From Gemmatirosa kalamazoonensis (lineage in GTDB: Bacteria > Gemmatimonadota > Gemmatimonadetes > Gemmatimonadales > Gemmatimonadaceae): 64,000 nucleotides of DNA. The notes beneath the pieces were generated by a model. The model was not told where the DNA came from, ran no database searches, and worked only from the letters and a program-made list of their open reading frames with translations. The stretch is taken from assembly GCF_000522985.1 (NCBI RefSeq), contig NZ_CP007128.1, positions 248,001 through 312,000 of the forward strand. Reading direction: 5' to 3'. Position 1 is the first letter of the stretch. Every line of letters begins with the position of its first letter. Both the position numbers and the translations under genes were made by a program. Below, in pieces: positions 1 through 64,000 of this stretch.

Positions 1-1222
1 GCAGATCCGTGAACGGGTTCTGCCCTCCCTGGAACGGATACGGATCGCCGGGCTTCACGTTCGGGTCGTTGCGGTCCCAGGAGAGCTGCGCGAGGCGCGT
101 CTTCGCGTACGCCTTCGACAGCAGCCCCTTCGCCGGCTCCTCGGGGGCGACGTACGGGTCGCCGTAGTAGAAGTCGCGGTCGGCGAACGCGAGGCTCAGC
201 GTCTGATAGACGGTGTTGATGTAACGCGGCGAGTTGTAGCCCATGGACTTCAGGTCCACGCCTTCCAGGATGTTGAGCGCCTGCAGCATCGCGGGCCCCT
301 GCTGCCAGAACGGGAGCTTGTAGACGGTGATGCCCTTGTAGGTGGTGCTCACCGGCTCCTCGATGCGGACCTTCCAGGTCGCGAGATCCTCCATCGTGAA
401 CAGCCCGCCGTCGTCGCGCGTGCCGCGCACGATCTCGCGCGCGATGTCGCCCTTGTAGAAGCGGTCGTACGCGGCGTAGATCGCCTGCTTGCGCGTCTTC
501 CCCGCGCGCAGCGCCTGCTGCTCGGCCTCGACGAGCTTGCGCCACGTCGCGGCGAGATCCTTCTGCACGAAGATCTCGCCGGGCTGCGGCGCCTCCCAGT
601 TCTCGCCGCGGTGCGGGAGCATGATCGACGGCGCGACCTTCCACTGCTTGATCGTGTCCCGGTACTGCTCGATCGTCCGCGCGAGCTGCGCCTCGATCGG
701 GTAGCCGTCGGCGAGCTGGATCGCGGGGCCGAGCACGTCCTTCAGCGACAGCGTGCCGTACTCGGCGAGCATCGTCATCAAGCCGCCGGGCGTGCCCGGC
801 GTGACGGCGGCGAGCGGGCCGTACTCCGGCGGGTAGCGGTAGCCGCGCGAGCGGTAGTACTCGGGCGTGGCGCCGCTCGGCGCGACGCCTAACGCGTTGA
901 TGCCGATCACCTTCTTCTGGCGCGGGTCGTAGATCAGCGCCTGCGTCTCGCCACCGCACGAGAGCGTGTCCCAGATGGTGCATCCGGCGGCGAGCATCGC
1001 GGCCGCCGCGTCGACGGCGTTGCCGCCCTTCTGGAACATCATCGCCCCCGCGGTCGCGCTCAGCGGCTTGCCGGTGATGGCGAGCCAGTGCTTCGCGTGG
1101 AGTGGCGGCTTCTGCGTCTTCAGCGGCGGCAGCGGCCATTCGGCCTGCGGTCGGGCCTGGGCGTGCCCGGCCGCGGGCAGGACCACGAAAGTCGCGACGA
1201 GTGCGAGGCGGAGGCGGAACAT
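1..1222 (-). CDS. gamma-glutamyltransferase, 3' end outside window
   Basis: Gamma-glutamyltransferase (Ntn hydrolase family), an exported enzyme that cleaves gamma-glutamyl bonds of glutathione and related compounds. About 407 residues are visible from an ATG at 1222. They start with a signal peptide (basic start, hydrophobic stretch, cleavage near GHAQA). Typical family blocks follow: GKPLSATAG near the mature start, GGNAVDAAAAMLAAG, then CGGETQALIYD and VTPGTPGG. A region FWQQGPAMLQALNILEG also matches the large subunit. The autocleavage site and Thr nucleophile lie beyond the left window edge, so activity cannot be judged. It is divergent from the esterase at 1280 with a spacer of only 57 bp, which must hold both promoters. 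Family assignment is secure from sequence blocks; substrate is not known. Confidence 0.9.
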   Translation of the reverse strand, partial: MFRLRLALVATFVVLPAAGHAQARPQAEWPLPPLKTQKPPLHAKHWLAITGKPLSATAGAMMFQKGGNAVDAAAAMLAAGCTIWDTLSCGGETQALIYDPRQKKVIGINALGVAPSGATPEYYRSRGYRYPPEYGPLAAVTPGTPGGLMTMLAEYGTLSLKDVLGPAIQLADGYPIEAQLARTIEQYRDTIKQWKVAPSIMLPHRGENWEAPQPGEIFVQKDLAATWRKLVEAEQQALRAGKTRKQAIYAAYDRFYKGDIAREIVRGTRDDGGLFTMEDLATWKVRIEEPVSTTYKGITVYKLPFWQQGPAMLQALNILEGVDLKSMGYNSPRYINTVYQTLSLAFADRDFYYGDPYVAPEEPAKGLLSKAYAKTRLAQLSWDRNDPNVKPGDPYPFQGGQNPFTDL

Positions 1223-1279
1223 CGACGAATCCCCGGTGCGAGATGGCGAAGCGATCGTCCTCCGATCAAGATAATCGTC

Positions 1280-2206
1280 ATGCATCGCGCCCTCGCCTCC
1301 GTCGCCGCTCTCGCTCTGCTCGCCGGCGCCGCCGCCGCGCAGCCCGTCCAGAAGGACGTCGCTCCCGCCGACACGTTCGTGCCGCGCGACGCGCAGGTGA
1401 TCCCGCTGTGGCCCGCGGGCGCACCGGGCGCCGTCGGCGACTCGAGCGTCGACCGGCCCGGCCTAACGGTCTTCCCCGCCCCCGCCGACCGCGCGACCGG
1501 CGCCGCGGCGGTGATCTTCCCCGGCGGCGGCTACTCGCACCTCGCGACGGGCAAGGAGGGCGTCGCGGTGGCCCACTGGCTCAACACGCTCGGCGTCACC
1601 GCGTTCGTCGCGACGTACCGGCTCGGGCCGCGCTACCACTACCCGGCGATGATCGACGACGGGCTGCGCGCGGTGCGCATCGCGCGCGCCCGCGCCGCGG
1701 AGTGGAAGGTGGACCCGCACCGCATCGGCGTCGTCGGCTTCTCGGCGGGCGGGCATCTCGCGTCGTCGGTGGGGACGCACTACGCGGGCACGCAGGCGCG
1801 CGTCGGCGCGAGCGACACGGTGAGCGCGCGTCCCGACTTCATGGTGCTCGTCTATCCGGTGGTCACGATGTTCGACCCGCTCGTACATCGCGGCTCGCGC
1901 ACGAGCCTCCTCGGCACGTCGCCCGACTCGTCGATGCTGCGGCTGTTCTCGAACGAGACGCAGGTGACGCGCGAGACGCCGCCGGCGTTCATCGTGGCGA
2001 GCAGCGACGACGCGACGGTGCCGGTGGAGAACTCGATCCACCTCTACGAGGCGCTGCGCACCGCGCGCGTGCCGGTCGAGCTGCATGTCTACGAGGCGGG
2101 GCGGCACGGCTTCGGTCTCGCGCCGGGCGATCCGTATCTCGGCGGGTGGATCGACCTCGCCGGCAGGTGGCTCGCGCGGCACGGCCTCGCGCGCGAGACA
2201 CGGTGA
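1280..2206 (+). CDS. secreted alpha/beta hydrolase, acetyl esterase/BD-FAE type
   Basis: Exported esterase of the alpha/beta-hydrolase fold, resembling acetyl-xylan esterases and BD-FAE/Aes-like enzymes. The ATG at 1280 is chosen because a signal peptide (MHRALASVAALALLAG, cleavage near AAAAQP) follows at once; the open frame extends upstream to 1088 but antisense to the neighbouring gene. The nucleophile elbow GFSAGGH places Ser155, the acid is Asp243 or Asp244 in SSDDATVP, and His276 lies in GRHGF. The oxyanion block PGGGY is at about residues 82-86. Mature length of about 290 residues is normal for single-domain members. It overlaps the next small gene by GTGA (2203-2206), so the two are probably co-translated. 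Substrate is inferred only from family resemblance. Confidence 0.85.
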   Translation: MHRALASVAALALLAGAAAAQPVQKDVAPADTFVPRDAQVIPLWPAGAPGAVGDSSVDRPGLTVFPAPADRATGAAAVIFPGGGYSHLATGKEGVAVAHWLNTLGVTAFVATYRLGPRYHYPAMIDDGLRAVRIARARAAEWKVDPHRIGVVGFSAGGHLASSVGTHYAGTQARVGASDTVSARPDFMVLVYPVVTMFDPLVHRGSRTSLLGTSPDSSMLRLFSNETQVTRETPPAFIVASSDDATVPVENSIHLYEALRTARVPVELHVYEAGRHGFGLAPGDPYLGGWIDLAGRWLARHGLARETR

Positions 2207-2400
2207 CGGACGGCGGCGAGCGCGTCGCGCCGGCGCGGGAGCTCGCGCGCCGCGTCACCGCGCGGCTCGTCGCGGAAGGCGTCGTCGCCGCGGAGCAGCG
2301 CGACGCGCTCGCCGAGCGGATCGCGCAGGGCGCGATGACGCAGCGGGACTGGGAAGCGCTCGTGGACGGCACCCTTGACCTCGCGCGCCGCGGCCGGTAG
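2203..2400 (+). CDS. small hypothetical protein, 65 aa
   Basis: A short frame starting with GTG at 2203 that overlaps the esterase stop as GTGA. The product is charged and helical, with repeated Arg/Ala/Glu heptad-like spacing (RELARRVTARLVAEGVVA, then AEQRDALAERIAQG). No signal peptide, cysteine or known motif is visible. It ends 14 bp before the PadR gene. Support for its being real is the stop/start overlap and codon phase matching the neighbours; I recognise no family. It could instead be a chance open frame in G+C-rich DNA. Confidence 0.4.
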   Translation: MTDGGERVAPARELARRVTARLVAEGVVAAEQRDALAERIAQGAMTQRDWEALVDGTLDLARRGR

Positions 2401-2414
2401 CGTAGCGGCACACT

Positions 2415-2768
2415 ATGGACAGTTCGTCCATACTCCGACGGCACCTGCCGCTCAAGGCCGACGTGCTGATGATCCTCCTCGCGCTGCGCGACGGGGAGCG
2501 GCACGGCTACGCGATCATGCAGGACGCATCGCTGCGCTCGGAGGGGGCGGTGCGGCTGCAGCCCGGCGCGCTGTACCGCACGCTGAAGCGGCTCGTCGAC
2601 GACGGCCTCGTCGTGGAATCGGCGCGACGGCCCGCGCCCGAGCGCGACGACGAGCGCCGACGCTACTACCGCCTCACGCCGCTCGGCGGTCGCGTCGTCG
2701 CGGCGGAGATGGACCGGCTCGCGCGACTCGTCGCCGGCGCGTCCGGCGCACGGCCGCGGCTCGCATGA
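2415..2768 (+). CDS. PadR family transcriptional regulator
   Basis: A 117-residue PadR-type repressor with an N-terminal winged helix. Recognisable blocks are LKADVLMILLALRDGERHGYAIMQ at residues 13-36, GALYRTLKRLVDDGLV at about 51-66, and RRYYRLTPLGGRV in the wing at about 82-94. The short C-terminal helix (AAEMDRLARLVAGA) is the dimerisation part, making it a short-form (subfamily 2) member. Its last codons overlap the start of the permease at 2765 as ATGA. PadR genes next to ADOP permeases are a common pair in Acidobacteria and Gemmatimonadota, so it probably controls that permease. The inducer is unknown. Confidence 0.88.
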   Translation: MDSSSILRRHLPLKADVLMILLALRDGERHGYAIMQDASLRSEGAVRLQPGALYRTLKRLVDDGLVVESARRPAPERDDERRRYYRLTPLGGRVVAAEMDRLARLVAGASGARPRLA

Positions 2769-5443
2769 GCCCCGCCTGGTATGCGCGGCTGCTGCGGCTC
2801 TATCCGCCGGCGTTCCGCGCGCGCTTCGAGGAGGCGCTGCGCGAGGCGTTCCAGGACCAGCGGCGCGACTTCCTCGCCACGTCGCCGTCGCGTCCGGCAC
2901 GCGTCCGATTCTGGGTGCGCGCGCTCGGCGACGTCGTCGCGCACGGCCTGCTCGAGCGGCTGGCCGAGGCGCGCGCCCGGCGACCGTTAGGCACCGACCA
3001 CGTTCCACCGCGAGGCCACGGCATGCGCTCCCTCTGGCAGGACCTCCGCTTCGCCGTGCGCACGCACGCCGCGAACCGCGCCGCCACGGCGGTGGCGGTG
3101 CTCGTGCTCGCGATCGCGATCGGCGCGAACACCGCGATCTTCAGCGTCGTCGAGGGCGTGCTGCTACGCTCCCTGCCGTTTCGCGACCCGGAGCAGCTCG
3201 TCGGCGTGGGGCCGATCCCGCGCGCGCGGCGCGCCGGCGCGACGATATACGGCACCGCGTCGCGCTTCGCGTTCGACGTGTGGGCCGCGCAGCGCGACGC
3301 GTTCGAGGACGTGGCCGGGTACCGCGGCGGGGACCCGGTGCTCAGCGGCCGCGGCGATCCGGAGCGCGTGATCGCGGTGAGCGTGACGCCCAACTTCTTC
3401 CCGCTGCTCGGCGCCGCGCCGTTGTTCGGGCGCGCGGTCACGCGCGACGACGCGCGGCCCGACGCGCCGCCGGTCGCGGTGCTCGGCTACGCGCTGTGGG
3501 CGTCGCGCTTCGGCGCGGACCCGTCGGCGATCGGGCGCACGGTGGTGCTGGACGGCACGCCGCACACGATCGTCGGCGTGATGCCGCGCGCGTTCCGCTT
3601 CCCGGAGAGCGCGCAGCTGTGGCGTGCGCTCGCCACGCCGGCCGCCGCGGGCGCGGAGGAGACGACGCACCGGCCGTACGGTGGCTACTGGACGGTGGCG
3701 CGTCTGCGCCCGGGCGTCACGCCCGCGCACGCGATGGCGCGGCTCGACGTGACGACGGCACGACTCGAGCGCAACGAGGGGGAATCGTGGAGCGGCGTGG
3801 CGGCGGTGGTGATCCCGCTGCGCGATCAGCTCGTGGGCGAGGCGCGCCGGCCGCTGCTGCTCGTCACCGGCGCGGTGGTGTTCGTGCTGCTCGTCGCGTG
3901 CGCGAACGTGGCGAACATCCAGCTCGCGCGCGGGGTCGCGCGACGGCGCGAGGTGGCGGTGCGGCTGGCCATCGGCGCCGGGCGCGGGCGGCTCGTGCGG
4001 CAGCTGCTGACGGAGAGCGTGCTGCTCGCGCTGGCGGGCGGCGCGCTCGGCGTGGCGCTCGCGTACGTGGGCGTGCCGCTGCTCGTGGCGCTGGGCGGCG
4101 ACGAGCTGCCGCACGTCTCGACGATCGGCGTGAACGCGCGCGTGCTCGCGGCGACGCTCCTGGCCAGCGTGCTCACCGGCATCGCGTTCGGGCTCGCGCC
4201 GGCGCTGCAGAGCGTGCGGCGCGCGTCGCCCGCCGCGCTGAAGGAGGCGGCGGACGTCGTGGAGATCGGCGGCGAGCGGCGGCGCGCGGGTGACGTGCTC
4301 GTCGTCGCGCAGGTCGCGCTCACGATGATGCTGCTCGTCGGCGCGGCGCTGCTCGGCGCGAGCTTCGCGCGTCTCGTGCGCGGTGATCCGGGGTTCGAGC
4401 CCGACGGCGTGCTCGTCGCGCAGATCGAGCTGCGCGGCACGCGCCACGCGGGCGAGGAGCCGACGCGCCGGTTCGCGCAGACGGTGCTCGAGCGTGCGCG
4501 CGCCATTCCCGGCGTCACGGCGGCCGCCGTATCGAGCGGCACGCCGCTCGCCGCGGGGGACCTCGGCACCATCTCCGTCGTGGACGGGCCGACACCGCAG
4601 CGGCAGGCCGGGGACGTCACGCTGTTCACCGCGACGACGGCGGAGTACTTCCGCACGTTAGGCATCCCGCTGCGGCGCGGCCGGCTGCTGGCCGACGACG
4701 CGGCCGCCGACCGCGGCTCGATCGTCGTGAGCGAGGCGCTCGCGCGGCGCTTCTTTCCCGGCCGCGATCCGATCGGGCACGTCGTGGAGTTCTACGGCAC
4801 GCAGCGCGGCACGATCGTCGGCGTGGTGGGCGACGCGAAGGGGCTCGCGCTCGACCAGCCCGCGCCGCCGCACATCTATCAGTCGTTCGCCGCGGCGCCG
4901 GCCCCGTACGTGAAGCTCGTCGTGCGCGGCGCGGGCGACGCCGCCGCGCTCGCGGGGGCCGTGCGCACGGCCATCCGGACGGTCGACGCGACGCTTCCCG
5001 TCGATCAGATCACGACGATGCGCGGGCTGATGTCGGAGTCGCTGACGCGGCAGCGGTTCTACGCCGTGCTGCTCGGCGTCTTCGCCACGTCGGCGCTCGT
5101 GATGGCGGCGGCGGGGATCTACGGCGTGGTGAGCTACGGCGTCACGCGCCGCACGCCGGAGCTCGGGGTGCGCGTCGCGTTGGGCGCCACGCGCGGCGAC
5201 GTGCTGCGGCTCGTCGTCGGGCGCAGCGGGCGGCTCGTCGCGGCCGGGATCGTGATCGGCGGCGTGGGCGCGGCGTGGGCGACACGCGTGCTGCGCGCGA
5301 TGCTGTACGAGGTATCGCCGACCGACCCGCGCGTGCTGGCGGGCGTGGCGGCGGTGCTCGGGGTGGTGGCACTCGTCGCGGCGTGGGTGCCGGGACGTCG
5401 CGCGGCGCGCGTGGATCCGACGCGGGCGCTGCGTGCGCACTGA
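2765..5443 (+). CDS. ADOP/MacB-like permease with N-terminal prefix domain
   Basis: An inner-membrane protein of the acidobacterial duplicated orphan permease (ADOP) family: two MacB-periplasmic/FtsX units in one chain, 892 residues. The ATG at 2765 overlaps the PadR stop. Residues 1-85 form a soluble prefix (LLRLYPPAFRARFEEALREAF) often found in PadR-linked ADOPs; the permease proper starts at MRSLWQDLRFAVRT. Visible membrane parts are TM1 (LVLAIAIGANTAIFSVVEG), the central three-helix block around VACANVANIQLARG, and a C-terminal FtsX block ending in PGRRAARVDPTRALRAH. No ATPase is adjacent, so it must borrow one or act as an orphan. It overlaps the next gene by 11 bp. Cargo is unknown; efflux or lipoprotein/lipid transport are family-based guesses. 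Confidence 0.85.
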   Translation: MSPAWYARLLRLYPPAFRARFEEALREAFQDQRRDFLATSPSRPARVRFWVRALGDVVAHGLLERLAEARARRPLGTDHVPPRGHGMRSLWQDLRFAVRTHAANRAATAVAVLVLAIAIGANTAIFSVVEGVLLRSLPFRDPEQLVGVGPIPRARRAGATIYGTASRFAFDVWAAQRDAFEDVAGYRGGDPVLSGRGDPERVIAVSVTPNFFPLLGAAPLFGRAVTRDDARPDAPPVAVLGYALWASRFGADPSAIGRTVVLDGTPHTIVGVMPRAFRFPESAQLWRALATPAAAGAEETTHRPYGGYWTVARLRPGVTPAHAMARLDVTTARLERNEGESWSGVAAVVIPLRDQLVGEARRPLLLVTGAVVFVLLVACANVANIQLARGVARRREVAVRLAIGAGRGRLVRQLLTESVLLALAGGALGVALAYVGVPLLVALGGDELPHVSTIGVNARVLAATLLASVLTGIAFGLAPALQSVRRASPAALKEAADVVEIGGERRRAGDVLVVAQVALTMMLLVGAALLGASFARLVRGDPGFEPDGVLVAQIELRGTRHAGEEPTRRFAQTVLERARAIPGVTAAAVSSGTPLAAGDLGTISVVDGPTPQRQAGDVTLFTATTAEYFRTLGIPLRRGRLLADDAAADRGSIVVSEALARRFFPGRDPIGHVVEFYGTQRGTIVGVVGDAKGLALDQPAPPHIYQSFAAAPAPYVKLVVRGAGDAAALAGAVRTAIRTVDATLPVDQITTMRGLMSESLTRQRFYAVLLGVFATSALVMAAAGIYGVVSYGVTRRTPELGVRVALGATRGDVLRLVVGRSGRLVAAGIVIGGVGAAWATRVLRAMLYEVSPTDPRVLAGVAAVLGVVALVAAWVPGRRAARVDPTRALRAH

Positions 5444-7250
5444 GCCCGACGCCCGCGACCGCATCGCCGCGGTGCGCCTCCGCCGCTTCCGCGGCGCCAC
5501 GGGCGACACCGAGATCTCGCTCGACGCGTCGCGTCCGCTCGTGCTGCTGTTCGGCGAGAACGGCGCCGGCAAGTCGTCGCTCGTCGACGCGATCGACGCG
5601 GTGTGCAACGCGAGCCGCGGATCGATCGACGATCGCAGCTCGACGAACGCGAAGCACCTCGTCGCCGCGGGCGCACGCGTGGAGGACGTGGAGGTCGCGG
5701 TCCGCACCGGCCGCGGCGAGTGGAGCGCGGTGCTGAAGGGCGACCGGGTCGTCGGCGTGCCGGCGTGGAGCGGCCCGCCGGTGCACGTGCTGCGGCGCGC
5801 GGGGCTCGTACGCCTCGTCGACGCGCAGCCGAGCGAGCGATACGCGGTGATCGAGCGGTTCATCGACGTCGCGCAGGTCGAGTCGTGCGAGGCGTCGCTC
5901 GCTGCCGCCGCGCGCGACGCGGCGAACGCCGCGAAGTCGCTCGACGGCGCGCTCGCGCAGGCGGAGCGTGCACTCGAAGAGATGTGGATCGCCGCCGAGC
6001 GCCCGTCGGAGTCCGCGGAAGCGTGGGCGCGGGCGCAGGACGCCGCGCAGCTCGACGCGCTGCACGCGCAGTCCGAGCGCGCGAACGCGGTGGCTCGCGC
6101 CGCCGAGCGCTTGCAGCACGACGACGCGACGCTCGCCGACGCGTCGCGCCGTGTCGAGCAGGCGCAGGCCGCGGTGGACGACGCGCGCGCGGCGCTCGAT
6201 CGGCTCGAGCGCGCCGGCACGACGCGCGAGCTGGCGGTGGTGCTGCGCGAGGTGTACGCGCTCCTCGGCCCCGATGCCGAGGCGTGTCCGGTGTGCGAGC
6301 GCGCGGTGGACGCCGCGGCGCTGCGCGCGCGGCTCGCCGAGCGGCTCGCGCGCGTGGAGGAGCTCGCGGGCGCGGCGGCGCGCCTCGAGAGCGCGGAGCG
6401 TGACGCGGCGACGGCGCGCGCGTCGATCGCGGCGACACACGCGCGGCGCGCGGGGTCGGCATGCGCGCTGGCCGGGCTGCTCACGGTGGACCGGCTCGAC
6501 GCACCCGTGCGCGATGCCGCGACGCGACTGCGCGACGCGGCCGCGGCGACGGCGGCGGACGACGACGTGGCCGCGCTGGCAGAGCGGGCGGCGGCGCTGC
6601 GCGACCTCGCGGTGGGCCGCGCGGGGAAGCTGCAGCGGCAGATCGGCCGCGCGGACGCGGTGCGCGCGGCGTACGATCAGGTGGTGGCGCGTCGCGACGA
6701 GCTGCACGACGCGCGCGCGGCCCACGATCGGCTGCAGGCGGTGCTGCTGCTCGTGCGCCGCGAGCGCACCGCGTTCGTGCAGGAGACGCTCGACGCGATC
6801 CGCGACGAGTGCAACCGCCTGTACGAGGCGCTCCACCCCGAGGAAGGGCTGCGGATCGGCCGTCTGCGGCTCGACGAGAAGCGGCGCCGCTCGCTGCACC
6901 AGGACGCGGCGTTCGGCGCGCTCGCCGACGTGCCGCCGCAGGCGTACTTCAGCGAGTCGCACCTCGACACGCTCGGCTTCTGCTTCTGGCTCGCGGCGAC
7001 GAAGTACGCGTCGCGCGGCGGGGCGCCGCCGATCGTCGTGCTGGACGACGTGCTCGCGTCGGTGGATGCGGCGCACGCCGCCCGGCTGCTCGCGCTGCTC
7101 GCGGCGGAGAGCGCGTCGTTCACGCAGCTCGTCGTCGCCACGCACCAGCGCGCGTGGCCGGACGCGGTGCGCGCCGGCGACGCGGCACGCGTGGTGGATC
7201 TCGTGGAGCTCGGCGCGTGGACGCCGGAGGCGGGGATCCGCCGCGCCTAA
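5433..7250 (+). CDS. Rad50/SMC-like AAA ATPase with CxxC hook
   Basis: A 605-residue ATPase of the RecF/RecN/Rad50/SMC fold. The Walker A motif GENGAGKSS is at residues 41-49 after an N-terminal strand typical of the group. Two long Ala/Arg/Glu-rich coiled coils flank a CPVC pair (Cys285, Cys288), which resembles the zinc-hook half-site of Rad50. The C-terminal part has a signature-like SESHLDTLGFCFWLA and Walker B VVLDDVLASVD (Asp538-Asp539), then a switch His in ATHQR. The start is GTG at 5433 inside the permease gene. Length is short compared with Rad50. No Mre11-like nuclease is adjacent; the next gene is convergent. Likely roles are DNA repair, chromosome maintenance or defence; the sequence does not decide. 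Confidence 0.8.
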   Translation: MRTEPDARDRIAAVRLRRFRGATGDTEISLDASRPLVLLFGENGAGKSSLVDAIDAVCNASRGSIDDRSSTNAKHLVAAGARVEDVEVAVRTGRGEWSAVLKGDRVVGVPAWSGPPVHVLRRAGLVRLVDAQPSERYAVIERFIDVAQVESCEASLAAAARDAANAAKSLDGALAQAERALEEMWIAAERPSESAEAWARAQDAAQLDALHAQSERANAVARAAERLQHDDATLADASRRVEQAQAAVDDARAALDRLERAGTTRELAVVLREVYALLGPDAEACPVCERAVDAAALRARLAERLARVEELAGAAARLESAERDAATARASIAATHARRAGSACALAGLLTVDRLDAPVRDAATRLRDAAAATAADDDVAALAERAAALRDLAVGRAGKLQRQIGRADAVRAAYDQVVARRDELHDARAAHDRLQAVLLLVRRERTAFVQETLDAIRDECNRLYEALHPEEGLRIGRLRLDEKRRRSLHQDAAFGALADVPPQAYFSESHLDTLGFCFWLAATKYASRGGAPPIVVLDDVLASVDAAHAARLLALLAAESASFTQLVVATHQRAWPDAVRAGDAARVVDLVELGAWTPEAGIRRA

Positions 7251-7765
7251 CGCGCGAGCTCCGCCTTGCGCGCCTTCACCGCGGCGACGAAGCGCTCGGC
7301 GTCGGCGGGGGCGAAGCGCGAGTGCTGGCCGCCGCGGTTGTTGGAGCCGCTGGTGCGGAAGTGGCTCTGTCCGCCCTTCGACGAGATGTCGATCTCGCCG
7401 TCGTTGGCGCTGATCTCGTCGATGTCGCGCACGGGGATGCGCACGACGAAGCCGAGCGCGTTGCCCACCACGCCGCTCACGGAGCGGGTGATCATCCCGG
7501 CGAAGCCGCTCTTGCCCGCGGTGTCGAGCGACTGCTGGACGCTGCGGCGCAGGGAGTCGGAGAGCTGCATGCGCACCGAGTCGCCGACGAGCGAGAGGAT
7601 GACCGCGCCGTCGGTGCTCGTGATGCGCTCGTCGCCGGGGCCGAGCGGCTCGTGCGCGGCGGCGGCGGCCGCGGTGGAGTCGAACGAGAGCTTCACGTCG
7701 GAGTGGTCGCGGCGGCCGCAGGCGGTCAGTCCAGCGAGGGCGACGAGCGCGAGAGAGAGGCGCAT
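7247..7765 (-). CDS. putative lipoprotein, unknown function
   Basis: A 172-residue exported protein with a lipoprotein signal: MRLSLALVALAGLTAC, with the lipobox cysteine at residue 16. The mature part is polar and about 155 residues. It contains DSVRMQLSDSLRRSVQQSL, a short glycine/alanine stretch (ITRSVSGVVGNALGF) and a Gly/Asn/Ser-rich patch (RTSGSNNRGGQHSRFAP). No catalytic motif is evident. The stop overlaps the convergent ATPase gene by 4 bp. I do not recognise a family. Confidence 0.7.
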   Translation of the reverse strand: MRLSLALVALAGLTACGRRDHSDVKLSFDSTAAAAAAHEPLGPGDERITSTDGAVILSLVGDSVRMQLSDSLRRSVQQSLDTAGKSGFAGMITRSVSGVVGNALGFVVRIPVRDIDEISANDGEIDISSKGGQSHFRTSGSNNRGGQHSRFAPADAERFVAAVKARKAELAR

Positions 7766-7843
7766 GGGCGGGGGCGCGAGGCGCGGACGGGGTCGGAGCT
7801 GTGAATACCGCTCCGGCCACGCCCGCGCCAGGGGACGCCGTCG

Positions 7844-8737
7844 TTAGGCGGTGCGGCGTCGGCGCGCGGCAGCGGCGAGCGCGAGCAGGCCGCCGCCGAC
7901 GAGGGCGAGGGTCACCGGTTCGGGCGTCGTGACGCACGGCGCCTGGACCGTCTCGAAGTTGAAGGTCGTCGTGCTGCCGTTCACCGTGACGCTGACGTTG
8001 TCCACGGCGCCGAACCAGCTTGCATCGGCGGTCCAGCCGCTGCCGATCCCGGTGCTCAACCCGAACACCATGCTGTTGGCCGAGAGCGACGCGCCGTTCG
8101 GCGCGGTGTAGCTCAGGAAGCTCGAGAGCGCTGCGCCGTTGCCGGTCGCGGTGTAGTCGCTCACGCCCGGCGTGAACTGGCGGAACCAGAAGTTGCTGGA
8201 CGCGCCGATCAGCTCCGTGTGCCAGACGTCCGGGGCAGGCGCGGCGTTGCCGTTGTACACCGGCTCGTAGATCAGGTAGCCGCGATCGCCCGTCGTCGCC
8301 GCGCTACCGTCCGCGTCGACGTAGAAGCGGAGCGCAGGATTCTGGTTCGCGGCTACCGTGCTCTGAGCGTCGCGGTAGAAATCGTAGCTCGCGCCGTCGA
8401 GCGAGCCGAGCGAGAACGGGGAGAGATACTGGCCGCCGAAGAAGTACTCGAGATCGGCCTTGCCCGCCGAGCTGCCGTTCCACTGCTCGATCTTCATCAC
8501 GGCTGAACCGTTGCCGCTGCGCGGGAAGAACGATTCGATGCCAGCCACGCCCTGCGCGTCCGTTCCACCGAGATTCGATGGCAACCACTGATCGTACGCG
8601 AACGGGACGGTGTAGCGCGGCGAGCCGTCACTCCAGACCATGCCGTTCGGGGACGTGACGATGACCGTCTGCGCGAGCGCGGGCGCGGCGGGCGCGAGGA
8701 GCAGAACGGCGAGGAGGGAGACGCGGCGAGAGTTCAC
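7844..8737 (-). CDS. PEP-CTERM sorting-domain secreted protein
   Basis: A 297-residue secreted protein. I choose GTG at 8737 because a signal peptide follows directly (RRVSLLAVLLLAPAAPALA); the open frame reaches 8845 but lacks any feature there. The C-terminus has the PEP-CTERM tripartite signal: TPEPVTLAL, a hydrophobic stretch of about 12 residues, then ARRRR. Such proteins are normally processed by an exosortase and delivered to the envelope or exopolysaccharide matrix. The body is Gly/Ser/Tyr-rich and beta-strand-like, with few Lys residues and one Cys near the sorting signal. No exosortase gene lies in the window. The specific function is unknown. Confidence 0.85.
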   Translation of the reverse strand: MNSRRVSLLAVLLLAPAAPALAQTVIVTSPNGMVWSDGSPRYTVPFAYDQWLPSNLGGTDAQGVAGIESFFPRSGNGSAVMKIEQWNGSSAGKADLEYFFGGQYLSPFSLGSLDGASYDFYRDAQSTVAANQNPALRFYVDADGSAATTGDRGYLIYEPVYNGNAAPAPDVWHTELIGASSNFWFRQFTPGVSDYTATGNGAALSSFLSYTAPNGASLSANSMVFGLSTGIGSGWTADASWFGAVDNVSVTVNGSTTTFNFETVQAPCVTTPEPVTLALVGGGLLALAAAARRRRTA

Positions 8738-9062
8738 GAGAGGGCTCCGTGCGACGAGAGGAGGAAGCGGCTGCGACGTCGAGTGCGATTCACGACGCGC
8801 CCCGCCAGCGCAAGCGGCGATCCCGACCCGAGGTGTCCCGCCCACTGCGCCTAACTGCTTGGCGTGTCGCGCCTTCTGCCTAACGTTGCGGCGCCGCGCG
8901 CGACGGCGGCTGTGGCGCCCGTGTCGCGCGATCGTGGCATGCGCGCCACAGCCGGGGGGTCCGGGCTCGGCGCCACTGTCAAGACCTTGCCGCGCGCATC
9001 GCGCCCGGCCACCGTTCGCGCACGATTCCGCGCCGTCCCGCGACCTCGCTCTCTCTCACCTC
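8738..9062. other. divergent intergenic region
   Basis: A 325-bp gap between the PEP-CTERM gene (minus) and the deoxynucleoside kinase (plus). It must carry both promoters, but I see no convincing -35/-10 pair. It holds two copies of the recurrent word GCCTAAC (8849-8855 and 8879-8885) and an imperfect inverted repeat around 8926-8950 (GCGCGATCGTGGCATGCGCG). No gene is supported here. Confidence 0.5.
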
Positions 9063-9728
9063 ATGTTGATCGGTGTCGCCGGCATGGTCGGCGTCGGCAA
9101 GAGCACGCTGACGCGCGCGCTCGCGGCGCGATTCGGGCTGCAGCTCGCGCCGGAAAGCGTCGACGGCGAGAACCCCTGGCTCGAGCGCTTCTACGAGGGC
9201 GGGCCGGCGTCGATGCGGCGGTGGGCGCTGCACCTGCAGCTCCACTTCCTCGCGACGCGCTTCGCGAGCATGCGGCACATCCGCGCGGGCGGCGGCAGCT
9301 GGATCCTCGACCGCACGTGGTACGAGGACGCCGAGGTGTTCGCGCGCGGGCTGTACGAGGAGCACCTCATGACGGCGACGGAGTGGGAGCTGTACGAGCG
9401 GCTGTACGCGGAGCTGCTGCACTCCCCCGGCGCGCGCCCGCCGCGGCTGCTCGTCTACCTCCACGGCCCGCTCGACGTGGTGCTCGGCCGCATCGCACGC
9501 CGCGGCCGCCCGAAGGAGCGCGACACCGACGTCGCGTACTGGACGGCGCTACATCGCCGCTACGAGCGGTGGATCGCGGGGTTCCACCGCTGTCCCGTGC
9601 TCTCGATCGACGTGCGCGACTACGACCTCGTGGCCGACCCCGACGCGATCGACGCCGTGGCCGCGCGCGTGCGGCGCCGCCTCGAGCCGGAGCTCCCGCA
9701 GACGGAGCTATTCGCGGCGCGCGCCTAA
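9063..9728 (+). CDS. deoxynucleoside kinase
   Basis: A 221-residue kinase of the dNK/dGK/dAK family, which phosphorylates deoxynucleosides in salvage. The P-loop GMVGVGKST is at residues 7-15, immediately after the start, as expected for bacterial members. The DR(S/T) motif appears as DRTWYEDAEVFA at about residues 88-99, with the substrate-site Glu in ESVDGENPW near residue 30. The LID/arginine-rich segment is RIARRGRPKERD. Length matches the family. The start ATG at 9063 is preferred because the P-loop strand begins there. The stop codon TAA lies inside a GCCTAAC word, and the gene is followed at once by a hairpin repeat. The long open frame antisense to its last 360 bp is discussed under the hybrid kinase. 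Confidence 0.85.
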   Translation: MLIGVAGMVGVGKSTLTRALAARFGLQLAPESVDGENPWLERFYEGGPASMRRWALHLQLHFLATRFASMRHIRAGGGSWILDRTWYEDAEVFARGLYEEHLMTATEWELYERLYAELLHSPGARPPRLLVYLHGPLDVVLGRIARRGRPKERDTDVAYWTALHRRYERWIAGFHRCPVLSIDVRDYDLVADPDAIDAVAARVRRRLEPELPQTELFAARA

Positions 9729-11031
9729 CTCGGGACTGGGGACTCGGGACTCGGGACTCGGGGGGACGAGTCCCGAGTCCCAGTCCCGAGTCCCGAGTCC
9801 GCGCTGCCGCGTGCAGCACGAGCGCGGCGACGTCGGCCAGGCGGTGCTCACCCTTCTGCAGCACACGCACGGCGGTGCGCGACAGGTACTGGCGCTCCGC
9901 TTCCGTCAGGCTCTTCGCGGTGAGCACCACCGCCGGGACACCGGCGAGCAGCGGGTCGGCGCGCATGGCGGCGAGCACGCCGAAGCCGTCGAGCACCGGC
10001 ATCATGAGGTCGAGCACCACGACGTCCGGCCTGTGCGCGCGCATGTCGGCGAGCGCGGACTCGCCGTCGGGCGCCTCGCGCACGGTGAGCCGCGCGTCCT
10101 CCAGGAAGCGCGCCGCGACGCGCCGCGAGTCGGGATCGTCGTCCACCACGAGCACGTCGAACGATGGGCCATCGCTCACCGGCGACGCGACGCCCTGATG
10201 CGCGGCCGACGACACCGCGCGCGTGAGCTGCTCGGCGGTGAACGGCTTCGGCACGAGCGACACGCAGCCGAGGTCCAGCACGGGCGACGTCTCGTCGGGG
10301 ATCGCTGCCGAGAGCGACGGCAGCAGCAGCACCGCGGTCGACGCGAGATCGCCGACACCCTGCAGCGCGAGCGCCGCACGCCACGCCGCGCCGCCCGCGC
10401 TGCCGACGTCGAGCACGACGAGCGCCGCGCCCGCCTCGGTCGCCAGGGCGGCGACGCCATCCGGGTCGGTGGTCCATCGCAGCGTCACGCCGGGGCTCAC
10501 GCGCCGCGACAGCTCGGCCAGCGCGTCGCGGTCCGCGCCATATGCCACCACGGAGACGTTCGGCACCGGCTGCTGGTGCGCGCGCCGCGCGTCGTGCTGC
10601 GCCGCGTGACGGGCGACGTCCTCGGGGCGCAGCTCGCTCCCCGCCGCCGCCGCGTGCAGCCGCACGGTGAACGTGGAGCCGCGCCCGACCACGCTCGTCG
10701 CGTCGAGCGAGCCGCCCATGAGCTCCACGAGGCGGCGCGAGATCGCGAGCCCGAGCCCACTCCCACCGTGACGGCGCGTCAGCTCGGAGTGCGCCTGATA
10801 GAACTCGTCGAACACGAGCGGCAGCACCGCGGAGTCGATGCCGATGCCGGTGTCGACGACCTGGATCTCCACCGTGCCGTCGTCGCGCGTCTCGCAGCGC
10901 ACGCGCACCGAGCCATCGTCGGTGAACTTCAACGCGTTGCCGACGAGATTCGTGAGCACCTGCCGCAGCCGCTGCAGATCGGCGTGCACGTGCGGCAGCG
11001 CGGCGCCGCATCCGTCGATCGCGAGCGTCAC
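9367..11031 (-). CDS. histidine kinase ATPase + receiver domains (3' half of split hybrid)
   Basis: The C-terminal half of a hybrid kinase. It begins (GTG 11031) two codons after the TAG that ends the preceding frame and lies in the same reading frame. It carries HATPase_c boxes: N box RQVLTNLVGNALKFT, G1 VDTGIGID, F box FDEFYQAH and G2 GGSGLGLAISRR. A degenerate receiver follows, then a good receiver (VLVVDDDPDS, VVVLDLMMPVLDGFG, TAK). Receiver sequence ends near 9810. The frame then reads through the 9729-9800 palindrome and runs antisense into the kinase gene until a stop at 9367, adding about 150 Arg/Ala-rich residues that look non-native. The lost natural stop suggests the palindrome arrived at the 3' end of this gene. 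Confidence 0.6.
   Translation of the reverse strand: MTLAIDGCGAALPHVHADLQRLRQVLTNLVGNALKFTDDGSVRVRCETRDDGTVEIQVVDTGIGIDSAVLPLVFDEFYQAHSELTRRHGGSGLGLAISRRLVELMGGSLDATSVVGRGSTFTVRLHAAAAGSELRPEDVARHAAQHDARRAHQQPVPNVSVVAYGADRDALAELSRRVSPGVTLRWTTDPDGVAALATEAGAALVVLDVGSAGGAAWRAALALQGVGDLASTAVLLLPSLSAAIPDETSPVLDLGCVSLVPKPFTAEQLTRAVSSAAHQGVASPVSDGPSFDVLVVDDDPDSRRVAARFLEDARLTVREAPDGESALADMRAHRPDVVVLDLMMPVLDGFGVLAAMRADPLLAGVPAVVLTAKSLTEAERQYLSRTAVRVLQKGEHRLADVAALVLHAAARTRDSGLGLGTRPPESRVPSPQSRVRRAPRIAPSAGAPARGGAARARPRRRSRRGRPRGRSRARRSRARDSGGTPRSTARSGDVAPSSTRRRCRAPSGGRGVRCGRAPRRAGRGGRRAAAAGARRGSAAAPRTAARTAPTPSPS
9729..9800. repeat. palindrome with (GACTCGG)n arms
   Basis: A hairpin-forming element between two convergent genes. 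The left arm (about 9729-9765) is a head-to-tail run of GGGACTC heptamers and the right arm (about 9767-9800) is its reverse complement. The same family recurs at 24441-24515. As RNA it would make a stem of about 30 bp without a U-tract, so it could stop transcription only atypically. Confidence 0.85.
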
Positions 11032-11037
11032 ACCCTT

Positions 11038-11830
<793 letters not shown>

Positions 11831-11838
<8 letters not shown>

Positions 11839-13033
11839 CGCTCACCCTCGGCCACAGGAATCGGAACGTCGCGCCTCCGCGATCGTTCGGCGACTCCACC
11901 CATATCCGCCCACCATGTCCCTCGACGAGGCGCCTGACGACGGCGAGCCCGATGCCCGTGCGCTCGCCATCGCTCGGCGCCAGCGTGTGGAACAGCTCCC
12001 AGACTCGCTCGCGCGACGGCTCCGGGATCCCGGGACCGTCGTCGGACACCGCCAGCTCGCACCAGTCGCCCGCCTCGTGCGCGCCGACGCGCACGTCCAC
12101 GCTGTCGCTCCCGGCGTGCTTGATCGCGTTGTCGATCAGGTTCTGCAGCACCTGCTGCAGCGGCGCGCGCGCCGTGCGCAGCGTGGGAAGCGGCCCCTCC
12201 GCGACGACGCGCACGCCGGCCGGCGGATGCAGCAGCGCGACGATCTCGCCGAGCAGCGCGCCGACGTCCACCGGCTCCGGCGCCGACGGCTCGCGCCCAG
12301 CGCGCGCGTACGCGAGCACGCCGTCGATCATCGATCGCATGCGCGTGACCTGCCCGCGCAGCGCGTCGAGGTGCGCGCGCGGCTCGTCGGCGAGCGTGCC
12401 GCCGGCGTCCTCGGCCACCCACCGCGCGTAGTTCGCGATGGAACGCAGCGGCGTCTTGAGGTCGTGCGACACCACGTGCGCGAACTCGTCGAGCGCGCGA
12501 TTGCTGCGCGCCAGCTCGCGCGTGGTCGCCTCGAGCTCCGCGTTGCGCGTCTCCAGCTCGGCGAGCGCGCGAGCGAGGCGGCTCCGCTCCTTCAGCAGGT
12601 CGCGCTGCGCGTTCGCGAGCTCGGAGTTCACGTCGGTGACCTGCTCGCGCAGCCGGTCGAGCCGCGCGTCGCGCGGGTGCTCCACGAGCCACACCGCGCG
12701 CCCGTCGTCGTCCCACAGCATGGAGAACGCCCGCGGCTCGCCGAGCGTCTCGCGCCCCGCGAGCACGAGCTCCACGACGCGGCCGTCGGCCGCGTCGCCG
12801 TCGTCGGTGTCGCGCGCCGCGGCGAGCGCGCGCTCCCACTTCGCGCGCGACGAGGGGCCGTCCAGCGCGTCGCCGAACGGCCGCCCGACGAGCGGCGTGC
12901 CTAACGCCTCGTCGAGCCGGCCGTTCGACTCCCGCACCACGCCGTCGGCGTCGAGCAGCAGCACGCCACCGGGAAACGCGCGGAAGGATCCCGCGAGACG
13001 CGGGATCGGTGCGCCGCTCGACGTCTCGGTCAC
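11831..13033 (-). CDS. PAS-domain histidine kinase
   Basis: A 400-residue soluble sensor kinase. The start is GTG at 13033, overlapping the stop of the B12-binding gene as GTGA. Residues 1-120 form a PAS-like fold (GGVLLLDADGVVRESNGRLDE). A coiled coil (LERTRNAELEATTRELARSN region) leads to HisKA with VVSHDLKTPLRSIANYARW. The ATPase domain shows QQVLQNLIDNAIKHAG, VSDDGPGIPE and GIGLAVVRRLVEGHGG. The ending FRFLWPRVSGG is typical of phytochrome-type kinases. No transmembrane segment is present, so its signal is probably cytoplasmic and may come from the adjacent B12-binding protein. Partner receivers are in the next genes. Confidence 0.85.
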
Positions 13034-13719
13034 GCGGCGTCGGACGCGGCCGTGGGCGGGGCGAGCCGCTCGTTCAGCAGGCGCACGGCGGTCGTCGCGT
13101 CGGCCGCCGTCAGGTCCGCGCCGAGCCGCGCGGCGAGCGCCGGATCCTCGAGGAACGGCCGACCGCCCACGAGCACGAGCGGCGGCGCGTCGTGCATCGC
13201 GAGGCGCACGGCGCGGATGGTGTCGCGCAGTCGCGGCAGATGCGGCGGCAGCGCGGCGGAGAGCGCGAGCACGTCGGGTCGACGCCGCCGCAGCATCATC
13301 ACGAGGCTGTCCACCGGCACCGTCGCGCCGAGATAGGTCGTGTCCCACCCCGCGCACTCGAGCAGATCGCAGAGCATGCGGAGGCCGACCTCGTGGCGCT
13401 CCGTGTCCACGCACGCGGCGACGAGCGTGCGCCGCGCGTGGCCGTCCCATGTCGCCGCCTGCTCGTAGACGCGCGCCATCGCCGCCTGCGTGATCGCCGT
13501 CGCGAGGTGCTCGTCGGCGACGGTGAGCGCGTTCTCCTGCCAGAGGCGCCCGACCTCGCGCAGCGCCGGCTGGAACACGTCCATGTAGATCGTGCCGAGA
13601 TCGAGACCGGCCGCGCGCGCCTCGTCGATCAGGCGGAACGCCTCGCGGCGGTCGCCGTCGCGCAGCGCGCGCACGTACGCGTCGCGGACCTCGGCGGCGC
13701 CCGACCCGGCCGCCGTCAC
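13030..13719 (-). CDS. cobalamin-binding sensor protein, CarH-like without DNA-binding domain
   Basis: A 229-residue protein made of the two cobalamin modules of CarH/LitR light sensors but without the MerR helix-turn-helix. The helical cap has the W-x9-EH motif (Trp60, Glu70, His71), known in CarH to cover adenosylcobalamin. The Rossmann part has ExHxxG (Glu107, His109, Gly112), with His109 as predicted lower Co ligand, then GWDTTYLGATVP and LSAALPPHL. The residue after the capping Trp is Gln61, where T. thermophilus CarH has the His that binds cobalt after illumination. GTG at 13719 overlaps the preceding stop; its own stop overlaps the kinase start. The context suggests it feeds B12 state or light to the kinases. 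That link is inference. Confidence 0.8.
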   Translation of the reverse strand: MTAAGSGAAEVRDAYVRALRDGDRREAFRLIDEARAAGLDLGTIYMDVFQPALREVGRLWQENALTVADEHLATAITQAAMARVYEQAATWDGHARRTLVAACVDTERHEVGLRMLCDLLECAGWDTTYLGATVPVDSLVMMLRRRRPDVLALSAALPPHLPRLRDTIRAVRLAMHDAPPLVLVGGRPFLEDPALAARLGADLTAADATTAVRLLNERLAPPTAASDAA

Positions 13720-14105
13720 GTCACGACCTCGATGCCGGCGCGCACATACGGCGCGACCGCGTCCGCCTCGTCGTCGGGGAAGCGCGCGCGCACCTCGCGC
13801 TCCACGAGCTCGAGCGAGCGGAGCACGTCCCGCGTCGGCACGCCGCGCGCGCGGAGCAGCGCGTCGAGCCACCGCACGTAGCCGGCGAACATCGACGCGT
13901 CGCCGAGGTCCACGGCGGGGACCAGGTGCTCGAGCGTGAAGTGCAGATCCTCCAGGCAGCGGGCGCGTCCCGTCTCGCCGTAGCGCTCGAGCAGCTCGGG
14001 GCGCTCGGCGTACATCGCTTCGGTGACGGCGTGGGCGAGCTCGGTCTTCTGCGCGAGCAGCCGCGACGCCGCGCGACCCTCGGCCGACGGCGTCACGGCA
14101 TCCAT
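13716..14105 (-). CDS. helical protein associated with B12-binding sensors
   Basis: A 129-residue, mostly helical protein starting at ATG 14105 (an earlier in-frame start at 14252 would overlap the neighbour completely). The pattern ELLERYGETGRARCLEDLHF, then LEHLVPAVDLGDASMFAGYV and WLDALLRARGVP resembles a helical domain that I recall from the N-terminal part of some bacterial B12-binding sensory proteins. Here it is a separate gene, translationally coupled by GTGA to the cobalamin protein. It may form a complex with it. No enzyme motif is visible. Family resemblance is from memory and moderate. Confidence 0.6.
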   Translation of the reverse strand: MDAVTPSAEGRAASRLLAQKTELAHAVTEAMYAERPELLERYGETGRARCLEDLHFTLEHLVPAVDLGDASMFAGYVRWLDALLRARGVPTRDVLRSLELVEREVRARFPDDEADAVAPYVRAGIEVVT

Positions 14106-14416
14106 GCCGCGGGCCTCCGCGAGTCCATGAGCACCTCGTACGCCTCGTGCCGCACCTCGGTGCGCCCCATGATCTCGCCCGGCTCGCGCGCGTGCGACAC
14201 CGCGTGCTCGCGGCTGCGCATGTAACGGCGGAACGCCTCGCGGCTCTCCCACGCGGTGAGGAACGTGTGCGTCGCGCCGCCCGCCTGCGGCCGCAGCAGC
14301 TGCAGGTACAGGAACCCCGGGAAGTCGTCGACGAGCCCGGAGCGCTCACGGAAGTGGCGCTCGAGGTCGGCGTGGTCCGCGGGTGGGACGGTGAGGTGCG
14401 AGATGAAGACGAACAT
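14093..14416 (-). CDS. antibiotic biosynthesis monooxygenase / IsdG-like protein
   Basis: A 107-residue ferredoxin-like dimeric-barrel protein of the ABM superfamily, which includes IsdG/HmoB heme-degrading enzymes. It starts MFVFISHLTVPPAD, continues with DDFPGFLYLQLLRP and has the hallmark TAWESREAFRRYMRS with His about three residues later (SREHAVSH). Trp in TAWES and this His correspond to residues used for heme binding in IsdG-type enzymes, but the family is too diverse to assign a substrate. It overlaps the next gene by 13 bp and probably opens the B12-sensor/kinase operon. A tetrapyrrole link to the cobalamin sensor is only suggestive. Confidence 0.7.
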   Translation of the reverse strand: MFVFISHLTVPPADHADLERHFRERSGLVDDFPGFLYLQLLRPQAGGATHTFLTAWESREAFRRYMRSREHAVSHAREPGEIMGRTEVRHEAYEVLMDSRRPAAWMP

Positions 14417-14421
14417 GCCGG

Positions 14422-15657
14422 TCAGCGAAGGATAGCCCGCGCGAGCCGGTCGTCGCCGTCCAGCCGCGGAGCGGGCGTGATTCGCAGCATCCGTGCGAGC
14501 AGCGGGTACACCTGGACGTTCGCGAACGGCACGATGGTGCCGCGGGCGCGGACGTCGGGCCCGGCGGCGAGGAAGATGGCGCCCATCTCCGGCGCGACGG
14601 CGGGATCCCAGCCGTGCTGGCCGCCGGTGACGGGTCCCTTCGGCGGCGTCGGCGTGACGATCCATCCGGGATCCGCGGCGACGAGCAGGTCGCCGGCGCG
14701 CGCGGTCGCGCGCACGTGCCACCGCTCCGGCGTCTCCGTGCGGCGGTACACGCGCGCGTGAGCGCCGCTCGCCGCGAGCCCGCGCGCGAGCGCCGCGTAC
14801 GCCGAATCGCGGCGCGCCGTGTCGGCGCCGAACCAGAGCGACAGCACGGGCCCGGGATCGGCGGTGCGCACGCCGTCGAGCGAGACCCAGCGCGACAGGT
14901 CGACCACGCGGTCGCTCGCGACGTCCATCATGCCGTGGTCGGCGACGACGACGAGGTTCACGCGCCCCGCGGTCGGCGACACGGCGAGCGAATCGAGCAG
15001 CCGGGCGAGGATGCGGTCGGCCTCGCGCAGCGTGCTGTCGGTGGCGGCGGCGCCGGGACCGTGCTCGTGCCCCGTCTTGTCGACGATGGAGACGTACATC
15101 GTCACGAGATGCGGCCGCGACGCCGCGGGCCGGCGGAGCCACGCCGCCACGCTGTCGACGCGCGCGTCGTTCGGCAGCGACTCGTCGTACGGCATCCAGG
15201 TGCTCGGCCGCACGCCGCCGATCGCCGCGTCGGAGCCCGGCCAGAAGCACGACGCCGCGCGCACGCCCTGCCGCTCGGCGGTCACCCAGATCGGCTCCCC
15301 GCCGTACCACGTGCCGTCGGTGGACGCGGCGCGATCGCTGATGCGGAAGCCGGCGCCGCGCACGGGATCCCAGAACGTGTTCGCGACGATGCCGTGATCG
15401 CCGGGATAGAGCCCGGTGACGATGGTGTAATGGTTCGGGAACGTCTTCGACGGAAAGCTCGGCCACATCGCGCGCGCGCGCACGCCGGCGTCGGCGACGC
15501 GGCGAAACGCGGGGAGCGAGACGCGGTCGAGGTAGTCGGCGCGGAAGCCGTCGAACGAGACGAGGACGACGTAGGGGCGCGCGTCGTCGGGCTGCGCCTC
15601 GACGGTCGGGCCGGCGAGGGTGGCGAGGAGTGCCGTGAACAGCGTGAGAAGACGCAT
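14422..15657 (-). CDS. secreted alkaline-phosphatase-superfamily phosphodiesterase, ENPP type
   Basis: A 411-residue exported phosphodiesterase/pyrophosphatase. A signal peptide (MRLLTLFTALLATLAG, cleavage near VEAQP) begins at ATG 15657. The two-zinc site is complete: Asp36 in VSFDGFR, nucleophile Thr72 in PSKTFPNHYT, the Asp/His of DKTGHEHGP, the Asp-His of VADHGMMD, and His in GGQHGWDP. The sequence PNHYTIVTGLYPGDHGI is diagnostic for ENPP-like enzymes. Likely substrates are nucleotides or phosphodiester lipids in the periplasm; alkaline phosphatase activity is less likely given the ENPP signature. The gap to the downstream ABM gene is 5 bp, but functions do not obviously relate. Confidence 0.88.
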   Translation of the reverse strand: MRLLTLFTALLATLAGPTVEAQPDDARPYVVLVSFDGFRADYLDRVSLPAFRRVADAGVRARAMWPSFPSKTFPNHYTIVTGLYPGDHGIVANTFWDPVRGAGFRISDRAASTDGTWYGGEPIWVTAERQGVRAASCFWPGSDAAIGGVRPSTWMPYDESLPNDARVDSVAAWLRRPAASRPHLVTMYVSIVDKTGHEHGPGAAATDSTLREADRILARLLDSLAVSPTAGRVNLVVVADHGMMDVASDRVVDLSRWVSLDGVRTADPGPVLSLWFGADTARRDSAYAALARGLAASGAHARVYRRTETPERWHVRATARAGDLLVAADPGWIVTPTPPKGPVTGGQHGWDPAVAPEMGAIFLAAGPDVRARGTIVPFANVQVYPLLARMLRITPAPRLDGDDRLARAILR

Positions 15658-15726
15658 GCGAGAGTCGGCGGACGGAAATCGGGGATGCGCACCGTGGCTG
15701 GCTTCCGCGTGCGGACGGCTCCTCCT

Positions 15727-15803
15727 GGAACGCGGATCACGCGGATGCCGCGGATAGGCTGAAGGCGCGAGCCTATCCGCGGCATCCGCGTGATCCGCGT
15801 TCC
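15727..15803. repeat. perfect palindrome, 34-bp arms
   Basis: Arms 15727-15760 and 15770-15803 are exact reverse complements around a 9-bp loop. Each arm contains the stuttered words GCGGATCACGCGGAT and GCCGCGGAT. It lies in the 389-bp divergent gap (15658-16046) between the ENPP gene and the NlpC/P60 gene; apart from the element and a GTTAGGC word at 15974, I see no other structure there. Being divergent, the site is not a terminator. Confidence 0.9.
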
Positions 15804-16046
15804 AACTCACGGGGAGCCGTACGTGGCGGCGAGCCGTCCCCACCACGCCCCATACCAAACCTCGCCCATCGCGCGCGCCCCAACCAGATGTCGTCCCAAC
15901 CGGACGGCCCGTCGTCCCCGCGGAGTGACGCGCCGGCTCCCGCGACCCGCGCGCAAGTCGTTGCGCGCCGGGTCGTTAGGCGGCGGGGCCCGGCTGGCCC
16001 GCCGGGTGCCTCAGCGAGCGGGCGACGTTCCCGCCTGGAGTCCCCG

Positions 16047-17138
16047 ATGCACCGCCGCGCGCTCGCCGCCGTCCCCGCCCTGCTCGTCCCCGCCGTGGCC
16101 ACGGCCCAGGGCTCCGCCTCCGTCGGCCCGTACGCCGCCTATCCGCTCGGCACCGCGCCGTCCGCCGGACCGACGGGGCTCGTCGTCGGGCTGCAGGGGA
16201 CGATGTCGAGCGGCGCGGTCGGCGTCCGACTCGGCGGCGGCACGTCGCTCGAGCGCGAGTCGAGCGTGGACGCGTCGTCGTCGATGCACGCCGCGGGATG
16301 GACGGCGGACGGCGACCTGCTCGTGCTGCCGCAGGCACTCGGCGGGCGACGCGCGGCGGGGACGCCGATGCTCTACGGGCTCGCCGGCATCGGCATGTCG
16401 ACCGGCGGTGACGGCTCGTCGGCGACGACGTGGAGCTACGGCGCGGGGCTGCTCGTGCCGTTAGGCACCCTGGAGCTCTCGGCGGAGTCGCGCACGCGTA
16501 CACCGCTCTCGTCGAGCGGCGGGTCGACACGATGGAGCGAGATGCGGGTGGGCCTCGCGCTGCGATTCGGCGCGGCCGGGCGAGCACGCACGGGCGGCCG
16601 CGTGATCTCGATGCCCGCGCCGAGCGGCGGACGCGGAGGCGGCACCGTCGCGAGCGCGTCGGCGGCGCGCGTGCTGTCGTCGGCGGAGCGCTACCTCGGC
16701 GTGCCGTACAAGTGGGGCGGCACGTCGCCGACGACGGGATTCGACTGCTCGGGCTACGTGCAGTACGTCTACGCGCGCAACGGCGTGGAGCTGCCGCGCA
16801 CGTCGCGTCAGCAGGCGCAGGTGGGGCTCGCGCTTCCCGCCTCGTGGGACGCGGTGGCGCCGGGCGACCTCGTGATGTTCGCCGAGCCGGGCGAGGCGAT
16901 CAGCCACGTCGCGATCTATGCCGGCGGACGCCGCATCATCCACGCGTCGTCGAGCGGCGGCGGCGTGCGGTACGACGATCTCGACACGCGGCGCGGGCAG
17001 TGGTACGTGCAGCGGATGGTGGCGGCGCGGCGCGTGACGTCGGACGGGCGCTCACTGGTGCGGGCCCTGCTCGGCCGCGTGGGGACGGCCGCGGACGCGG
17101 TGCTGGACCCACCGGATCGGGCGCCGAAGCCGTTGTGA
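16047..17138 (+). CDS. NlpC/P60 peptidoglycan endopeptidase with beta-barrel-like N-terminus
   Basis: A 363-residue exported protein. ATG 16047 has a reasonable ribosome site (TGGAG, 7-8 bp upstream) and opens a signal peptide ending near VATAQG. Residues about 25-185 are Gly/Ser-rich alternating strands (VGVRLGGGTSLERES, MRVGLALRFGAAG) resembling a small outer-membrane barrel. After a Gly-rich linker comes NlpC/P60: YKWGGTSPTTGFDCSGYV with Cys234, His287 in ISHVAIYAG and His299 in IIHASS, the full catalytic triad. It presumably cleaves gamma-D-Glu-diamino acid bonds. The barrel-plus-NlpC order is less common than SH3-plus-NlpC. The C-terminal tail is Arg-rich. Confidence 0.85.
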   Translation: MHRRALAAVPALLVPAVATAQGSASVGPYAAYPLGTAPSAGPTGLVVGLQGTMSSGAVGVRLGGGTSLERESSVDASSSMHAAGWTADGDLLVLPQALGGRRAAGTPMLYGLAGIGMSTGGDGSSATTWSYGAGLLVPLGTLELSAESRTRTPLSSSGGSTRWSEMRVGLALRFGAAGRARTGGRVISMPAPSGGRGGGTVASASAARVLSSAERYLGVPYKWGGTSPTTGFDCSGYVQYVYARNGVELPRTSRQQAQVGLALPASWDAVAPGDLVMFAEPGEAISHVAIYAGGRRIIHASSSGGGVRYDDLDTRRGQWYVQRMVAARRVTSDGRSLVRALLGRVGTAADAVLDPPDRAPKPL

Positions 17139-17395
17139 TACCGCGGTGCTGATGCGGCGGTTCTGATACCGCGGTTCTGATACCGCGGTTCTGATACCGC
17201 GGTTCTGGAACGGCGGGAGGGGCTGATGCGGCGGGGCGGGTACGGCGGGGCTGACACCGCGGTGCTGATACAGCGGGCAGCCGCCGTACCAGAACCGACC
17301 ATCGGCCGCGCGGTATGAGCCCCGCCGTATCAGCCCCTCCCGCTTCATCGGAACCGAGGCGTCGGAACCGCCGCATCAGAACCGCCGCTGGTAGC
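17139..17395. repeat. palindromic region with 14-bp tandem units
   Basis: The gap between the NlpC gene and the histidine kinase. The left part repeats GATACCGCGGTTCT about four times (period 14, 17137-17205); the right part (about 17275-17390) has the complementary AGAACCG and GAACCGCCGCATCAG words. The whole can fold back over about 250 bp. The kinase start is only 8 bp beyond, so any transcript from upstream would carry this structure in its 5' leader. Confidence 0.75.
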
Positions 17396-17403
17396 TTTGA
17401 GTC

Positions 17404-19215
17404 ATGCCACCGCAACTCCCGCCCGTCGCGAGCGACGAACTCGCGGCGGCGCTGCTGCAGGCCGTCATCACGGCGGCGCTCGCGACGCTCTGCATCTTCC
17501 TGTTCCAGCGCCACCGCAAGGCGTACTTCGCGTGGTTCGCCGCGGCGTGGACGCTGTACCTGCTGCGGCTCGGCGCGATCGGCTCGTTCCTGTTGAGCGG
17601 GAAGCGCCCGTGGCTGTACGTGCATCAGGTCATCACGGGGCTCACCGCGCTCGCACTGCTGTGGGCGGCGCTGGTGTTCTCGCGGCAGCTCGCGTGGCGG
17701 TGGCGCTACCTGCTCGTCGCGCTGTTCCCGCCGGTGTGGTCGGTCGTCGCGATCTACCGGCTCGACTCGTTCCTGCTCGCCGCGGCGCCGATGGTGACGT
17801 TCCTCAGCCTCGCGACGCTGTGGAGCGGATGGACGTTCCTCGACTACCATCGGCGCGTGCGGTCGTCGGGGGCGCGGCTGCTCGCCGGCGCGTTCTTCCT
17901 GTGGGGGTTGCACCATCTCGACTACCCGTTCCTGCGCGCGCAGGGCGCGTGGACGCCGTGGGGCTACTACCTCGACATCCTGTTCGAGCTCGCGGTCGGC
18001 GCGGGGATCCTGGTGCTCGTGCTCGACGACCTGCGGCGCGGCCTCTCGGCGCTCAGCGCGCTGTCGGGCGACCTGCAGCGCGGCGGCGACGTGTTGACCG
18101 CGCTGCTCGAGCGTCCGCTGGAGCTCCCCGCCGTACGCGGGAGCGCATACTTCGCATCCGATCACGAGGAGCGTGGAGCGTGGAGCGTGGAGCGCGGAGC
18201 ACTCGCCGCTGCCACGCTCCACGCTCCACGCTCCACGCTCACCTGCATTCGCGGAGGTGGCTCCTGCGCGGCATGGACGGGGACGCACCCGGAGGGCGAG
18301 CTCGCGACGCTCCTCGACCGCGTGATGCGCTCGGGTCGTCCGCAGGTCGCGCCGGGAGTCGCGGGGCACGCGTCGGTCGCCGCGCTTCCCGTGCTGCGCG
18401 AGGGCGTCGCGACCGGCGCGTTCGTGCTCGCGGGCGACGCGCGCGACCCGTTCACCGCGCTCGACGAGACGTTCCTCCGCGCGCTCGGCCAGCAGGTGGG
18501 CGCGGCGCTGCACAACGCGGCGCTCTACGAGCAGCTCGGCGCGCGCACCGAGGAGCTGCAGCGGCTGTCGACGCGCATGGTGCGGCAGCACGAGGAGGAG
18601 CGCCGCCGGCTGTCGCGCGAGCTGCACGATGAGACCGCGCAGGTGTTCACCGCCGTGAAGATGCAGCTCGGCGTGCTGCGCGCCGACCTGCCCGAGCGGC
18701 GCGAGCGGCTCGACCGCGTGCTGAGCCTCATCGACACCGGGATCGGCAGCATCCGCAGCGTGACGAACGACCTGCGTCCGTCGCTGCTCGACGACCTCGG
18801 GCTGCTGCCGGCGCTGCGCTCGCTGTGCGCCGACTTCCAGGAGCGGAGCGGCGTGCGCACGACGCTCGACGCGCCGGCGACGCTGCCACCGCTGACGGAG
18901 GACGCGGAGCTCGCGCTGTTCCGCGCATTGCAGGAGGGGCTCTCGAACGTCGCGCGGCACGCGGGCGCGGCGTCGGCGCACGTCACGGTGGCGGTGAACG
19001 ACGGCGCCGCGCCGGAGGTCCGCCTAACGATCCGCGACGACGGCGGCGGCCTCGGCGCGCCCGCCGACCTCACGCGATGGGAGCGCGAGGGACACATGGG
19101 GCTCGTCGGCATGCGCGAGCGGATCGCGGCGCTCGGCGGCACGGTGACGATCGGCGACGCGGGACGCGGGGCGCAGCTCAACGTGCGGGTGCCGCTGGCG
19201 ACGCGGGACGGGTGA
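17404..19215 (+). CDS. membrane histidine kinase, NarX/DegS (HisKA_3) type
   Basis: A 603-residue sensor kinase. Residues 15-215 contain about seven hydrophobic segments forming a 7TM-like sensor. A GAF-type domain follows (about 220-370), then HisKA_3 with EEERRRLSRELHDETAQ (phospho-His in ELHDE) and an ATPase domain with LFRALQEGLSNVARHAG, RDDGGGL and GHMGLVGMRERI. Residues 254-280 (positions 18163-18243) are encoded by an in-frame palindromic repeat that interrupts the GAF domain between SAYFAS and CIRGGGSCAAW; the flanks join well without it. The NarL-type receiver at 19496 is the evident partner. Codon use outside the repeat matches neighbours. Confidence 0.85.
   Translation: MPPQLPPVASDELAAALLQAVITAALATLCIFLFQRHRKAYFAWFAAAWTLYLLRLGAIGSFLLSGKRPWLYVHQVITGLTALALLWAALVFSRQLAWRWRYLLVALFPPVWSVVAIYRLDSFLLAAAPMVTFLSLATLWSGWTFLDYHRRVRSSGARLLAGAFFLWGLHHLDYPFLRAQGAWTPWGYYLDILFELAVGAGILVLVLDDLRRGLSALSALSGDLQRGGDVLTALLERPLELPAVRGSAYFASDHEERGAWSVERGALAAATLHAPRSTLTCIRGGGSCAAWTGTHPEGELATLLDRVMRSGRPQVAPGVAGHASVAALPVLREGVATGAFVLAGDARDPFTALDETFLRALGQQVGAALHNAALYEQLGARTEELQRLSTRMVRQHEEERRRLSRELHDETAQVFTAVKMQLGVLRADLPERRERLDRVLSLIDTGIGSIRSVTNDLRPSLLDDLGLLPALRSLCADFQERSGVRTTLDAPATLPPLTEDAELALFRALQEGLSNVARHAGAASAHVTVAVNDGAAPEVRLTIRDDGGGLGAPADLTRWEREGHMGLVGMRERIAALGGTVTIGDAGRGAQLNVRVPLATRDG
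18168..18240. repeat. palindrome with (GGAGCGT)n arms inside kinase gene
   Basis: Left arm 18168-18200 is heptamer repeats of GAGCGTG; right arm 18212-18240 is the complementary CACGCTC repeats. It keeps the reading frame open and codes for about 26 residues (EERGAWSVERGA then LHAPRSTL). The arms match over about 28 bp around a loop of about 11 bp. Confidence 0.88.
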
Positions 19216-19223
19216 CGGGTGAC

Positions 19224-19430
19224 GGCTGGATGCGGCGCGGGCGATACGGCGCCGACGATCCGGCGCGATGGGGCGCTCGCGGCGCCAACAGCGCTCGACT
19301 GCGCGGTACGGCGCCGTTCAGCGGTGTGAGCGTCGTTTGCGCATCATCGCGCTTCACCGTCCGCGCCGTACCGCCCGCGCCGGCCCCGGCGTCGTTTGCG
19401 CCCGCCCCCTGGTAGCTATAGCTACGATCA
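19224..19430. repeat. dispersed palindromic repeat, copy A
   Basis: It fills most of the 280-bp gap between the kinase and its response regulator. The left side (GCGCGGGCGATACGGCGCCG) pairs with the right side (CCGCGCCGTACCGCCCGCGC). The core AGCGGTGTGAGCGTCGTTTG is shared with copies at 31660-31807 and, split, at 42843-42915/43412-43484. It ends about 65 bp before the regulator start and could attenuate kinase-regulator cotranscription. Confidence 0.8.
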
Positions 19431-19495
19431 TGCGGCGCGACGGCTCGCCCCACCGGCGGGGCTGTCAGGGGGGGGACCCGACTAGATTGGGATCC

Positions 19496-20212
19496 ATGAG
19501 CACCGAACCGATCCGCGTCCTCGTCGTCGACGACCATGCCGTCGTGCGCGAGGGGATCCGTCACATCCTCGAGGGCGAGACCGGGTTCGTCGTCGTCGCC
19601 GAGGCGGGCAACGGGCCCGACGCCGTGCGGCTCGCCGCCGAGCACCGCCCCGACGTCGTCGTGCTGGACGTGTCGATGCCGGGCGAGTCCGGGCTGCGCG
19701 TGGCGCCGAAGATCCGCGACGCGGCGCCGGAGACGCGCGTGCTCATCATGAGCATGCACGACAACGCCGAGTACGTGCGCGAGGGCGTGCGCGCAGGCGC
19801 GAGCGGCTATCTGCTGAAGGACAGCGCGGCGGCCGAGCTGCGGCTCGCCGTGCGCGCGGTGCACGCCGGCGGCTCGTACTTCAGCACCCCCGCCGCGCTC
19901 GGCCTCAGCGGCGCCGACGGCGGCCGCGGCGACACGTCGCGCGTCGATCCGAGCGCCGGTGCGCGTGGCGATGCCGCGGGCGCGGCCGCGTCACTCGAGC
20001 TGCTCACGGCGCGCGAGCGCGAGGTGCTCGACGGCGTGGCGCGTGGCCTCACGAACAAGGAGATCGCGAGCGAGCTCGGAATCAGCCACCGCACCGTCGA
20101 GACGCACCGCGAGAGCCTCATGCGCAAGCTCGGCATCCGCACGGTGGCGGGGCTCACGCGGTTCGTGCTCGACGCCGGCGGCGTCGGCTCGGGCGACGGC
20201 GGCCCGCGTTGA
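19496..20212 (+). CDS. NarL/FixJ family response regulator
   Basis: A 238-residue DNA-binding regulator. The receiver has Asp12-Asp13 (VVDDHAVVREG), phospho-acceptor Asp58 in VVVLDVSMPGESG and Lys108 in GYLLKDS. A Gly/Ala linker (about 130-160) leads to a LuxR-type helix-turn-helix: LLTAREREVLDGVARGLTN, KEIASELGISHRTVETHRES. ATG at 19496 is chosen because the receiver strand begins there. It follows the HisKA_3 kinase at 17404 and is its probable partner. Targets are not evident from the sequence. Confidence 0.9.
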   Translation: MSTEPIRVLVVDDHAVVREGIRHILEGETGFVVVAEAGNGPDAVRLAAEHRPDVVVLDVSMPGESGLRVAPKIRDAAPETRVLIMSMHDNAEYVREGVRAGASGYLLKDSAAAELRLAVRAVHAGGSYFSTPAALGLSGADGGRGDTSRVDPSAGARGDAAGAAASLELLTAREREVLDGVARGLTNKEIASELGISHRTVETHRESLMRKLGIRTVAGLTRFVLDAGGVGSGDGGPR

Positions 20213-20280
20213 CGGCCGCCGATCCGCGCGTGCGCTCGCACGCCGCTTCCGACGTACGAGGGACCCTTTCGCGTCATCCC

Positions 20281-21981
20281 ATGTCCATGCCCCGCTCGGC
20301 CGTCCCGCGCCGCCTCGCCGCACCGCTCGCCCTCGCCGTCGCGCTCGCGTTCGGCGCGTGCACCTCCGGCCGCGCCGCGCCCGCACCGGCTCCCACGCCG
20401 ACGCCGACGACGGGCGCGCCTAACACGACAACCCCGCCCGCGACGGCGAGCACGCCGGTGCCGGCGGTGACGGCCGACGAGCCGCCGCAGGACTGGCATC
20501 TGCTCGACCTCGCGGCGGACGGCTACGCGGGGATCAGCCTGCGGAAGGCCGAGCGCGAGCTGCTCGCCGGCCGGCAGCCGCAGCGTGCCGTGCTCGTCGC
20601 GGTGATCGACGGCGGCGTGGACACGTCGCACGCCGACCTGCGCGCGAACCTGTGGACGAACCCGCGCGAGACGGCGACGAACGGGTCGTCCGGCGCGGCC
20701 GACGGCGACGGCGACGGGCTCGCCGGCGACGTGCACGGATGGAACTTCATCGGCGGCCGCGACGGACGCGACGTCGACCACGACACGTACGAGGTGACGC
20801 GGCTGCAGGTGCGCTGCCAGGCGCGCGCGATGGGCGGCGACTCGCTCACGAGCGTGTGCCCGCGCGTCGCGACGGAGTACGAGGAGGCGCGCGAGAACGC
20901 GCTGCGCGAGCAGCAGCAGGTGGTGTCGATCGCGAACGCGCTCGACGCCGCGATGGTGGAGCTGCGCGCCGCGATCCACGACTCGGTGACGACGGCCCGC
21001 GTGCGCGCGCTGTCGTCGAGCAACGCGCGCGTGCAGCAGGCGCGCTCGCTCTACCTGCAGCTCGCCGCGGGCGGCATCACGCCGCAGGCGATCGCCGAGG
21101 CCCGCAAGGACGTGGAGAGCCGCGTGAAGTACGGGCTCAACCTGAACTACGACCCGCGCCCGATCGTCGGCGACGACCCGGCGAACCTCGGGCAGCGCAC
21201 GTACGGCAACTCCGACGTCATGGGCCCGGACGCGATGCACGGCACGCACGTGTCGGGGATCATCGCCGGCGTGCGCGGCAACGGGGTGGGGCTCGACGGC
21301 ATCGCCCCCGTCGGCACGCGCGTGATGATGGTGCGCGCGGTGCCCGATGGCGACGAGCGCGACAAGGACATCGCGAACGCGATCCGCTACGCGGTGGACC
21401 ACGGCGCGCAGATCATCAACATGAGCTTCGGCAAGGGATGGTCGCCGCAGAAGAGCGCCGTGGACGACGCCGTGAAGTACGCCGACTCGAAGGGCGTGCT
21501 GCTCGTGCACGCCGCCGGCAACGACGGCGAGGACATCGCGACGAAGCCCAGCTTCCCGACGCCGTTCTACGTCACCGGCGGCCACGCGCAGAACTGGATC
21601 GAGGTCGGCGCGTCGAGCTGGAAGGGCGGCGAGAAGCTCGCCGCGGAGTTCTCGAACTGGAACGGCGAGCGCGTGGATCTGTTCGCGCCGGGCCAGGACA
21701 TCTACTCCACGGTGCCGGGCGGCTACGAGCGGCTGAGCGGCACGAGCATGGCCTCGCCGGTCGTCGCGGGCGCCGCGGCGCTGCTCATGTCATACTTCCC
21801 CGAGCTCACCGCGGCCGACGTGAAGCGGGTCCTCGTCGCGTCCGCGGCACGCCACGCGACGCAGCGTGTCGTGCGGCCCGGATCGGAGGACACGCGCGTG
21901 CCGTTCGGGTCCCTCTCCACGTCGGGAGGGATCGTGAACGTGTACGAGGCGGTGAAGATGGTGCTCGAGAAGAAGATGTGA
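20281..21981 (+). CDS. subtilase (S8) lipoprotein with long insertion
   Basis: A 566-residue exported serine protease. A lipoprotein signal ends in LAFGAC (Cys near residue 24), followed by a Pro/Thr-rich linker of about 40 residues. The triad is Asp110 (VAVIDGGVD), His320 (HGTHVSGIIAG) and Ser489 (SGTSMASPVVAG). The Asp-His distance is about 210 residues, against roughly 30-60 in most subtilases; the insert (about 130-300) is charged and helical (EEARENALREQQQ) and may form a coiled coil. No prodomain is obvious. It is probably anchored in the envelope. An alternative start is the ATG at 20287. Confidence 0.88.
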   Translation: MSMPRSAVPRRLAAPLALAVALAFGACTSGRAAPAPAPTPTPTTGAPNTTTPPATASTPVPAVTADEPPQDWHLLDLAADGYAGISLRKAERELLAGRQPQRAVLVAVIDGGVDTSHADLRANLWTNPRETATNGSSGAADGDGDGLAGDVHGWNFIGGRDGRDVDHDTYEVTRLQVRCQARAMGGDSLTSVCPRVATEYEEARENALREQQQVVSIANALDAAMVELRAAIHDSVTTARVRALSSSNARVQQARSLYLQLAAGGITPQAIAEARKDVESRVKYGLNLNYDPRPIVGDDPANLGQRTYGNSDVMGPDAMHGTHVSGIIAGVRGNGVGLDGIAPVGTRVMMVRAVPDGDERDKDIANAIRYAVDHGAQIINMSFGKGWSPQKSAVDDAVKYADSKGVLLVHAAGNDGEDIATKPSFPTPFYVTGGHAQNWIEVGASSWKGGEKLAAEFSNWNGERVDLFAPGQDIYSTVPGGYERLSGTSMASPVVAGAAALLMSYFPELTAADVKRVLVASAARHATQRVVRPGSEDTRVPFGSLSTSGGIVNVYEAVKMVLEKKM

Positions 21982-21994
21982 GCGCGTCGCGACC

Positions 21995-22513
21995 GTGGCG
22001 TCGCTGTACGACCTCGCCGCGCGGCTGAAGGCGTACGTCGCCGGCGAGGCGACGCGCGACGAGCTGCGCGAGTGGGCGGCCCCCGTGCTCGCCGCCGACC
22101 CGCTCGACGTCGCCGAGAGCGACGCCGCGCCGTGGGAGGAGGCGCCCGACGAGGAGCGGCTGTTCTGGCGGCTGCTCTACCTCGTCGAGACGAGCGACGC
22201 GCCCGACGACACGCTGCGCGCGTTGGGCGCACGGGTGCTCGCCTGCCTCGCGCGCACGGTGAGCCCGGCGATCACCCTCGAGCTGCTGCCGCTGATCGCC
22301 GACCAGCCACGGCTCTGCGGCGTGCTCGCGCGCTATCGCGAGGGCGTGGTGTCGCGCACCGGGCTGTTGGGCGTGCTGGCGAACGCGGGATACCCGGACC
22401 ACGTGAAGCTGTGGCTGCAGATGGCGGGACTCGCGGCGCTCGCGCGGCTGTGTGAGCGGCTTGACGCGGGCGCGTGGGACGAGGTGGCGGAGATGCTGCA
22501 GCGCGCACCGTGA
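21995..22513 (+). CDS. hypothetical helical protein
   Basis: A 172-residue cytoplasmic protein with GTG start at 21995, 13 bp after the protease stop. It is rich in Leu/Ala helices (LYDLAARLKAYVAGEATRDE; TLRALGARVLACLAR; VKLWLQMAGLAALARLCERL) and acidic in the first third (EEAPDEER). Two short helical halves might be HEAT-like, but no repeat is clear. No signal peptide or catalytic motif. I do not recognise the family. Confidence 0.65.
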   Translation: MASLYDLAARLKAYVAGEATRDELREWAAPVLAADPLDVAESDAAPWEEAPDEERLFWRLLYLVETSDAPDDTLRALGARVLACLARTVSPAITLELLPLIADQPRLCGVLARYREGVVSRTGLLGVLANAGYPDHVKLWLQMAGLAALARLCERLDAGAWDEVAEMLQRAP

Positions 22514-22535
22514 ACAACTCGAACGACGGGACGAG

Positions 22536-22955
22536 ATGAAGAAGAGCACCGGCAACCGGACGGGCGAGTCACCGTCCGCGCTCATCGACGCGCGGATCGA
22601 GGAGCTGAGCGACTGGCGAGGCGCGACGCTCGCCCGCCTGCGCGCGCTGATCAGGCAGGCGGTCCCGGACGTGGTGGAGGAGTGGAAGTGGCGGGGCGTG
22701 CCGGTCTGGTCGCACGACGGCATCATCTGCACCGGCGAGAGCTACAAGAACGTCGTGAAGCTGACGTTCCTGAAGGGCGCGCAGCTCGCCGATCCGCGGC
22801 ACCTCTTCAATTCCAGCCTCGAGGGCAACGCGCGGCGCGTGATCGACATCCACGAGGGAGAGCAGATCGACGAGGCCGCGTTCGTGGCGCTGATCCGCGA
22901 GGCCGCGGCGCTGAACGCCTCCGATGCGGCGCGCCGCCCGCGCCGCAAGGCCTGA
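22536..22955 (+). CDS. DUF1801 domain protein
   Basis: A 139-residue YdhG/DUF1801-type protein. Characteristic blocks are SDWRGATLARLRALIRQAVP, VVEEWKWRGVPVWSHDG and YKNVVKLTFLKGAQLADP, then EGNARRVIDIHEGEQIDE. The fold is a small alpha/beta domain of unknown biochemical role, common in soil bacteria. ATG 22536 is the first start in the recognisable region. A basic tail (RRPRRKA) ends the chain. It is 23 bp downstream of the preceding hypothetical gene and may be co-transcribed. Confidence 0.8.
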   Translation: MKKSTGNRTGESPSALIDARIEELSDWRGATLARLRALIRQAVPDVVEEWKWRGVPVWSHDGIICTGESYKNVVKLTFLKGAQLADPRHLFNSSLEGNARRVIDIHEGEQIDEAAFVALIREAAALNASDAARRPRRKA

Positions 22956-22978
22956 CGCCTAACGGACGCGGTGCGCGC

Positions 22979-24433
22979 TCACGCCGCCTCCGCGCGCGGC
23001 AGCACGACGGTCGCCCGCCCGCCCCGCTTGTCGTCGCGGTTCTCCAGCGTGATCGTGCCGCCGTGCGCCTCGGCGATCTGGCGGCAGAGCGCGAGGCCGA
23101 TGCCGGAGCCCTGCGGCTTCGTGCTGTAGAACGGCACGAACAGGTTCGTCGCGTCGGCGATCCCCGCGCCCTCGTCGTCGACGACCACGCGCACCGCGGA
23201 CGGCATCGCCTCCCACCGCACGACCACGCCGCCGTGCGTCTCGAGCGACGCGTCGGCGGCGTTGCGCACGAGATTGATGAGGAGCTGGTCGAGCTGGTCG
23301 GGATCGGCGAGCACGACGAGCGGCGGCCCGGCCTTCACCGTGACGGGCACGCGCGGCTCGAGCGACGCGACGCGCCGGACCCACGCCGCGACGTCGACGG
23401 GCCGCTTCTGCGGCGGCGGGAGACGCGACAGCCGCGCGTACGCGCCGATGAACCGCCCGAGCGCGTCCGCCCGCTCGGCGACGACGCCGAGTCCGTGCAT
23501 GAAGTCGTCGTCCGCGGCGCCGAACGCAGCGACCACACCGGACGACGTCGGCGGCGCGGCCGGAAGCGCCGGCGCGTTAGGCGATCCGTTAGGCGGCGCC
23601 CCAGCGCCCGCGCCGAGCGCCGCGGCGCGCTGCGCCTTCTCGCGGGCGGAGCGCACGCGCCGCAGCAGGCTGCCGGCGATGGTCTTGATCGGCGCGAGCG
23701 AGTTGTTGATCTCGTGGCTCAGCACGCGGATGAGTCGCTGCCACGCGAGCCGCTCCTCGGCTCGCAGCGTCTCGCTGAGGTCCGTGACGAGCAGCAGCTC
23801 GTGCGGGCGGCCGCCCTGCCGGAACTCACCGCGCCGCACCTCCCACCGCCCCCCGCCGCCCGGGAACGTCGCGCTCACCACGCGCGGCGTCGTGTCGCGC
23901 AGCGCGCCGTCGCCCTCACCGGCGAGCAGCTCGTCGAGCCCGAGCTCCTCCGCGTCCACGCCCAGCAGTCGCTCCGCCGGCCGCGCCATGAGCCGCTCGC
24001 CCTGTCGGTTCACGAGTCGGAGCCGCCGCGCCTCGTCGAACGCGAACACCGCGACGTCGATCGCCTGCATCACGCGCCGCAGCAGCGCCGCTGACTCCAG
24101 CGCGCGGAGCCGCTCCTCGCGCAGCGTCGTGGTGAGCAGGTTCGCCTCGAGGAGCGCGAGGCCGAGCGCGTCGTCGGGACGCGCGCCGCGACCGCGGGTC
24201 GAGAAGTCGCCCTCGCGCAGCGCGGCGAGCATGTTCGACAGCGTCTGCAGCGGCCGCACGACGTGCGAGCGCACGACGGCCGACCCGACGACCCACGCGA
24301 TCGTGACGAGCAGCTCGAGCGTCCACCGGAGCGACCCGTCCATCGGCGTGCGCTCCAGCAGCACCAGCGCGACCGCCACCGCCGGCAGGCCGCTGCCCAA
24401 CACCCAGAGGAAGACTTTCCCGGAGTGGGTCAT
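22979..24433 (-). CDS. ntrY: NtrY-like membrane sensor histidine kinase
   Basis: A 484-residue kinase. Two N-terminal TM helices (about 8-27 and 36-54) lead to a HAMP-like segment (VVRPLQTLSNMLAALREGDF), a PAS domain (IDVAVFAFDEARRLRLVN), then HisKA with RVLSHEINNSLAPIKTI. The ATPase domain shows DQLLINLVRNAADASL, VDDEGAGIADA and GSGIGLALCRQIAEAHGG. The FYSTKPQGSGIGL form is typical of NtrY. An unusual Pro/Ala-rich insert lies between HisKA and ATPase (about residues 275-310) and contains two adjacent GTTAGGC words (23577, 23588). Its partner is the sigma-54 regulator immediately upstream. The symbol is by resemblance. Confidence 0.85.
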   Translation of the reverse strand: MTHSGKVFLWVLGSGLPAVAVALVLLERTPMDGSLRWTLELLVTIAWVVGSAVVRSHVVRPLQTLSNMLAALREGDFSTRGRGARPDDALGLALLEANLLTTTLREERLRALESAALLRRVMQAIDVAVFAFDEARRLRLVNRQGERLMARPAERLLGVDAEELGLDELLAGEGDGALRDTTPRVVSATFPGGGGRWEVRRGEFRQGGRPHELLLVTDLSETLRAEERLAWQRLIRVLSHEINNSLAPIKTIAGSLLRRVRSAREKAQRAAALGAGAGAPPNGSPNAPALPAAPPTSSGVVAAFGAADDDFMHGLGVVAERADALGRFIGAYARLSRLPPPQKRPVDVAAWVRRVASLEPRVPVTVKAGPPLVVLADPDQLDQLLINLVRNAADASLETHGGVVVRWEAMPSAVRVVVDDEGAGIADATNLFVPFYSTKPQGSGIGLALCRQIAEAHGGTITLENRDDKRGGRATVVLPRAEAA

Positions 24434-24440
24434 GGAGCAA

Positions 24441-24515
24441 TCGGGACTCGGGACTCGGGACTCGGGACTCGGGGCTGCGGACTCCCGAGTCCCGAGTCCC
24501 GAGTCCCGAGTCCCG
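24441..24515. repeat. palindrome with (GACTCGG)n arms, second copy
   Basis: Left arm about 24441-24473 (GGGACTC units), right arm 24482-24515. It occupies the 87-bp spacer between the sigma-54 regulator stop and the NtrY-like kinase start, ending about 8 bp from the kinase ATG. A stable hairpin in the intercistronic mRNA could lower kinase translation or stabilise the upstream message. Same family as 9729-9800. Confidence 0.88.
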
Positions 24516-24520
24516 ACCGC

Positions 24521-25906
24521 TCACAGCCCATACTGCGCCATTCGCCGGTACAGCGCGCTCCTCGACAGCCCCAGCGCCTGGGCCGCGTGGCTGACGTTCC
24601 CGTTCCACCGCGCGAGCGCCTTCTGGATGAGCACCTTCTCCACCGCCTCGAGCGTCATCTCCTCGAGCGCCGCGCCGGCGCCGCGGTCGACGTAGAGCGC
24701 GAAGTCGGTGGCGCGCACGGCGTCGCCGACGGCCATGAGCACGGCACGCTCCACGGCGTGATCGAGCTCGCGCACGTTGCCGGGCCACGGGTGCGACAGC
24801 AGCAGCTGCAGCGCGTCGCGGTCGAAGCCCTTCAGCGGTTTGCGGTAGCGCGCGGCGTGCAGCCGCAGGAAGTGCGCGGCGAGCAGCGGCACGTCGTCGC
24901 GCCGCTCGCGCAGCGATGGGAGGTGGATCTCGACCGTGTTCAGCCGGTACAGCAGATCCTCGCGGAAGCGCCCCGCCGCGACCTCCGCGCGCAGGTCGGC
25001 GTTCGTGGCCGAGATCACGCGCACGTCGATGCGGCGCGGGCGCGACGAGCCCACGCGTTCCACCTCGCGGCTCTGCAGCACGCGAAGGAGCTTCGCCTGC
25101 TGCGACAGCGACATGTTGCCGATCTCGTCGAGGAAGATCGTGCCCGTGTCGGCGAGCTCGAAGCGGCCCACGCGGTCGGCCTTCGCGTCGGTGAACGCGC
25201 CCTTCACGTGGCCGAACAGCTCGGACTCGAACACGCCCTCCGAGAGGCCGCCCATGTTCACGATCACGAGCGGCTTGCCGGCGCGCGCGCTCGACGCGTG
25301 CAGCCAGCGCGCGACGAGCTCCTTCCCCGTGCCGTGCTCGCCGGTGACGAGCACGTTCGCGTCCGAGGGGCCGACGCGCTCCATGAGCCGCCGCACGGGC
25401 TGCATCGCCGCGCTCTCGGCGATGATCTCGACGCTCTTCGACGCGTCGCGGCGGAGCGCGCGGTTCTCGCTCTCCAGCCGCATCGTGCGGCGGAGCGCCC
25501 GGCCCAACTCCACCTGCGTGCGCAGCGTGTGCACGAGCCGCGCGTCGTCCCACGGCTTCTCGACGTAGTCGCGCGCGCCGCGCCGCATCGCCTCCACCGC
25601 GCCCTCCACGCTCCCCCACGCCGTCATCACGACGACGGGCAGCGCGCCGTCGGCGGACTGCAGCCGCGGCAGCAGGTCGAGCCCCTCGCGGCCCGACGTC
25701 GTGTCGCGCGTGTAGTTGAGGTCCATCAGCACGACGTCGAAGTCGCGCGACTCGACGGCGGTCACGAGCTGCTGCGGCGAGCGCGCGGTCTCGACCTCGA
25801 AGCCCTCGTCGGACAAGAGCAGACGCAGCGCGTCGATGATCGCGGCCTGGTCGTCGGCGACGAGGACGCGCGGCGGATTCTCGGTGGTGTCGGTGGGGGC
25901 GGTCAT
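24521..25906 (-). CDS. NtrC-family sigma-54 response regulator
   Basis: A 461-residue activator: receiver with Asp62 (VVLMDLNYTRDTTSGREG), AAA+ domain with Walker A GEHGTGKE and Walker B GTIFLDEIGNMS, and a Fis-type helix-turn-helix at the end (VSHAAQALGLSRSALYRRM). The sigma-54 contact loop reads GAFTDA instead of the canonical GAFTGA, a variant known in NtrX-like proteins of other phyla. It is the first gene of the pair with the NtrY-like kinase. The divergent 144-bp gap to the Uma2 gene (25907-26050) carries its promoter; no clear sigma-54 site (GG-N10-GC) stood out there. Confidence 0.9.
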   Translation of the reverse strand: MTAPTDTTENPPRVLVADDQAAIIDALRLLLSDEGFEVETARSPQQLVTAVESRDFDVVLMDLNYTRDTTSGREGLDLLPRLQSADGALPVVVMTAWGSVEGAVEAMRRGARDYVEKPWDDARLVHTLRTQVELGRALRRTMRLESENRALRRDASKSVEIIAESAAMQPVRRLMERVGPSDANVLVTGEHGTGKELVARWLHASSARAGKPLVIVNMGGLSEGVFESELFGHVKGAFTDAKADRVGRFELADTGTIFLDEIGNMSLSQQAKLLRVLQSREVERVGSSRPRRIDVRVISATNADLRAEVAAGRFREDLLYRLNTVEIHLPSLRERRDDVPLLAAHFLRLHAARYRKPLKGFDRDALQLLLSHPWPGNVRELDHAVERAVLMAVGDAVRATDFALYVDRGAGAALEEMTLEAVEKVLIQKALARWNGNVSHAAQALGLSRSALYRRMAQYGL

Positions 25907-26050
25907 CGTTCTGGAAGCTACGCGCGGGAGGCAGCGGCGTCAGCGGGACACGGCGTGCGTTCGAATGTGACGGGCGCTCGGCGGGCGGCTCCGAAGTTGT
26001 TGGCGCCGAGGCACTTGCGAACTCGCCGGAGCCGAGCGGATGATTGGGGC

Positions 26051-26647
26051 ATGGAGACTCCACGGACCACGGTCGTCGAGCCGGAGCCGTCGTACTACAC
26101 GGCGGAGATGGTGCGCGCGCTCAATGAGGCCGAGGAGGGCTCGACGCGGTACGAGTGCGTCTACGGGGAGCTGTTCGTGACGCCCGGCCCGGGGGAGCCG
26201 CACCAGTTCACGGCCGGCGAGATCTACTCGCGCTTGAAACAGTACGTGCAGGCCGAGCGGCTCGACGCGGTGGTTTACTTCGCCCCCGCCGACATCACGT
26301 GGGGGCGCGACGACGTGCTGGTGCAGCCCGACGTGTTCGTGGTGCCGCGCGAGATGGCGCGGGAGGCGCGCCGCGCCGGCCGCTTCGCACCGGTGCATCA
26401 CCTGCTGCTCGCGATCGAGGTCGTGAGCCCGAACAGCCGGATGCGCGACCGCTTCGCGAAACGGCGGCTGTACCAGGATCGCGGCGTTCCCACCTACTGG
26501 ACCGCCGATCCATCCGCGCGAACCGTCGAGGTCTGGACGCCGGACGCGCACTTCCCTCGCATCGAACGCGAGCGGCTCGCCTGGCACCCCGAGGGCGCCG
26601 GCGAGCCGCTCGTCATCACGCTCGCGGACCTGTTCGCGGAGCCGTGA
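26051..26647 (+). CDS. Uma2 family (DUF820) PD-(D/E)xK nuclease-fold protein
   Basis: A 198-residue Uma2/DUF820 protein. Visible family blocks: YTAEMVRALNEAEEGSTRYE at the start, CVYGELFVTPGPGEPHQ, VQPDVFVVPRE (Asp of the PD motif), LLAIEVVSPNSRMRD (the ExK-like strand) and KRRLYQDRGVPTYW. These keep the restriction-endonuclease-like core residues. The function of Uma2 proteins is not established; many are mobile-element associated. It is convergent with the first permease of the array (7-bp gap). Confidence 0.85.
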   Translation: METPRTTVVEPEPSYYTAEMVRALNEAEEGSTRYECVYGELFVTPGPGEPHQFTAGEIYSRLKQYVQAERLDAVVYFAPADITWGRDDVLVQPDVFVVPREMAREARRAGRFAPVHHLLLAIEVVSPNSRMRDRFAKRRLYQDRGVPTYWTADPSARTVEVWTPDAHFPRIERERLAWHPEGAGEPLVITLADLFAEP

Positions 26648-26654
26648 CGAACCG

Positions 26655-29135
26655 TTAGTCACCGCGCAGCACCGCCGCCGGATCCGTCCGCGCCGCGCGC
26701 CGCGCCGGGATCGCGCTCGCGAGCAGCGCCACTCCACCGAGCACCACCGCGACGCCCACGTACGTCACGACGTCGAACCGCCCGACGCCGAACAGCAACG
26801 AGCCGAGGACGCGCGTCGCGACGACCGACAGCGCGGCGCCCAACACGATCCCCACGCCGGCGAGCGTCGCCGCGCCGCGCAGCACGAGCCGCACGAGCCG
26901 CGTCGGTCCCGCGCCGATGGCCGAGCGCACCGCGAGCTCGCCCGCGCGCAGCACGGTCCCCTGCGCCACCACGCCGTACACGCCGACCGCCGCCAGCGCG
27001 AGCGCGGAGAGCGCGAACGCGAGCACGAGCGCGAGGTCGAACCGCCGCTGCGACATCGTGTCGCCGACGAGCGTGGCGCCGGTGCGCACGTCGGTCACCG
27101 GGATGTCGGGGTCGACCCCGCGCACTGCGCGCCGCACGGACGCGACGAGCGCCGCCGGATCCCCCGCCGCGCGCACGACGAGGTAGCCCCACCGCCACGG
27201 GTTCACCGTCATCGGCAGGTACACCGTGGGGATCGGCGTCGCATCGGCGAGCGACTGGAACTTCACGTCGCCGGCCACCCCGACGACGACGGCCTGCACC
27301 GGTCGCCCGAAGTCGGCGCGCCCCGACGCCTGCTTGAACACGGTGAACCGGCGGCCTAACGGATCCTGCCCGGGCCACGTCGTGCGCGCCAGCTCCGCGT
27401 CCACCACCGCGGGCACGTCGGCCGCGTCGGGCGTCGCGGCGCGCGCCTGGTCGGCGTCGTCGAGCGCGCGGCCGCGCCGCACGGGGATGCCGCTCGCCGC
27501 GAAGTAGCCGCCGTCGGCGACGCGGAACAGCGCGCCGAGCGTGTCGGGACCGCCGGCGATCCGCACGCGCGTCGGGATGCCGGCGCCGGTGAGCGCGAGG
27601 TGGTTCACGATCCCCGCGGCGCGCACGCCGGGGATCGCGGCCGCCGCGGCGCGCAGCCGATCGTAGAGCGCGACGAGCCGCTCCGGTGTCTCGTATCGCT
27701 CGGCCAGCGGCGCGACGCGGAGCACGACGAGGCGCTCCACGGGGAAGCCAGCGTCCTGCGCACGCAGCGCGAGGAAGCTGCGGCCGAGCAGCCCGCCGCC
27801 GACGAGCAGCACGAGCGTGAGCGCGACCTGCGCGACGGTGACGGCGTCGCGGAACCGCCGCGCGCCCGCGCCGCCGCCCAACGATCGCGTTCCCTCGCGC
27901 AGCGTCCGCGCGGAGCCGGCGCGCAGCGCATTGAGCGCGGGGCCGAGGCCGAACAGCAGCACCGTCGCGAGCGACACGACGAGCGCGAACGCGAGCACGC
28001 GTCCGTCCACCGCGACCGCGTCGAGCCGCGGCACGGCGCTCGACAGCGGCGGCTCCGGCGCCGCGCGACGGAGCGCCGCGACGCCGCCGATCGCGAGCAG
28101 CACGCCGAACGCGCCGCCGGCGAGCGCGACGACGACGCTCTCCGCGAGCAGCCGCCTGAGCAGCCGCGCGCGCTCGGCGCCTAACGCGGCGCGCACGGCC
28201 AGCTCGCGCGCCCGCGCCGTCGCGCGCACGAGCGACAGGTTCGCGACGTCCGCGCACGCGACGAGGAGCAGCAGCCCGACGGCCCCCAGCAGCACGAGGA
28301 GCTGCGTGCGCACGGAGCCGACGAGCTCCTCGCGCAGCGGCACGACGTGCGCACCGATGTCGCGGTTCGCGTCCGGATGCTCGACGGCGAGCCGGCGCGC
28401 CACGGCGGCGAGATCGGCGCCGACGCTCGCCGCGGACACGCCGGGTGCGAGGCGCGCGATCACCCGCGAGTCCACGCGCAGGTCGCGCCGCTCGAGCCGC
28501 TGCGCGACGGCGGGACGCTCCGCGGCAAGCGGCGCGAGCGGCGCCCACGCTTCCGTCCACCGACCGGGATACTCGTAGCCCGGCGGCATCACGCCGACCA
28601 CGGTGTAGCTCCCTTCCGCGAAGTCGAGCGTGCGCCCGATCACCGACGGGTCGGCGCCGAAGCGCGTGCGCCACAGCCGGTGGCCGAGCACGATGACGTG
28701 GGGCGCGCCGGCCCGCTCCTCGTCGGGGCGGAACGTACGCCCGAGCAGCGGACGCCCGCCGAGCACGCGGAAGAAGCCGTCGCTCACGTACGCGACGTTG
28801 AGGCTCACGGCGCTCTCCGTGCCGCGCAGCAGCAGCCCCTCGCTGCGCGCGAACGCGACGTCGTCGAACCGCCGGCCGCCGAGCGCGGCGCGCCAGTCGG
28901 CGAAGTCGGGGTACGACGCGGGCGTCGGGATGGTCGCGTCGTTCGCCGGGTTCGCCCAGACGGCGACGAGCCGCGCCGCGTCGCGGTACGGCAACGGCCG
29001 CAGCAGCATCGCGTCGACGACCGTGAAGATCGCCGTCGTGGCGCCGATGCCTAACGCGAGCGTGAGCACGACGGCGGTCAGGAAGCCCGGTGCGCGCCGC
29101 AGCGAGCGCAGGGCGAGCGTGAGGTCGGAGGGCAT
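26655..29135 (-). CDS. ADOP permease, array member 1 (most distal)
   Basis: 826 residues, the last gene of the minus-strand export array. It starts MPSDLTLALRSLRRAPGF and has TM1 LALGIGATTAIFTVVDAM. The central block reads LLLLVACADVANLSLVRA, where the other members have ACANVAN or ACANAAN. It ends AIPARRAARTDPAAVLRGD. Two periplasmic MacB-type domains (about 45-265 and 440-670) alternate with FtsX helices. The 66-bp spacer to the next permease upstream contains no obvious promoter. No ATPase is closer than 10 kb, so it likely shares the encoded ATPases. Cargo unknown. Confidence 0.88.
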   Translation of the reverse strand: MPSDLTLALRSLRRAPGFLTAVVLTLALGIGATTAIFTVVDAMLLRPLPYRDAARLVAVWANPANDATIPTPASYPDFADWRAALGGRRFDDVAFARSEGLLLRGTESAVSLNVAYVSDGFFRVLGGRPLLGRTFRPDEERAGAPHVIVLGHRLWRTRFGADPSVIGRTLDFAEGSYTVVGVMPPGYEYPGRWTEAWAPLAPLAAERPAVAQRLERRDLRVDSRVIARLAPGVSAASVGADLAAVARRLAVEHPDANRDIGAHVVPLREELVGSVRTQLLVLLGAVGLLLLVACADVANLSLVRATARARELAVRAALGAERARLLRRLLAESVVVALAGGAFGVLLAIGGVAALRRAAPEPPLSSAVPRLDAVAVDGRVLAFALVVSLATVLLFGLGPALNALRAGSARTLREGTRSLGGGAGARRFRDAVTVAQVALTLVLLVGGGLLGRSFLALRAQDAGFPVERLVVLRVAPLAERYETPERLVALYDRLRAAAAAIPGVRAAGIVNHLALTGAGIPTRVRIAGGPDTLGALFRVADGGYFAASGIPVRRGRALDDADQARAATPDAADVPAVVDAELARTTWPGQDPLGRRFTVFKQASGRADFGRPVQAVVVGVAGDVKFQSLADATPIPTVYLPMTVNPWRWGYLVVRAAGDPAALVASVRRAVRGVDPDIPVTDVRTGATLVGDTMSQRRFDLALVLAFALSALALAAVGVYGVVAQGTVLRAGELAVRSAIGAGPTRLVRLVLRGAATLAGVGIVLGAALSVVATRVLGSLLFGVGRFDVVTYVGVAVVLGGVALLASAIPARRAARTDPAAVLRGD

Positions 29136-29201
29136 GGGCGTGGCTCCGGTTCGGGGTGGCGCGGGCGGAACACCAACCCAACCCGCGCCGTCCCCGACGC
29201 G

Positions 29202-31622
29202 TCACTCCTGTCGCAGCGTGATCGCGGGATCCACGCGCGATGCGCGGCGCGTCGGCACGAGCGCGGCGAGCGCCGCGGTGCCTACCAGCGTCGCCGCCAC
29301 CGCGACGAGCGTGATCGGATCGCTCGGCCCCACGCCATAGAGCTGCGACCGCAGCAGCCGCGCGCCGAGCAGCGCCACCGGCGCGCCGACGAGCGCTCCC
29401 GTGCCCGCGAGGCGCAGCGCGCCGCCGAGCACCAGCCGCGCGACGTCCACCCGCTGCGCGCCTAACGCGACGCGCACGCCGATCTCCCGCGCGCGCTGCG
29501 CCACGAGATACGCGAGCAGCCCGTAGAGCCCCACCATGGCGAGGAGCAGCGCGCTCCCCGCGAACACCGCCGTGAGGAACAGCGAGAAGCGCCGCGTCGA
29601 GAGCGCCTGCGCGACGTAGTCGTCCATCGTGCGGACGTTCATCACCGGCTGCTCCGGATCGACCGACGCGATCGCCGCGCGGGCGGCGCGCTCGAGCGCG
29701 AGCGGCGCGCCGCGCGTGCGCACGAGCAGCGAGCCGGCGATGTCGGTCTCCTGCGCGACCGGCAGGTACGCCGCCGGCTGCGGGCCCTCGTCGATCGCGT
29801 TCGCGCGCACGTCGCCGACGACGCCGACGACGGTGAGCGGCTCCGCGCGCAGGCCGCCGAGCCTGCGTCCGACCAGGCTGCCGTGCGGGAGCAGCCGCCG
29901 GGCGAGCGACGCGCTGACGATGACGACGCGGCGCGCGCCCGCGGTGTCGCGGTCGGAGAACGCGCGCCCGGCGACCAGCGGGATGCCGAGCACCGCGTGA
30001 TAGTCGGCCGACACGTCATGCGGCCACAGCGTCGGCAGATCCTCCGGCTTCGGCTGCGGCTCGCCCTCCACCCATGCCGTGGCGTAGCCACCGAGGCCGG
30101 AGAGCGGGACCGCGTCGGTGATCGCGACGCCCTCGACGCCGGGCAGCGCGCGGATGCGCTCCGCCGCGCGCAGCAGGAACTGGCCGCGCGCGCGGTCCGT
30201 CGGAAAGCGCGACTCCGGCATGAGCGTGAACATCGTGAGCAGCCGCTCGGGGCGGAATCCGAGCGGCTCGCCGGCGAGCGTGACGTAGCTGCGCACGAGC
30301 AGCCCGGCGCCGGCGAGCAGCACGAGCGACAGCGCGACCTCGGCGACGACGAGCACGCCGCGCGCCCGCTGCGCGGCGCCGCCCAACGTCGTTCCGCGGC
30401 CGACCGAGCGCGCCGCGCCGGCGGGCGCGGTGCGCGCCGCGTGCAGCGCCGGGAGCAATCCCGCGACGACCGATGCGACGACGGCGGCGAGTGCCGCGAA
30501 CGCGAGCGCCGGCCGGTGCATGCCCGCCTCGGCGACGCGGGGCAGTCCGTTAGGCGCGAGCGCCACGAGCCACCGCACGCCGAGCGACGCGAGCGCGAGC
30601 CCGCCCGCCGCCCCGGCGCCGGCGAGCAGCAGGCTCTCGGCCAGCAGCTGCCGGACGAGGCGCGCGCCGGTCGCGCCTAACGCCACGCGCACGCCGAGCT
30701 CGCGGCCGCGCGACGTGCCGCGCGCGAGCAGCAGCCCGGCGACGTTCGCGCACGCCACGAGCAGCACGAGCCCCACCGCGGTCGCGAACAGCAGCAGCGC
30801 GGACCGGATCGGCCGCACGACGTGCGCGCGCAGGCCGCGCACATGGATCGTCTCCGCCGCGGCGGGGTTGCGCCGGTGCTGCGCGACGGCGAGGCGCGCG
30901 AGCTCCGACGACGCCTGCTCCAGCGTCGCCCCCGGCGCGAGCCGCCCGAACGCCCACCAGCCGATGTTGTCCGGGCTGTCCTTCACCGGATCGACGTCCG
31001 ACGCCACCCACAGCTCGAGCGCGCGCGACGGCAGCAGCGCGTTGTGCGGCAGGGTGCTCGGCAGGTCGAAGCCGGCCGGCATCACGCCGACCACGGCGTA
31101 CGTCGTGCCGTCCATGCGGAACGTGCGACCCACGACATGCGGATCCGCGCCGAACCGCCGGCGCCACAGCGCGTCGCTCAGCACCGCGACGCGGGGCGCG
31201 CCGGGCCGGTCCTCGCCGGCGACGAACCTGCGGCCGAGCGCCGGGCGCGCGCCGAGCGTCGCGAACGCGTCGGCCGTGACGTGCGCGCCGAGCACCGCCT
31301 CCGCCTGCGGCGCGCCGGCGAGGTTGAACAGCCAGTAGCGGTACGCCGAGACGTGCGACAGCGTGCGCGCGTCGCGGCGCCATTCCGTGACGTCGTGCAG
31401 CGACGACTGCGCGTTCACGTTCTCGAACGTCTTCCCCTGCTCCCACAGATAGACCAGCCGATCGGGCGCCTCGTACGGCAGCGGGCGCAGGAGCACGGCG
31501 TCGATCACCGTGTACGTCGCGGTCGTGACGCCGATGCCCAGCGCGAGCGTCAGGATGGCGACGAAGGCGAGACCCTTCGCGGCGATCAGCGATCGATAGG
31601 CTTGGCGAAGGTCGGAGAACAT
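29202..31622 (-). CDS. ADOP permease, array member 2
   Basis: 806 residues starting MFSDLRQAYRSLIAAKG with TM1 LALGIGVTTATYTVIDAV. Its first periplasmic domain has NAQSSLHDVTEWRRDARTL. The central FtsX block has VACANVAGLLLARGTSRGRE and the C-terminus LVPTRRASRVDPAITLRQE. Seven or eight hydrophobic segments are visible in the two clusters at about 265-420 and 675-790. It contains three GCCTAAC/GTTAGGC words, mostly encoding Leu-Gly. A palindromic repeat separates it from member 3. Confidence 0.88.
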   Translation of the reverse strand: MFSDLRQAYRSLIAAKGLAFVAILTLALGIGVTTATYTVIDAVLLRPLPYEAPDRLVYLWEQGKTFENVNAQSSLHDVTEWRRDARTLSHVSAYRYWLFNLAGAPQAEAVLGAHVTADAFATLGARPALGRRFVAGEDRPGAPRVAVLSDALWRRRFGADPHVVGRTFRMDGTTYAVVGVMPAGFDLPSTLPHNALLPSRALELWVASDVDPVKDSPDNIGWWAFGRLAPGATLEQASSELARLAVAQHRRNPAAAETIHVRGLRAHVVRPIRSALLLFATAVGLVLLVACANVAGLLLARGTSRGRELGVRVALGATGARLVRQLLAESLLLAGAGAAGGLALASLGVRWLVALAPNGLPRVAEAGMHRPALAFAALAAVVASVVAGLLPALHAARTAPAGAARSVGRGTTLGGAAQRARGVLVVAEVALSLVLLAGAGLLVRSYVTLAGEPLGFRPERLLTMFTLMPESRFPTDRARGQFLLRAAERIRALPGVEGVAITDAVPLSGLGGYATAWVEGEPQPKPEDLPTLWPHDVSADYHAVLGIPLVAGRAFSDRDTAGARRVVIVSASLARRLLPHGSLVGRRLGGLRAEPLTVVGVVGDVRANAIDEGPQPAAYLPVAQETDIAGSLLVRTRGAPLALERAARAAIASVDPEQPVMNVRTMDDYVAQALSTRRFSLFLTAVFAGSALLLAMVGLYGLLAYLVAQRAREIGVRVALGAQRVDVARLVLGGALRLAGTGALVGAPVALLGARLLRSQLYGVGPSDPITLVAVAATLVGTAALAALVPTRRASRVDPAITLRQE

Positions 31623-31659
31623 CGGTGTGAGGTTTGGGATCTTACTGCGCTGGGGACGG

Positions 31660-31807
31660 CGGCGGCGATACTGTGCGGACGATACGGCACGATGGTGCGC
31701 GAGCGACGCTCACCGCGCGGCACGGCGCCGTTCAGCGGTGCGAGCGTCGTTCGCGCCTCATCGCGCTGTATCGTCGGCGCCGTATCGCCCGCGCCGTCAA
31801 CAGCGCG
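31660..31807. repeat. dispersed palindromic repeat, copy B
   Basis: The element fills the 197-bp spacer between two permeases. The left arm (GGCGATACTGTGCGGACGAT, from 31664) pairs with the right arm (CATCGCGCTGTATCGTCGGC to about 31795). The core AGCGGTGCGAGCGTCGTTCG (31734-31753) matches copy A and the split copy C/D. It may separate transcription or stabilise mRNA halves within the array. Confidence 0.82.
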
Positions 31808-31819
31808 GTTCGCGCCTCA

Positions 31820-34237
31820 TCATTCCGATCGCAGCGCCACCGTAGGACTGACCCGCGTCGCCCGCCGCGCCGGGAGGTACGCCGCGAGCGACGCCGCGAG
31901 CCCCAGCACGAGCGGCGCGGCGACGAGCGTCACCGGATCGACCGCGCCGATGCCGTACAGCGCGGATCCGAGCAGGCGCTCGACGAGCAGCGTGAGCGCG
32001 AGCCCGATCGCGAGGCCCACGACCACCGCGCGCCCTGCCTCGCCCATCATGCGGCGGACGAGCCGCGCCGGCGCCGCGCCCAACGCCGCGCGCACGCCGA
32101 TCTCGCGCGTGCGGCGCGCGACCGCGAACGCGACCACGCCGTAGATGCCGACCGCCGCGAGCAGCAGCGCGAGCCCGCCGAACACCGCGGTGAACGCCGC
32201 GCCGAGCTGCGCGGGGAGCATCGAGATGCGCATGTCGTCGTCGATCGTCGCCACCGTCGGCGGCGGCAGCAGCGGGTCCATCGACACCACCGCCGCCCGC
32301 AGCGTGCGGCCGAGGGTCGCGGCGGTCGTCGGGTCGGCGGCGCGCGCGTGGAGCACCATCTCGGCCCGCGTGCTCTGTGCGGCCGCGAGATACATGAACG
32401 CGGGCGTGTCCTCGCCGACCGAGTTGTACTTCGCGTCCCGCGCCACGCCGACCACCGTGAGCCACGGACCGCCCGGACCGTCGAGGCTCACTCGGCGCCC
32501 CAGCGCGTCGCCGTCGGGCCACAGCCGGCGCGCCATCGTCTCGTTCACCACCAGCGCGCCCGGCGCGCCGTCGCGATCGGCGGTGGTGAACTCGCGGCCG
32601 CGCACGATCGGCAGCCGCAGCGTCTCGAAGTAGCCGTCGCCCACCGTGTTGAAGTAGACCAGGCGGCTGCCGTCGGGCCGGTCGCCGCGCACGCCGGACG
32701 CCCACACGAGCGTCTGCATGTTCGAGCCGCCCAACGGCACGATCGCCGCCACCGACGCCGCGCGCACGCCGGGCGTCGCGCGCGCCTGCTCCACCAGCCG
32801 GCGGAAGAACTCGCGTCGCGCCGCGGGCTCGAGCTGCCGCGATTGCAGGTCGACCGCGAGATCGAGCACGCCGCGGGTGTCGAAGCCCGGATCCATGCGC
32901 CGCGCGTTCGACAGGCTGTGCACGAGCAGCGACGCGACGGCGAGGCACAGCGTGCACAGTGCGACCTGCACGCCCACCAGCGTGCCGCGCAGCCGCGAGC
33001 GCGTGCCCACCGCGCCGCCCGCGCCGTCCTTCAGCGCCGGCAGCACCGCGGGGCGCGACGCGCGCAGCGCCGGGACGAGCCCGAACAGCAGCGCCGTCGC
33101 CACCGTGAGCGCCACCGTGTAGAGCGTCACCGTCGCGTCGGGCGCGAAGTCGACGAGCACGGGCTCCGGCACGCGCGCCGTCAGCGCGTCGCCGAGGGCG
33201 CGCGTCGCCCACGACGCGACGAACAGCCCGAGCGCGCCGCCCGCCGCGGCGAGCACCACGCTCTCCGTCAGGAGCTGCCGCACGAGCCGGCCACGGCTCG
33301 CGCCGAGCGCCACGCGCATCCCCACCTCGCGCCCGCGCGTCGTCGCGCGCGCGAGCAGCAGGTTCGCGACGTTCGCGCACGCGATGAGCAGCACGACCGA
33401 CACCACGCCTAACAACAAGCCCGTCCCGGCGACGACCGGCGTGCGCAGCTCGGCGTTGACGCCGCGCGCGTGGTCCGTGCGCAGCGTGAACCGGTCGCCC
33501 GCGTAGCGCGCCGTGTCGGCGGCCACCATGCGCCGCGCCGCGACGGCGAGCGCCGCGTCGGCCGAACGGCGGCTCACGCCGTCGCGCAGCCGCGCGGTGA
33601 TGTAGAGGCTCCCGCCCCACTCCTCGGCGCGCTGCCCGGTGAGCGGCAGCGACGCGGCGCTCGAGAAGAACACGTCGGGGCGCCACGGCATCACGGAGCT
33701 CGTGAACCCCGCGTCCGCGACACCGGCGACCGTGAACGGCTGCCCGTTGATGCGCAGCACGCGGCCGACGACGTTCGGGTCGGCGCCGAGCCGACGCTCC
33801 CAGTAGCGGTGGCTCAGCACGACGAGCTGCGCGCTCTGCGCCGCCGAATCGGCGCCGGTGAGCACGCGGCCGAGCGCGGGACGCACGCCGAGCGCGGGGA
33901 AGAAGTTCCCGGCGACGATGGAGCCGGTGAGCTTCTCCGGCTCCGTGCCGTCGGTGCGCGCGAGCGACATCAGCCGCTCACCGACGACGTCGGCGAACAC
34001 GCCGCGCGTCTGCTCCGCCACCGCCGTCAGCTCGCTGTAGTTCAGCGGGCTGTGATGGTTGCGGTAGACGCGTACGAGATCACCCGCGCCGTGCAGCGGA
34101 CGCAGGAGCAGCGCGTTGCCGACGCTGAAGATCGCGGCGTTCGCGCCGATGCCCAACGCGAGCGACAGCACGGCGACGAGCGCGAAGCCGGGCGCGGAGC
34201 GCAGCTGTCGGAGAGCGTACCGGAGGTCGGAGAGCAT
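31820..34237 (-). CDS. ADOP permease, array member 3
   Basis: 805 residues starting [20 protein letters not shown]1 is [18 protein letters not shown]. The first periplasmic domain begins [20 protein letters not shown], distinct from the other members. The middle block is [21 protein letters not shown] and the end [19 protein letters not shown], with Ser for the usual Asp in the RVDP motif. The spacer to member 4 is 46 bp. Confidence 0.88.
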
Positions 34238-34283
34238 CGGCGGTGAGTCAGGGTGAGGCGATGTTGGGCGGCGTCAGGCGGTG

Positions 34284-36668
34284 TCAGTCCTGCGCGAGCA
34301 CGACGACGGGATCGACGCGCGTCGCGCGCCGCGCGGGCACGTACGCGGCGACGAGCGCGACGGCGCCGAGGAACACGGTGACGACGATGAACGCCACGGG
34401 GTCGGTGGCGCTCACGCCGTAGAGCAGCGCGCCGAGCACGCGCGACGCGCCCCACGCGGCGCCGAGGCCTAACGCGAGGCCGGCGAGCACCGGCGCGGTC
34501 CCCTGCCCGACGACGAGCCGCACGACGGACCGCGGACGCGCGCCCAACGCCATCCGGATGCCGAACTCGCGCGCGCGCTGCGCGACGCCGTACGCCACCA
34601 CGCCGTAGATGCCGACCGCGGCGAGGGCGAGCGCCACCGCGGCGAAGAGCGCGACGAGCATCGCCGTGACGCGCGGCCGCGCCACGTCGCGGTCGAGGCG
34701 CTCGGCCAGCGTGCGCGTGTCGTAGACCGGCAGCTCGGGGTCGACCGCGGCGACCGCGTTGCGCACCGCAGCGACGTACGAGCTCGGATCGCCGGCGCCG
34801 CGCACGGCGACGAACATCGAGCCGCGCGCGAGCTGCGCGGCACTGAAATAGAGCTGGGCGTACGGGCGCTGGCCGAGCCCCTCCTGCCGCGTGTCGGCGA
34901 CGACGCCGACGACCGTGCACCACGTCTCGCCGTCGACGCTCACGCGGCCGCCGATCGGGTCGCGGCCGGGCCAGAACCGCTTCGCCATCTCCGTGTTGAT
35001 CACGGCGACGTACGGCGCGCCGTCGCGGTCGCGCGCGTCGATCACGCGTCCCCGCACGAGGCGGATGCCGAGCGTCTTGAAGTAGCCGTCGGTCACCGAG
35101 TACGGCTGCGCGTCCTCGTTCGTGGTGCGGTTGGGATCGGGCGTGCGCCCTTCCACCTGCACGCTCCAGTAGCCGATGCCGGCGAACGGCACGTTCGACG
35201 TCAGCGCGGCGGACGTCACGCCCGGCACCGCGCGCACGCGCATCAGCACCGCGTCCCACGCGGCGCGCGTACGCACGTCGTCCGGGTAGCGCGCGCGGGG
35301 GAGCGACACGCGCGCCGTCAGCACGTGCTCCGCATCGAAGCCCGGCGACACCGACAGCAGCCGCTGGAAGCTGCGCGCGAGCAGCGCCGCCCCGACGAGC
35401 AGCACGACGGCCATCGCGACCTCGGCCAGCACGAGCGCATCGCGCGTGCGGCGTCCGCCCGCCGTGCCGGCGAGCGATCGGCCGCCGGCGCGCAGCGTGC
35501 CCTGCAGGCTCTCGCTCGACAGCCGCATCGCGGGCACCACGCCGAACAGCAGCCCCGTGAGCACGCTCACGGCGAGCGCGAAGCCGAGCACGCGGCCGTC
35601 GACCTGCACCGCGCCGAGCCGGGGGATCGCGTCGAAGTGCGACGCGGCGAGCAGCTTCACGCCGAGCGACGCGAGCAGCACGCCGAGCGCCCCGCCGGCC
35701 ACCGACAGCACGAGGCTCTCGACGAGGAGCTGCCGGAACACGCGCCGCCGCCCGGCGCCTAACGCGGCGACGAGCGCCACCTCGCGCGCGCGGCCCGCGG
35801 CCCGCGCCAGCAGCAGGTTCGCGGCGTTCGCGCACGCGACGAGCAGCACCAGCCCGGCGGCGCCCATGAACACCCACAGCGCGCGCTGCGCGGGCCCCAC
35901 GAGCTCCTCCCGCAGCGTGCCGAGGTCGGAGCGGATGCGCGCGTTCGTCTGCGGGTACTGCTGCGCGAGCCGCGCGCTCACCGCGGCGAGCGTCGCGCGC
36001 GCCTGCTCGACCGTGACGCCCGGCTTCAGGCGGCCGAGCACGTCGAGGAACTCGGAGCGCCGGTTGAACGTCGTGTCGGTGCGCTGCGGCACGAGCAGGT
36101 CGGGCGACGCCGGGTACTCGAGACCCGCCGGCGCGACGCCGATGATCGTGCGCGAGATGCCGTTCAGCGTGATCGCCTTGCCGACGACCGCAGGATCGGC
36201 CCCGTAGTGTCGGCGCCAGAACTCGTTGCCGAGGATGACGACACTCGGCACCGCGCCGCGCTCGTCGTCGGCCACGAAGTCGCGGCCGAGCACCGGCGCG
36301 ATGCCGAGGACGTGGAAGTAGTTCGCCGTCACCGCGGCGCCGTTCGCGCGCTCCGGCGCGCGGTCGCCGGTCACCGTGTACTGCGCATCGCCGATCGCGG
36401 CGAGCTCGCCGACGCGCGCGAAGCCGTCGCGCCAGTCGAGGAAGTCGGGCAGCGAGGTGCTCGTGCGCCCGAAGTCGGGGTACACGCCCCACGCCACCAC
36501 GAGGCGATCGGGCTCCGGGTACGGCGGCGGCCGCAGGAGCACACCGTTCACGACGCTGAAGATCGCGGTCGTGGCGCCGATGCCCAACGCGAGCGTCAGC
36601 AGCGCGACCGTCGTGAACCCCGGCGCGCGACGGAGACGCCGGGCAGCGATGCGGAAGTCCGAGAGCAT
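34284..36668 (-). CDS. ADOP permease, array member 4
   Basis: 794 residues starting MLSDFRIAARRLRRAPGF; TM1 LALGIGATTAIFSVVNGVLL. The central block is [22 protein letters not shown], and the C-terminus [19 protein letters not shown]. The periplasmic part carries VVAWGVYPDFGRTSTSLPDF. It is 24 bp downstream of member 5, so the two are almost surely one transcript. A very long antisense frame across 34042-38502 is a composition shadow. Confidence 0.88.
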   Translation of the reverse strand: MLSDFRIAARRLRRAPGFTTVALLTLALGIGATTAIFSVVNGVLLRPPPYPEPDRLVVAWGVYPDFGRTSTSLPDFLDWRDGFARVGELAAIGDAQYTVTGDRAPERANGAAVTANYFHVLGIAPVLGRDFVADDERGAVPSVVILGNEFWRRHYGADPAVVGKAITLNGISRTIIGVAPAGLEYPASPDLLVPQRTDTTFNRRSEFLDVLGRLKPGVTVEQARATLAAVSARLAQQYPQTNARIRSDLGTLREELVGPAQRALWVFMGAAGLVLLVACANAANLLLARAAGRAREVALVAALGAGRRRVFRQLLVESLVLSVAGGALGVLLASLGVKLLAASHFDAIPRLGAVQVDGRVLGFALAVSVLTGLLFGVVPAMRLSSESLQGTLRAGGRSLAGTAGGRRTRDALVLAEVAMAVVLLVGAALLARSFQRLLSVSPGFDAEHVLTARVSLPRARYPDDVRTRAAWDAVLMRVRAVPGVTSAALTSNVPFAGIGYWSVQVEGRTPDPNRTTNEDAQPYSVTDGYFKTLGIRLVRGRVIDARDRDGAPYVAVINTEMAKRFWPGRDPIGGRVSVDGETWCTVVGVVADTRQEGLGQRPYAQLYFSAAQLARGSMFVAVRGAGDPSSYVAAVRNAVAAVDPELPVYDTRTLAERLDRDVARPRVTAMLVALFAAVALALAAVGIYGVVAYGVAQRAREFGIRMALGARPRSVVRLVVGQGTAPVLAGLALGLGAAWGASRVLGALLYGVSATDPVAFIVVTVFLGAVALVAAYVPARRATRVDPVVVLAQD

Positions 36669-36692
36669 GTGAGCGGGGGAACGAGAGAGACG

Positions 36693-39194
36693 CTACTCGG
36701 CGCGAAACGCTTCCGTCGGATTCACGCGCGCCGCGCGGCGCGCCGGGATCCAGCAGGCGAGCAGCGCGGATGCGGCGAGCAGCGCCGCCACCGCGCCCAA
36801 CGTCGGGAAGTCGACCGGCTCCACGCCGTAGAGCCGGCTCTTGAGCAGTCGTCCGACGGCGACCGCGCCCGCGGCACCGAAGGCGCCGCCGACGAGCGTG
36901 AGACGGATGCCCTGCCGCAGCACGAGTGTGGTGATGTCGCGCGCGCGTGCACCGAGCGCGACGCGCACCCCGAACTCGCCGGTGCGCTGCGCGACGGCGT
37001 ACGCCACCACGCCGTACAGCCCGATCGCCGCGAGCAGCAGCGCGAGCGCGCCGAACACCGTGAAGGCCGCCGCAGCCACCCGATACGGCCCGAGCGCGGC
37101 CTGGATCGACGCCTCGCCGAGCTGCCGCACGCTCGCGAACTGCACGCGCGAGTCGAGCGACGTGAGGAGCCCGCGGATCGCCGCCATCGTCTGTCGCCGC
37201 ATCGCCGCCGAGGTACCCGGCGCGAGGCGCACCACGAGCTGCGCCGGCCCGTCGCTCTGCGTCGCGAGCGGCGAGTAGTAGATGGGCGCGATGTCGCCCG
37301 TGAGCCCCATGAACCGCGCGTCCTTCACCATGCCGACGACCGTCGTGCACGGCGCGTTGTCCTCCATCCCGGTCTTCACGCACTTGCCGATGACGTCCTC
37401 GCCGGGGAAGACGCGCTTCGCGAACGTCTCGCTCACCACCACGGTGCCCGGCGCGTTGGGCCCGTCGCGGCCGTCGAACGCGCGGCCGCGCAGCACGGGG
37501 ATGCCTAACGTGCGGAAGTACGCCGTGTCCACCGCGTTCGTGAAGAACATGCCGCCCGGCACGCCGGAGACCGCGTCGAGGTCCGTGCGGCCCGGGACCT
37601 TCAGCGTCGCCATCGACACGCCGTCGAACGGCGCGAGCATCACCGGCGACACGCCGACCACGCCCGGCAGCGCGCGCGCCCGCTCCGCCACGCGATCGAG
37701 CAGCGCGCGCGCGTCCTTCGACGGCACCTTGAACGCGTCCCAGTCCACGGATGCGACGAGCGAGTGCCACACGTCGAACCCGACGTCGACGCCCTGCACG
37801 TTGCGGAGCGAGCGGACGAACAGCCCGCCGGCGCCGAGCAGCGCGAGCGACGCCGCGAACTGCACCGCGAGCAGCACCGCGCGCACCGGCGTGGCGCGCG
37901 CCGTGCCGCGCACGCCCGCGCGCAGCAGCTCTCCCGCGTCGCTGCGCGCGGCCTGCACCGCCGGCGCGAGGGCGAAGCCCATCGTCGTGAGCAGCGTCAC
38001 GGCGAGCGCGAACAGCGCCGCGCGGCCGTCCACGAGGTGCTCCAGCCGCGGCATGTTCGGCACGAGCACGAACAGCCGCGCGCCGAGCATCGCGACGAGC
38101 ACGCCGGCCGCGCCGCCGAGCACCGCGAGCACGAGCCCCTCGGCGAGAAGCTGGCGCACGAGCCGCCTGCCACCGGCGCCGAGCGCGACGCGCGTGGCGA
38201 TCTCGCGCCGCCGGCGCTCGGCGCGCGCGACGAGCATGTTCGCGACGTTCGCGCAGACGACGAGGAGCACGGCGCCCGTCGCGCCGAGCATCCAGAGCGG
38301 CACCGGCGCGCTCGACGTGAACGCGCCGTGGCCGAAGTGATCGTTCAGCGCGGCGGCGACGATGCTGCGCGGCCGCTTCTTGTCGAAGCCGAGCACCGGC
38401 CCCGGGTTCGACGCGTCGATGCCGCGCAGCACCGTCGTCGCGACGGCCTCGGCGCGGCGCGCGTCGATGCCCGGCGCGAGCCGCGCGACGACGTTGAGCC
38501 ACTTCATCGACGGCTTGCGGATGAATTTCGCCTGGTAGCCGACCGCGCTCGCCATGCTCGTAGGGAGGAACACGTCCGCCGGCGTCAGCTCGACGCCGCC
38601 GAAGCCCTCGGGCATGATGCCGACGACGGTGAACGGGCGACCGTTCACGCGGATGGTGCGGCCGACGAGCGCGCGGTCGCCGTCGAACGCTCGGCGCCAG
38701 TACGCGTAGCCGAGCACCGCGACCGGCGCGGCGTCGAACGTGGAGTCCTCGCCCGCGGTGAACGTGCGACCGATGAACGGCCGCGCGCCGAGCGTGGCGA
38801 AGTACGACGCGTCGGCGATCGTCATCTGCGCTTTCGGCGGCTCGCCGCCCGATTCCGCCGCGGCGCCGTCCGCGCTCACGACCGCCGTGCCGGTCGTGTA
38901 CGCGCCGAGCTTCGCGAACGTCTCGTGCCGCGCGCGCAGCGCCGCGACGTCGGCGAACGAGTGGTTGATGTTGAAGAAGACCTGCTGCCCCGGCACCGGC
39001 GGCATCGTCACGTTCAGGCGCCGGACCTCCTCCGGCGCGCGCACGCCGGACGGCGCGCGGAAGAACAGTGCGTCGACCGCCCCGAACGTCGCGACGTTGA
39101 CGCCGATGCCTAACGCGAGCACGATCGCCACGACGATCGTGAAGCCGGGCGTGCGGCGGAGCTGGCGGAGCGCGAGGCGCAGGTCGTTGCTCAT
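36693..39194 (-). CDS. ADOP permease, array member 5, paired with ATPase
   Basis: 833 residues starting MSNDLRLALRQLRRTPGF; TM1 LALGIGVNVATFGAVDAL. It is the most diverged member: periplasmic LNVTMPPVPGQQVFFNINHS, DIAPIYYSPLATQSDGPAQL, and three Cys residues in the second domain region (GKCVKTGMEDNAPCTTVVG). The central block reads LLVVCANVANMLVARAERRRRE and the end CWIPARRAARVNPTEAFRAE. It lies only 7 bp after the ATPase at 39202, making this the clearest permease-ATPase pair in the array. Confidence 0.88.
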   Translation of the reverse strand: MSNDLRLALRQLRRTPGFTIVVAIVLALGIGVNVATFGAVDALFFRAPSGVRAPEEVRRLNVTMPPVPGQQVFFNINHSFADVAALRARHETFAKLGAYTTGTAVVSADGAAAESGGEPPKAQMTIADASYFATLGARPFIGRTFTAGEDSTFDAAPVAVLGYAYWRRAFDGDRALVGRTIRVNGRPFTVVGIMPEGFGGVELTPADVFLPTSMASAVGYQAKFIRKPSMKWLNVVARLAPGIDARRAEAVATTVLRGIDASNPGPVLGFDKKRPRSIVAAALNDHFGHGAFTSSAPVPLWMLGATGAVLLVVCANVANMLVARAERRRREIATRVALGAGGRRLVRQLLAEGLVLAVLGGAAGVLVAMLGARLFVLVPNMPRLEHLVDGRAALFALAVTLLTTMGFALAPAVQAARSDAGELLRAGVRGTARATPVRAVLLAVQFAASLALLGAGGLFVRSLRNVQGVDVGFDVWHSLVASVDWDAFKVPSKDARALLDRVAERARALPGVVGVSPVMLAPFDGVSMATLKVPGRTDLDAVSGVPGGMFFTNAVDTAYFRTLGIPVLRGRAFDGRDGPNAPGTVVVSETFAKRVFPGEDVIGKCVKTGMEDNAPCTTVVGMVKDARFMGLTGDIAPIYYSPLATQSDGPAQLVVRLAPGTSAAMRRQTMAAIRGLLTSLDSRVQFASVRQLGEASIQAALGPYRVAAAAFTVFGALALLLAAIGLYGVVAYAVAQRTGEFGVRVALGARARDITTLVLRQGIRLTLVGGAFGAAGAVAVGRLLKSRLYGVEPVDFPTLGAVAALLAASALLACWIPARRAARVNPTEAFRAE

Positions 39195-39201
39195 CGATTC
39201 C

Positions 39202-39942
39202 TCAGTTCTTCTCGTCCGACACGACCCAGCCGTCCTTCAGGTTCACGATGCGGCTGCCGTAGCGCGCGTTCTCCTCGGAGTGCGTGACCTGGATGATCGT
39301 CGTGCCCTGGCGGTTGAGCCGCGTGAACAGCTCCATGATCTCGCGCGCCTGCGCCGAGTGCAGGTTGCCCGTCGGCTCGTCGGCGAGGAGGAGCGTGGGC
39401 TTCGCGATCACGGCGCGCGCGATGCCGACGAGCTGCTGCTGGCCGCCGGAGAGCTGGCGCGGGAAGAGATCCTTCTTGCCGACCATGCCGAAGCGGTCGA
39501 GCGCGTCCGCGACGAGCGCCTGCCGCTCGCTCTTCTTCACGCCGCGGTAGTCGAGCGGCACGTCGAGGTTCTCGGCCACCGTGAGGTCGTCGAGCAGGTG
39601 GTACTGCTGGAAGACGAAGCCGACGTGGCGGCGGCCTAACGCGGTGCGGTCGCGCGGCGCGAGGCGGTGCACGGCGTGGCCGGCGAACTCGAAGTCGCCC
39701 GTCCACTGGTGGTCGAGGAGGCCGAGGATGGCGAGCAGCGTGGACTTGCCCGCACCCGAGGGGCCCATGATGGTGACGAACTCGCCGGGTCTCACGTCGA
39801 GCGAGATGCGGCGCAGCACGTACTGCTTGCCCCCGCCGACGTCGTACGACTTCTCGACGTCGTGCAGTGACACGAGCGGCGCGCCGGGGGGCAGCTCGAG
39901 CGCGGCGTCGGTGGGCGCGGGGGCGGATCCGAAGAGCGGCAT
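39202..39942 (-). CDS. ABC transporter ATPase, LolD/MacB type
   Basis: A 246-residue ATPase. I choose ATG 39942 ([12 protein letters not shown]) because the conserved fold begins about 24 residues later ([19 protein letters not shown]). Motifs: Walker [11 protein letters not shown]-loop VFQQYHLL, signature [14 protein letters not shown], Walker [12 protein letters not shown] and switch His in [20 protein letters not shown] with Leu-Val in place of Arg-Val is a small deviation. It precedes array member 5 by 7 bp. It probably energises that permease and perhaps the ones downstream. Confidence 0.9.
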
Positions 39943-40119
39943 GAGAGGCGGGGCTGGAGGATCGAACGGCCGGGTGCAAGGGAAGGCGCGTGCCACGCGG
40001 GCACGTCATCAACTACCGATGACGCAACGACTTACGCAAGCCGTGCGGGACGCCGAGGCGCGATGCTGTCCGCGCATGGGATTCCGGCGTCCCACTCCCG
40101 GACACCTGGGGGGAGGGGA

Positions 40120-40436
40120 TGGTTGGTACGGCGGGACGATCGACGGCGGGACGACGAACGGCGGGACGATCGACGGCGGGACGTCGAACGGCGGGACGAT
40201 CCAGGGCGGGATCGCTCGCGCGCGATCGTAGTTACCTGGGGGGCTCCCCCCCCTTCGCCCAAGGTGCTGCGCGCCGATTGCGCTCCGGTACCAATCCGAC
40301 GCCGACCGGGTCCCTCCGAACGCCGCAGGATCCCGCCGTAGATCGTCCCGCCGTAGATCGTCCCGCCGTAGACGTCCCGCCGTAGACGTCCCGCCGTAGA
40401 CGTCCCGCCGTAGACGTCCCGCCGTTCGTCCTCCCC
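40120..40436. repeat. palindromic region with 15-bp tandem units
   Basis: In the 499-bp gap between the ATPase start (39942) and the stop of array member 6 (40442). The left part (about 40130-40215) repeats CGGCGGGACGATCGA five times with small changes; the right part (about 40325-40436) repeats CCGCCGTAGATCGTC or CCGCCGTAGACGTC about seven times. The two are complementary in the core (GGCGGGACGATC against GATCGTCCCGCC). The unique middle (40220-40320) shows no gene. The gap also must hold the ATPase promoter. Confidence 0.82.
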
Positions 40437-40441
40437 CCCTC

Positions 40442-42829
40442 TCACTCGTTCCTTAGCACCTCCGCCGGATCCACCCGCGCCGCGCGCCGCGCCGGCACCA
40501 CGCTCGCCGCGAGCGCCACCAGCGCGAGCAGCAGCGGCGCGGCGACGAACGCCACCGGGTCCGTCGGCGTCACGCCGAACAGCACCCGCCGCATCACCTG
40601 CGACACCGCGAGCGCGAGCGCGATCCCCACCGCGAGCCCGATCCCCGTGAGCGCGAGCCCGCGCCGCGCGACGAGGCGCACCACCTGCCCGCCGCGCGCG
40701 CCGAGCGCCACGCGCACCCCGATCTCGCGCGACCGCTGCGACACCGCGTAGGCCGTGAGCCCGTACACGCCGGCCGCCGCCAGCACGAGCGCGGCGATGC
40801 CGAACGCGCCGAACAGCGCCGAGAACACCTTCGGCTGCCAGTGCGTGTCGCGGATCACCGTCTCCATCGGCGTGACGTCCACGGGCGCGATCCCGGGCGC
40901 CGCCCCGCGCAGCGCGGCGCGCATCGCCGGCGCGAGCGTCACCGTCGGCGCCGTCGACCGCACGACGAACGTCGCGATCCCTGGCGGCTCGGCCCCGAAC
41001 GGGAGATAGAGCTCCACCGTCGGCGGCTCGTTGAGCCCCCACTGCTGCACGTCGCCCACCACGCCGACGACCGTCGCCCACTTCCCGCGCCCGCGCGGCC
41101 CGAGATGCACCCGGCCGCCTAACGCGGAGCGCCCGGGCCACAGCGAGCGCGCCATCGCCGAGCTGACGATCACCACCGTGGTGTCGCGCGACTCGACCGC
41201 CGTGAAGTCGCGTCCGGCGAGCACCGGCACGCCCAGCGCGCGGAACCAGCCGGGCGTCACCGCGTTCCACGTGACCTCGCGGCGCCCGTCGTCCTCGCGG
41301 AGCGCCATGCCGTCGACGTCCACGCGCGTGACGTCGGCGCCGCGCATCGGCACCTGCGTCGCCGCGGCGGCCGCGCGCACGCCCGGCAGCGACGCGAGCC
41401 GCTCCACCGTACGCGCCACCGCGTCGTCGCGCGCGCCACCGATCTCGTAGCCGCCCCCGGCGAACACCACGCGCAGCGTCAGCAGGCCGCGCGTGTCGAA
41501 CCCCGGATCCACGCGCTGCAGCGCGGCGATGCTGCGCCCGAGCAGCGATGCGCCGATGACGAGGACGAGCGACAGCGCGAGCTGCGCGACGACGAGCGCG
41601 CCGCGCGTGCGCGTCTGCTGCACGCCGCCGGCCGAACGCGCCCCCGCGACGCCGAGCGCCTGGCGCGACGCGCGCAGCGCGGCCGGCAGCCCCGCGACGA
41701 GGCCGGCGAGCAGCGCCGCGCCTAACGCGTACGCGAACACGCGTCGGTCGGTCGAAAAGTCCATCCACGCCGGCTGCTCCACCGGGATGGCGGCGAGGAA
41801 TCCGCGCAGTCCCCACGAGGCGAGCAGCAGGCCGATCGCGCCCGCCGCGAGCGCGAGCAGCGTCGACTCGCACAGCACGAGCGACAGCAGCCGTCCACGA
41901 TGCGCGCCGAGCGCGGCACGCATCGCCAGCTCGCGCTCGCGCGACGCGCCGCGCGCCACCACCACGTTCGCCGCGTTCGCGCAGGCGATGAGCAGCACGA
42001 GCAGCGTCGCCGCCTGGAAGATCGCGAGCGCCGGCCGCATCTCGCTCATCATGTCGTCGCGCATCGTGCGCACCGTCGGCCGCCACCCGGCGTTCGTCGT
42101 CGGGTACTGCGCCTCGAGCCGCCGCGCGACGACGTCGAGCTCCGTGCGCGCCGCCTCGAGCGACACGCCGGCGCGGAGACGCGCCACGCCGGTCACCGCG
42201 TGGTCCCCGCGCACGTCGCGCGTCGGGTCGAGCGTGAGCGGCGTCCACAGCCCCTCCGTCGACGGAAACGCGAACCCCTCCGGCATCACGCCGACGACGG
42301 TGTACGGCTCCCCGTTCACGAGCACGCGCCGCCCCACCACGGCGCGGTCGCCGTCGAACAGCCGCTGCCACGTGTCGAACGACACGATCGCCACGCGCCC
42401 CTGCCCCGGCCGCTCCTCCTCCGCCACGAAGCCTCGACCGAGCAGCGGACGCACGCCGAGCACGGCAAACAGCGACGCGCTCACCGCCGTGCCCTCCACG
42501 TACGCCGCGCCGCTCGCCGTCTGCACGTTGTAGCCGCGCCCCTGGTACGCGGCGAAGCCGACGAACGCGCGCGCGGCGCCGCGGTAATCGGCGAAGTCGG
42601 GCAGCGACAGCGACCCGCGCACGCCGCCCGGCGCCTCGGCGCGCCGCTCGCGCACGACGACGAGCCGCCCCGGATCCGCGTACGGCAGTGGACGCAGCAG
42701 CAGCGCGTTCACGATCCCGAACATCGTCGTCGTGACGGCGAGGCCGAGCGTGAGGCACAGCACCACGACGCCGGACGACGACGGCGAGCGCACGGCGGCG
42801 CGCGCGGCGTGGCGGAGATCGGTCAGCAT
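40442..42829 (-). CDS. ADOP permease, array member 6
   Basis: 795 residues. ATG 42829 (MLTDLRHAARAAVRSP) is preferred over an upstream in-frame start since AGGAGG lies just 5-6 bp before it, one of the best ribosome sites in the window. TM1 is LTLGLAVTTTMFGIVNAL. The central block is LLIACANAANVVVARGASRERE; the end is SVVPARRAARVDPAEVLRNE. Its upstream neighbour is the palindrome arm at 42843-42915, directly behind the ribosome site. Confidence 0.88.
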   Translation of the reverse strand: MLTDLRHAARAAVRSPSSSGVVVLCLTLGLAVTTTMFGIVNALLLRPLPYADPGRLVVVRERRAEAPGGVRGSLSLPDFADYRGAARAFVGFAAYQGRGYNVQTASGAAYVEGTAVSASLFAVLGVRPLLGRGFVAEEERPGQGRVAIVSFDTWQRLFDGDRAVVGRRVLVNGEPYTVVGVMPEGFAFPSTEGLWTPLTLDPTRDVRGDHAVTGVARLRAGVSLEAARTELDVVARRLEAQYPTTNAGWRPTVRTMRDDMMSEMRPALAIFQAATLLVLLIACANAANVVVARGASRERELAMRAALGAHRGRLLSLVLCESTLLALAAGAIGLLLASWGLRGFLAAIPVEQPAWMDFSTDRRVFAYALGAALLAGLVAGLPAALRASRQALGVAGARSAGGVQQTRTRGALVVAQLALSLVLVIGASLLGRSIAALQRVDPGFDTRGLLTLRVVFAGGGYEIGGARDDAVARTVERLASLPGVRAAAAATQVPMRGADVTRVDVDGMALREDDGRREVTWNAVTPGWFRALGVPVLAGRDFTAVESRDTTVVIVSSAMARSLWPGRSALGGRVHLGPRGRGKWATVVGVVGDVQQWGLNEPPTVELYLPFGAEPPGIATFVVRSTAPTVTLAPAMRAALRGAAPGIAPVDVTPMETVIRDTHWQPKVFSALFGAFGIAALVLAAAGVYGLTAYAVSQRSREIGVRVALGARGGQVVRLVARRGLALTGIGLAVGIALALAVSQVMRRVLFGVTPTDPVAFVAAPLLLALVALAASVVPARRAARVDPAEVLRNE

Positions 42830-42842
42830 CGTTCCTCCTGAT

Positions 42843-42915
42843 GGCGCTGATGACGGCGCGGGCGGTACGGCGCGGACGGTGCGGCGCGATGATGCGCGAA
42901 CGACGCTCACACCGC
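42843..42915 (-). repeat. dispersed palindromic repeat, left arm (copy C)
   Basis: A 73-bp segment whose reverse complement matches 43412-43484 at about 60 of 73 positions, with the shared ends GGCGCTGATGACGGCGCGGG against CCCGCGCCGTCATCGGCGCC. It also matches the right half of copies A and B. The partner arm lies 500 bp away on the other side of the four-helix-bundle gene. Confidence 0.85.
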
Positions 42916-43032
42916 GGCACTGCGCCGCACTGCGCCGCCCTGCGTCGTGAGGGATCGGGGTGCGTTGATTCGGTTGGTGCGGTGGATTCGGACGCGCGAT
43001 GGTGGATCGGTCAACCCGTCCTCTGATCGCTC

Positions 43033-43389
43033 ATGGGTTCCTATCGAGACCTCCGCGTGTGGAAGGAGTCGTTCGATCTCTCGCTCGACATCGATCGGCT
43101 CGCCGACCAGCTCCCGCGAAAGCGCGCTGCGCTTGCCGATCAGATCCGCCGCTCCAGCGAGGGAATCCCGCGTTCGATCGCCGAGGGCCACGGCCGCTCG
43201 GACGCCGACTTCGCGCGCTACCTCGACATCGCGGAAGGCTCACTGCACGAGCTGGAGACCGACATCATGCGCATCGGCATACGCTCCCTGGCCCCATCGA
43301 AGGACGTCATCGACATCGAGCGCCGCATCCGTCACGTCCAACAACTGCTCTCCGGCCTCCTGCGCTGCCTCCGCCCACCCACCACCTGA
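43033..43389 (+). CDS. four-helix bundle protein (23S rRNA-IVS/Avd-like)
   Basis: A 118-residue protein of the four-helix bundle family first seen in 23S rRNA intervening sequences and related to DGR Avd proteins. Blocks: YRDLRVWKESFDLSLDID, then RRSSEGIPRSIAEGHGRSD and FARYLDIAEGSLHELETDI. These SIPSNIAEG-like and ARGSxxELExQ-like motifs are diagnostic. It is the only plus-strand gene inside the permease array and sits between two inverted 73-bp arms. No reverse transcriptase, template repeat or rRNA is nearby, so neither DGR nor rRNA insertion applies. Its role is unknown; a small mobile cassette is suggested. Confidence 0.9.
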   Translation: MGSYRDLRVWKESFDLSLDIDRLADQLPRKRAALADQIRRSSEGIPRSIAEGHGRSDADFARYLDIAEGSLHELETDIMRIGIRSLAPSKDVIDIERRIRHVQQLLSGLLRCLRPPTT

Positions 43390-43411
43390 CCCCATAGCAC
43401 GGCGCCGTTGA

Positions 43412-43484
43412 GCGGTGTTTGCGTCTCTAGCGCCTCATCGCGCCGCATCGTAAGCGCAGTATCGCCCGCGCCGTCATCGGCGCC
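43412..43484 (+). repeat. dispersed palindromic repeat, right arm (copy D)
   Basis: Partner of 42843-42915. It starts 22 bp after the four-helix-bundle stop and ends 3 bp before the stop codon of array member 7 at 43488. Its core GCGGTGTTTGCGTC is diverged from copies A-C, while the last 30 bp are nearly identical. Confidence 0.85.
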
Positions 43485-43487
43485 GTT

Positions 43488-45932
43488 TCATTCGGCCCGC
43501 AGGGCGATCGTCGGCTCCACGCGCGCCGCCCGCCTCGCCGGAATCGCCCCCGCCCCCACCGCCACGACCGACAGCAGCACCGTCACGCCGAACAGCACGC
43601 CGGGATCGAGTGGATCCGTGCCGAGCAGCATCCCGCGCATGACGCGCGTGGACGCCGCCGCGCCCAGCAGCCCGAGCGCCGCGCCCGCCGCGGCGAGCCG
43701 CACCGCGCGTCCGCCGACGAGCGCCAGGATGTCGCGCCGCGTCGCCCCTAACGTGAGCCGGATGCCGATCTCGCGCGTGCGCCGCGCCACCCCGTACGCG
43801 ATCACGCCGTACACGCCGACGGCCGTGACGAGCACCGCGAACGCGGACAGCGCCGTGAGCGTCACCGCGATGAGCCAGAACGGCCGCGCCGTGGCGCGCG
43901 CCCCCGCGGCGAGCGTCTGCACGCGCTCCACCGGCTCCTCGGGCAGCGCCGCCGCCACCGCGCCGGGGATCGCCGCGACGAGCGCGCGCACGTCGGCCGG
44001 CGTGCGCGCCCGCGCGAGCACCGACAGCGGACGGCCCGGCCACTGCGCGAACGGCACGTACGCCAGGTTCTGCACGCGCGTCGACGTGCCGGTGCGCGGC
44101 TCGTCGGCGACGACGCCGACCACCGTGCGCCACGCGACCGTCGCCTCGCTCGGCCCGAGCTTGAGCCGACGGCCTAACGCCGACGCGCCGGGCCACAGGC
44201 GCCGCGCCATCGCCTCGTTGATGACGACGACCGGCTCCGCGCCCGCGCCGTCGGCCGCCGTCGTCAGCCGGCCGCTCACCGCGCGCAGCGCGCGCGCCTG
44301 CCACCATCCCGGCGTCACGGCGTACGCGAAGCGCGGCGACGCACCCGCGGGCGTCGCGCCCCCCTCGATCGTGATCGCCCGGTCGCTCGCGCCGAAGCCG
44401 GCGAGGAACTCGAACCGCGACGCACCCGCCGCCTCCACGCCCGGCAGCCGCGTGACGCGCTCGGCGAGCTGCTCGGCCGCCGCCGCGACGCGCGACGAGT
44501 CGACCCACAGCGTGTCGAGCAGCGCGACGTCGGCCGACACGAGGCGCGTCGCGTCGGCGCCCTCCGCGGGGCGCATGAGACGCAGCGAGGTCTTCACGAG
44601 CAGCCCCGCGCCGGCGAGCAGCATGAGCGACGCGGCGAGCTCGCCGACGACGAGCGCGTCGCGCATCCGGCTCTGGCGCCGCGTGGCGCTCGCCGTCGGC
44701 GCGGAGTCCTTCAGCGCCGCCTGCACGTCCGGGCGCGCCGCGCGCCGCGCCACGCCGCCGCCGACGATCGCCACCGTGAGCGCGGTGACGCCGACGCAGA
44801 ACAGCACCGCGCGCCAGTCCATCCGCAGCTCGATCCAGTACGGGATCGACCCCTCGACCTGCGCGGCGATCGCCGTCAGCGCGGCCCGCGCGGCGAGGAA
44901 GCCGGCCGCGGCGCCCATCGCCGCGAGCACCGCCACTTCGACGATGACGTGCCGCGCGAGCTGCCGCCCGCCGGCGCCTAACGCGGCGCGTACCGCGAGC
45001 TCGCGCCACCGCCCCGCGGCGCGCGCGAGCAGCAGCCCGGCGAGGTTCGCGCACACCACGAGCTGCACGAGCACCACGGCGCCGAACAGCGTCCAGCCGA
45101 AGATGGCCTCGTCCCCCGCCATGTCGGTGCGCAGCGGCGTCACCGCCGCGCTCCACTCGGCCTGCGTCTCGGGATGCGCGCGCTCGATCGCCCGCGCGAG
45201 CGTCGCCATCTCCGCCGATGCCGCGGGCGCGCCGACGCCGCGCCGCAGTCGCGCGACGACGCCGAGCTCGCGCGCGTCGCGTCCCGTGCTCGCGGTCGAC
45301 GGCGTGAGCGGCACCCACAGCTCGGCGAACTCCGGAAAGCGGAAGCGCGGCGCGAGCACGCCGACGACGACGTGCGCGAGCCCGTTCAGTCGCACCGTGC
45401 GTCCGACGATCGACGAGTCGCCGCCGAAGCGGCGCTGCCACAGCGCGTGGCCGAGCACCACGACGCGCACCGCGTCGCGCCCCTCGTCGGCCGCGACGAG
45501 CGAGCGGCCCAGCACCGGCCGCGCGCCGACGAGCGCGAGCAGCGGCGCCGTCGCCACCGCGCCCTGCACGCGCTCCGCGACGCGCCGCGCGCGTCCCGCG
45601 GCCACCGTCCCCTCGTCGCCGCCGAGCACCACGCCGCGCTCCACGTACGCGCCCATCGCGTCGAACGACCGCGCGTCGCGCTTCCAGTCGAGGAACCCCT
45701 CGTACGACGTGCCCACGCCGCACCCCGCGCACAGCTTCGTCGCGCTCGTCTCGTGCACGTCGACGAGCCGCTCGGCGTCGGGGAACGGGATCGGGCGGAG
45801 CGCGACCGCGTCCAGAAGGCTGAACGCCACCGTGTTCGCGCCGAGTCCGACGGCGAGGCAGAGCACCGCGGCGAACGTGAACGCGGGCGCGCGGCGCAGC
45901 AGGCGAAGCACCAACCGCAGATCGGTCGACAC
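43488..45932 (-). CDS. ADOP permease, array member 7
   Basis: 814 residues from GTG 45932 (STDLRLVLRLLRRAPAF), chosen by alignment with the other members' starts; the open frame begins 15 codons earlier. TM1 is LAVGLGANTVAFSLLDAV. The first periplasmic domain has a short Cys pair, KLCAGCGVGTSYEGF, absent from the others. The central block QLVVCANLAGLLLARAAGR and the end GAIPARRAARVEPTIALRAE are the most diverged of the array. Its 5' gap to member 8 holds a nested palindrome. Confidence 0.87.
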   Translation of the reverse strand: MSTDLRLVLRLLRRAPAFTFAAVLCLAVGLGANTVAFSLLDAVALRPIPFPDAERLVDVHETSATKLCAGCGVGTSYEGFLDWKRDARSFDAMGAYVERGVVLGGDEGTVAAGRARRVAERVQGAVATAPLLALVGARPVLGRSLVAADEGRDAVRVVVLGHALWQRRFGGDSSIVGRTVRLNGLAHVVVGVLAPRFRFPEFAELWVPLTPSTASTGRDARELGVVARLRRGVGAPAASAEMATLARAIERAHPETQAEWSAAVTPLRTDMAGDEAIFGWTLFGAVVLVQLVVCANLAGLLLARAAGRWRELAVRAALGAGGRQLARHVIVEVAVLAAMGAAAGFLAARAALTAIAAQVEGSIPYWIELRMDWRAVLFCVGVTALTVAIVGGGVARRAARPDVQAALKDSAPTASATRRQSRMRDALVVGELAASLMLLAGAGLLVKTSLRLMRPAEGADATRLVSADVALLDTLWVDSSRVAAAAEQLAERVTRLPGVEAAGASRFEFLAGFGASDRAITIEGGATPAGASPRFAYAVTPGWWQARALRAVSGRLTTAADGAGAEPVVVINEAMARRLWPGASALGRRLKLGPSEATVAWRTVVGVVADEPRTGTSTRVQNLAYVPFAQWPGRPLSVLARARTPADVRALVAAIPGAVAAALPEEPVERVQTLAAGARATARPFWLIAVTLTALSAFAVLVTAVGVYGVIAYGVARRTREIGIRLTLGATRRDILALVGGRAVRLAAAGAALGLLGAAASTRVMRGMLLGTDPLDPGVLFGVTVLLSVVAVGAGAIPARRAARVEPTIALRAE

Positions 45933-46109
45933 GGCGGTGGGGGCGAGAGGTCGTGGTCGGAACCCGGTGCACCGCAAGGAAAGCCGCGTGCCAACCGATG
46001 TACCGCCTAACCTTCACTCCCGCAACACGTTGGAATTCCGCGGCCGCCGTGCGCTGTGCGGACGTGAAAAACGGCGTCCCGGAACCGGACACTGTGGCCG
46101 TGGCATGTC

Positions 46110-46270
46110 GCACGCGGAGACGCGGAGAACGCGGAGAACTGCCTTGGCTGTGTGAATGAACCGCGGAGGACGCAGAGGGCCGCAGAGGACAACCAATTGC
46201 TGTTGGTTCTCCTCTGCGGCCCGCTGCGTCCTCTGCGGTTCAATGTCGTTCTCCGCAGCTCCGCGTGAGA
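46110..46270. repeat. nested double palindrome
   Basis: Outer arms 46110-46140 (ACGCGGAGAACGCGGAGAAC) and 46247-46270 (TTCTCCGCAGCTCCGCGTGA) enclose a second palindrome, 46159-46195 (ACCGCGGAGGACGCAGAGGG) against 46203-46240 (CCTCTGCGGCCCGCTGCGTC). The outer pair is the same family as the element inside the PQQ dehydrogenase gene at 57233-57314, including the shared edge GCGTGAGATCCG. It fills most of the 349-bp gap 45933-46281; no gene is supported there. Confidence 0.85.
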
Positions 46271-46281
46271 TCCGACGAGCG

Positions 46282-48704
46282 CTACTCGCTCCGCAGCACC
46301 CTCATCGGATCGACGCGCGTCGCCCGCCGCGCCGGCACCCAGCTCGCCAGCAGCGCCGCTGCCACGAGCAGCACCGCGATCCCGCCGAGCACCACCGGGT
46401 CCGTGATGCGCACGTCGTAGAGCTGCGTCGCGAGCGCGCGCCCGGCGACGAGCGCGCCGCCCAGCCCGATCGCGAGGCCGAGCGCCGTGCGCGCGAGCGA
46501 GCCACCGAGGACGTCGCGCTGCACGTCGCCGCGGGTGGCGCCGAGCGCGACGCGGATCCCGAACTCGCCGGAGCGCTGCACGACGGTGTTCGCGACGACG
46601 CCGTAGATGCCCACGAGCGCGAGCACGAGCGCGCTCACCGCGAAGCCGCCTAACAGCTGCGCCAGGAACCGCTGCCGCGCCACGCTCGTCGCGACCACGC
46701 CGCGCATCGGCTGCACGTCGGCGATCGCCAGCGTCGGATCGACCGCGTGCACCTCGCGGCGCAGCGCGCCGGCGAGCGTCTCCGGGCTCCCCGTGCCGCG
46801 CACCACGAACCACCCGGCATCGCTGCCGAGCTGCCGCGACGGGAAGTAGATCTGCGGCCGCAGCGAATCGGTGAGCGCGCGGTGCTTCACGTTGCCCACG
46901 ATGCCGACGATGCGGAACGCCGGCCCCTCCTCGCCGAACGGCTGCACCTCCTGGCCGATCGGGTCCTCGCCGGGGAAGTGCGCCTGCGCGAGCGCCTCGT
47001 TCACCACCGCGACCAGCGGCGTGCCCGCGCGGTCGTCCGTCGAGAGCACGCGGCCGCGGCGCAGCGGGATGCCCATCGCGTCGAAGTAGCCGTCGGTCGC
47101 GAACTGGAACTGCGCCATCATCCGGTGCTCGACGTCCACCGGACGACCGCGGATGCCGTATGCGCCGTACGCCTCGTCGCCGCCTAACGGCAGGAAGCTC
47201 GTCGCGCCCGCGGCGCGCACGCCCGGCGTCTCGCGCAGCCGCTGCAGCGCGGCGTCCCAGAAGCGCGTCTGCGCCAGGCTGTCGGCGTAGCGCAGCCGCG
47301 GCAGCTGCACGCGCCCCACCAGCACGCGCTCCGGCGCGAACCCCGGCTGGATCGCGAGCAGCTTCGCGAAGCTCTTCAGCGCGAGCCCCGCCCCCGCCAG
47401 CAGCAGCAGCGACAGCGCCACCTCGGCCACGAACAGCATGTCGCGCGAGCGCGCACGCGCGGCGCCCGCCGTGGATCCCTTGTTGCCGTCGCGCAGCACC
47501 TCGGCGAGATCGGCGCGCGAGCCCTGCCACGCGGGCACGAGCCCGGCGATCACGCTCGCCGCCACGCTCACCGCGAACGTGAACGCCGCCACGCGCCAGT
47601 CGACTCCCGCGTCGGAGATGCGCGGGATCTCCGTCGGCACGAGCGACGGCAGCGCGCGCGAGATCAGGCTCGCGAGCGCCAGGCCCGCCGCGCCGCCGGC
47701 GATGCCCAGCACCACGCTCTCGGCGAGATGCTGCCGCACGAGCTCCGCGCGTCCGGCGCCGATCGCGGCGCGCACCGCGGTCGCGCGCTGCTTCGCGGCG
47801 ACGCGGGCCAGCGTCAGGTTCGCGACGTTCGCGCAGCCGATGAGCAGCACCGCGCCCACCGCGCCCATGAGCAGCAGCAGCATGGACCGCGCGCCCGACA
47901 CGACCGCTTCGTGCAGCGGCACGACGCGCGCGCCCCAGCCCTTCTGCATCTCCGGATAGTCGCGCGCGATGCGGTCCGCGATCGTCTGCAGGTCCGCCTG
48001 CGCCGCCGACACCGTCACGCCCGGCCTGAGCCGCGCGACCGCGCTCGCGAAGTGGTTGCCGCGCCGATTCCACGTCTTCTCGTCCCACCGGAACGGCATG
48101 ACGACGTCGGTGCTCTGCGCGAGCGGGAAGCGGAAGTCCGGCGACAGCACGCCGACGATCGTCGTCGGCGCGTCGTTCAGCGTCATCGTGCGGCCGACGA
48201 TCCCGCGGTCCCCGCCGAAGCGCCGCTGCCACAGCGAGTGGCTGATGACCGCCACGGGTGCCGCGCCCGGCAGGTCCTCGTCCGCGGTGTAGCCGCGGCC
48301 GAGCGCGAGCGGGGCGCCTAACGTCTGCCACAGCCCCGCCGAGGCGCGCGCGCCGGAGATCCGCTCCGGCTCCGACGCGCCCGACGACGGGTCCGAGCGC
48401 AGCGTGAACGCCGCGTCGGTGACGAGCGCCATCGACGCGAACGCGTGCGAGCCGTCGCGCCAGTCGCGGAAGTTCGCCGCCGACAGCGGCATGCGATCGT
48501 CCTTCCCGCGCGGCGCGTACTCGTACAGGGCCACGAGCCGCTCCGGCTCGTGGAACGGGAACGCGCGCAGCAGCACCGCGTTCACGACGCCGAACACCGT
48601 CGCGTTCGCACCGATGCCGATCGCGAACGTCGCGACGGCGGCCAGCGTGTACGCGGGAGAGCGCAGCAGGGCGCGCGCGCGGCGCGCCGGAGATCCGTGA
48701 TCAT
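46282..48704 (-). CDS. ADOP permease, array member 8, with start-proximal frameshift
   Basis: The body (up to 771 residues from GTG 48597) is an intact ADOP permease with [20 protein letters not shown] and the end [20 protein letters not shown]. The natural start should be ATG 48704: it encodes [11 protein letters not shown], matching the other members, but then the frame shifts. The expected continuation ([20 protein letters not shown]) is in another frame. Removing one GC pair from the GC run near 48671-48682 restores a perfect ADOP N-terminus. So the gene either is off by dinucleotide expansion, or is misread in the sequence. A GTG at 48597 would give a protein lacking most of TM1. Confidence 0.8.
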
Positions 48705-48790
48705 GGGTCGATTCCGTTCGTCGGGATACACGAAGGGCGGCCCAACGACGTGAGCCGCCCGTTGTGGGTGCTGCGCCTAACGACCGCCGA

Positions 48791-49555
<765 letters not shown>

Positions 49556-49589
49556 GGTCTGGGGGGCGGGTGTAGGGAGGAGCGGGGCG

Positions 49590-50834
49590 TTACTTGATGC
49601 GGAGCCGGTCTTGCGCGTCCCACTGCGAGACGTCCGAGATGATCACCTTGTCGCCCGGGTTCAGGCCCTTCTTCACTTCGACCGTGTTCACCGAGCCGAC
49701 ACCGAGCTGCACCTGGACACGCTGCGCGGTCTTGCCGTCCGGATCGAGCCGGAACAGCCCCACCGTGCTCTCGGCCTGCCCGTAGGCGGGCCGTCCCACG
49801 TAGATCACGTCGGGGAGCCGCTCGATCTCGATCGTCCCGTCCACCGAGATGTCGGCCCGGGCGCCCTTCGGCAGCTCGCCCTCCAGCGCGACCTCCACGG
49901 TGACCGTCCCGTTCACGGCCGACGGATCCACGCGTGAGACACGCCCATTGACCAAACCGTTTCTCGTGTCGACCGACACCGGCTGGCCGATGACGATGTC
50001 CTTGGCCTGCGTCTCCGGTACGCGCAGAACGGCCTTGAGTTTCCCGGGCTGCGCCACGCGCGCGAGCGGGGCCCCCGCCTGGACATACTGGCCGAGATCC
50101 AGCGTCATGTCCTGGAGCACCCCCGGCTCGCCGGCCGTCACGTGCATCGAGTTGATGCGGTCCTGCTGGAACTGCGCGACGCTGCGCTGCCGCGCGACGT
50201 TGGCCTCCTCGAGCTTGAGCTGCTCGCCGACCGTCCGCTCGAGGAGCGCGAGCCGGTCCTTCTCGATCTTCAGCCGCGCCTCCAGCTCGTGCATGCTGTC
50301 GCGCGCCTTGGCCACCTCGTTCGCGCTCGACATCCCCTTCTTGTCGAGCGACTCGAAGACGTCGAGCTGGCGCTTCGCGTCGTTGTACTGGGCCGTGACC
50401 GTGGCGATCGTCGCCTGCTGCTGCATGCGCTGCGTCTGCAGGTTCGACTTCAGGCTCACGAGGTTCGCCTCGGCCGCCGCGAGCGCGCGCTGGGCCTCGA
50501 GCGCCTGGAGCTGCACGTCGGGGTTCGACATCTCGAGCAGCACCGTCCCCGGCTGCACCGTCTGGCCCACCGTCGCGATCTTCTGCTCGATGCGGCCCGC
50601 GGTGAGCGCGGTGATGATGCGCACGTGCTCGGGCACCAGCGTGCCCGGAGCGCGGACGTTGCGTACCATCGTCCCACGGCGAACGGTGTCGATCCACAAC
50701 GTCGCCCGCTCGACGCTCGGCGCCGCGGGCTCCAGCTTCGTGAGAGCGACACTGACGCCGACGATGGCGACGAGGCCACCGGCGATGGCGATGTAGCGGC
50801 CGCGCTTCGGCTTTGGGGCGCGTGCGATGTCCAC
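49590..50834 (-). CDS. HlyD/MacA-type periplasmic adaptor (membrane fusion protein)
   Basis: A 414-residue adaptor. It starts with GTG 50834, a basic stretch (APKPKRGRY) and one TM helix (IAIAGGLVAIVGVSVAL). Then come a beta/lipoyl half (GTLVPEHVRIITALTAGRI, QPGTVLLEMSNPD), a long coiled-coil hairpin (about 110-240, KARDSMHELEARLKIEKDRL), the second lipoyl half (LDLGQYVQAGAPLARV) and a C-terminal barrel (GLNPGDKVIISDVSQW). It bridges the permeases to an outer-membrane channel; no TolC-like gene is in the window. It is the promoter-proximal gene of the array. The 216-bp divergent gap (50835-51050) to the MarR gene is the likely control region. Confidence 0.88.
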   Translation of the reverse strand: MDIARAPKPKRGRYIAIAGGLVAIVGVSVALTKLEPAAPSVERATLWIDTVRRGTMVRNVRAPGTLVPEHVRIITALTAGRIEQKIATVGQTVQPGTVLLEMSNPDVQLQALEAQRALAAAEANLVSLKSNLQTQRMQQQATIATVTAQYNDAKRQLDVFESLDKKGMSSANEVAKARDSMHELEARLKIEKDRLALLERTVGEQLKLEEANVARQRSVAQFQQDRINSMHVTAGEPGVLQDMTLDLGQYVQAGAPLARVAQPGKLKAVLRVPETQAKDIVIGQPVSVDTRNGLVNGRVSRVDPSAVNGTVTVEVALEGELPKGARADISVDGTIEIERLPDVIYVGRPAYGQAESTVGLFRLDPDGKTAQRVQVQLGVGSVNTVEVKKGLNPGDKVIISDVSQWDAQDRLRIK

Positions 50835-51050
50835 GGAAGGTCGGGAAGAGGGTCGATCGGGGGTGTTCCGGCGCCTCCTCTAAAGACAAGCTTCGTGCCC
50901 CCGTTGCCGCTTTGTAGTGCGTTATGAATCAACGACTTACGTGCCACCGGGCACCCCTCCCCGACGGGCCGGCGTCCGCTCCCGGGACCGCACTGTCCGG
51001 ATCCGGACACCGTTCGACACGCCCCCCCCTCCCTTCGTAGATTGCCGGCA

Positions 51051-51584
51051 ATGGCACTTCGATCCGAGGATTCCCCCAGAATGGACGACCCGCGTGACGA
51101 CGCGGAGTCCGTCCGGGCGTTGAACGCGCTGCGTCGCCTCGTGCGCGCCCTGCGAGCCGCCGGGCGCGACGCGCGCCGCAAGCACGCCGTGACGTCGGCC
51201 CAGCTCTTCGTGCTCCGCGAGCTCGGCGCCTCGCCGGGCATGTCGCTCGGCGAGCTCGCCCAACGCGTCCATACCTCGCAGAGCACCGTCTCGGAGGTCG
51301 TCGGACGGCTCGTCGACGCGGGGCTGGTGCGGCGACGGACCCCCGCCGCCGACGGCCGTCGCCGCGAGCTGACCCTGAGCGCGCGCGGCCGCAACATCGT
51401 GGACGCGGCGCCGCCGTCCACTCAGGAGCGGCTCATCGCGTCGTTCCGCGAGCTCCCCGCGGCGCGGCGCGAGGCGATCGCCGCCGGACTCGAGGCGTGG
51501 GTCGACGCCGCGGGCCTCGCCGACGCCCCGGCCCCGATGTTCTTCGAGCGGAGCAGTGATCGGCCGCGCCGTCGCGATGGCTGA
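51051..51584 (+). CDS. MarR family transcriptional regulator
   Basis: A 177-residue MarR-type repressor (ATG 51051; ATG 51081, with GAGGA upstream, is an equally good start giving 167 residues). The winged helix is TSAQLFVLRELGASPGMSLG, LAQRVHTSQSTVSEVVGRLV and the wing TPAADGRRRELTLSARG. The N- and C-terminal helices form the dimer interface. It is divergent from the adaptor gene, the usual place for a regulator of an efflux operon, and overlaps the ClC gene as ATGGCTGA. Ligand not known. Confidence 0.88.
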   Translation: MALRSEDSPRMDDPRDDAESVRALNALRRLVRALRAAGRDARRKHAVTSAQLFVLRELGASPGMSLGELAQRVHTSQSTVSEVVGRLVDAGLVRRRTPAADGRRRELTLSARGRNIVDAAPPSTQERLIASFRELPAARREAIAAGLEAWVDAAGLADAPAPMFFERSSDRPRRRDG

Positions 51585-53499
51585 TCCGGTTCAGCCCGCC
51601 TCCCGGCACGCCGCCGCCCCCGACGGCGCCATCCCCGTCGCACCCGGCCTCGAGCCGGCCGTCGAATCCTCCGTCACCGCCACGCTCCGCACCCCCGCGG
51701 AGTACGAGCCGGTGGACCGCCGCGTCGTGGCGCTCGCCGCGGTGTGCGTCGCGCTCGGCGTCGCGGCGGCGGTGCTCGCCCAGGTGCTGGTGGGGCTCAT
51801 CGCGCTCGTCACGAACGTCGCGTTCCACCACCGCTTCAGCGTCACGCCCGCCTCCCCCGCCGGCCACACACTCGGCGGCTGGGTCGTCCTCGTGCCCGTG
51901 CTCGGCGCGCTCGTCGTCGGCGTCATGGCACGATGGGGCTCGGCGGCCATCCGCGGCCACGGCATCCCCGAGGTCATGGAGAAGGTGCTGTTCGGCGAGA
52001 GCCGCATCCCGGCGCGCGTGCTGTTCCTGAAGCCGCTCAGCGCCGCGGTGGCGATCGGCACCGGCGGCCCGTTCGGCGCCGAGGGGCCGATCATCGCGAC
52101 CGGAGGCGCGTTGGGCTCGCTCCTCGGACAGCTCGTGCACGTCACCGCCGACGAGCGCAAGACGCTCCTCGCCGCCGGCGCGGCGGCGGGCATGTCGGCC
52201 ACGTTCGGGTCGCCGGTCAGCGCGGTGCTCCTCGCCGTGGAGCTGCTGCTGTTCGAGTACCGTCCGCGCTCGCTCGTGCCGGTGGCGCTCGCCGCCGCGT
52301 CGGCCGCCGCCGCGCGCATCGCGTTCGACGGCTCGGCGCCGATGTTCCCTCTCTCCGGCGTCACGTCGCCGGGCGGCGAGGCGATGGCGTTCTACGTCCT
52401 GCTCGGCGCGCTGATCGGCGCGCTCGCCGCCGGCATCACGCGCATCACCTACGGCATCGAGGACGGCTTCGAGCGGTTCGGGCACCGATTCCACGTGCAC
52501 TTCATGTGGTGGCCGGCGATCGGCGCCGTCGTCGTCGGCCTCGTGGGGCTCGTCGAGCCGCGAACGCTCGGCGTCGGCTACAACAACATCGTCGGGGCGA
52601 TCGACGGGCAGATCGTGGGTCGGGCGCTCATCGCGCTCGTCGTGCTGAAGTTCGTGTCGTGGTCGATCTATCTCGGCAGCGGCACGTCGGGCGGCACGCT
52701 CGCGCCGCTGTTCACCGTCGGCGGCGGGCTGGGCGCGTGGCTCGGCGCGGCGGTCGCCGCGGCGGCGCCGTCGCTCGGCGTCGACGCCCGGGTCGCGGGG
52801 CTCGTCGGCATGGCCGCGATCTTCGCCGGCGCGTCGCACGCGCTGCTCGCGTCGATCGTGTTCGCGTTCGAGACGACCCGCCAGCCGTTAGGCCTGCTCC
52901 CGCTGCTCGGCGGCTGCTCGGCCGCGTACCTCGCGGCGCTGCTGCTGAACCGTCGGTCGATCATGACCGAGAAGCTCGCGCGCCGCGGCGCGGAGGTGCG
53001 CACGGAATACGCGGCGGACTGGCTGAGCCAGATCCTCGTCCGCGACGTCATCGCCGGACGCGCCGACATCGTCACGCTGCCGGCGAGCCGCACGCTCGCC
53101 GAGGTGCGGGCGTGGCTGCTCACCAGCACGCGCGACGCATCGCACCAGGGCTACCCGGTGGTGGACGATCTCGGGCTGCTCGTCGGCGTGCTCACGCGGC
53201 GCGACCTGCTCGCCCCCGAGGCCGACGAACGGCAGACGATCGGGGCGCTCGTGAAGCGGCCGCCGGCGATCGTGTTCACCGACAGCACGCTCCGCGACGC
53301 GGCGGACCAGATGGTGATCGAGGCGGTCGGCCGGCTCCCGGTGGTGGAGCGCCACGCGCCGCGCCGCGTGGTGGGGATCGTCTCGCGGAGCGACCTGCTC
53401 GCCGCGCACGCGCCGCGGCTGCAGGCCGCGCGCCGCCGCGGCACGCCAGCGTTCCGCATGCCGCAGCGCGCGACGGCGGCGGCCGGGCCGGATCGTTAG
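51577..53499 (+). CDS. ClC family chloride transporter with CBS domains
   Basis: A 640-residue ClC protein from ATG 51577 (a GTG at 51556 is possible). About 55 N-terminal residues precede the helices. Selectivity loops are GHGIPE (canonical GSGIPE, with Ser replaced by His), GAEGP with gating Glu169, and GTSGGTLAP. The internal proton Glu is kept in FEYRP. Both Glu residues argue for Cl-/H+ exchange rather than a channel, but the Ser-to-His change at the anion-coordinating position may alter selectivity. Residues about 485-620 contain a CBS pair (LVRDVIAGRADIVTLPA, VVGIVSRSDLLAAH). Coupled to MarR by overlap; its stop overlaps a convergent channel gene. Confidence 0.88.
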   Translation: MADPVQPASRHAAAPDGAIPVAPGLEPAVESSVTATLRTPAEYEPVDRRVVALAAVCVALGVAAAVLAQVLVGLIALVTNVAFHHRFSVTPASPAGHTLGGWVVLVPVLGALVVGVMARWGSAAIRGHGIPEVMEKVLFGESRIPARVLFLKPLSAAVAIGTGGPFGAEGPIIATGGALGSLLGQLVHVTADERKTLLAAGAAAGMSATFGSPVSAVLLAVELLLFEYRPRSLVPVALAAASAAAARIAFDGSAPMFPLSGVTSPGGEAMAFYVLLGALIGALAAGITRITYGIEDGFERFGHRFHVHFMWWPAIGAVVVGLVGLVEPRTLGVGYNNIVGAIDGQIVGRALIALVVLKFVSWSIYLGSGTSGGTLAPLFTVGGGLGAWLGAAVAAAAPSLGVDARVAGLVGMAAIFAGASHALLASIVFAFETTRQPLGLLPLLGGCSAAYLAALLLNRRSIMTEKLARRGAEVRTEYAADWLSQILVRDVIAGRADIVTLPASRTLAEVRAWLLTSTRDASHQGYPVVDDLGLLVGVLTRRDLLAPEADERQTIGALVKRPPAIVFTDSTLRDAADQMVIEAVGRLPVVERHAPRRVVGIVSRSDLLAAHAPRLQAARRRGTPAFRMPQRATAAAGPDR

Positions 53500-54317
53500 G
53501 CCGCGCCGTTAGGCGGGCGCACGTCGTCGCGCAGCGCGCGCACCTCGGCGCGCAGCGCGACGATCTCCGTCCGCAGCGCGTCGATCGACGCCTGGCCGGC
53601 CACCTCGGCGTCGGGGTCGTGCGCGTCGCGCCCGACGAAGAACGTCGCGAGCGCCGCCGTCACGTAGCCGAACACCGCGAAGCCGAACAGCGCCAGCAGC
53701 AGACAGAGCGCGCGTCCCTCGCCCGTGCGCGGGAAGTAGTCGCTTCCCACGGAGGTGAGCATCATCGCCGTCCACCACAGCGCGCTGCCGTAGCTGGTCA
53801 GCTCCGTGCCCGGCGCGTCGCGCTCGAACGCGTACATGCCCGCCGCGCCGGCGAGCGCCACGAGCCCGGTGAGCGCCACCACGTAGCCCATGCCGCGCCG
53901 CGCGAAGCTGCGGCCGAGCGCGCGCACGCCGCGGTTCAGCGTGCCGACCACCTTCACCAGCCGCAGGCCGCGCAGCGCCCGCAGCCCGCGGAGCGCCCGC
54001 ACGGCGCGGAACGCGCGCAGCACGCGCACCGCGGGCACGAGCAGGGAGAGCGCGGTCAGCCAGTTGGCCCGCAGGTACGCGACCTTGTGCGGGGCGAGCC
54101 AGAACCGGAGCACGAAGTCGACCACGAACAGCGCCCAGATCGTGGTGCCCACCGCCTGCAGGAACGGCGACAGGCCGCGCGTGAACTCGACGACGAACAG
54201 CGCGAGCCACGCGAAGCTGAGCACCACCATCGGCTTCTCGAGCCACGCCTCCAGCTCGCCCAGCGCGTGCCACCGCTCCGCGGTCTCGGCGGGGTGCGCC
54301 GTGGTGTCGCCCGTCAC
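53496..54317 (-). CDS. voltage-sensor ion channel with TSVGSD filter
   Basis: A 273-residue six-helix channel. Start GTG 54317 overlaps the GntR stop as GTGA. The S4 helix has a basic residue at every third position for nine repeats (RVLRAFRAVRALRGLRALRG, then LRLVK). S5 (VVALTGLVALAGAAGMYAF), pore helix and S6 (LLLALFGFAVFGYVTAAL) follow. The filter reads MLTSVGSDYFP, not TVGYG, so it is not a standard K+ filter. The C-terminal tail is a short coiled coil (LRTEIVALRAEVRALRDDVR) for tetramer assembly. It is in the ion_trans family; ion selectivity cannot be assigned. Confidence 0.85.
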   Translation of the reverse strand: MTGDTTAHPAETAERWHALGELEAWLEKPMVVLSFAWLALFVVEFTRGLSPFLQAVGTTIWALFVVDFVLRFWLAPHKVAYLRANWLTALSLLVPAVRVLRAFRAVRALRGLRALRGLRLVKVVGTLNRGVRALGRSFARRGMGYVVALTGLVALAGAAGMYAFERDAPGTELTSYGSALWWTAMMLTSVGSDYFPRTGEGRALCLLLALFGFAVFGYVTAALATFFVGRDAHDPDAEVAGQASIDALRTEIVALRAEVRALRDDVRPPNGAA

Positions 54318-55255
54318 GCGTGCGCTCCCGCGAGCGCGGCCATGTTCGCGCGCACGAGGAACGTGAGCAGCGCGCGGGCCGCGTCGTCCGACAGGAAGCG
54401 GTGCGGCTGGATCGGCCGCCCGGGACCGGAGCGCCCGCCGAGCAGCGCCGCGACGCGCTCGCGCGCGCTCGTCATCACGAACGTCGGCGCGTCGTCGGGG
54501 ATCGTCGACAGATCGTCGCGGTCGACGACGAGCACGTGCACGCGCTCCGCCGGGCCTAACGGTCCGAGCATGCGGCGCAGCTTCGCCTCGAAGCGCGGGT
54601 CGGTGGCGACGTAGTACACCGGCCCCTCGCGCATCCCGCGCGCGACGTCATCCATGACGTCCGGGCGCAGCGAGACGGCGATCCACGGCTTGCCGAGCCG
54701 GTCGGCGACCGCCTGCACCTCGGTGGCGTGATAGAGCGTCGTCACGAGCACGTCGGCGCGGCGCGCGGCGAGCGGCGTCTCGGCCCCGCGCAGGTCGTCG
54801 ACCTCCACGCTCTCGGAGACGAAGCCGTGGTCCTCGGCGAGCTCGGAGCACAGCAGGTGGAGCTGGTCGCGGTTGCACTCGATGCACGCCGCGCGCACGC
54901 GGCGCGTCTCCAGCGCGCGCCGCACGTACTCCGAGACCTCGCGCGGCGCGAGCCCCCGCGCGCGCGCCTGGACGAGCATCGCGACGAGCCACCCCGCGAG
55001 GTCCGGCAGGCCGCCGCCGCCCGCCGGATGCGGCGGGACGACGTAGGCGCCGGAGCGTGGCCGCAGCTCGACGAACCCCTCGTCGGCGAGCGTCCGCAGC
55101 GCGGCGAGCACCACCCGCTCGTTCACGCCGAACTCCGCGGCGAGCGCGCGCGTGCTCGGCAGCCGCTGCCCCCCGCGGAGCCGGCCGACGTGGAGCCCGC
55201 TCACGATCCGATCCCGCAGCGCGTCCGCCACCCCGTCGCGTCCGATGCGCGGCAT
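54314..55255 (-). CDS. GntR family regulator with PBP-like sensor domain
   Basis: A 313-residue regulator. The GntR winged helix occupies residues 1-75 (GQRLPSTRALAAEFGVNERV, LADEGFVELRPRSGAYVVPP). A helical linker leads to a domain with ACIECNRDQLHLLCSELAED, VLVTTLYHATEVQAVADRLG and PVYYVATDPRFEAKLRRMLG. These resemble a periplasmic-binding-protein-like effector fold found in some actinobacterial GntR proteins. ATG 55255 precedes the helix-turn-helix closely. It is divergent from the electron-transfer operon across a 282-bp gap containing an A+T-rich island, so it may control itself and that operon. This is inference. Confidence 0.82.
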   Translation of the reverse strand: MPRIGRDGVADALRDRIVSGLHVGRLRGGQRLPSTRALAAEFGVNERVVLAALRTLADEGFVELRPRSGAYVVPPHPAGGGGLPDLAGWLVAMLVQARARGLAPREVSEYVRRALETRRVRAACIECNRDQLHLLCSELAEDHGFVSESVEVDDLRGAETPLAARRADVLVTTLYHATEVQAVADRLGKPWIAVSLRPDVMDDVARGMREGPVYYVATDPRFEAKLRRMLGPLGPAERVHVLVVDRDDLSTIPDDAPTFVMTSARERVAALLGGRSGPGRPIQPHRFLSDDAARALLTFLVRANMAALAGAHA

Positions 55256-55337
55256 GCCGTGTCTCCTCCATGTCGGGTGCGCGCTCGGGCCTGCCACTCC
55301 CGTGCCGCGAGCGCGAGCTGCTGTGCCGGGTGTGCAC

Positions 55338-55371
55338 CAATGAGCGTTAAGATCGTTAATTACTGTACATG
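55338..55371. promoter_or_regulatory. A+T-rich island, candidate operator/promoter
   Basis: In a region of about 74% G+C, this stretch is about 60% A+T (GCGTTAAGATCGTTAATTAC at 55344-55363). It has two direct CGTTAA repeats 9 bp apart (55345, 55354) and the words TAATTA and TGTACA. It lies 83 bp from the GntR start and 167 bp from the exported-protein start. Position and composition suggest promoter elements and a GntR site. No footprint-like dyad is certain. Confidence 0.5.
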
Positions 55372-55537
55372 GAGTGCAGCAGTTGGCGCGCGGTATGCGA
55401 TGCCTCCACGTGGCCGGCGCTCCGGCGGCCATCGCAGAACCCGCCCGGCTCGGGGACGCGAGCGGCACCGGGGCGGCCCGGCCGCTACGCCGCACCGCGC
55501 GGCGTAGCGATTCGGTCCAGCAGTCCGCAGGTGTCGC

Positions 55538-56284
55538 ATGTCGAAGTCGTACCCAACCCGCGCGTGGCTCATGGCGGCGCTCGTCGCCGCCGGCGCGGCC
55601 GGCACCACGGTGGGCGCCGCGCCCGCCGCCGCCCAGTCGCCAGCGCCGCACTGCCGCGTGCTGTGCGCGCCGAGCGTCACCGCGATGCCAGGGCTGCTGC
55701 GCACGCACCTCGCGCACGGCCCGGTCGTGCAGAGCGCCGGCGGCGCGGCGCACCGGCTCCCCTCGTCGTCCGCGCTGGAGCTCATCCTCGCCGCCGCCGC
55801 GCGCACCGCGATACAGCGCGTGAGTCTGTTCGGCAGCGTGCAGTGGCTGCCGAACGCCGGCGAGGCGCGCAACCCGTTCACGCTCTACACGGCGAACGAG
55901 CTCGGTGGGCACGTGCACGCCAACGCGCCGACGCTCACGATCGGCGGTTCGGTGTCGCTGCTCGACGCGTCGGCCTCGCGCGGGCTGCTCGACGTCGCGG
56001 CGAACGTCGGCGATCTGTTCAGCCAGGCCGCGCGTCCGCGGGACCGCGCCGCGTACACGCACAAGCTCGACCTCGACCTCGTCGCGCACGCGCACGTGTT
56101 CCGCGCCGCACCGCGGTACACGTACCTGCACGCCGCCTCGGTGTTCGGGATTCTCGACTACGTGGCCACGGGGCTGCCGAAGGCGGGCGACGAGGTGCCC
56201 ACCGGCCGGCACTTCGTGACCGATGCGCGGCCGCTCGCGCTCATCGTGGGGCTCGCGCTCCCGCTCGCGGAGTCGCAGCGATGA
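55538..56284 (+). CDS. exported protein of unknown function
   Basis: A 248-residue exported protein. The signal peptide (MSKSYPTRAWLMAALVAAGA, cleavage near AAAQSP) is followed by HCRVLCAPSV and strand-rich sequence: TAIQRVSLFGSVQWLPN, ELGGHVHANAPTLTIGGSVS, HKLDLDLVAHAHVF. Alternating hydrophobic residues suggest a small outer-membrane barrel. It is the first gene of the plus-strand electron-transfer operon and overlaps the next as ATGA. I do not recognise the family. Confidence 0.7.
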   Translation: MSKSYPTRAWLMAALVAAGAAGTTVGAAPAAAQSPAPHCRVLCAPSVTAMPGLLRTHLAHGPVVQSAGGAAHRLPSSSALELILAAAARTAIQRVSLFGSVQWLPNAGEARNPFTLYTANELGGHVHANAPTLTIGGSVSLLDASASRGLLDVAANVGDLFSQAARPRDRAAYTHKLDLDLVAHAHVFRAAPRYTYLHAASVFGILDYVATGLPKAGDEVPTGRHFVTDARPLALIVGLALPLAESQR

Positions 56285-57201
56285 GCGCACATCGGCTTCT
56301 GTCGTTAGGCGCCGCGCTCGGCGCCGTCGCGTCGAGCGGCTGTCGCGCCCCGGCCACGCTCACGCCCAGCGCGCCCGACGTGGTGTCGGTGGCGAACGCC
56401 GGCCTCCAGGGGCCGGAGAACCTCGTGTACGACTCCGCCGCCGACGTGTTCCTCGTGAGCAACGTCGCGGGCGACGGCGGCACGCGCGATGGCAACGGCT
56501 TCATCAGCCGAGTCGCGCCGGACGGGCGCGTGCTGGATCTGAAGTGGATTGCCGGCGGCGTGCGCGGCGCGACGCTCGACGCGCCGAAGGGGCTCGCGAT
56601 CCGCGGCGACACGCTCGCCGTCGCGGACCTCGGCGGCGTGCACGAGTTCGACCGCCGCACCGGTGCGCCGCTGCGCACGGTGGCGCTGCCGGGATGGATG
56701 ATGAACGACGTGCTGTTCGCGCCCGACGGCTCGATGTGGGTGACCGACACGGGCCCCGACCGCACGACGACGCCGCCCGACACGACGCGCGACGTGGACG
56801 CGGTGTGGCGCGTGGCGCCGGACGGCCGCGTCGTCGCGATCGCGCGGGGGCTCGCGCTCGGCCGCCCGGACGGCATCACGCGCGACGGCGGCGGGGTGCT
56901 CGTCACGACGTTCGGCGCGAACCGGCTTGAGCACGTCGGCGGCGCGGTGCCGTCGCGATGGGACACGGCGCGCACGCTGCCGGCCGGGCGCGACGACGGG
57001 CTGCGTCGGCTCCCCGACGGCTCGCTGCTCGTGACGAGCTGGGATGCGAAGGCCGTGTGGCGCGTCGCGCTCGACGGCTCGGTGACGCCGCTGCTCACCG
57101 GCGTCACGTCGCCCGCCGGCGTCGCGCTCGACACGCGCCGCCACCGGCTCGCCGTCACCTCGATGCAGGGGAACGCGCTCTACCTGCTCCCCATCCGTTA
57201 G
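56281..57201 (+). CDS. SMP-30/NHL-like beta-propeller lipoprotein
   Basis: A 306-residue exported protein with lipobox-like VASSGC (Cys about residue 21). The mature part is a beta-propeller with repeated blades: GLQGPENLVYDSAADVFLVS, LDAPKGLAIRGDTLAVADLG, MMNDVLFAPDGSMWVTDTG, DDGLRRLPDGSLLVTSWDAK, SPAGVALDTRRHRLAVTSMQ. The pattern resembles SMP-30/gluconolactonase-like sugar lactonases, with Glu, Asn and Asp at positions that bind metal in that family. It lies 10 bp before the PQQ dehydrogenase, so it could hydrolyse a lactone made downstream. That role is inference. Confidence 0.75.
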   Translation: MSAHRLLSLGAALGAVASSGCRAPATLTPSAPDVVSVANAGLQGPENLVYDSAADVFLVSNVAGDGGTRDGNGFISRVAPDGRVLDLKWIAGGVRGATLDAPKGLAIRGDTLAVADLGGVHEFDRRTGAPLRTVALPGWMMNDVLFAPDGSMWVTDTGPDRTTTPPDTTRDVDAVWRVAPDGRVVAIARGLALGRPDGITRDGGGVLVTTFGANRLEHVGGAVPSRWDTARTLPAGRDDGLRRLPDGSLLVTSWDAKAVWRVALDGSVTPLLTGVTSPAGVALDTRRHRLAVTSMQGNALYLLPIR

Positions 57202-57211
57202 GAGGATCCCG

Positions 57212-59203
57212 ATGTCGCGCCATCGCTCGGCGTCTCACGCGGAGCCGCGGAGAACGCGGAGAACTGCAACTTCCGGTTTGGCCTTCACCGCGTTCTCCGC
57301 GGCTCCGCGTGAGATCCGCACGTGGACGATGATGCTCGCCCTGCATGCCGGCGCACTCGCGTTAGGCGCTTGCGGCACGCGCGACGCCGCCGGCCGCACC
57401 CCCGACTCGGCGCGCGTCACCGCCGCGTCGAGCGGCGACGTGGCGCTCCCGGCGATCGCGGCGCGCGGCGCGGCCTGGCTGCCGCCCGGCGCGGGCGACG
57501 GCGACTGGCTGATGCCGTCGCGCGACTACGGCGGCACGCGCTACTCGCCGCTCGCCGAGGTCACCACGGCGAACGCGAGCCAGCTGCAGCTCGCGTGGAC
57601 GTTCGACGACGGCGAGTCGCACTACGGCCACGAGATGACGCCGCTCGTGGCGAACAACACGATGTACATCGTCTCGCCGTTCCCGAACCGCGCGTACGCG
57701 CTCGACCTCACGAAGCCCGGCGCGCCGGTGAAGTGGACGTTCGAGCCGAACCCGAGCCCCATCGCGATCGGCAAGGCGTGCTGCGACGCGGTGAACCGCG
57801 GCGCCGCGCTCTACGACGGGAAGCTGATCTACAACCTGCTCGACGATCACACCGTCGCCGTCGACGCCGCCACCGGCAAGGAGCTGTGGCGCACGAAGCT
57901 CGCGAACGTGGAGGACGGCACGACGATGACCATGGCGCCGCTCGTCGCCGACGGCAGAGTCTACGTGGGCAACTCGGGCGGCGAGATGGGCGTCGCCGGC
58001 TGGCTCGCCGCGCTCGACGCGAGCACCGGCAAGGAGCTGTGGCGCGCGTACTCCGTCGGCCCCGACTCCATGGTGCGCATCGGCGCCGAGTTCGCGCCGT
58101 TCTACCCGTGGCTCAGGGGCAAGGATCTCGGCGCCACCTCGTGGCCCGCCGGCGCGTGGAAGCACGGCGCGGGCGCGGTGTGGGGGTGGGTGAGCTACGA
58201 TCCCGAGACGAAGTGGATCTACTACGGCACGAGCAACACCGGGCCGTGGAACGCCGACCAGCGCCCGGGGCTCAACCTGTGGACGAGCGGCGTGTTCGCG
58301 CGGAACGCCGACGACGGCATGGCGCGCTGGGCGTACGTGTTCACGCCGCACAACGAGTGGGACTACGACGGCGTGAACGAGAACGTGCTCGTCGACCTGC
58401 CGATCCAGGGCGAGACGCGCAAGGTGATGGTGCAGTTCAACCGCAACGGCTTCGCGTACACGATCGACCGCCGCACGGGCCAGGTGCTCGTCGCCGCGCC
58501 GTTCGGGCACGAGAACTGGTCGACCGGCGTCGACCTGACGACCGGGATGCCTAACGTGGTCCCCGAGAAGCACACGGTGCCGCCGGGCCGCTGGGTGCGC
58601 GACATCTGCCCGGCCGACATCGGCGTGAAGGACTTCGAGCCGTCGGCGTTCTCGCCGCGCACGGGGTGGTTCTACGTCACCGTGCAGAACATCTGCATGG
58701 ACTACAAGGGACGCGAGGTGGGCTACATTGCCGGCACGCCGTACTGGGGCGCGCAGATGACGCGGCACGTCGGGCCCGGCGGCAACTACGGCGAGTTCGT
58801 CGCGTTCGACGCCGCGACGGGCAAGAAGATGTGGGGGATTCCCGAGCCGTTCCTCACGTACAGCGGCGCGCTCGTCACCGCCGGCGACGTCGCGTTCTAC
58901 GGCACGGTGGACGGCTGGTTCCGCGCCGTGGACGCGCGCACGGGCAAGGTGCTGTGGTCGCGCAAGCTCGGCTCGGGGATCATCAGCGCGCCGATGACGT
59001 ACCGCGCGCCGGACGGCCACCAGTACGTCGCGGTGGCCGCGGGCGTCGGCGGCGGCGCGATGACGACGCAGAGCCAGCCCGGGTTCCCGGCGCGCGGCAG
59101 CACGTACTACGTCTTCACGTTGGGCGCCAACATCCCCGCGACGGCGACGCCGGCGCCGGGCGACCAGTCGGGCGCCCCCAAGAAGCAGGGAGGGAAGCCA
59201 TGA
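57212..59203 (+). CDS. PQQ-dependent alcohol dehydrogenase, lanthanide-type
   Basis: A 663-residue quinoprotein dehydrogenase, periplasmic, eight-bladed propeller. PQQ-site hallmarks: vicinal Cys pair in GKACCDAV, metal Glu in GGEMGVAGWL, metal Asn in YYGTSNTGPWN, and catalytic Asp384 with Asp386 in NEWDYDGVNE. The second Asp, two residues on, is the feature that marks lanthanide-dependent XoxF/PedH-type enzymes; Ca enzymes usually have Ala or Ser. ATG 57212 has AGGAGG 7 bp upstream. Residues 8-35 come from an in-frame palindrome placed before the real lipoprotein signal (MMLALHAGALALGAC); ATG 57329 would skip it. The C-terminal tail is Pro/Gly/Lys-rich. Overlaps the cytochrome gene as ATGA. 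Confidence 0.9.
   Translation: MSRHRSASHAEPRRTRRTATSGLAFTAFSAAPREIRTWTMMLALHAGALALGACGTRDAAGRTPDSARVTAASSGDVALPAIAARGAAWLPPGAGDGDWLMPSRDYGGTRYSPLAEVTTANASQLQLAWTFDDGESHYGHEMTPLVANNTMYIVSPFPNRAYALDLTKPGAPVKWTFEPNPSPIAIGKACCDAVNRGAALYDGKLIYNLLDDHTVAVDAATGKELWRTKLANVEDGTTMTMAPLVADGRVYVGNSGGEMGVAGWLAALDASTGKELWRAYSVGPDSMVRIGAEFAPFYPWLRGKDLGATSWPAGAWKHGAGAVWGWVSYDPETKWIYYGTSNTGPWNADQRPGLNLWTSGVFARNADDGMARWAYVFTPHNEWDYDGVNENVLVDLPIQGETRKVMVQFNRNGFAYTIDRRTGQVLVAAPFGHENWSTGVDLTTGMPNVVPEKHTVPPGRWVRDICPADIGVKDFEPSAFSPRTGWFYVTVQNICMDYKGREVGYIAGTPYWGAQMTRHVGPGGNYGEFVAFDAATGKKMWGIPEPFLTYSGALVTAGDVAFYGTVDGWFRAVDARTGKVLWSRKLGSGIISAPMTYRAPDGHQYVAVAAGVGGGAMTTQSQPGFPARGSTYYVFTLGANIPATATPAPGDQSGAPKKQGGKP
57233..57314. 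repeat. perfect palindrome, 27-bp arms, inside PQQ dehydrogenase gene
   Basis: Arms 57233-57259 and 57288-57314 are exact reverse complements (outer words TCTCACGCGGAGCCG and CGGCTCCGCGTGAGA). The element keeps the frame open between the start codon and the signal peptide, encoding SHAEPRRTRRTATSG and a short hydrophobic part. It shares arms with the nested element at 46110-46270. Confidence 0.92.
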
Positions 59204-59799
59204 CACGCGCCAGCATCGCCCTCGCGGCGTGCCTAACGCTGTTGGGCGCCTGTCGTCGCGACACGCAGGACGTGCGCGGCGGCGAGGTCGGCGACCGCAC
59301 CCTCCCGCAGCGGCAGCCGCTGCCGCTGCACGCCGCCGACACCACCGGCCTCCCCGACGAGGGGGTGCTCGCGCGCGTCGCCATCGGCGACCTGGCGGGC
59401 GTCGGCAACAACACGCTCGACGCGACGGTGACGAACCCGTACGCGAGCGACGCCGCCGCCGTCGCGCAGGGGCGCGACACGTTCGTGGGGATGAACTGCG
59501 CCGGGTGCCACGGCTACGACCTGAAGGGCGGCATGGGCCCCGACCTCACCGACACGTACTGGCGCTACGGCGGCTCGCCGGCGGACATCTACAAGTCGAT
59601 CTTCGAGGGGCGCCCGCAGGGGATGCCGGCGTGGGGACGCTCCGTCCCGCCGGCGCAGATCTGGAAGCTCGTCGCCTACATCCAGTCGAAGGGCGGCGCC
59701 TACCCCGGCCGCCTCGCCGACCGTGGCCGCCAGGGCGACCTCGGCGACGAGGACACGACGTCGTTCTCGACGCTGAAGGGGCGGAACAATGCGCACTGA
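59200..59799 (+). CDS. lipoprotein cytochrome c
   Basis: A 199-residue class I cytochrome c with a lipoprotein signal (ALAACLTLLGAC; Cys about residue 18). The heme site is MNCAGCHGYD with CAGCH, and GMPAWG supplies the probable axial Met. The N-terminal linker (about 20-85) is long and polar. The C-terminal tail is Asp-rich (GDLGDEDTTSF). Placed between the PQQ dehydrogenase and oxidase subunit II with ATGA and 11-bp overlaps, it is the likely electron shuttle between them. Confidence 0.9.
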   Translation: MTRASIALAACLTLLGACRRDTQDVRGGEVGDRTLPQRQPLPLHAADTTGLPDEGVLARVAIGDLAGVGNNTLDATVTNPYASDAAAVAQGRDTFVGMNCAGCHGYDLKGGMGPDLTDTYWRYGGSPADIYKSIFEGRPQGMPAWGRSVPPAQIWKLVAYIQSKGGAYPGRLADRGRQGDLGDEDTTSFSTLKGRNNAH

Positions 59800-60985
59800 C
59801 GCGCGCCACGGCCCGGCGAGTCGCGTGGCGCGATCGAGCTCGCGCCGGTCGGGACTCCACGTACGAGTTTGCGGAGGACTGAAGAAGGACTTCGAAGGAC
59901 TGAAGAAGGACGACAACAAAGAACTTGCAGTTGGTCCTTCTTCAGTCCCTTTTCAGTCCTTCTTCAGTCCCACGAAACCTCGTACGTGGAGTCATGGAAT
60001 CGCGCGCCTGACGGCCCTGCTCACCCTCGCCGCCTGTAACGGCACCACGTCGTACCTCGACGCGACCGGCTCGGCGGGACGGAGCGAGGCCACGCTCGGC
60101 CGGTGGCTCACGGCCACGGCGTGCGCGGTGGTGCTCCTCGTGTGCGTCGCGATCGTTGCCGGCATGGCGCGCCGGCGCGGCGAGCGCGACGAGGGCACCG
60201 GACGCCGCGAGGTGAAGTCGGGGCTCGGCTGGATCTACGTCGGTACCGCGGTCACGGTCGCCGTGCTGCTCGTCGCCTACGCCGGCACGATGGCGACGCT
60301 CGCCGCCGCGAGCCGCCCGCCGTACACCCCGCCGCTCGTGATGGACGTCATCGCGCACCAGTGGTGGTGGGAGATCCGCTACTCCGATCCGGCGCGCCCG
60401 GAGCTCGGCTTCACGACAGCGAACGAGGTGCATCTTCCCGTCGGCGTGCCGGTGCGCGTGCGCCTGCACTCGGCCGACGTGATCCACTCGTTCTGGCTGC
60501 CGCAGATCGCCGGCAAGACCGACGTCATCCCGGGGCAGACGAACGAGACGTGGGTGGAGGCCGAGCGTCCCGGCACGTCGCGCGGCATGTGCGGCGAGTA
60601 CTGCGGCCTGCAGCACGCCGAGATGGCGCTCGCCGTCACCGCCGAGCCGCGGGTGGCGTTCGACCGGTGGGCGCAGGCGCGGCGCGCGGAGGCCGCCGTG
60701 CCTAACGACGGCGTGGCTTCCGCCGGCGCGCACGTGTTCGCGCGCTCGTGCGGCGTCTGCCACGCGGTGGCGGGCACGATGGCGTTAGGCAGGGTCGGCC
60801 CCGACCTCACCCATATCGCGTCGCGCCCGACGATCGGCGCCGGCGCGCTGGAGAACACGCCGGCCAACCTCGCGCGCTGGATCCACGACGCGCCGAGCGT
60901 GAAGGAGGGCGTGCGCATGCCCGCGATGCCGCTCGACGCGGCCGAGCTGCGCGCCGTGGTCGCCTACCTGGAGACGCTGCGATGA
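59789..60985 (+). CDS. ctaC: cytochrome c oxidase subunit II with C-terminal cytochrome c
   Basis: A 398-residue CoxB-type protein. The CuA site is complete: His in DVIHSFWLP, then Cys268, Glu270, Cys272, His276 and Met279 in CGEYCGLQHAEM. Aromatic QWWWEIRY is present. Two TM helices (about 104-124 and 138-160) follow a lipobox-like LTLAAC. A fused cytochrome c (CGVCH 321-325, Met in MPAMP) makes it a caa3-type subunit II. ATG 59789 overlaps the previous gene by 11 bp. Residues about 22-68 derive from an in-frame palindrome between the start and the signal peptide; no later in-frame start is visible before the signal, so the element must be translated. Confidence 0.9.
   Translation: MRTDARHGPASRVARSSSRRSGLHVRVCGGLKKDFEGLKKDDNKELAVGPSSVPFQSFFSPTKPRTWSHGIARLTALLTLAACNGTTSYLDATGSAGRSEATLGRWLTATACAVVLLVCVAIVAGMARRRGERDEGTGRREVKSGLGWIYVGTAVTVAVLLVAYAGTMATLAAASRPPYTPPLVMDVIAHQWWWEIRYSDPARPELGFTTANEVHLPVGVPVRVRLHSADVIHSFWLPQIAGKTDVIPGQTNETWVEAERPGTSRGMCGEYCGLQHAEMALAVTAEPRVAFDRWAQARRAEAAVPNDGVASAGAHVFARSCGVCHAVAGTMALGRVGPDLTHIASRPTIGAGALENTPANLARWIHDAPSVKEGVRMPAMPLDAAELRAVVAYLETLR
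59853..59993. repeat. long palindrome inside oxidase subunit II gene
   Basis: Outer arms GACTCCACGTACGAG (59853-59867) and its exact complement (59979-59993). Inside, AGGACTGAAGAAGGAC occurs twice (59875, 59896) and complementary GTCCTTCTTCAGTCC occurs twice (59934, about 59957). The loop (CAACAAAGAACTTGCAGTTG) is A-rich. The reading frame stays open throughout. Confidence 0.92.
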
Positions 60986-63492
60986 GCGCCGCGCCCGTCC
61001 TGCCCACGGTCACCGTCGACCGCGCGCCGCTCGAGCGGCTGCGCGAGACGTGGGAGACGCCGCGCGGATGGCGCGGGTGGCTCTCCACGGTGGACCACAA
61101 GACCATCGGCCTGCGCTACCTCGTGACGTCGATCGCGTTCCTCGTGATCGGCGGCGCGGAGGCGCTGCTCATGCGCGCGCAGCTCGCGGTGAGCGGCCAG
61201 CACCTGCTCACCGCCGGCTGGTACGACCAGCTGTTCAGCATGCACGGCGTGACGATGATCTTCCTCTACGCCGCGCCGGTGCTGTCGGGGTTCAGCAACT
61301 ACCTGTGGCCGCTCATGCTCGGGTCGCGCGACATGGCGTACCCGCGGCTGAACGCGCTGTCGTACTGGACGTACCTCGTCGCCGGGATCTTCCTGTACAC
61401 GAGCCTTCCGTTGGGCGCGATGCCGAACGCCGGCTGGTTCGACTACGTGCCGTTCGCGGCGCGCGAGTTCGATCCCGGGCTGAACGTGGACTTCTACGCG
61501 CTGACGCTGCTGCTGCTCGCCGTGTCGACGACGGTGGGGTCGATCAACTTCGTCACCACCCTGTTCAAGACGCGGGCGCCGGGGATGTCGCTCAACCGGC
61601 TGCCGATCCTCGTGTGGGGCACGCTCACCGCCTCGTTCGCGAACCTGTTCGCGCTGCCGGCACTCTCCGCCGCGGCGGTGATGCTGTTCCTCGACCGGCG
61701 CGTCGGCACGCACTTCTTCGACGCGGCCGCCGGTGGGCATCCGCTGCTCTGGCAGCACCTGTTCTGGATGTTCGGCCATCCGTGGGTGTACGTCGTCGTG
61801 CTGCCCGCGATGGGAATCGTGAGCGACGCGCTGCCGACGTTCTGCCGCCGGCCGCTCGTCGGCTACACGTTCGTCGCGCTCGCCACCGTGACGACGGGGA
61901 TCCTCGGCTTCGGCGTGTGGCTCCACCACATGTTCGCGACCGGGATCCCGCCGCTCGCGCTCGCGTTCTTCGGCGCGTCGAGCATCTTCATCACGATCCC
62001 GAGCGCGGTGGCGGTGTTCGCGTGGCTCGCCACGCTGTGGGACGGCCAGCCGTGGTATCCCGCGGCGATGAAGTTCATGCTCGGCTTCATCGCGCTGTTC
62101 GTCATCGGCGGCGTGAGCGGCGTGATGACGGCCGCCGTCCCGTTCGACTGGCAGCTCACCGACACGTACTTCGTCGTCGCGCACCTGCACTACGTGCTCG
62201 TGGGGATCAACGTGTTCCCCGTGGTCGCCGGCGTGTACTACTGGTTCCCGAAGTTCACCGGCCGGCTGATGGACGAGACGTTGGGCACGTGGAACTTCTG
62301 GACGATGTTCGTCGGCGCGAACCTCGTGTTCTTCCCGATGCACATCGTCGGGCTGTTGGGCATGCCGCGGCGCATCTACACGTATCCGGCGGGGCTCGGG
62401 TGGGACGCGTACAACACGGTGGAGACGGTCGGCGCGTTCCTGTTCGCGCTCGGCGTGGTGCTGTTCGCGGTGAACGTGCTGCGCAGCCGCCGCGGCGGCG
62501 CGCTGGCGGGCGCGAACCCGTGGGACGCGCCGACGCTCGAGTGGAGCGTGCCGTCGCCGCCGCCGCCGTACAACTTCGCCGTGCTGCCGACGATCGGCAG
62601 CCGGCATCCGCTATGGGAGAGCCGCCTCGAGGAAGGCTCGGCGCGCTCGGTGCTCGACCGCGGTCCCGTGCTCGCCGACGGCCGCGAGACGTTCGCCACG
62701 ACGCCGCTCGACGCCGAGGCCACGGCGGTGATGCGCATGCCCGAGGACTCGTACGCGCCGGTGCTGCTCGCCGCCTCGCTCGGCGTCGTCGCGTACGGAC
62801 TGCTGTTCTCGCTGCTCTGGCTCGCCGCGTTAGGCACCGTGGGCACGGCGGCGTGCGCGATCGCGTGGCTGTGGCCCGATGCGGCGACGGCGTTCGTCGG
62901 CACGGAGGTCACGTCGTTCGGAGAGCTGCCGGTAGGCGCGAGCGGGCGCCGGAGCGTCGGGTGGTGGGGGATGGCCGGGGCGGTGGCCACCGAGGGCGCC
63001 TTCTTCGCCTACCTGCTGTTCTCCTACTTCTATCTCGCGTCGATGTCGGGGAACGCGTGGCCGAGCGCGATGCCGGGATTCGGGCTGCCGCTGCTGAACA
63101 CCGCGATCCTGCTCGCGTCGAGCGTCGTGGTGTGGTGGGCGGAGCGCGGCGCGCGCGTGGGCGCGACCGCGCGGCTGCGCACCGGCCTCGCCATCGCGAT
63201 CGCGCTCGGCGTGGCGTTCCTCGCGCTGCAGGCCGTGGAGTACGGCCGCGAGCGGGCATCGGCGACGCACGACGCGTACGGCTCGCTGTTCTACACCATC
63301 ACCGGCTTCCACGGCGCGCACGTGCTCGTGGGGCTCGTCATGCTCGCGGTGGTCCTCGTGCGCGCGCTGCGCGGGCACTTCGCGGCGCGGCGGCACGAGG
63401 CGGTGACGAACGTCGCGCTGTACTGGCACTTCGTGGACGCGGTGTGGCTCGCCGTGTTCACGTCGCTCTACGTGAGCCCGCACCTGAGGTGA
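60982..63492 (+). CDS. fused cytochrome c oxidase subunits I and III
   Basis: An 836-residue fusion. Residues 1-540 are heme-copper oxidase subunit I: heme/CuB ligands in FSMHG, H266-P-W-V-Y270, WLHHMF and VVAHLHYVLVG. The His-Tyr pair is kept. The helix-VI Glu of A1-type oxidases (GHPEVY) is Trp268 here (FGHPWVY), and the YS of A2 types is also absent, so proton delivery must differ. Residues about 610-836 are subunit III (TEGAFFAYLLFSYFYL, TGFHGAHVLVGLVML, NVALYWHFVDAVWLAVF). The ATG overlaps the subunit II stop. It resembles the alternative oxidase group known from rhizobial coxMNOP; this is from memory. Confidence 0.88.
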   Translation: MSAAPVLPTVTVDRAPLERLRETWETPRGWRGWLSTVDHKTIGLRYLVTSIAFLVIGGAEALLMRAQLAVSGQHLLTAGWYDQLFSMHGVTMIFLYAAPVLSGFSNYLWPLMLGSRDMAYPRLNALSYWTYLVAGIFLYTSLPLGAMPNAGWFDYVPFAAREFDPGLNVDFYALTLLLLAVSTTVGSINFVTTLFKTRAPGMSLNRLPILVWGTLTASFANLFALPALSAAAVMLFLDRRVGTHFFDAAAGGHPLLWQHLFWMFGHPWVYVVVLPAMGIVSDALPTFCRRPLVGYTFVALATVTTGILGFGVWLHHMFATGIPPLALAFFGASSIFITIPSAVAVFAWLATLWDGQPWYPAAMKFMLGFIALFVIGGVSGVMTAAVPFDWQLTDTYFVVAHLHYVLVGINVFPVVAGVYYWFPKFTGRLMDETLGTWNFWTMFVGANLVFFPMHIVGLLGMPRRIYTYPAGLGWDAYNTVETVGAFLFALGVVLFAVNVLRSRRGGALAGANPWDAPTLEWSVPSPPPPYNFAVLPTIGSRHPLWESRLEEGSARSVLDRGPVLADGRETFATTPLDAEATAVMRMPEDSYAPVLLAASLGVVAYGLLFSLLWLAALGTVGTAACAIAWLWPDAATAFVGTEVTSFGELPVGASGRRSVGWWGMAGAVATEGAFFAYLLFSYFYLASMSGNAWPSAMPGFGLPLLNTAILLASSVVVWWAERGARVGATARLRTGLAIAIALGVAFLALQAVEYGRERASATHDAYGSLFYTITGFHGAHVLVGLVMLAVVLVRALRGHFAARRHEAVTNVALYWHFVDAVWLAVFTSLYVSPHLR

Positions 63493-63495
63493 GCG

Positions 63496-63966
63496 ATGGC
63501 GACGGCAGCGCACGATGGATCGGGCGACGCGCATCCGGCCCCGGCGCGCGCACGCGCGGGACTCGCGGCGCTCGCGTTCGGCTTGTTCGGCGGACCGGCG
63601 GCATGGAGCGTCCAGACGCTCGTGAATCTCCCCGTCGCCGCGCACGGCTGCTTTCCGCGGCTTGCGCCGCTCGCCGGTGCGGCGAGCGGCGTGCGCGGGG
63701 TGGCGCTCGCGGTGAGCGCGGCGGCGATCGTCGTCGCCGCGGCGGCCGGCGCGGTGGCGTGGCGCACGTGGGCGCGGACGCGCGAGGAGCACCAGGCGGG
63801 GGCCGGCCGGGGCGCCGCGCACGCGCCGGAGACGGCGCTGCTCGAGACGGGTGAGGGCCGCACGCGGTTCCTGGCGCTGGCCGGCGTGCTCACCAGTCTC
63901 ACGTTCCTCCTGGTGAGCGTCGCCCACGCGGGGGCCGTGCTGTTCGTCCCACCGTGCGGCGTCTGA
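63496..63966 (+). CDS. small membrane protein of oxidase operon
   Basis: A 156-residue protein starting 3 bp after the oxidase fusion. Three hydrophobic helices are visible (LAALAFGLFGGPAAWSVQTL, GVALAVSAAAIVVAAAAGAV, FLALAGVLTSLTFLLVSVAH) with a polar loop between the second and third. Position and size suggest an accessory subunit or assembly factor of the oxidase. I do not recognise a family. The 34 bp after it hold nothing evident. Confidence 0.7.
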   Translation: MATAAHDGSGDAHPAPARARAGLAALAFGLFGGPAAWSVQTLVNLPVAAHGCFPRLAPLAGAASGVRGVALAVSAAAIVVAAAAGAVAWRTWARTREEHQAGAGRGAAHAPETALLETGEGRTRFLALAGVLTSLTFLLVSVAHAGAVLFVPPCGV

Positions 63967-64000
63967 GTCACCCGGCCCTTGCCCGCGCGGCGCCGTCTGA

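Follow-up and report, generated by a model that had tools for sequence, protein, structure and literature searches.

In the window analysed here (the whole stretch of 64,000 nucleotides of Gemmatirosa kalamazoonensis DNA), a small four-helix-bundle (4HB) gene lies in the loop of a split palindrome that occupies the gap between two tandem permease-type genes. A sequence-only reading of the window had offered two explanations, a gene captured in a palindrome or a MITE-like unit which carries the gene. The question raised by this locus is what the gene and the palindrome have to do with each other, and we approached it through the focal copy, the other 4HB genes of this genome and its relatives, and the sites at which such units are present or missing.

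The split palindrome and its gene

The two inverted arms which had been described were found again, and an inverted-repeat search extended them from 73 bp to 85 nt each with a spacing of 472 nt (Table 1), while the original 73-bp portions matched at 84% by BLAST. The focal arms scored 45, against a best score of 21 when the same geometry was slid over the window (2311 control positions). By eye, the left arm stops immediately ahead of the ribosome-binding site of the following permease-type gene, and on the minus strand large genes lie on both sides of the focal unit, from about 36.7 to 48.6 kb. No target-site duplication was visible by eye outside the arms, and the empty sites elsewhere have diverged too far, or are too repetitive, for one to be established.

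Table 1. Features of the focal palindrome and related hairpins in the window (C2 and L numbers are our contig and locus labels).
Feature	Position	Strand	Remarks
Left (5') arm	42843..42927	+	G-rich; imperfect 14-15 bp repeats; 85-nt inverted repeat, 81% complementary
Right (3') arm	43400..43484	-	by eye, reaches to within a few bases of the neighbouring permease gene's stop codon
Loop of focal palindrome	42928..43399	+	aligned to solo copies, read by eye
4HB gene, 118 aa	43033..43389	+	PF05635 (23S_rRNA_IVP), TIGR02436 (23S-rRNA-IVS)
Copy A, solo palindrome of focal family, no gene	19229..19382		sequence matches, alignment
Copy B, solo palindrome of focal family, no gene	31645..31806 (left edge approximate)		sequence matches, alignment
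Solo palindrome, another family (15-mer GGCGGGACGATCGAC)	40127..40438		cognate to 4HB gene C2:4973452 (L062)
Solo hairpin, TCGGGAC heptamer family	24441..24516 (C2:272441-272516)		cognate to 4HB gene C2:2342635 (L061)
Solo hairpin, GGAGCGT heptamer family	18168..18240 (C2:266168-266240)		cognate to 4HB gene C2:598039 (L059)
Solo palindrome, family of gene-bearing C2:1826338 (L060)	17168..17385 (C2:265168-265385)		DNA search

The gene between the arms is where it had been placed, and its protein matched PF05635 in Pfam (E = 2.2e-23, 82.9 bits, curated cut-off 33.8) and TIGR02436 (E = 3e-20, 72.4 bits, cut-off 24). The proteins of this family are widespread and two PDB structures are matched by it; the family profile found 2gsc (XCC0516) with E=2.4e-40. 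The structure of XCC0516 is a pentameric ring (PMC4990558), a shape which would suit nucleic-acid binding by the 4HB protein. No catalytic site is recognisable in the 4HB protein, so any chemistry must be done by host enzymes. Three other readings were considered and rejected: for a defence system there was no match in PADLOC, positions 42500-43900 had no Rfam match to a known RNA family, and for a phage origin a related 4HB protein gave no tblastn match in a phage collection.

Copies A and B, which had been described as the same two arms lying close together, are indeed short-loop palindromes of the focal family. When the focal loop was compared with such copies by eye, remnants of the solo-type loop were seen to border an extra segment at about 42940-43399, GCACTGCGCCGC... 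on the left and GCACGGCGCCGTTGAGCGG on the right. The edges of the focal loop agree with the loop of the solo palindromes. In the focal copy the 4HB gene may therefore have been captured into a pre-existing hairpin loop; alternatively, the solo palindromes may be deletion derivatives.

Arms and hairpin families at other 4HB genes

The genome comprises 7.48 Mb in four contigs, and our genome-wide counts are based on an 11.6% (864-kb) sample together with DNA searches of the own genome. The focal arm family occurs at about 40 places genome-wide (matches merged by place, some copies being single arms), nearly all of them short-loop palindromes of 165-190 bp with a loop of about 30 nt, and the focal copy is the only member found with a long, gene-bearing loop. 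Nine PF05635 genes are present in the genome and eight of them lie between inverted short-repeat arrays, with a different unit at each locus, such as CGGGACT (61-bp perfect arms), GGAGCGT, GGGCAGGA, GCTGCGTG, a 14-mer, a 15-mer and the focal family. The ninth gene (L064, C2:1503900-1504199), which among the full-length 4HB genes of the genome is the most divergent, is not in a loop; it has a complete hairpin on each side, and the two belong to different repeat families. The suggestion that further arm-flanked 4HB genes should be sought in the genome was therefore rewarded, and the opposite expectation, that other 4HB genes would never be flanked by arms, is contradicted by the flanked loci both here and in relatives.

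The same repeats are found without genes. In the 864-kb sample, the commonest tandem units are 4HB-arm units (ACTCGGG in 18 arrays, AGGAGGGC in 12, and ACGCTCC in 10), and 4HB-arm units are also present as gene-free hairpins. The arms of seven of the eight 4HB genes recur in this sample as 3-13 palindromic elements, compared with 7 of 400 random 60-mers, and for the eighth (L060) further paired copies were found genome-wide. Two further families were counted across the whole genome. The arms of L060 itself (2889-2959 and 3487-3557) are 71 bp long and 100% complementary, whereas identity to the other copies of the family is only about 80%; the perfect arms may thus have formed, or undergone conversion, recently.

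Beyond this genome, 45 of 59 Gemmatimonadaceae genomes possess the 4HB family, and flanking inverted arms were found at 56 of the 68 loci examined in them, at 13 of 19 loci in other Gemmatimonadota families (controls 0/237), and at 24 of 29 loci in the order of Rhodanobacter (controls 0/359). Among 79 scored loci, mainly from other phyla, 47 (about 60%) passed the threshold, which 0.45% of control positions passed; arms were undetected at about 40% of these diverse loci and at 12 of the 68 family loci, some of which are cut by contig ends. We also scanned two Gemmatimonadaceae genomes blindly for inverted repeats with loops of 250-800 bp, in sampled regions chosen to include 4HB loci, and all seven repeats found in one (G017) and six of nine in the other (G006) hold a 4HB gene. 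The position of a 4HB gene between inverted short-repeat arms is the rule and not a curiosity.

The units of the arms are mostly heptamers. The dominant period of seven bases (lag-7 match of 0.71, z = 34, outside Gemmatimonadaceae and z = 24 inside) is accompanied by harmonics at 14 and 21. G-richness of the 5' arm is usual, at 50 of 54 and 40 of 42 arms and, in two further sets, 12/13 and 24/24; as the arms are inverted, the polarity is the same whichever strand is read.

The gene and its hairpins differ in copy number. Within one genome, the 4HB pairs examined have at most 67% identity and are never close copies, whereas the hairpins are; at such identities the gene does not multiply inside genomes. 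For example, Rhodanobacter DHB23 has one 4HB match in its genome, while three units of the adjacent heptamer match 196 times (backward-read control, 0). In a small comparison, 41 heptamer-built hairpins were found in 1.65 Mb from three 4HB-positive genomes and none in 370 kb from three related 4HB-negative genomes. Several orthologous 4HBs of one genus (g7) retain both place and unit, and a cross-genus, non-syntenic 4HB pair with 61.5% identity has almost the same heptamer (GAGCGTG/GAGCGTC); several ortholog pairs, such as L083/L086 and L283/L254, have no obvious common unit. In Xanthomonadales and in the same genus g7, inheritance of the gene is vertical, at a single site, and thus it is not often mobile.

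Filled and empty sites

We compared filled and empty sites at accB-accC, at nrdB-nrdA and at two plasmid sites, and found the arms and the gene present or absent as one block. At six Xanthomonadales-type loci (flanks read at all six, annotation tested at one), a 4HB unit lies between accB (biotin carboxyl carrier protein) and accC (biotin carboxylase), and in 18 genomes of this order which lack a 4HB the two genes are, in 16 cases, between a few and a few tens of bases apart, the empty sites having no hairpin at all. The accB-accC loci with heptamer arms are L331, L333, L334, L339, L341 and L348; the gene pair is interrupted in this way in many Xanthomonadales-type genomes, and the block is missing in relatives. 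In the relatives which carry it, the 4HB gene has GGGATTC/GGGAATC arms, and in PDB its product is most similar to X. campestris XCC0516, with about 70% identity. On plasmids of Nostocales, three sites hold the unit in some plasmids and lack it in others, and at one site two plasmids have different repeat hairpins and no 4HB. At the site filled in L180 and L181, Nostoc plasmid L183 has a heptamer palindrome that differs in its loop and lacks a 4HB, and in another Nostoc plasmid (L189, 600-980) the site of the L180 unit holds a heptamer hairpin of ATTCAAA type whose loop is unrelated, so that this site appears to be a hotspot for such insertions.

The L183 site bears on a reading in which a selfish 4HB gene homes to the loops of pre-existing hairpins, the hairpin families being spread by another agent. 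This reading also agrees with the solo-type loop sequence on both sides of the focal gene, and with the location of IVS ORFs in 23S rRNA helices (PMC4990558). However, it does not predict the association of one gene with one family, the units kept by orthologs or the absence of heptamer hairpins in 4HB-free relatives, and the empty accB-accC sites offer no hairpin into which a gene could have homed. We consider such homing unlikely.

The position of units at operon junctions (accB-accC, nrdB-nrdA and the focal permease junction) favours another reading, that the 4HB protein binds the RNA of its cognate repeat hairpins and acts as a regulator, with effects on transcript stability, RNase III processing or operon decoupling, with its own arms autoregulatory and with hairpins kept by selection and not by copying. 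The polarity of G-rich and C-rich arms fits one RNA hairpin, RNase III cuts IVS RNA (PMC4990558), and Xanthomonas GGGAATC-type repeats are mostly transcribed and near ORF ends (PMC4692102). Regulation alone leaves unexplained the spread to tens or hundreds of sites and the very similar repeats within a genome, and as the whole explanation we regard it as improbable; the two readings, regulation and the partnership favoured below, are compatible and not exclusive.

A third reading is that polymerase slippage and fold-back make intergenic short repeats where 4HB genes are merely tolerated. It would agree with the differing repeat number of the near-identical copies L180 and L181, and slippage was proposed earlier for the heptanucleotide excess (cited in PMC4679880 and PMC4692102). 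This reading is strongly disfavoured and in our estimate highly improbable, as the enrichment is specific to 4HB genes (none of the 359 controls), the blind scan of G017 found a 4HB gene in every large-loop repeat, and one unit recurs at many sites.

A gene-hairpin partnership and known systems

The partnership between a 4HB gene and a repeat family is evident from the anatomy: arms and gene form one block, cognate solo families accompany genes which stay single-copy, the arms have a constant polarity, and the unit is conserved in several ortholog sets. Since a 4HB gene lies between mirror-image arrays whose repeats are those of dozens of gene-free hairpins, the gene may make or spread this class of repeats. 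As the best reading, and a somewhat probable one, we consider a partnership resembling REPIN-RAYT, in which a non-transposase 4HB protein serves its cognate hairpins and a palindrome population has the focal locus as its gene-bearing member. The unit consists of an inverted short-repeat array, a single 4HB gene in the loop and the reverse-complement array, with one gene cognate to one repeat family and its arms shared with tens of short-loop, gene-free hairpins. We infer that the protein binds the repeat and acts in trans, and that the hairpins multiply through it. It would most likely recognise the cognate hairpin as single-stranded RNA or DNA, and together with host enzymes would most likely let the hairpin be made, copied or kept.

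Of the two earlier alternatives, the carrier unit is supported as a general class, with arms usual at 4HB genes and the block present or absent together. The idea of one captured gene in one MITE family is not, each 4HB gene checked in the genome having its own repeat family. Nor does the unit behave as a classic transposon: the gene-bearing member has no transposase, no clear target-site duplication was found, and the gene stays single while the hairpins multiply. Assignment to the MITEs was rejected on the missing transposase.

REPIN-RAYT systems likewise combine a single-copy gene with a cognate palindrome population, have several distinct pairs per genome and have the gene adjoining the palindromes (PMC3116915). 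The units described here agree in copy number and palindromy, with many dispersed palindromes per family, and in the single-copy genes that each have their own family, with several such pairs in the genome. They differ in that PF05635 is the only gene in the unit, a four-helix bundle in place of the HUH/Y1 (TnpA_REP) transposase, in that the arms are tandem short repeats, and in that the gene is normally inside the palindrome loop. Inverted termini of short tandem repeats are also found in eukaryotic foldback transposons, which in this respect are similar to the 4HB units; protein content and hosts differ, and there is no evidence for common ancestry. The DGR accessory protein Avd is also a four-helix bundle and is said to be a distant relative; it was not returned when PDB was searched with the 4HB-family profile. 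Avd_like has been recorded beside DGR reverse transcriptases (PMC8934634).

The 23S rRNA IVSs of Coxiella and Leptospira, with their S23p/IVP ORF, resemble the focal unit in that a palindromic stem encloses, in its loop, a gene of this protein family. The focal unit, unlike these, lies outside 23S rRNA genes, between protein-coding genes of permease type. Its arms are long and built of repeats, and the other members of its family, which has about 40 places, are gene-free. In the Coxiella IVS the terminal inverted stem measures 28 bp, and tandem heptamers (GACAGAT) stand directly upstream of the ORF (PMC4990558); because it combines the same protein, a terminal stem and tandem heptamers, IVSs look like a special case of the units described here. 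The link between 4HB genes and hairpins thus offers an explanation for IVS ORFs sitting in hairpins.

In unit length and G-rich character, the 4HB arms are like the known heptanucleotide repeats (cyanobacterial STRR, Xanthomonas GGGAATC and Nostoc GGGGA(C/T)T). In many bacterial genomes, such repeats are reported to outnumber all other longer simple repeats, and they have no accepted cause (PMC4679880 and PMC4692102); in X. campestris, GGGAATC heptamers, together with 70 inverted pairs, were described without a cause (PMC4692102). Within the accessible portions of these heptanucleotide-repeat papers no protein partner is named and the authors generally saw no link to mobile elements, and we found no described link between the 4HB protein and dispersed heptamer hairpins in the open-access literature. 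We tentatively propose, as something plausible which falls short of probable, that 4HB proteins are the makers of bacterial heptanucleotide (STRR/GGGAATC-type) repeats and represent a widespread class of elements without transposase, each a self-perpetuating pair of a small toroid that binds nucleic acid and the tandem-repeat hairpin cognate to it, the 23S rRNA IVSs being one special case and GxxExxY (PDDEXK_3) nucleases perhaps a parallel with 9-11-mer hairpins. Linking one 4HB gene to one repeat family makes both the function of the protein and the origin of heptamer repeats directly testable.

A second kind of gene in this genome has a similar setting and may represent a parallel gene-plus-hairpin class. 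At the PF13366 loci L271, L273, L274, L275 and L278, GxxExxY-type (PDDEXK_3) genes are flanked by inverted or complete 9-11-mer hairpins; AAGAAGGACTG occurs on both sides of L273 and GCAGAGGAC around L275, and an orphan 11-mer hairpin family goes with L273.
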